37,685 nt of DNA from an uncultured Chloroflexota bacterium (GTDB lineage: Bacteria; Chloroflexota; Limnocylindria; Limnocylindrales; CSP1-4). The notes beneath the pieces are model-generated. The model made no database searches, was not told the DNA's origin, and worked only from the letters and a program-made list of their open reading frames with translations. The number at the start of each line of letters is the position of its first letter. The stretch's first letter is position 1. Below are positions 1-37,685 of the stretch, in pieces. Location of the stretch: the NCBI GenBank assembly GCA_903925955.1, contig CAIYHO010000196.1, positions 1-37,685 of the forward strand, written 5' to 3'. The position numbers and the translations under genes were made by a program.

Positions 1-47
1 AGGTCGAGGGCAACGCTCCGGACGTGGACGATCCGGACGATATCTGA
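1..47 (+). CDS. C-terminal tail of an unidentified protein (partial)
   Basis: The frame ending in TGA at 45-47 reads an acidic tail, VEGNAPDVDDPDDI, from the left edge. Nothing else of the gene lies in the window, so its identity cannot be given. The call rests on the open frame, the acidic composition and a hairpin shortly after the stop. It could be chance coding. Confidence 0.35.
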   Translation, partial: VEGNAPDVDDPDDI

Positions 48-67
48 GCTTCCTGCGGGCCACCTGT

Positions 68-96
68 CCCTGTACCGTAGGGGCCAGTCGGCCCTA
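68..96 (+). terminator. Hairpin and CCCTGTACCG motif after the first partial gene
   Basis: TAGGGGCC (78-85), loop AGTC and GGCCCTA (90-96) form a GC-rich stem with one bulged G, about 30 bases after the stop of the partial gene. There is no clear T run, so terminator function is only plausible. The left part, CCCTGTACCG-TAGG (68-81), resembles CCCTGTATCGATAGG at 11884-11898. The segment may therefore carry a regulatory site for the kinase gene downstream. Confidence 0.35.
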
Positions 97-156
97 ACCG
101 TCACCCTATATCGAACGGCACAGTCCCCACGTGAGTACCAACGCGCCGCGTCCCCA

Positions 157-204
157 TCCCCAGCACGCTCCCCAGCACGCTCCCCAGCACGCGACCCAGT
201 ACGC
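157..204 (+). repeat. Four 12-bp tandem repeats before the histidine kinase
   Basis: TCCCCAGCACGC occurs three times exactly (157-192), then once in degenerate form, GACCCAGTACGC (193-204). The array ends 15 bases before the kinase ATG. It is in frame with the kinase and would read SPAR repeats if translation began further upstream, but I see no in-frame ATG, GTG or TTG there. It may instead act as 5' untranslated sequence. Confidence 0.8.
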
Positions 205-219
205 CCAAGCGAGCGCCGC

Positions 220-2151
220 ATGAAGCCCAACCGGAGCCAGACCGGCCTGACGCACCTGCGCTGGGCAACCTTGGTTGTCCCCATTGTCTTCGTCTGGCTG
301 TTTGAGGTCCTGCGCTCGTTCCTTCTGGACCCAAGCAGCAGCGGCACGGACGGCCATGTCATCGCGGCGATGATCATGGGCAGCGCCACCATCGTCTTCG
401 GCACGCTGGTCAGCATCTATCTGGATCGCACCCAGAAGCAGCTGGTCATGCAGAACAAGGACCTCACCGTCACCCACGCCGTGAGTTCGGCGGTTCGCGG
501 CGGCCTCAGCCTTCCAGACCTCCTGGAGCAGGCGCTTGACCGCGTCGTCACCCAGACAGGTGCCCTTGCTGGTGTTGTGACCATCACCACGCAGGATGAC
601 GGCCCGCTGGTCATTCGGCGCCCGGCCACCCTGCCCGGCGGTCTGGCCTGGCTTGGCACCATCCTCAACGAGCCCGCCGATCCCGCCCAGACCGAACCCG
701 TGTACAGCCGACGCGAGGCGGTGGACACCGGGATCCTAGACCTGCCCCTCATCCGCGGCCCGGAGCGCATCGGCCACCTGCGCCTCACGTTCCACCCGCC
801 CGAGGAGCCCGACATCTCGCAGGCCGCTTTCGCGGACATCTCGGGCGAGATCGCCGGCGCCGCACAGCTTGGCCTCACCGTTGCGGACCTTCACCGCCGT
901 GAGCGCGAGCGCGCCGCCCTGTACGCCGTTGCTCTCCAGCTCACCGGTCGGAACGAACTTCGCGATGTTCTTGACACCATCACCACCCACGCCCGCGAGC
1001 TTCTTGGTGCCGAGCGCGCGGTGGCCTGCCTGTCGGACGTCAGGTCGGCTGCAAGCCCGGACCCCGCAACCGCAGCTGGCCGCGCTGCTGCCCGCGATGC
1101 CCGGGCCCAGTTCCGAACCGAGGCACATGACGGGTCGATGGCCGCCGTTGGGTCCGTGAGCGCCCTGAGCTACCCGGCGCCGCTGACCCGCCGCGAACGC
1201 CTGGCGATGGCCGACGACGGGAGCATCTGCCTGATCGCCCACGGGGACACGCCCATCCAGCACGCCAAGAACCCTGCTTGCCCGCTGGTGGTCAAGGACG
1301 AAGCCGGCGCGTGGGCCGCCCGACCCCTGCGCGGCCCCGACGGGATCCTCGGCGAGCTCTGCGTGGTTCGCGACGGCCGTCCCTTCACCCCGGCCGAGCG
1401 GACGCTCTTGGGCGCCCTCGCCGACATGGCGGCAATCGCCGTGCGCACCGCCCGTCTTCACGAGGCTGAGGAGCAGGGGACCATCCACGCAGAGCGAGAC
1501 CGCATCGCGCGCGAACTGCACGACAGCCTGGCGCAGGTTCTGGGCGTCATCCACCTGCAGCTGCGCTCGCTTGAGACACGCGCCAAGGACGAGGCCAGCC
1601 ACGTCATGGCCGATGAGCTCAGCCAGCTGGCCGAGGTTGCCGATGAGGCCTACCGCGACGTCCGCGAGGCGATCTTGGGCCTCCGCGAAACCATTCGCGA
1701 CGACGACGGCCTTGAAGGCAGCCTGCGCGAGTACATGCGCAAGTACAGCCGCCAGACGGGCATCACCGCCACGGTCACCTGCGAGGGCGACACCCGTCGA
1801 GCGCTCACCCCGCGCGTGGAGGTGCAACTCCTGCGCGTGGTCCAGGAAGCGCTCACCAACACCCGCAAGCACTCCGGCGCAACCCGCGTCAGCGTTCGCA
1901 TCAACTGCACCGGGCCTGCCGCCACGCTGACCATCGAGGATGACGGCGTGGGCTTTGATCCGGCCTCTGCCCAGCGTTCGATGGAGGGCGGCTTCGGTAT
2001 GGCGAGCATGCGCGAACGGGTGGAACAGGTGGGTGGGACGCTCACCGTGCATACTGCGCCAAACGAGGGAACGACAATCGTCGTTGCACTCGACGCCGAG
2101 GACACGCGTGGCACACCTTCCGCCCAAGCTCCGAGTACTGCTGGTCGATGA
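220..2151 (+). CDS. NarL-type sensor histidine kinase with GAF-like domains
   Basis: Membrane histidine kinase of the HisKA_3/HATPase_c (NarX/DesK/LiaS) class. Two transmembrane segments lie at about residues 20-38 and 48-68. A long GAF-like sensor region follows (about 85-210 and 225-415). The dimerisation and phosphoacceptor helix carries ERDRIARELHDSLAQ with His434. The ATPase domain shows the N-box around EALTNTRKHS, the IEDDGVGFD motif and the glycine-rich GFGMASMRERV box. ATG 220 is the first usable start but has only a weak ribosome site. The gene overlaps the following response regulator by 44 bases, so the two are almost certainly a cognate pair. The paired GAF-like folds suggest a small-molecule or redox cue, but no ligand-binding residue can be named. 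Control of the nearby cytochrome genes is an inference from position only. Confidence 0.93.
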   Translation: MKPNRSQTGLTHLRWATLVVPIVFVWLFEVLRSFLLDPSSSGTDGHVIAAMIMGSATIVFGTLVSIYLDRTQKQLVMQNKDLTVTHAVSSAVRGGLSLPDLLEQALDRVVTQTGALAGVVTITTQDDGPLVIRRPATLPGGLAWLGTILNEPADPAQTEPVYSRREAVDTGILDLPLIRGPERIGHLRLTFHPPEEPDISQAAFADISGEIAGAAQLGLTVADLHRRERERAALYAVALQLTGRNELRDVLDTITTHARELLGAERAVACLSDVRSAASPDPATAAGRAAARDARAQFRTEAHDGSMAAVGSVSALSYPAPLTRRERLAMADDGSICLIAHGDTPIQHAKNPACPLVVKDEAGAWAARPLRGPDGILGELCVVRDGRPFTPAERTLLGALADMAAIAVRTARLHEAEEQGTIHAERDRIARELHDSLAQVLGVIHLQLRSLETRAKDEASHVMADELSQLAEVADEAYRDVREAILGLRETIRDDDGLEGSLREYMRKYSRQTGITATVTCEGDTRRALTPRVEVQLLRVVQEALTNTRKHSGATRVSVRINCTGPAATLTIEDDGVGFDPASAQRSMEGGFGMASMRERVEQVGGTLTVHTAPNEGTTIVVALDAEDTRGTPSAQAPSTAGR

Positions 2152-2800
2152 CCAGCCGCTCTTTCGGCGTGCGCTCGCGACGCTGATCAGCGCGCAGTTC
2201 GATATGACCGTGGTGGGGGAGGCCGAGAGCGGCCGAGACGCCCTGGACAAGGTTCGCGCCCTGCATCCGGACCTGGTGGTGATGGACGTCAACATGCCCG
2301 GCACGTCGGGCGTGGACGGTGTCGCCGCCATTCGCGGCGCGGGTATTGCCATCCCCATCGTCATGCTCACCGTCTCCGAGGACGACGACGACCTGTTCAG
2401 CGCCATCAAGGCCGGCGCCAACGGGTACCTGCTCAAGAACGTTCGGCCCGAACAGCTCTTTGAGGATCTCCGCGGCGTCATGCGCGGCGAGGCGCCCATT
2501 GCGCCCGCGGTGGCCGGCAAGCTGCTCGAGGCGCTCCGCACGGGCGGCATCCCGGTGCGCGGGGCGGCATCCCAGGCGGTCACCGACTCAATCCTGACCC
2601 GGCGCGAGTCCGAGATCCTGCAGCTTGTCGCCAACGGCCTCTCCAACAAGGAGATCGCCAACGAGCTGACCATCACCGAGGGCACGGTCAAGAACCATGT
2701 CCACAACGCCCTTGAGAAGCTGCACCTGACCAACCGCGTGCAGGCTGCCGCCTACGCCGTGCGACAGGGCTTCGCAAACTCCGAGGGCTCGCGCGGTTAG
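2108..2800 (+). CDS. NarL/FixJ-family response regulator
   Basis: Two-domain response regulator of 230 residues. The receiver has the acidic pair Asp14-Asp15 in VLLVDDQPLFRRAL, phosphoacceptor Asp60 in VVMDVNMPG, the conserved Thr in MLTVSED and Lys in YLLKNVRPEQL. The LuxR-type helix-turn-helix (about 165-228) reads LTRRESEILQLVANGLSNKE followed by EGTVKNHVHNALEKL, the classic DNA-binding signature. I chose GTG 2108, preceded by GAGG at about 2098, because it places the first receiver strand at the usual distance from the N-terminus. A longer reading to 1940 only covers kinase sequence in another frame. It should be phosphorylated by the overlapping kinase and act as a transcription factor. 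Its targets are unknown; the shared dyads in front of the cytochrome units are candidates. Confidence 0.94.
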   Translation: MAHLPPKLRVLLVDDQPLFRRALATLISAQFDMTVVGEAESGRDALDKVRALHPDLVVMDVNMPGTSGVDGVAAIRGAGIAIPIVMLTVSEDDDDLFSAIKAGANGYLLKNVRPEQLFEDLRGVMRGEAPIAPAVAGKLLEALRTGGIPVRGAASQAVTDSILTRRESEILQLVANGLSNKEIANELTITEGTVKNHVHNALEKLHLTNRVQAAAYAVRQGFANSEGSRG

Positions 2801-2950
2801 AGAAGCCGGGGCGGCTGGGGCGGCTAGAGCTCCCGAGTGGCGCCCCTCTGGCGAACGTCCCGGCGGACCCGCGTCCACCCGCCGATAGGCCTTGGGCGGG
2901 TCTGGGCGACCCACGCACTATCCCGTCGGATACACGCCACCCCAAAACAG

Positions 2951-2978
2951 GTGTGCAAAGCGACGGATGGGCACACGG
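2951..2978 (+). promoter_or_regulatory. Dyad site A, matching a site at 11952-11979
   Basis: GTGTGC (2951-2956) and GCACAC (2971-2976) are perfect inverted arms separated by 14 bases, followed by GG. The segment aligns without gaps with 11952-11979, with 21 of 28 bases identical, including GAC-GATGGGC and CACGG. It lies 75 bases before the pseudo-receiver/Rieske pair. A bare GACGGATGGG also occurs at 4105-4114, before the TPR gene. Operator function is inferred. Confidence 0.45.
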
Positions 2979-3053
2979 ATCAGGGACACCTAGCATCAAC
3001 CCTGCGGGTGGCGCCATTGATTGTGCGCACCTGCCCGACGTGGGGAGCCGGGA

Positions 3054-3449
3054 TTGTCGCCGTTTGTGGTTCGCGTGCTGCTGCTCTACAGCCATCCGCT
3101 GATGGGCGAGGGCCTCGGCAGGATGCTGTCCGCTGAGCCCGGGATTGAACTCGAGTGCGCTGACATGAGCAAGGCGAGCGCTGTGACGGCCGCCTTGGCC
3201 CGTGAGCCCGAAGTGGTCATCATCGAAGAGGGCGGTCCCGTGGATGCCGCCGACGTCGTCCGCCGGTGCAAGGCATCGGTGGTGTTGGATGTGGACATCA
3301 CCACAACGCACGCCTGGTCCCTGCGGCGCGAGTTGCTGTCCACCAAGCCGGACGACTTTCTCGCGTCTCTGCGCACGGCCGTCACCCGTGTTGTGGACAA
3401 CGGCGGCGGCTACGATGTGGATCTCGACTTGCAGGCGGCGGGCGCCTAG
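3054..3449 (+). CDS. Stand-alone pseudo-receiver protein
   Basis: Small protein of 131 residues that aligns in outline with the receiver domain of NarL-type regulators: VRVLLLYSHPLMGEGLGRML at the first strand and helix, then EPEVVIIEEGGP at the third strand. The two acidic metal-binding residues after strand one are Tyr12-Ser13, and the phosphoacceptor position is Glu58. Ordinary phosphorylation is therefore not expected. There is no output domain; the protein ends in an acidic DVDLDL tail. TTG 3054 is chosen because GGGGAG lies 6 bases upstream; GTG 3066 is an alternative. It sits 18 bases before a Rieske gene, so the two are probably co-transcribed. It may be a protein-binding adaptor or a phosphomimic partner of the neighbouring two-component pair. 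That role is inference. Confidence 0.7.
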   Translation: MSPFVVRVLLLYSHPLMGEGLGRMLSAEPGIELECADMSKASAVTAALAREPEVVIIEEGGPVDAADVVRRCKASVVLDVDITTTHAWSLRRELLSTKPDDFLASLRTAVTRVVDNGGGYDVDLDLQAAGA

Positions 3450-3467
3450 CCGCGCATCGGGTTTAGC

Positions 3468-3965
3468 ATGGTGGGGATGGCCGATTTCAACCCCGCCACT
3501 ACGCCAGTTCCGCGCCGGCGTGTGCTCATGCTCATGGGTGTTGGCGCGCTTGCGGCCGGCGGCGGTCTGGGCGTCCTGCTGGAGGGCTGTGCGGGCCCGC
3601 CCGTCACCGTCAAGCTTGCGGTGGACCCGGCAACGCTTGCCCCGGGCACGCCCACCGAGGTGTCGTTCACGCTCACGCGCTCCGGCGGCGACACCGTCCC
3701 GGGCTCCACATGGCTTGTGAAGCGCAACGACGGCAGCATCACCGCCTTTGACCCGCGCTGCACCCACGCGCTCTGCCAGTACGGCTGGAACCCGGACGTT
3801 GCCAAGTTCAAGTGCAAGTGTCACGACGGCACCTACGCGCTTGACGGCACGGTGCTTGCCGGCCCACCGCCCCGCCCGCTGGGCCAGTTCCCGCTGCGCC
3901 TGGTGGGCGACATGATCGAGGTGGACGTGCCGGGCGACTTCGCCACGCCCAAGGCGTCCCTCTAG
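3468..3965 (+). CDS. Exported or anchored Rieske [2Fe-2S] protein
   Basis: A 165-residue Rieske protein. The cluster motifs are complete: CTHALC (Cys98, His100, Cys103) and CKCHD (Cys116, Cys118, His119), giving two Cys and two His ligands plus a disulfide pair. The N-terminus has PRRRV followed by a hydrophobic stretch (about 19-40), consistent with a Tat-type signal anchor. A Cys at 41 follows LLEG, a poor lipobox. Between anchor and Rieske fold lies a small beta-rich segment. A second ATG at 3477 is an equally possible start. It is separate from the Rieske protein of the cytochrome b operon at 19712 and has no cytochrome b beside it, so it may be a free electron shuttle or a subunit of a dispersed complex. 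A ferredoxin-like dioxygenase component is less likely given the export signal. Confidence 0.88.
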   Translation: MVGMADFNPATTPVPRRRVLMLMGVGALAAGGGLGVLLEGCAGPPVTVKLAVDPATLAPGTPTEVSFTLTRSGGDTVPGSTWLVKRNDGSITAFDPRCTHALCQYGWNPDVAKFKCKCHDGTYALDGTVLAGPPPRPLGQFPLRLVGDMIEVDVPGDFATPKASL

Positions 3966-4048
3966 CGTCTCCCCGGGCCGTCGTCTGGCAACGCGTTGCG
4001 CCGCCACCTGCCGTTTTACCCGCCGCGCCGGGACCAATGGGGTCCGCT

Positions 4049-4090
4049 CGATACAGGTACTCGCCCTCGTGCGCGCAATGGCCTGTATCG
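4049..4090 (+). promoter_or_regulatory. Inverted CGATACAGG/CCTGTATCG pair before the TPR gene
   Basis: CGATACAGG (4049-4057) and CCTGTATCG (4082-4090) are perfect inverted copies 24 bases apart, in the 218-base gap before the TPR/NHL/cytochrome block. The same CCTGTATCG core lies in the hairpin at 11882-11907. The spacing suits paired operator half-sites better than a terminator. Function is inferred. Confidence 0.45.
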
Positions 4091-4183
4091 CACTTCTATC
4101 CCCTGACGGATGGGAACGCGCACGCACAGCAGCGACACTTTCGCTAGGTCGGTACGTCCAATTCGCCGACCACGGGAGTAAGG

Positions 4184-5170
4184 GTGCCATTCATGTCTCG
4201 GGTCACGTCCCTGACCTCAATGCCGGAGAAGGAGCTCAACCGCTGGATCAAGCGGATTGCGCTCGTCTTTGCCGTCGTCTTCATCGTCTTTGTCGCCTTC
4301 TATGCGGTTGACCGCTTCCGGCCTGCGCCGGCGCCGATTGTTGATCAGCAGATCAGCGCACTTGAGGCCAAGGTCCGCGCGGCCCCGGCCGATGCGGTTG
4401 CGCGCGGCCAGTTGGCGGACGCGTACTTCGCGAAGAAGCGCTTCCAGGACGCCATCGCGCAGTACACCGCGCTCATCGACGCCAAGAAGGATGTCGAACT
4501 GGCGTCTCTCGGCCGCGGCAATGCCTACCGGGAGCTGACCCAGTACGACCAGGCCATCGCGGACTACAACGTGGTCATCGGCATCGGCCTCACAGGCGAG
4601 ATGGCCAACGTTGACCCCAGTCTCGAATCGGCCTTCTACGGCCTAGGCGTGATTGCGCTCGCACAGAACAAGCCTGCAGACGCGATTGACCATCTGACGA
4701 AGGCGCTCCAGATCCAGCGGACTGACGCTGACGCCTTGAACCTGCTTGGCGTCGCCTACGTCGGCGCGAACCAGCCCGAAAAGGCCCTTGAGCCGCTGCG
4801 GGCAGCCATCGCCCTGGTTCCCGTGGGCTGGGCTCAGCCGTACAAGACCCTCGCAAGCGCCTACACAAAGCTTGGCAAGGCAGAGCTCGCCAGCTGGGCG
4901 AACGCCATGGCGCTGCTCGAGAGTGGCGACCCGTCGGGCGCCGAGGCGGAGCTCCTCAAGCTGGTGAGCGGCCCGGCGGCTGCTGAGGCCACCACAAGCC
5001 TGGGCTTGCTCAAGGAAGTCGCTGGCGACACCGCCGCGGCAGCCGACTGGTATCGCAAGGCGCTCGCACTCGACGCCTCCAACGTGCCGGCCCAGATGGG
5101 TCTCAAGCGCGTCAGCGGAGTACCAACACCCGCAGCGTCGGTCGCCCCAAGCCCGTCGGCTGGGAGCTGA
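4184..5170 (+). CDS. Membrane-anchored TPR protein
   Basis: A 328-residue protein with one N-terminal transmembrane segment (about 24-44) followed by roughly six tetratricopeptide repeats between 60 and 310. Typical pairs are visible, such as ARGQLADAYFAKKRFQDAI and DALNLLGVAYVGANQPEKAL. It ends in a Pro/Ser/Ala-rich tail. The topology puts the TPR array outside the membrane, where it probably scaffolds protein assembly. GTG 4184 has GGGAG 5 bases upstream; ATG 4193 with AAGGG 8 bases upstream is an alternative. The stop is 3 bases from the NHL gene, so the two are translationally linked. The TPR protein at 12105 has the same membrane-anchor-then-TPR layout and opens the other cytochrome block, which suggests a shared role in cytochrome assembly. 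No enzymatic motif is seen. Confidence 0.87.
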   Translation: MPFMSRVTSLTSMPEKELNRWIKRIALVFAVVFIVFVAFYAVDRFRPAPAPIVDQQISALEAKVRAAPADAVARGQLADAYFAKKRFQDAIAQYTALIDAKKDVELASLGRGNAYRELTQYDQAIADYNVVIGIGLTGEMANVDPSLESAFYGLGVIALAQNKPADAIDHLTKALQIQRTDADALNLLGVAYVGANQPEKALEPLRAAIALVPVGWAQPYKTLASAYTKLGKAELASWANAMALLESGDPSGAEAELLKLVSGPAAAEATTSLGLLKEVAGDTAAAADWYRKALALDASNVPAQMGLKRVSGVPTPAASVAPSPSAGS

Positions 5171-5173
5171 GTC

Positions 5174-6217
5174 ATGACGATGTCGCCTGAGACCCCCACC
5201 GCTGAGACACCCGTCGCCGAGGCATCTGCGGTTACGCCCGTGGAAGAGCGCAGCCGGCGCCGCAAGCTGATCGTTCTGCTGCTCCTGCTGCTGGCCTTCC
5301 TGCTGCTGGTCGCCGTAGCGGCGTGGTACGTGCTCTTCCGTCAGCCCATCGGCATCCCGCCGCTTCCTGGGCAGACGGTCATGCCCACATACGCAACCTC
5401 AGTGTTTGGCCCCAAGCGCCCACTGGGCGTGACCGTCAGCCCCGACGGAAGCCGGATTTACATCGGCGAGACTGGCGGCGATCGGATCGCACGCGTGCTC
5501 GACGGCACCGGCAAGCAACTTGCCATCCTCCAGCCGCCCGTGTCCACCGGCACGGACCATGTCCCGGTGTACCTCGCCATGGACCCGATCAACGGCGAGG
5601 TCTACGTCTCGGACCGGCCCACCGGGTCCATCTACATCTATGACGGCAACGGCAACTATCAGCGCGCCTACACCGCCCCCGACAGCCTGAAGGGCTGGCA
5701 GCCGCTGGCCCTCGCCTTCGACAAGGCCGGCAACTTCTACGCCACGGACGTCAGCACCAACCCCCAGACGGTTCTGGTGTTCGACCGGCAGGGAAGCCTG
5801 ATCCGGACGATCGGCCAGACGGCCAGCATGTCCTTCCCCAACGGTGTGGCTGTGGATGCGGCCGGTTACGTGTACGTGACCGACAGCAACAACGGTCGCC
5901 TCGTCGTGTTCGATCAGAGCGGCGCTCTTGTGGCGCAGGTTGGTCGGGGCGTGGGCGAGGGGAACCTTGGCCTGCCGCGAGGCATCGGCGTCGGTCCGGA
6001 TGGCCGGGTCTACGTAGTGGATGCCACGGGACAGGGCGTGTACGTCTACGCCGGCTACGCGGCCGGGGCGAAACGCCTGGAGTACCTCGGCTACTTCGGT
6101 GGCGAGGGCGTTGGCGATGGCAAGTTCGAGTTTCCAAATGGGCTGGCGCTCGACGCGCGTGGCCGGATCTACATCGTGGATTCAGGCAATGATCGAGTCC
6201 AGGTCTGGAGCTATTGA
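5174..6217 (+). CDS. Membrane-anchored NHL-repeat beta-propeller protein
   Basis: A 347-residue protein with a basic RSRRRK stretch, one transmembrane segment (about 31-54) and an extracytoplasmic six-bladed NHL-type beta-propeller (about 75-347). Blade signatures repeat, for example FPNGVAVDAAGYVYVTDSNN, then LPRGIGVGPDGRVYVVD and FPNGLALDARGRIYIVDSGN. It starts 3 bases after the TPR gene, with GGGAG at the end of that gene serving as ribosome site. NHL propellers usually bind proteins or carbohydrate and lack catalytic residues; none are seen here. Proteins of this kind recur beside exported multiheme cytochromes in metal-reducing bacteria, so a docking or assembly role for the cytochromes downstream is a reasonable inference. 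A 108-base leader separates it from the first of them. Confidence 0.9.
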   Translation: MTMSPETPTAETPVAEASAVTPVEERSRRRKLIVLLLLLLAFLLLVAVAAWYVLFRQPIGIPPLPGQTVMPTYATSVFGPKRPLGVTVSPDGSRIYIGETGGDRIARVLDGTGKQLAILQPPVSTGTDHVPVYLAMDPINGEVYVSDRPTGSIYIYDGNGNYQRAYTAPDSLKGWQPLALAFDKAGNFYATDVSTNPQTVLVFDRQGSLIRTIGQTASMSFPNGVAVDAAGYVYVTDSNNGRLVVFDQSGALVAQVGRGVGEGNLGLPRGIGVGPDGRVYVVDATGQGVYVYAGYAAGAKRLEYLGYFGGEGVGDGKFEFPNGLALDARGRIYIVDSGNDRVQVWSY

Positions 6218-6259
6218 GATGCCGATGAAGCGAGGGAGGTGACACCGGCAGGATCAATC

Positions 6260-6278
6260 GCCGCCACCAATTGGCGGC
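6260..6278 (+). other. Leader hairpin before the first hexaheme gene
   Basis: GCCGCCA (6260-6266), loop CCAAT and TGGCGGC (6272-6278) form a perfect 7-bp stem 48 bases before GTG 6326. No T run follows, so attenuation or mRNA stabilisation is more likely than full termination. Confidence 0.4.
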
Positions 6279-6310
6279 ATCCATCAAGAACCCCCGCACC
6301 TAGTGAGAGA

Positions 6311-6318
6311 AAGGAGGT
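6311..6318 (+). promoter_or_regulatory. Strong ribosome binding site deciding a GTG start
   Basis: AAGGAGGT is a near-perfect anti-16S match 7 bases before GTG 6326. It fixes the start of the hexaheme cytochrome directly at its signal peptide and rules out the longer reading from 6239. Confidence 0.85.
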
Positions 6319-6325
6319 AAGGCCA

Positions 6326-8209
6326 GTGAAGAAGCTCATGTTGCTGATTGCAGCAGGCTCCCTTTGGCTGTTCCTTGCCGCAGTTCCTGTCTTTGCGGAT
6401 GGTGGACCCCATGTCGCGGCGAGCAACTCCGGCGCCAGTACCCTGACGTCTGATAGCTGCGCCGGTTGCCATCGGGCACACACCGCCAAGGGCGAGTACC
6501 TGATCAACCAGGCAACCGAAGAGGCCCTCTGCCTCGGCTGCCACGGCACCGCGGTCACCGGCGCCACCACGAGCGTTATGGACGGCGTCCAGTACTCGCT
6601 CACCGGTGGGCTCCGCGACGACACCACGATCCTCGGCGCCCTGCGCGGCGGCGGCTTCGACAACGCCCGTATCGGCGCAGTCGGCCGTCTCGACACAGGC
6701 ACCAACTACAAGACCAAGGTGACCGTCGCCGCCGCCGGCGACCCGGTCAGCTCGGCCCACATCGCGATGACCGAGAACGGCCTCACCAACCCCCACGTTG
6801 CGTGGGGCAACGGGGCCAACAACACGGGCGCCGGGCCCAGCGTTACGCTGAGCTGCGTCAACTGCCACAACCCGCATGGGAACGGGCAGTACCGCATCCT
6901 CAACCCGGTCCCGGCTCCCGTCGGCGTCACCAACCCGGTGCCGGTTGACATCGAGGTCGTGGACTACGCCGCCGACGTCATCTACACCAAGGTTGGCCAT
7001 CCGTTCCAGCAGGGCGACCTCGTCACCCTCGTGAACGCCGCTGGCACCACCACGGCGGACTACGTCGTGTGGGCTGCCCCCAACGGCATCACCCTCCAGC
7101 TCCAGACCATCGGGGTTGGGGCCGGGCTCGGCATGAACGCCGCAGCAGCCCTGGATCTGGTTTCGCTCACAACGCCCGCATTCGCGCCCGTCACCATCCG
7201 CCGAACCAGCGCCCCCGTCGCTGACTCCCCGGTTGGCACGCCAGATTCCCTCACTGGGATCTACCCGCTCAAGAACTACACCGTCATCCAGACCAAGGGC
7301 ACCCAGGCGGCGTCCTACAGCGGTCCGGCATGGGGTGGCTACACCTTCTTCGCCAGCCAGATCACCACTGGCAACACCACCGGCGACTACTGGCACCGCC
7401 AGGTCCCGTGGGACGCCTCGAGTGGCTCGACCCAGGACGGCCCGAACGGCATGCCCGGCACGGTCACCCTTACGGGCCAGGTCAACTTCAACCAGCAGAT
7501 CACGGCGTGGTGCTCCGGCTGCCACAGCCGGTACTTCGCCAACCAGAACAAGAACCCCGGCCTCGAGCAGGGCTCTTCGACGTTCCTTGATCGCACCATC
7601 GACTCGGCTGCTACGACGACGATCACGATCAGCACGGTCAACCCCGCCGGCGGCAGCGCCCTGACGAGCAGCGGCTTCAACCTTGGTGATGTCGTGGATC
7701 TGGCCGGCATGACGCCTGCCGTGGACAACGGCTACGTCGTGTACGTGAGCGCCATGACCATGCGGGTATCCGCCACACTTGGTGGAGCGCCAATCTCGTT
7801 CAGCGCCTCCGGCGGTGTCGCCGCGCGCGTCGCGCCGGCAACGGCCTCGCAGTGGTTCTTCCCCCGCGAGACCAGCGCTAGCGTTGAGGACTCCATCTTC
7901 ACGTACCAGCACTCGACGCGGTCCAACCGGACCTGCAACGTGTGCCACGTGGCACATGGTTCCAACGCAGACATGACCGGCACGTTCTCGGCCAACTACA
8001 CGCGGCCCGACGGCGTCGCCACCAGCGACAGCCGCCTGCTCAAGATCGACAACCGTGGCACGTGCCAGGGCTGCCACGATCCCACGAGCACGTGGGCCAC
8101 CGCGAACGCGACCGGCGCCTACCAGGGGGCAACCTCTGGCATCACCGGCGGCTCGTGGAGCGGCGCAACCCCGCCGATCAACACCGGCGGCACCCCCGTC
8201 ACCCCGTAA
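6326..8209 (+). CDS. Exported hexaheme c-type cytochrome with two inserted beta-domains
   Basis: A 627-residue secreted cytochrome. The signal peptide is MKKLMLLIAAGSLWLFLAAV with cleavage near 24. Six CXXCH haem sites have first Cys at 45, 69, 177, 396, 537 and 580; CAGCHRAHTAKG and CVNCHNPHGNG are typical of the doubled-CXXCH family. It is a paralogue of the next gene: the haem-site order and flanking sequences match one for one. Relative to that paralogue it carries two extra segments, about residues 203-298 and 420-508, which resemble each other (QQGDLVTLV and NLGDVVDLAG, each followed by a YVV strand). They look like inserted small beta-domains. All haem attachment would occur outside the membrane, using the maturation genes at 13606-17561. 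A role as an electron wire between membrane and cell surface is inferred. Confidence 0.93.
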   Translation: MKKLMLLIAAGSLWLFLAAVPVFADGGPHVAASNSGASTLTSDSCAGCHRAHTAKGEYLINQATEEALCLGCHGTAVTGATTSVMDGVQYSLTGGLRDDTTILGALRGGGFDNARIGAVGRLDTGTNYKTKVTVAAAGDPVSSAHIAMTENGLTNPHVAWGNGANNTGAGPSVTLSCVNCHNPHGNGQYRILNPVPAPVGVTNPVPVDIEVVDYAADVIYTKVGHPFQQGDLVTLVNAAGTTTADYVVWAAPNGITLQLQTIGVGAGLGMNAAAALDLVSLTTPAFAPVTIRRTSAPVADSPVGTPDSLTGIYPLKNYTVIQTKGTQAASYSGPAWGGYTFFASQITTGNTTGDYWHRQVPWDASSGSTQDGPNGMPGTVTLTGQVNFNQQITAWCSGCHSRYFANQNKNPGLEQGSSTFLDRTIDSAATTTITISTVNPAGGSALTSSGFNLGDVVDLAGMTPAVDNGYVVYVSAMTMRVSATLGGAPISFSASGGVAARVAPATASQWFFPRETSASVEDSIFTYQHSTRSNRTCNVCHVAHGSNADMTGTFSANYTRPDGVATSDSRLLKIDNRGTCQGCHDPTSTWATANATGAYQGATSGITGGSWSGATPPINTGGTPVTP

Positions 8210-8224
8210 CCTAGACCCCGTAGC

Positions 8225-8257
8225 GTGGTGGCCGGCGGCGAGCGCCCCGCCCACCAC
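8225..8257 (+). other. Hairpin between the two hexaheme genes
   Basis: GTGGTGG (8225-8231) pairs perfectly with CCACCAC (8251-8257) in the 106-base gap between the paralogous cytochrome genes. A C-rich run follows rather than T, so it may be an intercistronic processing or stability element or a weak terminator. Confidence 0.4.
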
Positions 8258-8315
8258 ACCCCCCCCCATCGCATTTCGGCCAAGAGCCGCCAACGCCGTC
8301 CCAGGAGCGAATGAA

Positions 8316-9614
8316 ATGGTCCGAACCGTTGCCTGTAGCGCCGCACTCCGGCTGGGCCTCGGCGTCGCCACGTTCGCGGGCGTCTGGCTTCTCCTTGCCG
8401 CAATGCCGGTCCTCGCGGACGGCGGCCCCCACCAGGCGGGCCAGAACTCGGGTCTCGCCACGCTCACGTCTGACACCTGTTCGGGTTGTCACCGAGCGCA
8501 CACGGCGCAGGGCCCATACCTCATCGGTACCGCCGCCGAGGAGGAGCTCTGCTTGAGTTGCCACGGTGACGCGAGCACGGGCGCCACCACAAACGTCGAG
8601 GACGGGGTCCAGTACGCCGTGGGGACTGCACAGGTCCGCGGCGAGGCACCCGCGGTTGGCATGCTGCGCTCCGGCGGCTTTGTCAACGCCAGCATCGACT
8701 CGGCTCACTCAAGCCGCATCTCGTATCCGTACTTTGATCCGAACACCGGCGACTACCTCACAAGCTTCTCGTCAAAGGTTGGCGTGCTCGCCGCACCGGC
8801 GCCCGTGACGTCCGCGCACCTTGACCTTGACGGCCCGGGCGGCGTGATCAGTCACGGCAAGGCTTGGGGCAACGGAGCAATCGGCAGCGGTGCCGGTCCG
8901 GTGGTCAGCCTTGGCTGCACGGGTTGCCATAACCCGCACGGCAACGGCCAGTACCGGATCCTCAACAGGATCCCCGTTGCGGGCGGCGCATCGTTCGTGA
9001 ATTCCCCAGATGAGACCCTGGTCACGGATCTGCCGGTCCCTGACGGCGCCGGCAACCTCGGCACCCGCAACTACACCATCAAGAACGGGGTGACGGTAGA
9101 CGATGTGACCGGCGGCCCCACGGACGGCGACTACTGGCGCAAGTTCATCCCCTGGAACACTGTTCCCCAGTGGGATGGCAGTGGCGCATCGGACGTCATG
9201 GCGGCCGGCGGTCATGAGGGCGACGTCCCCATGTACGTGCCCGGCGGCACCATCCTCGAGTATTTCGAAACCCAGATCAGTGCGTGGTGCAGCTCATGCC
9301 ACACCCGCTACCTCGTGAGCACAAACGGCCCGACCGCCAACAGCGGCGACGCTATCTTCACCTACCGCCACGTCACCACGGTCGTTGCATGCACCCAGTG
9401 CCACGTTGCCCATGGGAGCAACGCAGCGATGCCGGGCACCTACTCCGGCCCGATGACCCTCCCGGACGGCGGCGCAGCAACCTCTGTCACGGCCGGATCG
9501 GTCACCACATACCTCAACAGCAAGCTGCTGAAGCTTGACAACCGTGGCACCTGCCAGGCCTGCCACGACCCGACGGGCACGATCCCGTTCGACGGCGCAA
9601 CCATCAGCCATTGA
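8316..9614 (+). CDS. Exported hexaheme c-type cytochrome (compact paralogue)
   Basis: A 432-residue secreted cytochrome with a signal peptide (hydrophobic core about 13-30, ending near PVLADGGPH). Six CXXCH sites have first Cys at 55, 79, 201, 325, 359 and 413. AGGAG at 8303-8307 lies 8 bases before ATG 8316; the ATG at 8311 is in another frame. The haem spacing and the surrounding phrases (GGPH, CSGCHRAHTAQG, CHNPHGNGQYRILN, CHVAHGSN, LDNRGTCQACHDPT) match the preceding gene, so the pair arose by tandem duplication. This copy lacks the two inserted beta-domains. Several extra His residues could serve as distal haem ligands. It has no membrane anchor besides the signal peptide and is probably released or assembled at the cell surface. 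Confidence 0.93.
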   Translation: MVRTVACSAALRLGLGVATFAGVWLLLAAMPVLADGGPHQAGQNSGLATLTSDTCSGCHRAHTAQGPYLIGTAAEEELCLSCHGDASTGATTNVEDGVQYAVGTAQVRGEAPAVGMLRSGGFVNASIDSAHSSRISYPYFDPNTGDYLTSFSSKVGVLAAPAPVTSAHLDLDGPGGVISHGKAWGNGAIGSGAGPVVSLGCTGCHNPHGNGQYRILNRIPVAGGASFVNSPDETLVTDLPVPDGAGNLGTRNYTIKNGVTVDDVTGGPTDGDYWRKFIPWNTVPQWDGSGASDVMAAGGHEGDVPMYVPGGTILEYFETQISAWCSSCHTRYLVSTNGPTANSGDAIFTYRHVTTVVACTQCHVAHGSNAAMPGTYSGPMTLPDGGAATSVTAGSVTTYLNSKLLKLDNRGTCQACHDPTGTIPFDGATISH

Positions 9615-9651
9615 GTATCAACACAACCTCAGACAGGACGTCCCACCTGCC

Positions 9652-11844
9652 ATGACCACCAACCTGAGCCGCCGCGCCGCACCGCTCTTCGGAGCGGCGC
9701 TGGTTGTGGCTGCTCTCCTCGCTGCCGTGTCGCCGGTGATCCCGGCGGTGTCGGCCCTTGATCCGACGCCCAACCCGGTCACCACGATCAGCCCTGACGT
9801 CACACCAGATCCGTCGGCGACTGTTGCGCCCGATCCCACCCCGGCGCCCACGGCGGACCCGACCGCCGCGCCCACGCCGGACGTGACCCCTCAGCCCGCA
9901 GCCCCTGGCCTCCACGTCATGCACTACTGGGTTGGCAAGCAGGACAAGGCGGGGATCCTCCTGGACCACGGCACGCTTGACACGCCCAGGACGGATCTGC
10001 AGCCGTATGTGCTGAACCTGGTTCGCTTCCAGTTGGTCAACAGCGGGACACGCGACATCGAGGTCACGCCCACCCTGCGGTTTGGCGCCTCCGGTTCCAG
10101 TGCGTTCGACACCATGCCCGCGCTGGACCCGGTCCTCGGGGTGCCGTTCTACGTCGCCAATGACGAGGGCCACACGTTCCGCACACGCACCACACCCATC
10201 GCGGTTGGCGACCTTCGGCTTGGCGGCCCAAGCGGCGCGAGCGGCGTTGATGGCGAGTACAGCGGCGGCCCGAACCCGGCCAAGTCGCTGACGCTACCCG
10301 CGGGCAGCTTCACGGAGATTGAATTTGGCGTGCGCGTGACGGGAGACACGCTGGCATTGTCCGAGTGGCTGCTGCGCCTCGACCTGGGTGCGGCCACCGT
10401 GGGCAACATTGACGCCGTTGTGGCGTTGGGGCCGGCACCCGTCGTGGTCATCCCGCCGAACCAGAAGACGGGTGTGCGGCAGGGTGCTCCCGTGCCGTTG
10501 TACCGCCTGAAGCAGCCGGGGTCAGGGATCACCCCGGGCCGCGCACCAAACCAGATTGGCGCGAACCCTCCCACCTACCTCTCGCCCCACCTGCAGTACA
10601 CGCTGGCAGACGACAGCTGCGCGGCCTGCCATTCGGCCCACCGCGCGACTGGGCAGATGCTGCTTCAAGCGAACTTCACGCCGATCTCAACGCTGTGCTT
10701 CAAGTGCCACGACGGCACCGGCGCCAACGCCAACATCCAGGCGCAGTACGCCAACCCGCTCGTTCCCGCCAACAACGCGGCCACGGCGAGCTACTACGTC
10801 CACCCCGCAACGACGGCCTCCAACCACCAGGCCGGCAATCTGGCCGAGTTCGCGGGCGTCTCCAACCGCCACTCGGAGTGCACGGACTGCCACCAGCCGC
10901 ACCTTGCCGATGCCACCTCGTCGGTGCAGGTCTCCGTGGCCGGGTCGTCCGTTGGCTGGTCTGCTGGCGGCCCCATCAAGGGTGCGGCTGGCGTCGCGGT
11001 GACCAATGGCGCAGCCAACACCGCACCCACGTACGCGCTGGTTGAGCAAGCCACCTACGAATACCAACTGTGCTTCAAGTGCCACTCCGGTTACACGACA
11101 CTCCCCTCGCGCAGCGCCGCGCATCCGTCCTGGCTTGCGCGCGACAAGGCCATTGAGCTCAACCCGGCCAACCTGTCGTTCCACCCGATTGAGGCGAAGG
11201 GCACCAACCCCAACTTCATCCGCACTGGGCAGACGGTTGGCGTTATGGACCAGAACCTTGCCGGAACGTCCACCTACAAGGTGTGGACCTTCACCAGCAC
11301 ATCAACCATTCGGTGCGCGAACTGCCACGGATCCTCCGGGCAGACACAGGTGCCTGCGAATGCGGGTGCTGCCTCCGATACGCACGCGTCGGTGAACCGG
11401 GGCGTCCTCCTCAGCGCCTATCGCGATCGACTGCTCAAGCCACGCGCGCAGGTGTACTCCGAAGGCGAGTTCGCCCTGTGCTTCATGTGCCACACCAACA
11501 CACCGTTCCTGAACACATCCAGCACGCTGCAGAACACCTCGAACTTCCGATACCACGGCTTCCACATGCGGGGCATCCCCAACACCGGCACATACGGCAC
11601 GGGCGACATCGACGTTGACGGTATCGGCGCCGGCAACGCCCTCTGCGCCGAGTGCCACTTCCAGATGCACGGCTCCACCTACACGGGCAACGTCGGAGCC
11701 GCGCAAAATGGCCGCCTGGTCAACTTCGCGCCCGACGTCCAGCCCTTCAACGGCGTTCTGTCCATCACGCCGCGTAACGGCAATACAGCTGGCCGGTGCA
11801 CGCTGTTGTGCCACACCAAGGAGCACAGCAACCTGGCCTACTGA
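9652..11844 (+). CDS. Exported octaheme cytochrome with Pro/Thr stalk and beta-rich ectodomain
   Basis: A 730-residue secreted protein. The signal peptide (1-35) is followed by a Pro/Thr/Asp linker (36-86), a beta-rich non-haem domain (about 87-290) and a C-terminal haem domain. CXXCH sites have first Cys at 323, 349, 410, 474, 555, 610 and 665. The last site, Cys716, reads CTLLCH with three residues between the cysteines. The ribosome site is weak (AGGAC about 12 bases upstream), but ATG 9652 places the signal peptide correctly. It follows the hexaheme gene by 37 bases. The stalk and ectodomain suggest projection from the cell wall and contact with a partner or acceptor. It could be the terminal component of the conduit, though no substrate site is visible. 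A hairpin follows the stop. Confidence 0.92.
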   Translation: MTTNLSRRAAPLFGAALVVAALLAAVSPVIPAVSALDPTPNPVTTISPDVTPDPSATVAPDPTPAPTADPTAAPTPDVTPQPAAPGLHVMHYWVGKQDKAGILLDHGTLDTPRTDLQPYVLNLVRFQLVNSGTRDIEVTPTLRFGASGSSAFDTMPALDPVLGVPFYVANDEGHTFRTRTTPIAVGDLRLGGPSGASGVDGEYSGGPNPAKSLTLPAGSFTEIEFGVRVTGDTLALSEWLLRLDLGAATVGNIDAVVALGPAPVVVIPPNQKTGVRQGAPVPLYRLKQPGSGITPGRAPNQIGANPPTYLSPHLQYTLADDSCAACHSAHRATGQMLLQANFTPISTLCFKCHDGTGANANIQAQYANPLVPANNAATASYYVHPATTASNHQAGNLAEFAGVSNRHSECTDCHQPHLADATSSVQVSVAGSSVGWSAGGPIKGAAGVAVTNGAANTAPTYALVEQATYEYQLCFKCHSGYTTLPSRSAAHPSWLARDKAIELNPANLSFHPIEAKGTNPNFIRTGQTVGVMDQNLAGTSTYKVWTFTSTSTIRCANCHGSSGQTQVPANAGAASDTHASVNRGVLLSAYRDRLLKPRAQVYSEGEFALCFMCHTNTPFLNTSSTLQNTSNFRYHGFHMRGIPNTGTYGTGDIDVDGIGAGNALCAECHFQMHGSTYTGNVGAAQNGRLVNFAPDVQPFNGVLSITPRNGNTAGRCTLLCHTKEHSNLAY

Positions 11845-11881
11845 GGCGGTTGCCGGCGGGGTATAGGACCCAGCGAGACAC

Positions 11882-11907
11882 GGCCCTGTATCGATAGGTA
11901 CAGGGCC
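11882..11907 (+). terminator. 9-bp hairpin after the octaheme cytochrome
   Basis: GGCCCTGTA (11882-11890) and TACAGGGCC (11899-11907) form a perfect 9-bp stem with an 8-base loop, followed by CCCTTGATT. Its place 38 bases after the stop fits a terminator for the cytochrome block. The same sequence is also a perfect palindromic operator candidate, because CCTGTATCG recurs at 4082-4090 and a close relative lies at 68-77. Confidence 0.5.
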
Positions 11908-11951
11908 CCTTGATTCCCTGCATCGGTCAGCCCTGCCCGGTCCCGGCGGAA

Positions 11952-11979
11952 ATGTGCGGCCCGACCGATGGGCGCACGG
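11952..11979 (+). promoter_or_regulatory. Dyad site B, matching site A at 2951-2978
   Basis: ATGTGC and GCGCAC arms flank GAC-GATGG, aligned gap-free with site A (21 of 28 bases). It lies 125 bases before the TPR-cupredoxin operon. A CCGCGG-TCCC-CCGCGG hairpin (12014-12029) sits between it and the gene. A shared regulator is inferred. Confidence 0.45.
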
Positions 11980-12104
11980 GGTTCTAGACCCGACAATCTC
12001 CTCAGGTGTCAATCCGCGGTCCCCCGCGGCCATCATGAGGGTTCACTAATGCATCGCAAGTCCGCGCGCGCCCTTGAGTGCGTGCGCCCCCGGGAGGCCC
12101 TCGC

Positions 12105-13601
12105 ATGAGCGGCCCCCGTCCTTCCGAAGCCGCAGCACTCCAGGCGGAGCTGCTTGCCAGCCTTGGCCTTCCCGCCGGCGCAACGCCGGAGCAGATTGAC
12201 GACGTCCACTACGCCGTGAGCCAGTTTCTCGCGGCGGCGCCTGCAGGCCTGCGTTCCTGGGCCCACGCCCAGGCCGCTGCGCTTGACGAGGCGTACCTCT
12301 CCTTGACCGACCCGGCGGGTCTCCAGGGCTCAGCCCTCAGGAGCCCGACGAGGCCGCCGATGGTCGTACCCGGCGGGCCGGCGACACCTCCGGCCCGCCG
12401 GGGTCTCCCTGAAGCACTTGTTGCTGCAGCGGAGCCTGAGGCGGCCGACGACGTTGCAGCCGATGACGAGGCGGAGGCCGATGAGGCCGTTGACTTCGAA
12501 TCGCTGTACGCGGCCGTCACTCCCAGCGCACACGCGGAGATGGGCCCCGAGGTCCTGACCGCCGCAGAGCGCAACCGCCGCAAGCGCGCCGCGGCCGCAG
12601 CGGCCCGGGTGGCTGCCGTCCAGCCGGCGATGACCGCAGACCCGATGGGTGGCGGTTCCGCCAACCCCTGGAAGCGCTTCGCCCTGGCCCTCGGCGGCGT
12701 CATGCTCGTGGCTGCCGTCCTCTTCGTGGGCTACAACCTCGGCGGTGGCGGCGGCAAGCCCGCAGCGTCTGGCCCCATTGCCCAGGCATCCGCAACTGCC
12801 CCCGTGATTGATGAGCAGAAAGTCGCCACGCTGATGGCGAAGCTGCAGACCAATCCCAAGGACATCGCCACCCTGATGGCCCTCGGCGACGAGTTCTACG
12901 CCGGCCAGCAGTGGGAGCAGTCGGGCTCCTTCTACGACCAGGCGCTCGCCGTAGACGGCAAGAACATCCAGGCGCTCCTCGCGCGCGGCGCCGTGTACTT
13001 CAACGTGAATGACCTGATCAACGCCGAGAAGACCTGGAAGCTCGTCGCCACGCTTGAGCCCAACAACCAGGAGGTCCACTACGACCTTGGCTTCCTGTAC
13101 CTCAACCAGCCCACGCCCAACATCGCGGGCGTCCAGACCGAGTGGTACGCGGTGGTCAGGATTGACCCCACCACGTCGCTTGCCAAGACCGTGCAGTCGC
13201 ACCTGGACTCGCTTGTGAGCTCGTCGATGATCCCCGCCACGCCGGCTCCGTCGGGCTCGGCCTCCGGATCGCCCAAGCCATCGGGCTCGCCGGCCGCCTC
13301 GCCGGCAGCGTCAACCACCGGCAACGTGGTCAACCAGACGGCCCTGAACCTCAAGTTCGGCACCGCGGTCCTTCAGGCCCCGGCCAATCAGGCGTTCACC
13401 ATCCACTTCGACAATCAGGAAGCCGGGCTCCCGCACGACATCCAGATCTCGGACCCGGCGGGGAACGTGTTCTTCAAGGGCGAGACGGTCACCGGCCCCA
13501 AGTCAATTGACTACGCCATCCAGGCGCTCCCCGCGGGCAGCTACCCGTTCAGCTGCTCCGTCCACCCCACGATGACCGGCACCCTCACGGTGGGGGGCTG
13601 A
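12105..13601 (+). CDS. TPR protein fused to a cupredoxin domain, membrane-anchored
   Basis: A 498-residue protein. The N-terminal third (1-190) is predicted cytoplasmic, Ala/Glu-rich, with a helical segment (about 10-70) loosely like a J-domain but without HPD. A transmembrane helix lies at about 191-210, TPR repeats at about 235-365, a Ser/Pro/Gly linker at 373-408 and a cupredoxin at 409-498. Type 1 copper ligands are visible as His444 in LPHDI, then Cys484, His487 and Met490 in CSVHPTM. GGGAGG at 12092-12097 fixes ATG 12105. It heads the maturation operon, 4 bases before ccdA. Cupredoxins of this type carry single electrons or serve as copper sensors; tethering one to a TPR scaffold beside multihaem cytochromes suggests an electron shuttle bound to the assembly site. 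Confidence 0.88.
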   Translation: MSGPRPSEAAALQAELLASLGLPAGATPEQIDDVHYAVSQFLAAAPAGLRSWAHAQAAALDEAYLSLTDPAGLQGSALRSPTRPPMVVPGGPATPPARRGLPEALVAAAEPEAADDVAADDEAEADEAVDFESLYAAVTPSAHAEMGPEVLTAAERNRRKRAAAAAARVAAVQPAMTADPMGGGSANPWKRFALALGGVMLVAAVLFVGYNLGGGGGKPAASGPIAQASATAPVIDEQKVATLMAKLQTNPKDIATLMALGDEFYAGQQWEQSGSFYDQALAVDGKNIQALLARGAVYFNVNDLINAEKTWKLVATLEPNNQEVHYDLGFLYLNQPTPNIAGVQTEWYAVVRIDPTTSLAKTVQSHLDSLVSSSMIPATPAPSGSASGSPKPSGSPAASPAASTTGNVVNQTALNLKFGTAVLQAPANQAFTIHFDNQEAGLPHDIQISDPAGNVFFKGETVTGPKSIDYAIQALPAGSYPFSCSVHPTMTGTLTVGG

Positions 13602-13605
13602 CCTC

Positions 13606-14364
13606 ATGACGGATCTTGGCAGCGTGCTGGGTCTCGGCGTTGCCTTTGCGGCAGGCGTCGTGTCCTTCGCGTCCCCCTGCTGCCTCCCGCTTGTGCCGGC
13701 GTACCTCTCGTACATGGTTGGCGCCACCGGCAACGGTGCCGCCGGCCGCCGGACGGCCTTCAGCCACGGCCTTGCCTTTACGGCGGGCTTCTCGCTGGTG
13801 TTTGTCGCGCTGTTCCTCCTCCTGGGTGCCCTTGGCGCCGTGGTGGACCGACGCGTCTTCAGCATCGTCGGCGGAGCGCTCCTCGTTGTGATGGGCCTCC
13901 AGACCGCAGGAGTCATCAACATCCGCGCCCTCTGGCGTGACACTCGTGTCATGCCCACGATGGGTAGCGGTCTGGCGATGGCTGGCGGAACCGGCACCTT
14001 CACGCTGGGCGCCCCGCAGGTCCGCCCCGGCTACGGCCGCTCACTCGCCTTCGGCACGCTGTTTGCGGCGGGCTGGAGTCCGTGCATCGGCCCAATTCTT
14101 GGCGGCATTCTGGGGCTGGCAACGGCCAGCGCCAGCGTCGCCACGGGGACCGTCCTACTGCTGGCCTACGCCGCCGGTCTGGCCGTCCCGTTTCTGGCGA
14201 TTGCCCTGGGCGCGTCGTGGGTTGCACGACGCCTGACATGGGTTGGCCGCCACCACCAGGCTGTGTCCTGGGTCACGGGCGCGCTGCTCGTGGTCCTGGG
14301 CGTCCTGATGCTCACCAATTTGCTCGGCCGACTGGCTGCCTTTGGCACGCCGCTCGGGCTCTGA
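13606..14364 (+). CDS. ccdA: Thiol-disulfide transporter CcdA
   Basis: A 252-residue polytopic membrane protein of the CcdA/DsbD-beta family, with about six transmembrane segments. The two redox cysteines sit in the family motifs FASPCCLPLVPAYLSY (Cys25 or Cys26) and GWSPCIGPILGGIL (Cys160). It passes reducing equivalents from cytoplasmic thioredoxin across the membrane, keeping apocytochrome CXXCH thiols reduced through a ResA-type partner, which is encoded at 16965. A central Gly/Thr/Pro-rich loop (about 117-145) is longer than in many homologues. It begins 4 bases after the cupredoxin gene and ends 13 bases before resB, so it is clearly within the operon. Confidence 0.95.
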   Translation: MTDLGSVLGLGVAFAAGVVSFASPCCLPLVPAYLSYMVGATGNGAAGRRTAFSHGLAFTAGFSLVFVALFLLLGALGAVVDRRVFSIVGGALLVVMGLQTAGVINIRALWRDTRVMPTMGSGLAMAGGTGTFTLGAPQVRPGYGRSLAFGTLFAAGWSPCIGPILGGILGLATASASVATGTVLLLAYAAGLAVPFLAIALGASWVARRLTWVGRHHQAVSWVTGALLVVLGVLMLTNLLGRLAAFGTPLGL

Positions 14365-14377
14365 GGAGGTCGCGTCC

Positions 14378-15859
14378 ATGGTGCAAGAGGCAGGCACACC
14401 GCCGATTGGCTCGGCTGGTGCCGCGGCGGGTCCAACCGCCACCGGCCCCACAGCGATGGATCGCGTGGATGGCGTGCTGGAGGGCCTCTGGCACCTCCTG
14501 ACGTCCATGCGCGTGGCCATGATCATCATGCTGCTGATCGCCGTGATGGGGGTCATCGGCTCGATGGTCATCCAGATGCCGTCTGGCGTCTCGGACGACC
14601 CGGCGGCCCGCATCGACTGGCTCAACGGCGTTCGGCCGCGCTTCAGCCTGTTCGCGGCCCAGACGGACATCATGAGCAGCCTCCAGCTGTTTGAGGTGTT
14701 CAACTCAATCATCTTCCGCATCCTCGTGGCGCTGCTCACGGTGAGCCTGGTCGCGTGCTCGCTGCACCGGATCCCGGGCCTCATCCGGACGGCCACCAAG
14801 CCGCGTGTGGATGTGGGCGCCGCCTTCTTCCAGCACGCGCCGCAGCACGAGACCATCGTCGCCCGCCAGACGCCGGCCGAGACGCGCGCCCTTGTGGCCG
14901 GCGTCCTCCAGCGCCGCGGCTATCGCACGCTGGTTACCGAGGACGAGACCATCCACGTCTACGGTGACCGCTTCCGCTGGATGCAGTTCGCCGGCCTCAT
15001 CGGCCACCTCTCGCTGGTGGTCATCATGGCGGGCGCCATCCTTGGCGGCATCGCCGGCTACCGCGACCAGGACTTCTCCATCGCCGAGGGCGCCACGCGC
15101 CTCGTCGGCACCAATGAGGGCCTCTCGGTCCAGCTGGTGGACTTCACGGTCACCTACGACCAGGTCACGGACATGCCCAGCGACTACGCCAGCTCCGTGG
15201 TCCTGCTCAAGGACGGCAAGGAGATCGACCGCCATGTGGTCCGGGTGAATGACCCGCTCCGCTACGGCGACCTGACCTTCTATCAGGCCTCGTACGGCTC
15301 AGCTGCGCAGATGACCATCAAGGACGCCAGCGGCAAGGTGCTCACCTCGGAGGGCGTGCCGTTCTCGTGGTCGCTCAACGACGGCGACCGATCCCTTGGC
15401 ATCCTGAGCGTTCCGGGGACCAGCTACACACTCTGGATCATCGGCACCAGCGGGGACAGCGACACAAGGGTTCACCCCGGCCAGGTGGAGGTCCAGGTGT
15501 TCAACTCCGGCGCCGCGTCGATGACGCCAATCGATGACCAGGTGATCGATCAGGGCAAGGCGGCTACCGTAGCCGGCATGACCATGACGTTTGACCGCGA
15601 GAGCCAGTACACGCGCCTGTCGGTCGCCCGAGATCCGGGCGTCGTGCTGGTGTGGCTTGGATCGCTCCTGCTGTTCGTCGGGTTCGCCCTGCGGTTCATG
15701 CTCCCGCACAAGCGGGTCTGGGGCCGCATTACCACCCGCGCCAACGGCGCGATCGTCGCGATGGCAACCTTGGCCCAGAAGGATGCTGCCATCAGCACCG
15801 ATTTTGAAGACCTCGTCAACGACATCCGTACGGCGCTTCAGGCGCCCGTCCAGGCCTGA
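14378..15859 (+). CDS. resB: Cytochrome c maturation protein ResB/Ccs1
   Basis: A 493-residue System II haem-lyase subunit. Four transmembrane segments lie at about 44-66, 106-128, 203-227 and 421-443, with a large extracytoplasmic domain (about 228-420) between the last two. The third segment begins FAGLIGHLSLVVIMAG, carrying the conserved His. The extracytoplasmic domain has LRYGDLTFYQASYGSAAQ, a strong ResB signature. ResB works with CcsA to move haem outward and attach it to CXXCH. GAGGAGGT at 14363-14370 lies 7 bases before ATG 14378 and overlaps the end of ccdA, deciding this start over the upstream reading. Placement next to ccsA and a ResA-like gene gives a complete System II set. Confidence 0.95.
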   Translation: MVQEAGTPPIGSAGAAAGPTATGPTAMDRVDGVLEGLWHLLTSMRVAMIIMLLIAVMGVIGSMVIQMPSGVSDDPAARIDWLNGVRPRFSLFAAQTDIMSSLQLFEVFNSIIFRILVALLTVSLVACSLHRIPGLIRTATKPRVDVGAAFFQHAPQHETIVARQTPAETRALVAGVLQRRGYRTLVTEDETIHVYGDRFRWMQFAGLIGHLSLVVIMAGAILGGIAGYRDQDFSIAEGATRLVGTNEGLSVQLVDFTVTYDQVTDMPSDYASSVVLLKDGKEIDRHVVRVNDPLRYGDLTFYQASYGSAAQMTIKDASGKVLTSEGVPFSWSLNDGDRSLGILSVPGTSYTLWIIGTSGDSDTRVHPGQVEVQVFNSGAASMTPIDDQVIDQGKAATVAGMTMTFDRESQYTRLSVARDPGVVLVWLGSLLLFVGFALRFMLPHKRVWGRITTRANGAIVAMATLAQKDAAISTDFEDLVNDIRTALQAPVQA

Positions 15860-15874
15860 GCAGGAGACGTCCCC

Positions 15875-16936
15875 ATGGAAAAGTTGTCCGGCTACGCGTT
15901 TGTCGCGGCGATGCTGAGCACCGGCCTCGCCACCATTGCGTATCTCGCCTACGCCATCTCCGGACTGCGCGCCGCACGCATGCAGACCGCGGGCATGCCT
16001 AGCACCACAGGCGCCCTGGGCTTCGTGTCCGGGCCGCGCACCGCCGCCATCGGCCGCTACGCCACCATGCTTGGCTGGATGGCCACGATCTTCCTGCTTG
16101 CGGGGCTCATCTTCCGGTCCATCGTCGCCGGCCGTGGCCCATTCGCGAACATGTACGAGTTCTCGCTTGCGTTCGCGTTTGGCGTGCTCGTCACATACAT
16201 GTTCTTTGAGCGCCGGTACCACCAGCGCATCCTCGCCCTCGTGGCGCTGCCCGTGGCGGGCGCCATGATGGTCTACGCCTTCACGATCCCCGCCACCATT
16301 GAGCCGCTTGTGCCGGCGCTGCAGAACAACCTGCTGCTCACGGTCCACGTCGCGGTCGCGATCGTCGCGTACGGCTCCTTCGCCGTCGCCTTCGCCGCCT
16401 CGCTCCTCTACCTGCTGCAGGGCCGGTGGGCTCTCGTTGCTGCAGGCATGCTGATCGCCGGCATTGTCATGGCGCCGGTTGGCCTAGTCATGGGCGGCAT
16501 CACGGGCCTGCTTGGCGGCCTGCTCGGCGGCGGCGTCGGCGGCGCCATAAGCGGGTACATTGCCCACTGGGCTGGCCTTGGCAAGTCGTTTGAGGGCGAG
16601 GCCTCCGGCCGCTGGGGCCTCCCCAAGCCGCAGGTGCTTGACGAGATTGGCTACCGCGCCGTTGTTGTGGGCTACCCGTTCCTGACGCTCACCATCATCC
16701 TGGGCGCCGTCTGGGCGGACACCGCTTGGGGCACGTACTGGAGCTGGGACCCCAAGGAGACCGCTTCCTTCGTCACCTGGCTGATCTACGGCACCTACCT
16801 CCACGCCCGCGTCGTGCGCGGCTGGCGCGGCGACCGCGCTGCCTGGCTGCTGGTGCTTGGCTTTGTCGCCACGCTCTTCACGTACTTTGGGAACCTGTTC
16901 TTCGGCGGGCTCCACAGCTACTCCGGTCTGGGCTGA
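15875..16936 (+). CDS. ccsA: Cytochrome c haem lyase CcsA/ResC with an extra glycine-rich membrane insert
   Basis: A 353-residue polytopic membrane protein of the CcsA/CcmC/CcmF haem-handling family. The haem-binding WWD-type motif reads WGTYWSWDPKETASFVTW (about 285-302), and conserved His residues occur in LLTVHVAVAIVAYG (His158), at His310 and in LHSYSGLG (His347). Typical homologues pass directly from the LLYLLQ segment to the LDEIGYR segment. Here about 50 residues intervene (183-235), including GGITGLLGGLLGGGVGGAIS, a glycine-zipper-like stretch. CAGGAG precedes ATG 15875, and the gene follows resB by 15 bases. Together with ResB it forms the synthetase that loads haem onto the cytochromes in this window. 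Confidence 0.94.
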   Translation: MEKLSGYAFVAAMLSTGLATIAYLAYAISGLRAARMQTAGMPSTTGALGFVSGPRTAAIGRYATMLGWMATIFLLAGLIFRSIVAGRGPFANMYEFSLAFAFGVLVTYMFFERRYHQRILALVALPVAGAMMVYAFTIPATIEPLVPALQNNLLLTVHVAVAIVAYGSFAVAFAASLLYLLQGRWALVAAGMLIAGIVMAPVGLVMGGITGLLGGLLGGGVGGAISGYIAHWAGLGKSFEGEASGRWGLPKPQVLDEIGYRAVVVGYPFLTLTIILGAVWADTAWGTYWSWDPKETASFVTWLIYGTYLHARVVRGWRGDRAAWLLVLGFVATLFTYFGNLFFGGLHSYSGLG

Positions 16937-16964
16937 TCCGGACCGGACGAAGGGATCTCACGTC

Positions 16965-17561
16965 ATGAACGCAGGCATTCCAGCCAAGGGCGCGCCGGGG
17001 GCCGCAACCCGGTCCCCGGGCCGGCTCCAGACCATTGCGATCCTCGCTGTCACAGCAATCGTCGTCGGCGTTGGGGCCATCGCCTTCGGTGGCGGAGGCA
17101 TCACGACGGACCCCGGCATCACGATGGGCTCCACCGGAACGGCGCCGGCCGTCGGGGGTCGTCTGCCCGACTTTACGGCGCAGTTGCCAGACGGCACGAA
17201 GGTCTCCCTTGCAAGCCTTGCAGGCAAGCCGCTCTGGCTTACCTTTGGCGCTTCGTGGTGCCCGGACTGCCGGTCAGAGGCGCCCGACGTGCAGGCCGTC
17301 TACCAGAAGTACAAGGACCAGGGTCTGCAGTTGGTTGCGATCTTTGAGGAGTCGGGCGCCGACATCACCGCCTACTCGGGTCGTGCGGGGCTCACGTTCC
17401 CCATCCTTGTGGACGAGAATGGCGTGCTGCGGAACGCCTACCGAGCTCTGGGGCTCCCCACTCACTACTTCGTTAGCGCTGACGGCGTCATCCGCGAGGT
17501 GCGGATTGGTGGTATCCATCCTGACGAGATGGACCGAGCCGTGTTGGGTATCCTGAACTGA
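16965..17561 (+). CDS. ResA/TlpA-like membrane-anchored thioredoxin
   Basis: A 198-residue protein with an N-terminal transmembrane anchor (about 21-44) and an AhpC-TSA/redoxin-type thioredoxin fold. The active site is SWCPDC (Cys99, Cys102). The family segment FPILVDENGVLRNAYRALGLPTHYFV follows, with the cis-Pro in GLPTHY. In System II such proteins reduce the CXXCH cysteines of apocytochromes, with electrons from CcdA. AAGGG about 10 bases upstream supports ATG 16965. It sits 28 bases after ccsA and 7 bases before the decaheme gene. The CPDC dipeptide differs from the CEPC of Bacillus ResA, so the redox potential may differ. Confidence 0.93.
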   Translation: MNAGIPAKGAPGAATRSPGRLQTIAILAVTAIVVGVGAIAFGGGGITTDPGITMGSTGTAPAVGGRLPDFTAQLPDGTKVSLASLAGKPLWLTFGASWCPDCRSEAPDVQAVYQKYKDQGLQLVAIFEESGADITAYSGRAGLTFPILVDENGVLRNAYRALGLPTHYFVSADGVIREVRIGGIHPDEMDRAVLGILN

Positions 17562-17568
17562 GGCCACG

Positions 17569-19236
17569 ATGACCGATACCGAGATGCCCGAGGCCCTGCC
17601 CACTGAGGCAGGAGCGTCTCCCGCCGGCGAAGAGCCCCCCGCTCCGCCGGAGTCGGTCGCTGCCGTGGTCCGCCACCGTCACCCGTTCTACCTGCGTGGC
17701 CGTCGGCCGCGCATGCCTCGGTCTCGTCGTGGCCTTGTCGCGCTGCTGATGATCCTTGCGGCCTTTGGCGGCGTGTCCATCTTCACGGGCGTGTCGCTCA
17801 TCCACTGGACGGAGACCGCGGACTTCTGCGGCCGGTGCCACACGATGACACCTGAGCTCCAGGCGTACGAGGCCGGACCCCACCGCGATGTCGCCTGCGC
17901 CGAGTGCCATGTCGAGCCCGGTATCCCCGGCTGGGTGAAGGCCAAGATCAACGGCACCAAGCAGCTGATCGAAGTGGTCTTGGGCACATTCCCCACGCCC
18001 ATTCCGCCGCCTGACCACGCGGACCTCCCGGCTGCATCCGATACCTGCCAGAACTGCCACGACGTGAAGTCTCAGGCGGTGGCCATCCTCAAGACACGGA
18101 CCATGTTCTCGGAGGATCAGACCAATACCCGCCAGTTCGTCGGCCTCCTGGTTCGGCCCGGCGGCGGCGACGTCTTCAGCGTCAACCGCAGCGTCCACTG
18201 GCACGTGCTCCAGGATGTGAGCTACTACGCCAGCGACCCACGCGCCACCAAGATTGACTACGTGCGGGTCACGCAGGCTGACGGCAGCGTTGTGGAGTAC
18301 ATCTCCCAGGACAAGGTCAAGGTTTCGCAGGACGTCCAGCCGGACATTGACGCAATCGTCGCGGCTGACCGCAAAGTCACCATGACCTGCTACGACTGCC
18401 ACAACCGCGCCGGCCACAACATCGCCAACCCGCGGACCGCCATTGATCAGGCGATGTCCACCGGGCAGATCGACGCGAAACTCCCCTTCATCAAGCGCGA
18501 GGCGATGCGGATCCTCTGGTCAAGTTACTCGGATGTGGCTACGGCGGACTTTGAGGCCGACAAACTCCAGGAGTTCTACCAGACCAACTATCCGGGCGTG
18601 GCGGCCTCCTCTATGGACCAGATCCAATCCGCTATCGCGCAGATCAAGGTGTTCTATCGCCTCACTGCAACGCCCCAGATGAAGGTCACGGCCAAGACGT
18701 ATCCCAACCATCTTGGCCATCTGGACTTCCCGGGCTGCTTCCGCTGCCATGACGGCGGCCACAGCAAGGTGGTTGATGGCGTGGCCACCAAGGAGGTCAT
18801 CCCGGCCACCTGTGACACATGCCACACCTTCCCGCAGATTGGCCCGGCCGTCGCCAGCCTCCCGCTTGGAGAGCCGCCGGCCACCCACAAGGACAACATG
18901 TGGGTGTTCAGCCACAAGGGCTTTGCCACCGACGTTGACCCGGGCGGCCAGAGCTGCGGCGAGTGCCATGCACGCGACTACTGCGTGAACTGCCACTCAA
19001 CGGGCGCTGTCACCGTTCAGCACGACGAGATGTCTACCAACCATGCGGCGGTCATCCGGCGCCAGGGCAACAACGCCTGTGCGTACTGCCACCAGCCGGT
19101 CTACTGCGCGCGCTGTCACAAGGAGCCGGTGCTCCCCATCACCGTGCCGTTCCTCCAGGGCAGTGTCGAGGGCCCGGCGACGCCGGCCACGACGGCCCAG
19201 GGGGTCAGCCGCCCGCTTGCGGGGCCGCACTCCTAG
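17569..19236 (+). CDS. Membrane-anchored NapC/NirT-like decaheme cytochrome
   Basis: A 555-residue protein with a long cytoplasmic N-terminus, one transmembrane helix (about 56-77) and ten CXXCH sites. The first three have first Cys at 87, 110 and 160; the others are CYDCH, CFRCH, CDTCH, CGECH, CVNCH, CAYCH and CARCH. The start of the haem region (DFCGRCHTMTPELQAYEAGP, then CAECHVEPG) matches NapC/NirT quinol dehydrogenases. The C-terminal half is a longer multihaem domain, so the gene is a fusion or extension of that family. Such proteins take electrons from menaquinol and pass them outward. It is the last gene of the maturation operon, and a strong hairpin at 19289 follows. A nitrite or nitrate reductase partner is not present here. 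Confidence 0.94.
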   Translation: MTDTEMPEALPTEAGASPAGEEPPAPPESVAAVVRHRHPFYLRGRRPRMPRSRRGLVALLMILAAFGGVSIFTGVSLIHWTETADFCGRCHTMTPELQAYEAGPHRDVACAECHVEPGIPGWVKAKINGTKQLIEVVLGTFPTPIPPPDHADLPAASDTCQNCHDVKSQAVAILKTRTMFSEDQTNTRQFVGLLVRPGGGDVFSVNRSVHWHVLQDVSYYASDPRATKIDYVRVTQADGSVVEYISQDKVKVSQDVQPDIDAIVAADRKVTMTCYDCHNRAGHNIANPRTAIDQAMSTGQIDAKLPFIKREAMRILWSSYSDVATADFEADKLQEFYQTNYPGVAASSMDQIQSAIAQIKVFYRLTATPQMKVTAKTYPNHLGHLDFPGCFRCHDGGHSKVVDGVATKEVIPATCDTCHTFPQIGPAVASLPLGEPPATHKDNMWVFSHKGFATDVDPGGQSCGECHARDYCVNCHSTGAVTVQHDEMSTNHAAVIRRQGNNACAYCHQPVYCARCHKEPVLPITVPFLQGSVEGPATPATTAQGVSRPLAGPHS

Positions 19237-19288
19237 GCTTTCGGCGCGGCTGGGCACGCCGCCTGCCGCAACTTCCCGAGTTACACGC

Positions 19289-19313
19289 AAGGCCCGCGCA
19301 TCGCGCGGGCCTT
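19289..19313 (+). terminator. Strong hairpin after the decaheme gene
   Basis: AAGGCCCGCGC (19289-19299) pairs perfectly with GCGCGGGCCTT (19303-19313) around a 3-base loop ATC. It is an 11-bp GC-rich stem 52 bases after the stop. Each arm ends in two A or T bases, so it could act on either strand, but the following T tract is minimal. Confidence 0.75.
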
Positions 19314-19368
19314 CGCATGTCCCGCGCGATCGGCCCGGCCGCGGTCCGGTTTGCCCGGGTTGCCGGGC

Positions 19369-19518
19369 TGGCTCACCCCATGAGTCATCAAGCGCACGGG
19401 CTCACTGGGTGAGCCATCTAGAGCTGGGCGGGAGCCTCGAAGGGCTCCTCGTGCACCGCCTGACCCACGCGGTGAGCCAAACGTGCCGGCGTGCGCGCGA
19501 TGACTCGCCGGGTGAGCC
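19369..19518 (+). promoter_or_regulatory. Cluster of four TGRCYCAC-NNN-GTGAGCCA-like dyads
   Basis: Site 1 is TGGCTCA-CCCCA-TGAGTCA (19369-19387). Site 2 is GGCTCAC-TGG-GTGAGCC (19399-19415), a perfect dyad. Site 3 is TGACCCAC-GCG-GTGAGCCA (19461-19479). Site 4 is TGACTCGC-CGG-GTGAGCC (19501-19518). The right arm is nearly constant and three sites share a 3-base spacer. This looks like an operator array for a dimeric regulator of the operon beginning at 19712. Confidence 0.55.
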
Positions 19519-19711
19519 TGCCAGCCCGGCGCCGGGCCAGATCTGGGCCCATGTGGGCCTCACGCCCCCGGCTTTGGGCGAAGTAGAGGTCCAAATGGCC
19601 CCTTTGGCCCCGGCATATGCCGTTTCTGTACCGGTCCATAGGTGTTGGTCCAGACGTGCCGAACGGACAATCGTGACTGAGGTGGGGATGCCTTGATGTG
19701 CGGAGGAGGGT

Positions 19712-20272
19712 ATGGGAGCCGAGGGAGCGACCGGACCTGACGTTGCGACTGAAGTTGCAGCTGGTTCTGGGATTCAGGTTGAGCCGGTATCGCCGGCCGC
19801 CACAGACACAGACGCCAGCGACGCCGGCGCGTCGGCTGTGCACCCTTCCGGCCGTCGCCGGTTTCTCCGTTGGCTCGGCGGTCTGACAGTCGTCTCCACC
19901 GCGGCAATGATCATCACGCCGATTGTCGGGTTCCTGATCCCGGCAGCGGGCGCCAGCCAGGGCGCCGGCGGCAAGGTGCTTGTGGGCACCACCGCGGCCA
20001 TCCCGCCCGGCGGCGGCAAGGTTGTCGCGATGGGCAGCAAGCCCGTGATCGTTGTGGCAGACGGGGGCGGCTACAAGGCGTTCTCGGCAATCTGCACCCA
20101 CCTCGGCTGCGTGGTCCTGTGGAACGACCTCAAGGGCATCATTGAGTGCCCCTGCCATGGCGGCGAGTTCAACCCCGCCACCGGCGCCGTCGTTGCCGGT
20201 CCGCCTCCCGCCCCGCTTGCGCCCATCACGGTCTCGGTCGAGGGCGACCAGATCTTCCTGACGGAGGCTTAG
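19712..20272 (+). CDS. Rieske iron-sulfur subunit of the cytochrome b complex
   Basis: A 186-residue Rieske protein. A long Asp/Ala-rich N-terminus leads to a twin-arginine motif SGRRRFLRW (Arg48-50) and a transmembrane anchor (about 54-77). The cluster motifs are CTHLGC (Cys128, His130, Cys133) and CPCHGG (Cys146, Cys148, His149). The Pro loop reads GPPPAP. GGAGGAGG just upstream fixes ATG 19712. It ends 2 bases before the cytochrome b gene and is its partner in a bc-type quinol oxidoreductase. The Rieske cluster takes the first electron of quinol and passes it to the extracytoplasmic cytochrome, here probably the decaheme at 21386. Confidence 0.95.
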
Positions 20273-20274
20273 AG

Positions 20275-21357
20275 ATGGCCGCGACACCTTCAACGGGCAA
20301 CAAGCCCGGCGGCGTGATCGGCTGGATCGAGGAGCGCTCCGGCATCAGCGCCGTTGTCAACGCGGGACTGCACGTCCGCATCCCGATGTCCGCCAACACG
20401 ATGTACTTCGGCGGCATCGCGCTGTTCCTGTTCATGATCCAGGCGGTCACGGGAACGCTGCTCTCGCTCTACTACAAGGGCACGCCAGAGGCTGCCTACA
20501 AGAGCGTGCAGTACCTCACCAGTGACGTGAGCTTCGGGTGGCTTATCCGGAGCATCCACCACTGGGGCGCAAACCTCATGATCCTGTTTGTTGCCCTGCA
20601 CCTGCTCCGGGTGTTCTTCCAGGGGGCCTTCAAGTTCCCGCGGGAACTGACGTGGGTCTTCGGCTGCCTGCTGTTCATGGTCACCCTTGGCTTTGGCTTC
20701 ACCGGCTACCTGCTCCCCTGGGACCAGCGGGCCTACTGGGCCACGGTCGTCGGCACCGATATCGCGGGCGGCGTACCTGTGGTGGGCGAGACGCTGCGGC
20801 TCCTGCTGCTGGGCGGCTCGGACATCACCGGGGACACCATGAGCCGGTTCTTCGGGATCCACGTCCTGGTGCTCCCGCTTGCGCTGGCCGGCCTGCTTGC
20901 CGTTCACCTCATCCTTGTGCATCAGCTTGGCCTGGCAAACCCCAAGAAGATGTCCCCGCGTCCGCCTGCCAAGAACGATCCCAACGAGCCGCTGCGGCCG
21001 TTCTTCCCCCATTACGTCATCGACGAGATGGTGGCCTGGTACATCATCCTCGCGGTCCTGGTGGTGCTCTCGTCAATCTGGCCAGCCGGCCTTGAGGAGC
21101 CAGCCAACCCAATCCTGACGCCCATGCACGTGAAGCCAGAGTGGTACTACCTCGCGGTCTACCAGTTGCTCAAGCTGATCCCCATCAAGATCATCGGGAT
21201 CCTGACTCCAATCATCGGGATCGGCCTGCTTGTCATCTGGCCATTCTTGGACAGAAGCCCAGAGGTGCTGATGCGGCGGCGCAAGTTCGCTGTCGGCGGC
21301 GCCACCCTGATTGTCATCGCCATGATTGGACTCACGGTGTACGGCTATGTCAGCTGA
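20275..21357 (+). CDS. Fused cytochrome b subunit (b6 plus subunit IV) of a bc complex
   Basis: A 360-residue polytopic protein with about seven transmembrane helices. The haem ligands appear as His95/His109 and His196/His211. The second pair is 15 apart, the spacing of b6-type proteins rather than the 14 of mitochondrial cytochrome b. The quinol-site motif PEWY is present at 288-291, and GFTGYLLPWDQRAYWATVVG lies in the Qo region. The N-terminal part covers b6 and the C-terminal part covers subunit IV in one chain, but with a short C-terminus. GGAGG 7 bases upstream fixes ATG 20275. It oxidises menaquinol or a similar quinol at the outer face and recycles electrons through haems bL and bH. 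No photosynthesis gene is near, so a respiratory role is expected. Confidence 0.96.
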   Translation: MAATPSTGNKPGGVIGWIEERSGISAVVNAGLHVRIPMSANTMYFGGIALFLFMIQAVTGTLLSLYYKGTPEAAYKSVQYLTSDVSFGWLIRSIHHWGANLMILFVALHLLRVFFQGAFKFPRELTWVFGCLLFMVTLGFGFTGYLLPWDQRAYWATVVGTDIAGGVPVVGETLRLLLLGGSDITGDTMSRFFGIHVLVLPLALAGLLAVHLILVHQLGLANPKKMSPRPPAKNDPNEPLRPFFPHYVIDEMVAWYIILAVLVVLSSIWPAGLEEPANPILTPMHVKPEWYYLAVYQLLKLIPIKIIGILTPIIGIGLLVIWPFLDRSPEVLMRRRKFAVGGATLIVIAMIGLTVYGYVS

Positions 21358-21385
21358 TCCGGCCGCCACGCGGGAGCCCCGCCAC

Positions 21386-22909
21386 ATGACCCCCTTCACT
21401 CGGATTGTTCGCCTGGCCGTCGCCCTCGGTGCGGTCACGGTTCTCACCTTCGCCGTCGCCGGCGTCGCCAGCAGCGCGGATCCGTCCCCGTCGGCGGCAG
21501 CGTCGTCGGCCACGCCCGGCTGGACGCCAAACTGGAGCCCGGGGACTGAGACGTTCAACCCGCTCCTGATCCCGTCACCGGACCCAACACCCGGACCGCT
21601 TGCCTCCACCCCGCCCGTCCCGTCGCCCATCGCGCATCCGGACGGCAAGGGCAAGAACAGCTGCTACGACTGCCACAGCGCGGTCAACGACAAGCAGGCG
21701 TCCATCGCAACTGACTGGAACACGAGCGCCCATGAGGGTGCTGGGGTTGGTTGCGCAGACTGCCATGGCGGCGATCCGTCATCGGACCAGATCACTGTTG
21801 CCATGGATCCCGAGCGCGGGTTCGTTGGCAAGCCAAGCCGCATCCAGACCGTTGGCCTGTGCGGCAGCTGCCACTCCGACCCCAACCGGATGAAGCCGTA
21901 CAACCTGGACACGGACCAGTACGCCAAGTACTTCACCAGCGTCCACGGCCAGCAGCTGCTGACCGGCAACGACGAGCGCGTGGCCATCTGCACGGACTGC
22001 CACGGCGTCCACAACATCAAGAAGACCACTGACCCCACGGCCGCGGTCTTCCCGCTCAACGTGCCGGAACTCTGCTCCAGCTGCCACGCGGACGCCAAGC
22101 GCATGGAGCCGTACGGCATCCCCACCGATCAGTTCGACACCTACAAGCTGAGCGTCCACGGCGTGGCGCTTCTCACCAACAAGGACACGCGCGCCCCGTC
22201 CTGCGCCTCCTGCCACGGCTCCCATGACGCCCAGCCGCCAACGTCGGCGACGGTTGTCGAGGTCTGCGGCAAGTGCCACACGGCAACGCAGAAGCTCTAC
22301 GAGGAAAGCCGCCACAGCCAGCTGCCGGCGGCCGCCCCCAAGTGCTGGACCTGCCATGGAACGCATGACGTTCAGCAGCCCAGCTCCGCGCTCTTCTTCC
22401 ACCCAGTCACGCCCAACTACACCTGCAATACCTGTCACGACCTGCAGAGCCACCAGCTTCGTCTGGAGATGGTGCGCTTTGGCAATGCCGAGGACCGGCG
22501 GTGCGACACCTGCCACCACCCGGACTCGGACATTTACTCGCAGATCACTGGCATCGCATCCGCGATCACCGGAGCCGAGACGGCCTACGAGGAAGCCGCG
22601 GCCAAGATCGAGGAGGCGTCTAGCCTGGGGATGATCACCTCGGACTCGGAGCTCACCCTTGCGGGAGCAAAGACAAGCCTGATCCAGGCCCAGGCGGCCG
22701 TACACACCACAAAGCTCGCCGTTGTGGCGCAGCTCTCGGGTGATGCCAAGACGAAGGCCGGCGACGCGATGGCGGAGGCCATTGCAAAGGTTGACCAGAG
22801 CAACTTCCGGCGCATCGCGATGGTCGCCGTGCTGGTGCTGATCCTGGTTGTCGTCGGGTTCCTGATCTACATCAAGGCCCGCCTTGACCGAGAGCTCGAG
22901 GAGCACTGA
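21386..22909 (+). CDS. Decaheme cytochrome subunit with C-terminal membrane anchor
   Basis: A 507-residue protein with a signal peptide (1-30), a Pro/Ser-rich spacer and ten CXXCH sites (CYDCH, CADCH, CGSCH, CTDCH, CSSCH, CASCH, CGKCH, CWTCH, CNTCH, CDTCH). A helical segment (about 390-470) and a C-terminal transmembrane helix (about 477-497) follow, with a charged ARLDRELEEH tail. CHGVHNI and CHGSHDAQPP resemble tetrahaem cytochrome c3/NrfB-type domains. GGGAG 9 bases before ATG 21386 supports that start; ATG 21347 overlapping the cytochrome b stop is an alternative. Its place after Rieske and cytochrome b is where c1 or f would be encoded, so it is probably the complex's electron exit. The anchor places the haems outside the membrane. 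Confidence 0.94.
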   Translation: MTPFTRIVRLAVALGAVTVLTFAVAGVASSADPSPSAAASSATPGWTPNWSPGTETFNPLLIPSPDPTPGPLASTPPVPSPIAHPDGKGKNSCYDCHSAVNDKQASIATDWNTSAHEGAGVGCADCHGGDPSSDQITVAMDPERGFVGKPSRIQTVGLCGSCHSDPNRMKPYNLDTDQYAKYFTSVHGQQLLTGNDERVAICTDCHGVHNIKKTTDPTAAVFPLNVPELCSSCHADAKRMEPYGIPTDQFDTYKLSVHGVALLTNKDTRAPSCASCHGSHDAQPPTSATVVEVCGKCHTATQKLYEESRHSQLPAAAPKCWTCHGTHDVQQPSSALFFHPVTPNYTCNTCHDLQSHQLRLEMVRFGNAEDRRCDTCHHPDSDIYSQITGIASAITGAETAYEEAAAKIEEASSLGMITSDSELTLAGAKTSLIQAQAAVHTTKLAVVAQLSGDAKTKAGDAMAEAIAKVDQSNFRRIAMVAVLVLILVVVGFLIYIKARLDRELEEH

Positions 22910-22927
22910 GTCACGGAGTAACCAAAT

Positions 22928-22943
22928 GGCGGGACTGCCCGCC
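22928..22943 (-). terminator. Terminator for fdhD in the convergent gap
   Basis: GGCGGG and CCCGCC around a 4-base loop form a 6-bp stem between the convergent decaheme and fdhD genes. Read on the minus strand it is followed by ATTTGGTT, so it suits termination of fdhD. It may also stop plus-strand transcripts. Confidence 0.6.
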
Positions 22944-22960
22944 TAGACCCTGAACTTGGC

Positions 22961-23827
22961 CTACGCCCGCCCCACCGCAACCCGGTCAGGGCGGGCGTAG
23001 ACGTTGAAGCCGTCTCCGCGCAGGAACCCAACCAGCGTCACGCCCAGTTCCTCGGCCGCCTGGACCGCGAGGTCGCTGGGGGCGGACACGGCAGCAAGGA
23101 TGGGCGCACCCGCCACGGCCGCCTTCTGGACCAGCTCAAAGCCAACGCGGCCGCTCAGCAGGATGATCCGCCCGTGCAGCGGCAGGGCGCCCGCAAGCAG
23201 CTGGCTGCCAATGAGCTTGTCCAGCGCGTTGTGGCGGCCGATGTCCTCGCGGACCACGACCACGCGCCCATCTGCGTCAAACAGGCCAGCTGCGTGGAGA
23301 CCGCCGGTGGCGTCGAAGACAGCCTGTGCCTCCCGTAGCCGGGCGGGGAGCGCCAGGAGCACCGCCGGATTGACCACCGGCCCGTCCGGGATGGGCGCTG
23401 AGCGGACGTGGACCTCGTCAAGCGCCGCCTTGCCGCAGATGCCGCAGGACGCGGTTGCGGCGAAGTGGCGCTGCGCAACCAGCGACGTGTCGAAGGGGCG
23501 CGTCAGGCGGACGGTGATCTCGTCGTCTGGGCGCGAGACGCGGGCCGGGTCCCCGGTCTCGATGCCGGCCACCTCTTCGCGCGACGCCAGCAGCCCCTCG
23601 CTGTGGAGGAAGCCCACGGCAAGCTCCGCCTCGTTGCCGGGCGTGCGCATGGTGATGGCCACGTCCACGGGGAGCTGCCCGGGTCCGGCGACGCGGATGG
23701 CCATGGGCTCCTCGCCCGCCAACCGGTCGTCGCGCCGCTCCACACTGGCCCCGCGCACGGCAGTCACCCGGACGGTCGTGGCGCGCCGCTCCAGGACCGG
23801 CTCGTCGCGTTGATCGCGTTCGCTCAT
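22961..23827 (-). CDS. fdhD: Formate dehydrogenase sulfurtransferase FdhD
   Basis: A 288-residue protein of the FdhD family, which takes sulfur from a cysteine desulfurase and inserts it into the molybdenum or tungsten bis-MGD cofactor of formate dehydrogenases. The catalytic loop reads ASCGICGKAAL with Cys128 and Cys131. Further family segments are EDIGRHNALDKLIG, then LSGRVGFELVQKA and GAPILAAVSAPSDLAVQ. The length is normal. The ATG overlaps the stop of the upstream decarboxylase-like gene by 4 bases. No formate dehydrogenase subunit is in the window, so its client lies elsewhere in the genome. Confidence 0.95.
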   Translation of the reverse strand: MSERDQRDEPVLERRATTVRVTAVRGASVERRDDRLAGEEPMAIRVAGPGQLPVDVAITMRTPGNEAELAVGFLHSEGLLASREEVAGIETGDPARVSRPDDEITVRLTRPFDTSLVAQRHFAATASCGICGKAALDEVHVRSAPIPDGPVVNPAVLLALPARLREAQAVFDATGGLHAAGLFDADGRVVVVREDIGRHNALDKLIGSQLLAGALPLHGRIILLSGRVGFELVQKAAVAGAPILAAVSAPSDLAVQAAEELGVTLVGFLRGDGFNVYARPDRVAVGRA

Positions 23828-25140
23828 CGGGCCGCCGGCCGCCCGGGCCGCCGCTCCGGCCGCTCGGGCTGCCGCTCCAGGTACACGGCAGTCCCAGTTG
23901 GCCGCAGGCAGTGCGTCATCGCCATCGCCTGCTGGTAGCCGCCGGCATTGAGGATGGCCACCGGCTCGCCCTCGGCAACGTCCGGGAACGGGTAGTCCTG
24001 CGCAAACAGGTCGCCCGCCTCATTGATGTGGCCGGCCACGGTGACCAACTGGGTCCGCGGGCGCATGGTGTCCCGCACCGGGACCACCTCTTGCGCATAC
24101 CCGTAGATAAACGCCTCGCAGTTGACGTTCCAGCCAATGTCGAGGCCCACAAACGTTGTGTCGCCGCGGCGCTCAACGCTGACCACCTCGCCCAGCAGCA
24201 GCGCCACGTCCTTCATCACAAAGTCGCCCGGCTCAAACGATGCCGTCACGCCATATGGCTTGAGGTGGCGGGCAATGACGCCCGCATACGCGTCAATATC
24301 CACGGGCGGCTCCGCGTCGCGCGCCACCCGGCCCAGCCCGCCGCCCACGTTGACCTCGCGGATAGGGAAGCCTGCCTCCAGCAGCCGGTCCAGCAGCCGC
24401 GTCGCGTTGACGAGGGCGGCCTCAAACTCGTGGAGCTGGTCGCCAAGCCAGCCGGAGCCTGCGTGGAAGTGCATGGTGTCCACGTTGAGCCCGTGGCGCC
24501 GGGCGGCGGCGATCGCATCGTCCAGCCGGTCCGGTGTCACGCCAAACTTGGTGGGCCGCTCGCCGGCGTAGGCGAGACCCTCGTTGTAGCCTGCGCCCGC
24601 CCCCGGGTTGACCCGGATGCCAACCGTTCGCCCAGGCGCCCGGCGGCCCAACCGCTCCAGTTGACTCACCCCGTCAAGGTTGATCCGGATGGGGTGCGCC
24701 AGCAGCACATCGAAATCCCGGTCTGAGACGTTGGTCCCGGTGTGGCTGATGGCGTCAGGCGCCCAGCCGTGGCTGAGCGCGTGGAGCACCTCGCCCGGCG
24801 AGCAGGCGTCAATCCCCACGCCATCGGGCGTGCCGGGCTCGCCCATGGCGCGCAGCACGGCGAGGATCCGCGGGTCCGGGCAGGACTTCAGCGCAAAGCG
24901 GGTGACGTAGGGGAGGCCCGCCCGCTGGAGCGCGGCCTGGAGCGAGCGCATGTTCTCCACGGGCCGCGCGAGGTCGTAGACGAAGAGCGGCGCGCCGTGC
25001 TCCGCGAGCAGCGCTTCGAGATCCGCGCCGTTGACGCTCAGGCGGCCGTCAACCACGTCGAGACCTGGGCGGCGCCACCACGTTGGGGCGGGAGCGGGGA
25101 GTGCCGGGGCGGGCTCAATCCGGTGGGGCGTGCCGCTCAT
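23824..25140 (-). CDS. Fold-type III PLP decarboxylase-like protein with altered active site
   Basis: A 438-residue protein of the diaminopimelate/ornithine decarboxylase family (alanine-racemase fold). The PLP lysine is Lys85 in FALKSCPDP. The barrel motifs HFHAGSG and VNVGGGLG are present, and the C-terminal beta domain has LNAGGYQQAM. Two positions that handle substrate in characterised enzymes differ: the EPGR arginine is Asp306 (EPGD), and the CESGD cysteine is Asn373 (HINEAGD). Cofactor chemistry should remain, but the substrate is probably not diaminopimelate. A Pro/Arg-rich tail ends the chain. It overlaps the DUF2277 gene and fdhD by 4 bases on each side, so the three genes are translated together. 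It could act on another basic amino acid or carboxylated amine; I cannot name it. Confidence 0.88.
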   Translation of the reverse strand: MSGTPHRIEPAPALPAPAPTWWRRPGLDVVDGRLSVNGADLEALLAEHGAPLFVYDLARPVENMRSLQAALQRAGLPYVTRFALKSCPDPRILAVLRAMGEPGTPDGVGIDACSPGEVLHALSHGWAPDAISHTGTNVSDRDFDVLLAHPIRINLDGVSQLERLGRRAPGRTVGIRVNPGAGAGYNEGLAYAGERPTKFGVTPDRLDDAIAAARRHGLNVDTMHFHAGSGWLGDQLHEFEAALVNATRLLDRLLEAGFPIREVNVGGGLGRVARDAEPPVDIDAYAGVIARHLKPYGVTASFEPGDFVMKDVALLLGEVVSVERRGDTTFVGLDIGWNVNCEAFIYGYAQEVVPVRDTMRPRTQLVTVAGHINEAGDLFAQDYPFPDVAEGEPVAILNAGGYQQAMAMTHCLRPTGTAVYLERQPERPERRPGRPAAR

Positions 25141-25466
25141 GCGCTGGCCTCTTCATTGTGGGCTTGCGCGGCTGCCCGAGGACGGGCGGCGCGTGCGGGT
25201 CTGGCCGCCAGGATCGCCTTGCGGGTTATGGGATCGGCAAAGGGATCGGGTCCGGCTGCAACCTGCGTGCCGGTCTCGGCCAGTAGGCGCTCCGTGATTG
25301 CCGCGATCTCGGCCACGGCGGCGGCAAAGGCAACCTCATGACGCGCCGACGGGGCACGGAAGCCGCTCACCTTGCGGACGTACTGGAGCGCGGCCGCCTC
25401 CGCCTCACCGGTGGTGGCGGGACCCGCGTCGGGCGCGCGGCGGAGTTGGCGGATGCTGCGGCACAT
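25137..25466 (-). CDS. DUF2277 protein
   Basis: A 109-residue protein. The first 65 residues match DUF2277: MCRSIRQLR, then EAAALQYVRKVSGFRAPS and an amphipathic C-terminal helix of the domain. The remaining 45 residues form an Ala/Arg/Pro-rich extension that is not usual for the family. The domain has no established function; the conserved N-terminal Met-Cys-Arg is its hallmark. The stop overlaps the start of the decarboxylase-like gene by 4 bases. Confidence 0.9.
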   Translation of the reverse strand: MCRSIRQLRRAPDAGPATTGEAEAAALQYVRKVSGFRAPSARHEVAFAAAVAEIAAITERLLAETGTQVAAGPDPFADPITRKAILAARPARAARPRAAAQAHNEEASA

Positions 25467-25508
25467 GCGCGAAGGGTACCCGAGCGGACGTGGCCCCCCA
25501 CGCGCGCT

Positions 25509-26384
25509 CTAGTCCAGCACGCCAGCCAGCGAGCCGCGCAAGAGCGCCCGCTGCAGCACGACGAAGATGACCACAACCGGCAGCGCCATCAGCAACCCGT
25601 GCGCGGCCGTGAGCCCCCACGTTGGCCCCTGGTAGCCCGTGCCAACCTCTGCCATCACCATCGCCAGCGTCACGTTCCGGCCGGAGTCCACAAACATCCA
25701 AGCAAGCGCGAACTCGGTGAAGCCCAGCAGGAACGCCACGAGTGCCGCCACCAGGATCGATGGCGTCGCCAGCGGCAGGCTGATCCGCCGGAAGGCAGTG
25801 AACCGCGAGGCGCCGTCCACAGACGCGGCGTCCTCAAGCTCGGTGGGCACGGCTCGGAAGGCGGCCCGCATCAGCCACAGGCAGAGCGGCATCGCAAACG
25901 AGCCGTAGAGCAGCGCCAGCGCCAGCGTGGAGTCGCGCAGGCCAAACTCGGCCAGGGCCGGGATCATCCGCTCAAGCGTGATGAACAGCATGAACAGCGG
26001 CACGGCCAGCGCGATGGGCGGCAGGAACGCGCCCGCCAGCACCAGCACAAGGCCTGCCTGGCGCCCTGCAAACCGCAGGCGGGCGAAGGCGTAGGCCATG
26101 GACGCCCCGAGGATCACCGCGGCCAGCGCCGACGACCCGGCCACCAGCAGGCTGTTGCCCAGCACGCCGAGGTAGTTGAGCTCGTGGCCCGGGCGGTTGA
26201 GCACGGTGGCAAACCGGTCCAGCGTGGGCGCCACCGGCAGCGGGTGGAAGCCCTCCGGATAGCCCGTGGTGGAGCCGTCGGTGGCGACAACCAGCAGCAC
26301 CCACACCGGCAGAAGCACAAACAGGCCGACGGCCAGCAGGAACAGCTGTCGTCCCAGTTGTCCGCGGATGGAGAGTTGCAGCAT
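25509..26384 (-). CDS. Sugar-type ABC transporter permease (MalG family)
   Basis: A 291-residue permease with six predicted transmembrane segments. The cytoplasmic EAA loop, which docks on the ATPase, reads ELEDAASVDGASRFTAFRR followed by ISLPLATPS. The N-terminal segment and the long outer loop with GYPEGFHPLPV match carbohydrate uptake (CUT1) inner-membrane subunits. It starts 9 bases after the MalF-like fusion gene, so the two form the transmembrane pair. Neither a substrate-binding protein nor an ATPase gene is in the window; a shared ATPase (MsiK-like) encoded elsewhere is common for such systems. The substrate is unknown. Confidence 0.93.
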   Translation of the reverse strand: MLQLSIRGQLGRQLFLLAVGLFVLLPVWVLLVVATDGSTTGYPEGFHPLPVAPTLDRFATVLNRPGHELNYLGVLGNSLLVAGSSALAAVILGASMAYAFARLRFAGRQAGLVLVLAGAFLPPIALAVPLFMLFITLERMIPALAEFGLRDSTLALALLYGSFAMPLCLWLMRAAFRAVPTELEDAASVDGASRFTAFRRISLPLATPSILVAALVAFLLGFTEFALAWMFVDSGRNVTLAMVMAEVGTGYQGPTWGLTAAHGLLMALPVVVIFVVLQRALLRGSLAGVLD

Positions 26385-26393
26385 TGCCGTCCC

Positions 26394-28616
26394 CTACGCC
26401 AGCGCCACGCGCTCGGCGTGCGAGCGCCAGTGGAGGAACCACGCGACGATCGCCATCAGGGCCACCATCGTGATCATGTTGATCGCCGCGCTGACCGCCA
26501 TGAGGCCAATCCCGCCCGATGTGGTGCTGAACACAAAGAACGAGAACGTGGACAGGGTGGTGGTGGCGTCCGACGGCCCAAGCACGTAGAAGAGGTAGAA
26601 CTGGTTGAACGCGGTCACGGCGCGGACCACAAACGCCGCACCCAGCAGGGGCAGGAGCATCGGCAGGGTGACGCCGGCAAACCTGCGCCAGGCGCCGGCC
26701 CCGTCAATCTGCGCAGCCTCGGCCACAGCCCTCGGGATGGTTCGCATCCCGGCCGTCGCCACAAGCATCCACAGCGGCCAGCCCATCCAGGTGCTCGCGA
26801 CCAGCAGCACCATCAGCGACAGCTCCGGGCTGGCGCTCCACGGGAAGGGATGGCCAAGGGCTTGGGCGATCATCCCCTGCTGCGGGTGAAAGACGTCCCG
26901 CCAGGCCACGGCCGCCACGACCTCCGGGATGGCCCACGGCAGGATGAACAGCGTCCTCCAGAGATTCGCCATGCGGACCCCGGGCCGCTCCAGCACCGCG
27001 GCCACCGTGATGCCCAGACCGGCCTGCAGCCCCACCGACAGCACCATCCACACCACCGAGAACGCGATGTAGGAGGCGCTGGTGTTGCCGCCCAGCCAGA
27101 AGCCCTGCTGGAACCCATTGAGCAGGTCTGCCCCCACGTAGTGGACATCGGGCGCGGCTTGGCGAATGTCAAAGGGGACCGCCGGGATCTGGCCAGCGAG
27201 ACCGCCGATGGCTTCGCGAAGGATGCCGCCGCGGAGGCCGTCCTTGAGCGAGTTGAGCCTGACGTCGGTGAGCGACATCAGGAACTCGTAGGCAATGGGG
27301 ATCACGGCAAGGATCGTGAGCACCACGAAGCCGGGCGCCAGCCAAGGGGCAGCACCTCGCAGGTTGCGGAGGCTGCGCCGCAGACCACCGCCACGGGCGC
27401 CACGCGCTGCGGCCGCGGGGGCTTCCTGGCGAAGCCGGGCAGCGACGGCGCCAAGGATGCCCCAGGCCCGGCTGCGCACCGGCGCGAGCACACGGCCGAG
27501 GCCAAGGCCCGCGCTCAGCGACAGCGGGATGGACACCGTGAGCACGTACTGCGGCCACTTGGTGGGCCAGACGATGAGGAACGCAAAGCCAATCAGGAAC
27601 CAGAGGGCGAACAGCCGGTAGCGCCGCCACAGCTGCGAAGCGCCGAGGGCCCCGAGCAGCGTGATGGGCAGGTCAGCCGTGAGCAGGAACGTCCCCGCCT
27701 CGTGCCACGGGACCGACCCCATCAGCCACACAAGCGGCTGCCACATGGGCCAACCGGTGTCCTGCACCGCGGCGCTGGTGGCATAGCCGCCGTGGTAGGC
27801 GATTGACGACGCCAGCCGCCCGATGGGATCCGGCCACAGGTAGGGGTTTGCCGCCAGAAACACCGCAAACCCCAGCGCCAGCCAGCCCGCCACCGGCAGG
27901 AGCCAGATAGCGAGGCCCCGCGGCCGAAGGCGGTGGCGGTTGTCGCTTGCCCGGTCGCGCGTGGACCAGAGCAGATCGGCGGCAATGGCCAGCCCGGCCA
28001 CGCCATACAGGTATTTGCCGGCGCACGCCAATCCAAACGCAACGGCTGCCGCCGCCAGCCATGCGCGCCGCGGGGTGCTGCCGGTGACGCCGCGTCGTGC
28101 GCGCGTGGCGGCGCCCACCGCCAGCAGCGCCAGCAAGGCCGGCACCGCCTCGAGCATCACCTGGCTTGAGTACTTGATGGTCCAGGTGTGCAGGGCGAGC
28201 ACCAGCCCGCCCAGTGGCGAGAAGAGCGCCAGCACCAGTGCCGCCGCCGCTCCAAACCCGGCTTGGGCTGTTCGCCCCGCCAGCACCATGTCCGGCGGCA
28301 AGTCCTTGGCCTGGCCCGCGGTAGTGGGCCGGTCCGGGATCTCCGCGGCCGGCGGCACGGTCAGCAGCGCAAGCCCGGTGATGATCTTGGACAGCGGCGG
28401 ATGCTCCGGCCGGTAGTTGTCCCGCAGGAAGACCCCGGGATCGCCAGCCTGAATGCCCACGGCGTACTGCTGGCCGGCGCGGAGGTAGTCGTCCTCGTCA
28501 AAGTCAACCGGGAGCAGGTTGACCGCAAGCAGGCGCGCGGAGAGCGCCACCACACCCACCGTCAGCACGGCTGCGGTGTTCACCACCCACGACCAGCGGA
28601 ACCTGCGCCCTCCCAC
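26394..28616 (-). CDS. GT-C glycosyltransferase-like domain fused to a MalF-family ABC permease
   Basis: A 740-residue membrane protein in one uninterrupted frame. Residues 1-385 resemble the GT39/PMT-like GT-C family: a first helix, an extracytoplasmic acidic loop PVDFDEDDYLRAGQQYA (Asp38-Asp43), RPEHPPLSK (about 69-77) and about nine further helices. An Ala/Arg/Gly-rich linker (391-422) leads to a six-helix ABC permease (423-740) with the EAA loop IPRAVAEAAQIDGAGAWRRF and LP. The linker contains no ATG, GTG or TTG codon; the nearest in-frame GTGs (about 376-381) lack a ribosome site. This argues against two overlapping genes. The start is GTG 28616 with weak upstream signal. It pairs with the MalG-like gene. 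Coupling of glycan transfer and sugar transport is suggested but unproven. Confidence 0.88.
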   Translation of the reverse strand: MGGRRFRWSWVVNTAAVLTVGVVALSARLLAVNLLPVDFDEDDYLRAGQQYAVGIQAGDPGVFLRDNYRPEHPPLSKIITGLALLTVPPAAEIPDRPTTAGQAKDLPPDMVLAGRTAQAGFGAAAALVLALFSPLGGLVLALHTWTIKYSSQVMLEAVPALLALLAVGAATRARRGVTGSTPRRAWLAAAAVAFGLACAGKYLYGVAGLAIAADLLWSTRDRASDNRHRLRPRGLAIWLLPVAGWLALGFAVFLAANPYLWPDPIGRLASSIAYHGGYATSAAVQDTGWPMWQPLVWLMGSVPWHEAGTFLLTADLPITLLGALGASQLWRRYRLFALWFLIGFAFLIVWPTKWPQYVLTVSIPLSLSAGLGLGRVLAPVRSRAWGILGAVAARLRQEAPAAAARGARGGGLRRSLRNLRGAAPWLAPGFVVLTILAVIPIAYEFLMSLTDVRLNSLKDGLRGGILREAIGGLAGQIPAVPFDIRQAAPDVHYVGADLLNGFQQGFWLGGNTSASYIAFSVVWMVLSVGLQAGLGITVAAVLERPGVRMANLWRTLFILPWAIPEVVAAVAWRDVFHPQQGMIAQALGHPFPWSASPELSLMVLLVASTWMGWPLWMLVATAGMRTIPRAVAEAAQIDGAGAWRRFAGVTLPMLLPLLGAAFVVRAVTAFNQFYLFYVLGPSDATTTLSTFSFFVFSTTSGGIGLMAVSAAINMITMVALMAIVAWFLHWRSHAERVALA

Positions 28617-28628
28617 GGGCCCAGTCTA

Positions 28629-28673
28629 GCCCCCCCGGGGGGGGTTGGCCCCCGGGGGTTTGGCCCCCCGGGG
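28629..28673. repeat. Three tandem C/G homopolymer palindromes
   Basis: Seven C then eight G (28630-28644), five C then five G (28649-28658), and six C then four G (28664-28673) follow one another, separated by TTGG or TTTGG. Each is a self-complementary hairpin. They lie just after the MFS stop on the minus strand and before the glycosyltransferase-permease fusion, so they may stop or pause transcription. Run lengths are prone to assembly error. Confidence 0.8.
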
Positions 28674-28684
28674 AGACGGCTTGG

Positions 28685-30466
28685 CTAGGCTCCTGCGGGT
28701 GCCTCGTCTTCGCGCTTCGGCTCGGGCTCAATCACCACGTCGGGCGCCACGTGCTTGTGCAGCGGCTGCTCCGGCAGCAGCAGCGTGAGCACAACGCCAA
28801 TCAGCACGAAGCCTGAAGCGACAAGGCCCGCAAGCCGGGTCGCGTCAACAAACGCACGCTCGATGGGTGCTGCCGTCTTGGGCAGGGCCGCAATGACTGC
28901 GGGATCCATGAAGCAACCCACCTGGGCCTGCGACAGCGAGCCGAAGCTGCTGAACGACTGGCCGCCTGCGGCATCCGGATTGCGCAGGAACGGCAGGATC
29001 TGCCCGGCAGACTGGTCCACAAGGTCTGTGATGAGCGCCGCGCACTCAGGCTTCAGGTTGAGCCCCGCGTCAGCGATGTTCTTCTCCGTGCCCGATGCGA
29101 GCGTGGAGAAGAGCACCGTCCCAAGGATGGCAATACCCAGCGCGGAACCCACTTGGCGCATCGTGGAGTTGGCGCCTGATGCCAGACCAGACCGCTGGGC
29201 CGGAACGTCAGAGAGCACGATGCTGGTGAGCTGCGCTGTCGCCAGACCCACTCCCACGCCGTAGACGAAGAGCGGGATGGCCAGCAGGAGCCCGCTGACT
29301 GTTGACGAGACCAGCAGCGAGATGCTGATGATGCCCACGGCCTCAAGGAACATGCCCAAGGTCACCGAGCGCCGGGCACCCCACTTGTGGGCGAGGCGGG
29401 CTGACATCGGTGCCGCAAAGAACGAGCCCACCGCAAGCGCAAGGAAGACGAGGCCCGTCTCAAACGCGCTGTAGCCGATGACGGCCTGGAGGAACAGGGG
29501 CAGCGCGAACAGCAGGCCAAACTCGCCCAGCGACACGATGGTGCCCGCGAGGTTGCCGTAGCGGAAGGCTGGGTATCGCCAAAGGTCAACGTCAAAGAGG
29601 AAGAACTTGCCGGCGCGGTCTCGCCGCCCTTCAATCCAGAGGAAGAGGGCAAGCGCCACAACGCCAAACACCAGCGCGAACGGGATGATGGAGATGGTGT
29701 CGAAGGGCCAGGTGAGGCCAAACAGGCTGAGCGGGTGCTTGGGCGTCCACCAGCCGTAGGAGCGGCCCTCCACCAGGGCGAAGACAAATGAGCCAAGACC
29801 TGCGGTGATCAGGAAGAAGCCTGCCGGGTCAAGCCCGGAGCGCGCGTTCTCGTCCTTGGATTCGCCGATGTAGCGCAGCGTTCCGAAGACGGCGATTGCC
29901 GCAACGGGGATGTTGATGAAGAACGCCCAGCGCCAGTTGAGGTATGTGGTGAGCCAGCCGCCGAGGAGCGGGCCAACCGCGGCCATGCCGCCGATGGTGG
30001 CGCCCCAGATGGCAAAGGCGATGGCGCGGTCCTTGCCGCGGAAGTTGGTGTTGAGGATGGACTGCGTAGCCGGCAGGATCATGGCTCCGCCGATGCCCTG
30101 CAGGACGCGGGCGGCGATGAGCAGCTCCCCCGACGGCGCGGCACCTGCCAGGACCGACGCGACGGTGAAGATGCCAAGGCCCGCGATGTAGAGCTTGCGC
30201 CGGCCCCACAGGTCGCCAAAGCGGCCCAGCGTGATCAGCAGCGCGGCAAACACCAGCGCGTAGACCGTGTTGATCCACTCAGCGGTGGTGGAGTCAAGCT
30301 TGAGATCGCGAATGATCGAGGGGACGGCGACGTTCACGATGGTCGCGTCCACGATGATCATGGACACGCCCAGGCTGAGCATGGCCAGACCCAGCCATCG
30401 GCCGCGGCCGGACTGGTGCATCGATCCCTCGTTCGCCGCGTCCCCGGCGGCGCGCGTTTGTGCCAC
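28685..30466 (-). CDS. DHA2-family (EmrB/QacA) multidrug efflux transporter
   Basis: A 593-residue major facilitator protein with about 14 transmembrane segments. Motif A reads GRFGDLWGRRKLYIAG, and motif D1-like LSLGVSMIIVDATIVNVAVP begins helix one. Motif C, typical of antiporters, appears around ATIGGMAAVGPLLGG. The N-terminal GTG 30466 is preceded by GAGGGA; the ATG at residue 16 is an alternative. A long extracytoplasmic loop (about 465-535) with two cysteines precedes the last helix, and the C-terminus is charged. It is divergent from tryptophanase and shares a 144-base intergenic region with a palindrome. Export of a hydrophobic compound by proton antiport is expected. Indole, the product of its neighbour, is a possible inducer or substrate, by inference only. 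Confidence 0.94.
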   Translation of the reverse strand: MAQTRAAGDAANEGSMHQSGRGRWLGLAMLSLGVSMIIVDATIVNVAVPSIIRDLKLDSTTAEWINTVYALVFAALLITLGRFGDLWGRRKLYIAGLGIFTVASVLAGAAPSGELLIAARVLQGIGGAMILPATQSILNTNFRGKDRAIAFAIWGATIGGMAAVGPLLGGWLTTYLNWRWAFFINIPVAAIAVFGTLRYIGESKDENARSGLDPAGFFLITAGLGSFVFALVEGRSYGWWTPKHPLSLFGLTWPFDTISIIPFALVFGVVALALFLWIEGRRDRAGKFFLFDVDLWRYPAFRYGNLAGTIVSLGEFGLLFALPLFLQAVIGYSAFETGLVFLALAVGSFFAAPMSARLAHKWGARRSVTLGMFLEAVGIISISLLVSSTVSGLLLAIPLFVYGVGVGLATAQLTSIVLSDVPAQRSGLASGANSTMRQVGSALGIAILGTVLFSTLASGTEKNIADAGLNLKPECAALITDLVDQSAGQILPFLRNPDAAGGQSFSSFGSLSQAQVGCFMDPAVIAALPKTAAPIERAFVDATRLAGLVASGFVLIGVVLTLLLPEQPLHKHVAPDVVIEPEPKREDEAPAGA

Positions 30467-30522
30467 GGTGTTCCCTCGTCTGCTTGGTCAGGTGGGGTTT
30501 GCGCGAGTCCCCGCGCGCTCAG

Positions 30523-30546
30523 TGAGGGTTCGCGCGCGGACCCTCA
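30523..30546. promoter_or_regulatory. 24-bp palindrome between the MFS and tryptophanase genes
   Basis: Arms TGAGGGT (30523-30529) and ACCCTCA (30540-30546) enclose CGCGCGCG, itself self-complementary, with a single T/G mismatch. It lies in the divergent intergenic region, where one regulator could control both genes. Operator function is inferred from symmetry and position. Confidence 0.5.
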
Positions 30547-30610
30547 GCGAATGGCAAGTGTCGCACGGCGGCGTGTTTCGCGGCCATTGCGTGGGGCGTA
30601 TCCTGCGCCG

Positions 30611-31987
30611 ATGGACCGCTGGACAACCATCATCGAACCCTTCCGTATCCACGCTGTCGAGCCAATCCGGCTGACCACCCAGGATGAGCGCGAGCGCGCG
30701 CTGGAGGAGGCTGGCTGGAACCTGTTTAGCCTGCACGCGGACGATGTGCTCATCGACCTGCTCACGGACTCCGGCACGGGCGCCATGAGCCGCGACCAGT
30801 GGGCAGCCGTCCAGCACGGCGACGAGAGCTACGCCGGCAGCCCGTCGTGGTTCCTCTTCCGCGACGCGGTGCAGGAGCTCTTCGCCTTCAAGCACATCAT
30901 CCCCACGCACCAGGGACGCGCGGCGGAGAAGATCCTCTATACCGTGGTGGGCGGGCCCGGCAAGATCATCCCCAACAACACGCACTTCGACACCACGCGC
31001 GCCAACGTGGAGTTCACCGGCGCAGAGGCCGTGGACCTGGTGATCGCCGAGGGGCGCCAGCCGGCGCTGATCCACCCGTTCAAGGGGCACATGGACACGG
31101 TGGCGCTTGATGCGCTGCTGGCGGAGCGCGGCGCTGACAGCCCCATTGTTGTGGTGACCATCACCAACAACTCCGGCGGCGGCCAGCCCGTCTCGCTGGC
31201 CAACCTGCGGGCCGTCCGCGAGGTCTGTGACAAGTACGGCAAGCCGCTCTTCCTTGACGGCTGCCGCTTTGCTGAGAACGCGTGGTTTATCAAGACCCGC
31301 GAGCCCGGGCAGGAGCACCGCTCGCCCAAGGAGATCATTCAGGAGATTGGCCGTCTGGTTGACGGCATGACGATGTCGGCCAAGAAGGACGGCATGGTCA
31401 ACATCGGCGGCTGGCTGGCCATGAATGACGACACGCTTGCGGAGCAGTGCCGGAACCTGCTGATCCTCACCGAGGGCTTTCCCACGTACGGAGGGCTGGC
31501 GGGGCGCGATCTTGAGGCGATTGCCCAGGGCCTGCGCGAAGTGGTCAGCGAGGACTACCTGCGCTACCGCATCGAGTCCACCGCCTATTTGGGCAATGCG
31601 CTACTGGAGGCGGGGATCCCCTGCGTCCAGCCGTTTGGCGGTCACGCGGTCTATCTGGATGCGCGGGCCCTGCTGCCGCACATCCCTCCGCTGGAGTACC
31701 CCGGGCAGGCGCTGGCTGTGGAGCTCTACCGGGCGGGCGGTATCCGCGGCTGCGAGATTGGCACCGTGATGTTTGGGATGCGACCGGACGGCACGGAAGT
31801 ATCCGGCCCGATGGACCTGGTCCGCCTGGCCATCCCGCGGCGCACGTATACGCAGAGCCACATCGACTACGTGATTGAGGTGGCGCGCGACGTGGCGGCA
31901 AGGGCTGGGAGCCTGCGCGGGTACCGGATTGCGAAGCAGCCCAAGCAGCTGCGGCACTTCACGGCGACCTTCGCGCCGCTGGCGTAG
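30611..31987 (+). CDS. tnaA: Tryptophanase
   Basis: A 458-residue beta-eliminating lyase (PLP fold type I) that converts tryptophan to indole, pyruvate and ammonia. The PLP lysine lies in TMSAKKDGMVNIGGWLAMND. Three positions that separate tryptophanase from tyrosine phenol-lyase favour tryptophanase: Asp in HFDTTRA, Ile in CEIGTVMFG, and His in KQLRHFTATF. The phrase GGLAGRDLEAIAQGL is closer to tyrosine phenol-lyase, so some substrate ambiguity remains. ATG 30611 has only a weak ribosome site; upstream sequence in frame is not conserved-looking. No tnaC-like leader or tryptophan permease is nearby. It is divergent from a drug-efflux gene. Confidence 0.92.
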   Translation: MDRWTTIIEPFRIHAVEPIRLTTQDERERALEEAGWNLFSLHADDVLIDLLTDSGTGAMSRDQWAAVQHGDESYAGSPSWFLFRDAVQELFAFKHIIPTHQGRAAEKILYTVVGGPGKIIPNNTHFDTTRANVEFTGAEAVDLVIAEGRQPALIHPFKGHMDTVALDALLAERGADSPIVVVTITNNSGGGQPVSLANLRAVREVCDKYGKPLFLDGCRFAENAWFIKTREPGQEHRSPKEIIQEIGRLVDGMTMSAKKDGMVNIGGWLAMNDDTLAEQCRNLLILTEGFPTYGGLAGRDLEAIAQGLREVVSEDYLRYRIESTAYLGNALLEAGIPCVQPFGGHAVYLDARALLPHIPPLEYPGQALAVELYRAGGIRGCEIGTVMFGMRPDGTEVSGPMDLVRLAIPRRTYTQSHIDYVIEVARDVAARAGSLRGYRIAKQPKQLRHFTATFAPLA

Positions 31988-32110
31988 CCGCTAGGCGGAC
32001 GGCCGGGCCGCGCTACCCGCCGGGTCACCGCACGCGGCGGCCGTGCCGCAGGTCCCCATGAACGCCGCTCGGGCCTGTCTGGTTCCCGCCGCCGCGCCGC
32101 CACCCGGGGT

Positions 32111-32728
32111 TTACGGAGCCGGCCAGACGCCCCAGCGCCAGGTGATGGTGCCCGTGTAGCAGTGGTGCAGCGCTGTGCACAGGCCACCGGACATGTCCCA
32201 GGTCCGCCCGTTGATGTACGGCCCGCGGTCGATGACGGGCACCGTGATCGTCATGCCGTTGGCCTGGAACGTGACGAGCGTCCCGCAGGGGAGCGTCCGG
32301 TGGGCCACGCCCAGCAGGGTCTTGGTGTACTTGAGCCCGCACGCCGTCCGCTTCCCGTAGAAGCCCACGCCATACCAGCTGATGTTTGGGTCAAACCGCC
32401 AGTAGTTCTTGACGTACCGCGACGCTGGCAGCAGTGCCTGCTTGACTACGGGCTTGGCCCAGCTGGCGCTAGGCAGACCGGGTTCGGCCAGCCCCGCATC
32501 AGGCCCAAGCCAGCCGGCTGAGCGGATTGCGGGGTCGAGTGCGGTTGGAGTGGTCACCTCCGAACCTGTGCTGCCGGGGATCGTCACAACAGCAAGTGCT
32601 GTCTGCGCGATTGGCCGGGCCTGGCTCGGGGAGCGGGAGCCAGCAGGTCCAGGAAGAGCAACCAGGGCGGAGGCAGCCATGAGGGCCGCGATCACGACGA
32701 TGAGTCTGGTTCGCACGGTAGTGCCCAA
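32111..32728 (-). CDS. Secreted RlpA-like double-psi beta-barrel protein
   Basis: A 205-residue protein with a signal peptide (hydrophobic core about 9-25) and a C-terminal RlpA-like double-psi beta-barrel (about 115-200). Family signatures are ISWYGVGFYGKRTACGLKYT, then GVAHRTLPCGTLVTF, VIDRGPY and WDMSGGLCTAL. The Asp of IDRG is the usual catalytic position in lytic transglycosylases of this fold. There is no SPOR domain. Three or four Cys residues could form disulfides. The barrel ends close to the C-terminus. TTG 32728 is the longest start; GTG 32716, which begins MRTRLIVV, may be the true one. It probably acts on peptidoglycan or binds cell-wall glycan, as in actinobacterial resuscitation-type proteins. 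It converges with tnaA across 123 bases. Confidence 0.88.
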   Translation of the reverse strand: MGTTVRTRLIVVIAALMAASALVALPGPAGSRSPSQARPIAQTALAVVTIPGSTGSEVTTPTALDPAIRSAGWLGPDAGLAEPGLPSASWAKPVVKQALLPASRYVKNYWRFDPNISWYGVGFYGKRTACGLKYTKTLLGVAHRTLPCGTLVTFQANGMTITVPVIDRGPYINGRTWDMSGGLCTALHHCYTGTITWRWGVWPAP

Positions 32729-32889
32729 GACTACCCCGCACTGTCAACCGACGCCCTCGGCCCCCCCCGACGTGGGGGTAGCACCCTGCGCGCGCCGCCT
32801 CGACGATGGCGTCTGGTATCACCAACCGAACAGGCCTGAGCGTCACACCAGGCCCAGCGAGATCCTTGTGGATCCGAGGGAGCACGGTT

Positions 32890-35800
32890 ATGGCGGTCAC
32901 GCCCGGACGCGTCGAGGACGGCGGACGGCCGTCGGTACCCCAGGCAACGCCCGCCAGCGGTGGCCGCCCACGTCGGCGCTCCACGGTGGTGTCCCGATTC
33001 TGGGCGTTTGCCATGACGGCCCTGATCGTGCTCTCGGTTGCGCCTGCGCCAAACGTGATCGCCATGTCCTCGGCGCCCTCGCATGCGGCCACGACGCCCG
33101 TCACGCCGGGCGCCCCCGACTGCAGCGATCCCGTGAACGCCATGGACCCAGAGTGCGCGCCGCCGTCTGACGACCCGTGCTCCATCGACCCGAACTCCTA
33201 CGAGTGCACGGGCGACCCCTGCTCCCTCGACTCCACCGCTCCCGGCTGTGCCGACGACCCCTGCACCATCGACCCGAACTCCTACGAGTGCACGGGCGAC
33301 CCCTGCTCCCTCGACTCCACCGCTCCCGGCTGTGCCGACGACCCCTGCACCATCGACCCCAGCTCCTGCGGCGGCGTGGACCCCACGCCCATCCCCACTG
33401 ACACGTGCGAGGCAAACCCGTTCTTCTGTCCCAACGGCGCACCGGTTCCCTACCCGGACTACTACTACCCGGACTACGGCGCGACGCTGACCGTGGACGC
33501 CGCCGGAGGCGTCTTGGCCAACGACACGGACCCTGAGGGCGACACGCTCGCCACGTCCGTCGGCACGTCTGATGGGTGCGCCGGCCTTGCGTTGGCGAGC
33601 GACGGCTCCTTCACGTTCACGCCGCCTGAGGCGACGTGGGGGCAGCTGCTCTCGTGCGACTACTGGGTCAGCGACGGCTACAACGAACCGGTGCAGGGCT
33701 GGATGAACTTCTCGGTCACGGCTCTCGCCCTGACAGCGCCAACCCAGACCATCACCGCAGGCCTGGGCATCACGCTTGTCGTGGGCGACTCGACGAAGGG
33801 GCTCCTCACCGCCGTGACCGGTGGCACCTCCCCGTACACGTTTGACCTCGTGGACAGCGACAAGATCGCCGTGGCCGGCCTCGGCAGGCTCACGGTGAAC
33901 ACGGACGGCACCTACACCCTCACGCCCGGGACCACCACCGGCACGGCCGACACCGACTACTGCATCCGCGACGCGGACAACGCTCAGGCCTGCGGCACGC
34001 TCACCGTGACCGTTGTGGCGCTGCCGCTGGTTTATGTGTCCAACGCGACGCACGCCGCGGGCTCGCCCGCCTCCTGCCTCAACCCGGACTTCGCCACCAT
34101 CACGGACGCGGTGGCCGCGGCGAACACCGCCGACCGCAGCACGATCATCCACGTCTGCGAAGGCGTCTGGCGCGAGCCGGAGCTTGTTGTCACAGCCCCC
34201 GGCGTCACGATCGAGGGCGACGCCCAGGACAAGACCATCCTTGACGGCCAGTTGGCCGTCGGCGACGCCTCCAGCGGCCACCGGGTCATCAGCGTCACAT
34301 CCGCAAGCAGCTTCGTGCTGCGCAACCTCGCCATCCGCAACGGCGACGCGCATGCGTTGGCATCGGGTGGGGCGATCAGCGTCGTGGGCGCGCTGGCCGT
34401 CACGGGTGTCACGTTCACCAGCAACCGCGGGTACAACGGCGGGGCAATCAGCGCCGCTGGGCCAGCAACCACCATCACCGACAGCACCTTCATCGGCAAC
34501 TCCGCAACCTCTCTGGGCGGCGCCATGTACGCCAGCCGCGCCATCGAGATCACCGGTTCCTCGTTCAGCGGCAACACCGCCAGCGACGGCGGCGCGGTCG
34601 CGGCCGCGGCAGCCTCCCTCTATGACGACAACGGGCTCACCATCAGCGGCAGCCTGTTCGTCGGGAACACGGTGACCGGCAGCGGCGGCGCGGTCAACGC
34701 GGAGTCGTCCCTGACCATCACCGGCAGCACCTTCACCGACAACGCCGCGGACACCCACGGCGGCGCGATCTCCTCAACCGCCGCCCTGAATGTCGCCGGC
34801 TCCACCCTGAGCGACAACACCGCGGACACCGACGGCGGCGCTGTGTACGGAGCCGACAGCATCCGCATCACCGCCAGCACCCTGAGCGACAACACCGCGA
34901 CGTACGGCGGCGCGATCTACCTGGCGGACACCGGGAGCGCGGTCTTCGCCCAGCGCAGCACCGTTGCCGGCAACGCAACCCGCCTTGGCGCCGCCGTTGA
35001 CGCGGGCCTGAACGTCGTGCTTGCGTTTGCCACGTCCTTCATTGGCAACACCACCGCTGACCCGGACGGCCAGGGCCTTGCGGCCGCAATTGCCGCAGGC
35101 GGTTTCGCGTCCATCTCCGGCCTCTACGCCGGCAACGTCAACCTGCATGCGTCCACCGACATCACCTGCCAGGTGTCCGGCGAGAGCATGGACCTTGGCG
35201 GCAACGCCGCCGCGGACAGCTCCTGCGGGTTCACCGATCCCACCTCGCACCAGGGCATGCCCCTTGCCGCGATGCGGCTGGGCACGCTCGCCAAGGTGAA
35301 CCCCGCTGACGCAACCGCCGTTGTCGCGATGACCGGGTCCAGCGCGCTGATGGGCCTTGGACGCTGCATCACCATCGACGACCCGTTGTGGATGGACAGC
35401 CTGGACCTTGACCAGCGCGGGACCACCCGCCCCACCGGCGATGCGTGCGAGCCCGGCGCCTACGAGTTTGTCGGGACCGTGGTTGCCCCGCCGGTTGGCG
35501 TGGAGGACAACTACGACGCCACGAAGGACCAGGTCCTGACGGTTGATGCCGCCCACGGCGTTCTGGCCAACGACACCTACACCGGCTCCGAAACGCTCAC
35601 TGCCACCCTGCTGAGCACGGCCGGCATGGGCAGCACGATTGACCTTGCGGCCGACGGCTCCTTCACGTACACGCCCACGGCGGGCCAGACGTACTCCGAC
35701 TGGTTCACCTACACCGTCTCGGACGGCGCGCGCAGCTCCACTGCCACGATCAACCTGAGCGTGGTCGAGGGGCCCGTCTGCACGGAGGGCCAGCTCGTCC

Positions 35801-37685
35801 TCTTCGAGGGCACCGTCTTCACCACTGAATCGCTCGTCGGCATGTGCTGGGATCCCGCTGACCCGTCCCCGGCGGACAGCAAGGTGCCATTGACATGGGC
35901 GCTCGTGGACGCGGCTGCCCACGGGACCGCCACCATCAGCTTGGCGGGCATCCTCGCCTACACGCCCGCCACGGACTTCCTGGGCGTGGACACCCTCACG
36001 CTGCACGTCACCACGGCCGCCGGCCGGGTGAGCGCCACCACCTCGGTCACGATCCAAGTGGTGGGCAACCAGCCCACCTGCTCCGGCGACACCCAGACCG
36101 TCGCGTCGGGTTCCGCCCTCGAAGGCACCGTGGCCGGCCTCTGCACCGAGCCGCACAGCTTCGCCATGACCTACGGCGTGGACAGCGATCCCTCGCACGG
36201 CACCGTGGCGCTCAACGAGGACGGGACCTACACCTACACGCCCGAGGAGGGCTACACCGGCGACGACAGCTTTGACTTCTACGCCCAGGCGGAGAACTGC
36301 AGCGGACGCATCGCGACCGTGTCGATCACGGTCACGGATGCCAGCCCCGCGGCGCCCTCCCTGACCGCGACGCCGGACGGCGATCACGTCAGCGTTGAGT
36401 GGGCGGCCGGCGATTCCAGTGCGCTCGACCAGTACACCCTTGAGGTCTCCACCGACGGCGGTGACACCTGGGGTGTTGTCCAGAACGTCACCGACGGCGC
36501 CACCACCTGGTCGTACGACGCGGGTTACAACACGGCCGCCCAGTTCCGCATCAAGGCGCACGGCGTCTCGCCGGCGCTCTGGAGCGACTGGTCCAACACC
36601 GCCTCAGTGGCGACGCTCCCGCAACCCACGATCTCGTCCATGTCGGGCGGGTCCTTCTCTGTTTTGCTGTCGTGGGTGCTGCCCGACACCATCGCGTCTG
36701 ACGCGGCCGTCACAGGCTGGCAGGTCACGTGGTGGACCGACGCGCTCCCCGAGACCGTGGTTGACCTTGAGGCCACCGCCGCCAGCACGACCATCAGCAG
36801 CCTGCCCGCCGGGGCCACCGTCTACACCACCGTCCGTGCCGTGTACGGCACCACCAACGGTCCGTGGTCCGGCATGTCCTCCGCGGCCACAGACTCGCCG
36901 GCGCCAACCGTGGCCCCGACACCTTCGCCCACACCTGTCCCCGCCCCGGTCGCCGGCTTCGGCATCAGCGGCGGCGAGGGCGAGGCGCCGTTCGGTGTGG
37001 ACTTCACCGACCAGTCCACCGGCGACGTGTCGTCCTGGGCCTGGGACTTCGACGACGGCTCGTCGTCCACGGACCAGAGCCCCTCGCACACGTACCTCAC
37101 CCAGGGCGACTTCACAGCCACCCTGACCGTCAGTGGCCCCGGCGGCACCGACTTCACCACGCGCTCCATCAAGGTTACCGAGCCCGCCCCGTCGCCGAGC
37201 CCGACGGACTCGCCCGCCCCGACGGACTCGCCGACGCCCAACACCAAGCCCGTCACCGTGACCGACGACTACCCGATGACGGCCGACACGGTCCTCACCG
37301 TCGACGCCGCCAGCGGCGTGCTGGCCAACGACACCGACGCCGACAGCGACCCGCTCACCGCCCACGTCGTCCCGGCGTTTGTCTCCGGGCCGTTCCATGG
37401 CACGTTGTCCGTGAGTGCGGACGGCAGTTTCACGTACACACCCGACGCCGGGTACTCCGGCGACGACTACTTCGCCTACGCGGCCAACGACGGCCACGAG
37501 GACGGCAACTTCGTCACCAACACCATCACCATCTCGCCCGTAGCGACACCCAGCCCGACGCCCGACCCCACGCCGTCGCCGACCGTGGCCCCCACGCCGT
37601 CGCCCACGCCCGTCCCCGCACCCGTCGCCGGCTTCGGCATCAGCGGCGGCCAGGGCGAGGCGCCCTTCACGGTGGACTTCACCGA
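32890..37685 (+). CDS. Giant modular surface protein (3' end beyond the window)
   Basis: An open frame of about 1,598 residues with no stop before the window edge. GAGGGAG 7 bases upstream fixes ATG 32890. Modules in order: an Arg-rich signal sequence (about 1-68), a Cys-rich region with 28-residue repeats (77-184), a cadherin-like domain with VLANDTDPEGD (about 197-277), an Ig-like domain, a right-handed beta-helix of Pmp/polymorphic type with repeated GGAI and NTA turns (about 381-860), three further cadherin/VCBS-like domains, two fibronectin-III-like domains (about 1152-1335), a Pro/Thr linker, a PKD domain with WAWDFDDGSSS, another VLANDTDADSD domain and the start of a second PKD. This architecture suits adhesion, biofilm or a cell-surface filament. 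The anchor type lies outside the window. It is divergent from the RlpA-like gene. Confidence 0.9.
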   Translation, partial: MAVTPGRVEDGGRPSVPQATPASGGRPRRRSTVVSRFWAFAMTALIVLSVAPAPNVIAMSSAPSHAATTPVTPGAPDCSDPVNAMDPECAPPSDDPCSIDPNSYECTGDPCSLDSTAPGCADDPCTIDPNSYECTGDPCSLDSTAPGCADDPCTIDPSSCGGVDPTPIPTDTCEANPFFCPNGAPVPYPDYYYPDYGATLTVDAAGGVLANDTDPEGDTLATSVGTSDGCAGLALASDGSFTFTPPEATWGQLLSCDYWVSDGYNEPVQGWMNFSVTALALTAPTQTITAGLGITLVVGDSTKGLLTAVTGGTSPYTFDLVDSDKIAVAGLGRLTVNTDGTYTLTPGTTTGTADTDYCIRDADNAQACGTLTVTVVALPLVYVSNATHAAGSPASCLNPDFATITDAVAAANTADRSTIIHVCEGVWREPELVVTAPGVTIEGDAQDKTILDGQLAVGDASSGHRVISVTSASSFVLRNLAIRNGDAHALASGGAISVVGALAVTGVTFTSNRGYNGGAISAAGPATTITDSTFIGNSATSLGGAMYASRAIEITGSSFSGNTASDGGAVAAAAASLYDDNGLTISGSLFVGNTVTGSGGAVNAESSLTITGSTFTDNAADTHGGAISSTAALNVAGSTLSDNTADTDGGAVYGADSIRITASTLSDNTATYGGAIYLADTGSAVFAQRSTVAGNATRLGAAVDAGLNVVLAFATSFIGNTTADPDGQGLAAAIAAGGFASISGLYAGNVNLHASTDITCQVSGESMDLGGNAAADSSCGFTDPTSHQGMPLAAMRLGTLAKVNPADATAVVAMTGSSALMGLGRCITIDDPLWMDSLDLDQRGTTRPTGDACEPGAYEFVGTVVAPPVGVEDNYDATKDQVLTVDAAHGVLANDTYTGSETLTATLLSTAGMGSTIDLAADGSFTYTPTAGQTYSDWFTYTVSDGARSSTATINLSVVEGPVCTEGQLVLFEGTVFTTESLVGMCWDPADPSPADSKVPLTWALVDAAAHGTATISLAGILAYTPATDFLGVDTLTLHVTTAAGRVSATTSVTIQVVGNQPTCSGDTQTVASGSALEGTVAGLCTEPHSFAMTYGVDSDPSHGTVALNEDGTYTYTPEEGYTGDDSFDFYAQAENCSGRIATVSITVTDASPAAPSLTATPDGDHVSVEWAAGDSSALDQYTLEVSTDGGDTWGVVQNVTDGATTWSYDAGYNTAAQFRIKAHGVSPALWSDWSNTASVATLPQPTISSMSGGSFSVLLSWVLPDTIASDAAVTGWQVTWWTDALPETVVDLEATAASTTISSLPAGATVYTTVRAVYGTTNGPWSGMSSAATDSPAPTVAPTPSPTPVPAPVAGFGISGGEGEAPFGVDFTDQSTGDVSSWAWDFDDGSSSTDQSPSHTYLTQGDFTATLTVSGPGGTDFTTRSIKVTEPAPSPSPTDSPAPTDSPTPNTKPVTVTDDYPMTADTVLTVDAASGVLANDTDADSDPLTAHVVPAFVSGPFHGTLSVSADGSFTYTPDAGYSGDDYFAYAANDGHEDGNFVTNTITISPVATPSPTPDPTPSPTVAPTPSPTPVPAPVAGFGISGGQGEAPFTVDFT
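33190..33357 (+). repeat. Two identical 84-bp tandem repeats coding a Cys-rich unit
   Basis: Positions 33190-33273 and 33274-33357 are identical copies of an 84-base unit encoding 28 residues with four cysteines (NSYECTGDPC, then TAPGCADDPC). A partial unit (DDPCSID) precedes and a diverged one (SSCGG) follows. Identity at the DNA level implies recent duplication or gene conversion. Copy number may vary between strains. Confidence 0.92.
36907..37685 (+). repeat. 104-bp Pro/Thr-linker and PKD repeat, cut by the window edge
   Basis: 36907-37010 and 37582-37685 are near-identical and equal in length, coding a PTPSPTPVPAPVAGFGISGG linker and the first strand of a PKD domain. Between them lie the rest of PKD 1 and a cadherin-like module. 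The window ends within the second copy, so the array probably continues. Confidence 0.85.

Follow-up and report, generated by a model that had tools for sequence, protein, structure and literature searches.

A GT-C glycosyltransferase domain joined in one chain to a MalF-type sugar permease in Chloroflexota

Does a single gene of an uncultured Chloroflexota bacterium join a membrane glycosyltransferase (GT) to a sugar transporter, and what could the two halves do together? The gene lies in a window of 37,685 nucleotides, the whole stretch of DNA that was analysed. A sequence-only reading had described a domain with DFDEDD and PEHPPLSK motifs that runs in frame into a MalF-like permease through a linker free of ATG, GTG and TTG, and had proposed a single coupled machine. 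The gene, its linker and its partner are as follows.

26394..28616, minus strand: fused GT-C / MalF-type gene, a single ORF of 740 aa that aligns end to end in 20 full-length fusions (the window's included)
27357..27467, minus strand: basic linker, aa 384-420, predicted cytoplasmic, with low pLDDT at 400-416 and a positive-inside charge pattern
25509..26384, minus strand: MalG-type permease partner, a separate gene 9 bases downstream of the fusion, with Pfam BPD_transp_1 and MalG as best NCBIfam family

The reading frame is as described: 740 codons are open without interruption at 26394-28616 (-), and in-frame starts are absent from codons 380-431 (about 27479-27326). Start-free gaps of 47-59 codons are also found elsewhere in the same ORF, so the linker alone proves little, and the junction in relatives becomes the decisive check. 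A stop at that junction was looked for and none was seen; 19 further full-length relatives align across it, and identity to the window protein is 41-66%. Two genomes of the same genus (G001 and G010) encode a full-length, stop-free protein of 68% and 63% identity, and the genes after it (MalG, DUF2277 and LysA-like) are those also seen in the window. The GT-C domain and the MalF-type permease in one chain are a real fusion. In a window from a single draft genome, one might suspect that two genes were joined by an error of sequencing or assembly. The same open junction in independent genomes down to 41% identity, including the single-contig genomes G130 and G233, reduces its probability to a negligible level, and these relatives rule out an assembly error or a missed start between two genes.

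The N-terminal half carries the two motifs.

27462..28616, minus strand: GT-C glycosyltransferase domain, aa 1-385, about 10 predicted TM helices
28488..28505, minus strand: DFDEDD motif, aa 38-43, in the first extracytoplasmic loop, placed outside by the charge pattern
28386..28409, minus strand: PEHPPLSK motif, aa 70-77, aligned with VHPPLGK of yeast Pmt2

In the window protein, Pfam and NCBIfam detect the permease half and nothing of the GT half. A profile search of the PDB with the GT half gave yeast Pmt2 as its sole credible match, a weak one (E 0.003) over the HPPL motif; a transposase match in the same search was judged to be due to chance. Because the profile search yielded only this weak match, fold comparison was used. 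The AlphaFold model of the domain has a pLDDT of 92 and a pTM of 0.92, and comparison of this fold with the PDB gave GT-C enzymes as the only confident matches (probability 1.00, E up to 0.035): Pmt4, AglB, OST, ArnT, AftA, PglB and ALG9. As modelled, the N-terminal half has a GT-C fold. The protein O-mannosyltransferase (PMT) family is characterized by DE and HPPLxK motifs, and the DE and HPPL elements expected of GT39/PMT are matched by DFDEDD and PEHPPLSK, respectively. Residues D38, D40, E41 and D42 are unchanged in 26 fused and standalone relatives, as are E71, H72 and P73 in the fused and standalone members. Weak Pfam PMT matches occur in 6 of the 26 relatives (best E 3.6e-05).

The C-terminal half is supported as a MalF-type sugar permease.

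26394..27356, minus strand: MalF-type permease domain, aa 421-740, Pfam BPD_transp_1, like MalF (2r6g/3fh6) and SugA by sequence and fold
26679..26720, minus strand: EAA loop EAAQIDGAGAWRRF, aa 633-646, aligned with EASAMDGAGPFQNF of E. coli MalF

BPD_transp_1 is matched at aa 534-723 (E 7.7e-13, 49 bits against a cut-off of 26.4) and in 20 of 20 fusions, and the NCBIfam matches of the fused ORF are all permease families, with MalF the best. Profile and fold searches both lead to MalF and SugA, and a direct alignment to E. coli MalF also covers the EAA loop, which is the ATPase docking loop. Within it, A634, A635, D638, G639, A640 and F646 are unchanged in 20 fusions. A MalG gene directly follows the fusion in every locus where the sequence continues, often with an overlap of 8 bases.

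The GT part is predicted to have about ten helices and the permease part six. The linker region of the window protein (aa 376-423) has 10 K/R as opposed to 1 D/E, and K+R per 100 residues is 20.4 in the loops that we assigned to the cytoplasm from the predicted helices, as opposed to 6.1 in those assigned to the outside. This charge pattern places the linker on the cytoplasmic side of the membrane and the catalytic loop on the outer side. The model of the whole protein has a pLDDT of 81 and a pTM of 0.80, with low confidence in the linker at 400-416. Among relatives the linker varies in sequence and in length (25-50 aa).

The same two-domain order, sought in other genomes, recurs together with MalG in about 27 further genomes of Chloroflexota, including Limnocylindrales, Thermoflexales and Anaerolineales. 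A pattern-based scan of 84,980 species genomes, in which distant members may be missed, found 28 loci, all in Chloroflexota. GT and MalF form one ORF in most of them, and a separate MalG follows. Three loci depart from an intact sequence: in L072 a single in-frame stop falls within the GT half, away from the junction; in L084 the frame is broken close to the N-terminus; and the fusion in L092 is partly masked. Among 400 drawn Chloroflexota genomes, the GT is present in 29, and in about 10 of these 29 it is fused to MalF; the carriers include single-contig genomes such as the two named above. Judged from these comparisons, the fusion is ancient and has been kept across distant Chloroflexota. 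GT-only relatives occur in Limnocylindrus-type genomes (G019), and one locus (L090) has MalF only. At L090:7953-9794, this MalF without GT lies beside a MalG whose sequence is spread over two frames; the copy may be decaying. The GT tree is midpoint-rooted, has several weak forks and is compatible with either fused or neighbouring genes as the earlier state. Within it, the GT-only genes of Limnocylindrus type are nested inside the fused group, and this placement suggests that the permease half was lost later.

The surroundings of the fusion are those of maltodextrin utilization in many genomes. In 13 loci, some of them cut by contig ends, the fusion is found within or beside a maltodextrin cluster (binding protein, MalFG, GH13/GH57, ROK or LacI regulator). 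In Anaerolineae, the GT:MalF-MalG pair stands behind or beside a regulator, a binding protein, a canonical MalF and MalG and GH13 or GH57 enzymes. Two permease pairs are therefore encoded in these loci, and on the tree their canonical and fused MalF form separate groups. A second setting (L081 and L123-L125) places the pair next to two recurring genes, one of which is prmC-like by Pfam (L125). An ATPase gene is linked in L126 and a binding protein gene in many Anaerolineae loci; the window's fusion has neither beside it, nor an amylase gene. The window's genome has one MalK-type ATPase, unlinked to the fusion. It also has other binding proteins and a maltodextrin locus that is likewise unlinked and seems to be divided between two contigs. 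Among the maltodextrin loci, L069:1498-3891 and L092:3043-5463 encode binding proteins of about 800 aa that carry two SBP domains in tandem on one chain. At L074:5633-7912, a Peripla_BP_4 / SBP_bac_8 chimera lies directly upstream of the fusion.

In Chloroflexus-type genomes, the same GT is a separate gene that begins within a few bases after malG. In Chloroflexus aurantiacus (G238), it directly follows malG and carries a C-terminal regulator propeller, and related genomes are similar; in L132, L133 and L135, a beta-propeller of the two-component-regulator type takes the place of MalF. These GTs branch apart from the fusions on the GT tree. Thus, two architectures, the fused GT:MalF and the unfused GT after malG, tie this GT to maltose-type transporters, and a functional association of the two is well supported.

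What this association achieves can be proposed with some caution. The reading that we favour, though with a little less than even weight, is that a PMT-like GT is tethered at the site of maltodextrin uptake, where it glycosylates extracytoplasmic targets. The protein would be a bifunctional membrane subunit with a PMT-like GT-C domain, a basic linker and a MalF-type permease with its own MalG. Driven by the MalK-type ATPase of the cell, MalF and MalG would import an alpha-glucan-type sugar, and the GT domain would use a polyprenyl-phosphate sugar on the outer face. Sugar transfer and import would be co-located without chemical coupling. Candidate targets are exported parts of the same system (the binding protein or an amylase lipoprotein) or a nearby surface glycan. 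For the tethered enzyme count the conserved fusion, the GT-C fold with its unchanged motifs, the MalF fold with its EAA loop, the MalG gene that comes next, the maltodextrin surroundings, the unfused GT after malG in Chloroflexus-type genomes and the charge pattern. The MalK-type ATPase of the window's genome, which could serve such permeases, also counts for it. Against it count the absence of a binding protein, ATPase or amylase gene beside the fusion in the window and the GT-only lineages that keep the enzyme without the permease. The Ser/Thr/Pro-rich linkers of neighbouring binding proteins are not enriched (0.33 vs 0.34 in other lipoproteins of the loci), so binding proteins are not specifically supported as an O-glycosylation target; the value for GH13 lipoproteins is 0.58 (only 3 proteins).

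The coupling proposed in the sequence-only reading fares differently from its parts. The GT-C fold with intact motifs, the MalF-type permease and the recurrent order all stand. Each half, however, can exist alone, and for this reason direct coupling of the GT to the transporter is something we infer rather than observe; the chain may be a single machine for transfer and transport. In its specific form, the permease would move the substrate or product of the GT, for example by retrieving a sugar released by the enzyme or by supplying a lipid-linked donor. Both halves do lie in one chain, and loci with two permease pairs often encode a single binding protein; the GT domain may thus be the source of cargo for the fused pair. 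However, type I importers move solutes inwards, whereas a lipid-donor flippase would have to work in the opposite direction; what GT-C enzymes release is polyprenyl phosphate and not free sugar; and a binding protein gene adjoins the fusion in L071 and L074. Such coupling is improbable, and a similarly low probability attaches to a previously undescribed transporter class that unites a lipid-linked-sugar transferase and an ATP-driven sugar permease in one working unit, the GT making or trimming a glycan that passes directly to the MalF-MalG channel.

The fusion could instead be an accident of the operon, whereby two maltodextrin-operon genes fused early and harmlessly and the halves work independently, with only their stoichiometry fixed. 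The GT-only genomes and the MalF-only locus, the variable linker and the unfused neighbours in Chloroflexus would agree with this. It nevertheless seems less likely than the tethered enzyme, given that the fusion has stayed intact with MalG over many genera and genome contexts and that the tree fits one fusion with few later splits. A catalytically dead GT-C half that replaces the binding protein as a docking scaffold would explain why the window and several other loci lack an adjacent binding protein gene. It is very unlikely, as the acidic and HPPL positions are unchanged in fused and standalone members, as expected of an active enzyme.

Several known systems come close to the fusion. The protein O-mannosyltransferases (GT39: Pmt4, Pmt1-Pmt2; Pfam PMT and PMT_2) have in common with the GT half the GT-C fold, a DE in the first outer loop and an HPPLxK-type motif, and they include its best fold match (9i5k). 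In contrast, the GT half has only 385 aa, lacks a MIR domain and is fused to a permease, and the window protein has no Pfam PMT or PMT_2 match above the cut-off. ArnT, AglB/PglB and other GT-C enzymes share the fold and use polyprenyl-linked donors; they have no ABC permease fusion, and the large soluble domains of the ArnT and AglB/PglB types are missing from the GT half. The permease half shares the core helices, the EAA loop and the MalG partner with MalF/SugA and other CUT1-type sugar permeases, which, unlike the fusion, bear no N-terminal enzyme of about 10 helices. The Chloroflexus-type GT belongs to the same GT family and the same transporter neighbourhood, with a beta-propeller rather than MalF. 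Nothing relevant to a GT-MalF fusion was found in the open-licence papers searched, where a search for MalF maltose-contact residues likewise gave no paper, and the pairing is apparently undescribed, although built from known parts.

Chloroflexota, a large phylum that has been little studied, have a conserved fusion of enzyme and transporter, which predicts a PMT-like glycosyltransferase that works with alpha-glucan uptake. Because Chloroflexus aurantiacus, which is in culture, has the unfused GT within its malFG operon, the link is testable in a culturable relative. It also follows that genes annotated only as ABC permease can hide a second enzyme. Elsewhere in the window, a run of genes at 6326-9614 (+) encodes secreted proteins with CxxCH-type haem motifs in their N-termini. 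An open frame of at least 1566 aa at 32986-37683 (+), overlapped by several minus-strand ORFs, looks secreted and runs off the end of the contig.
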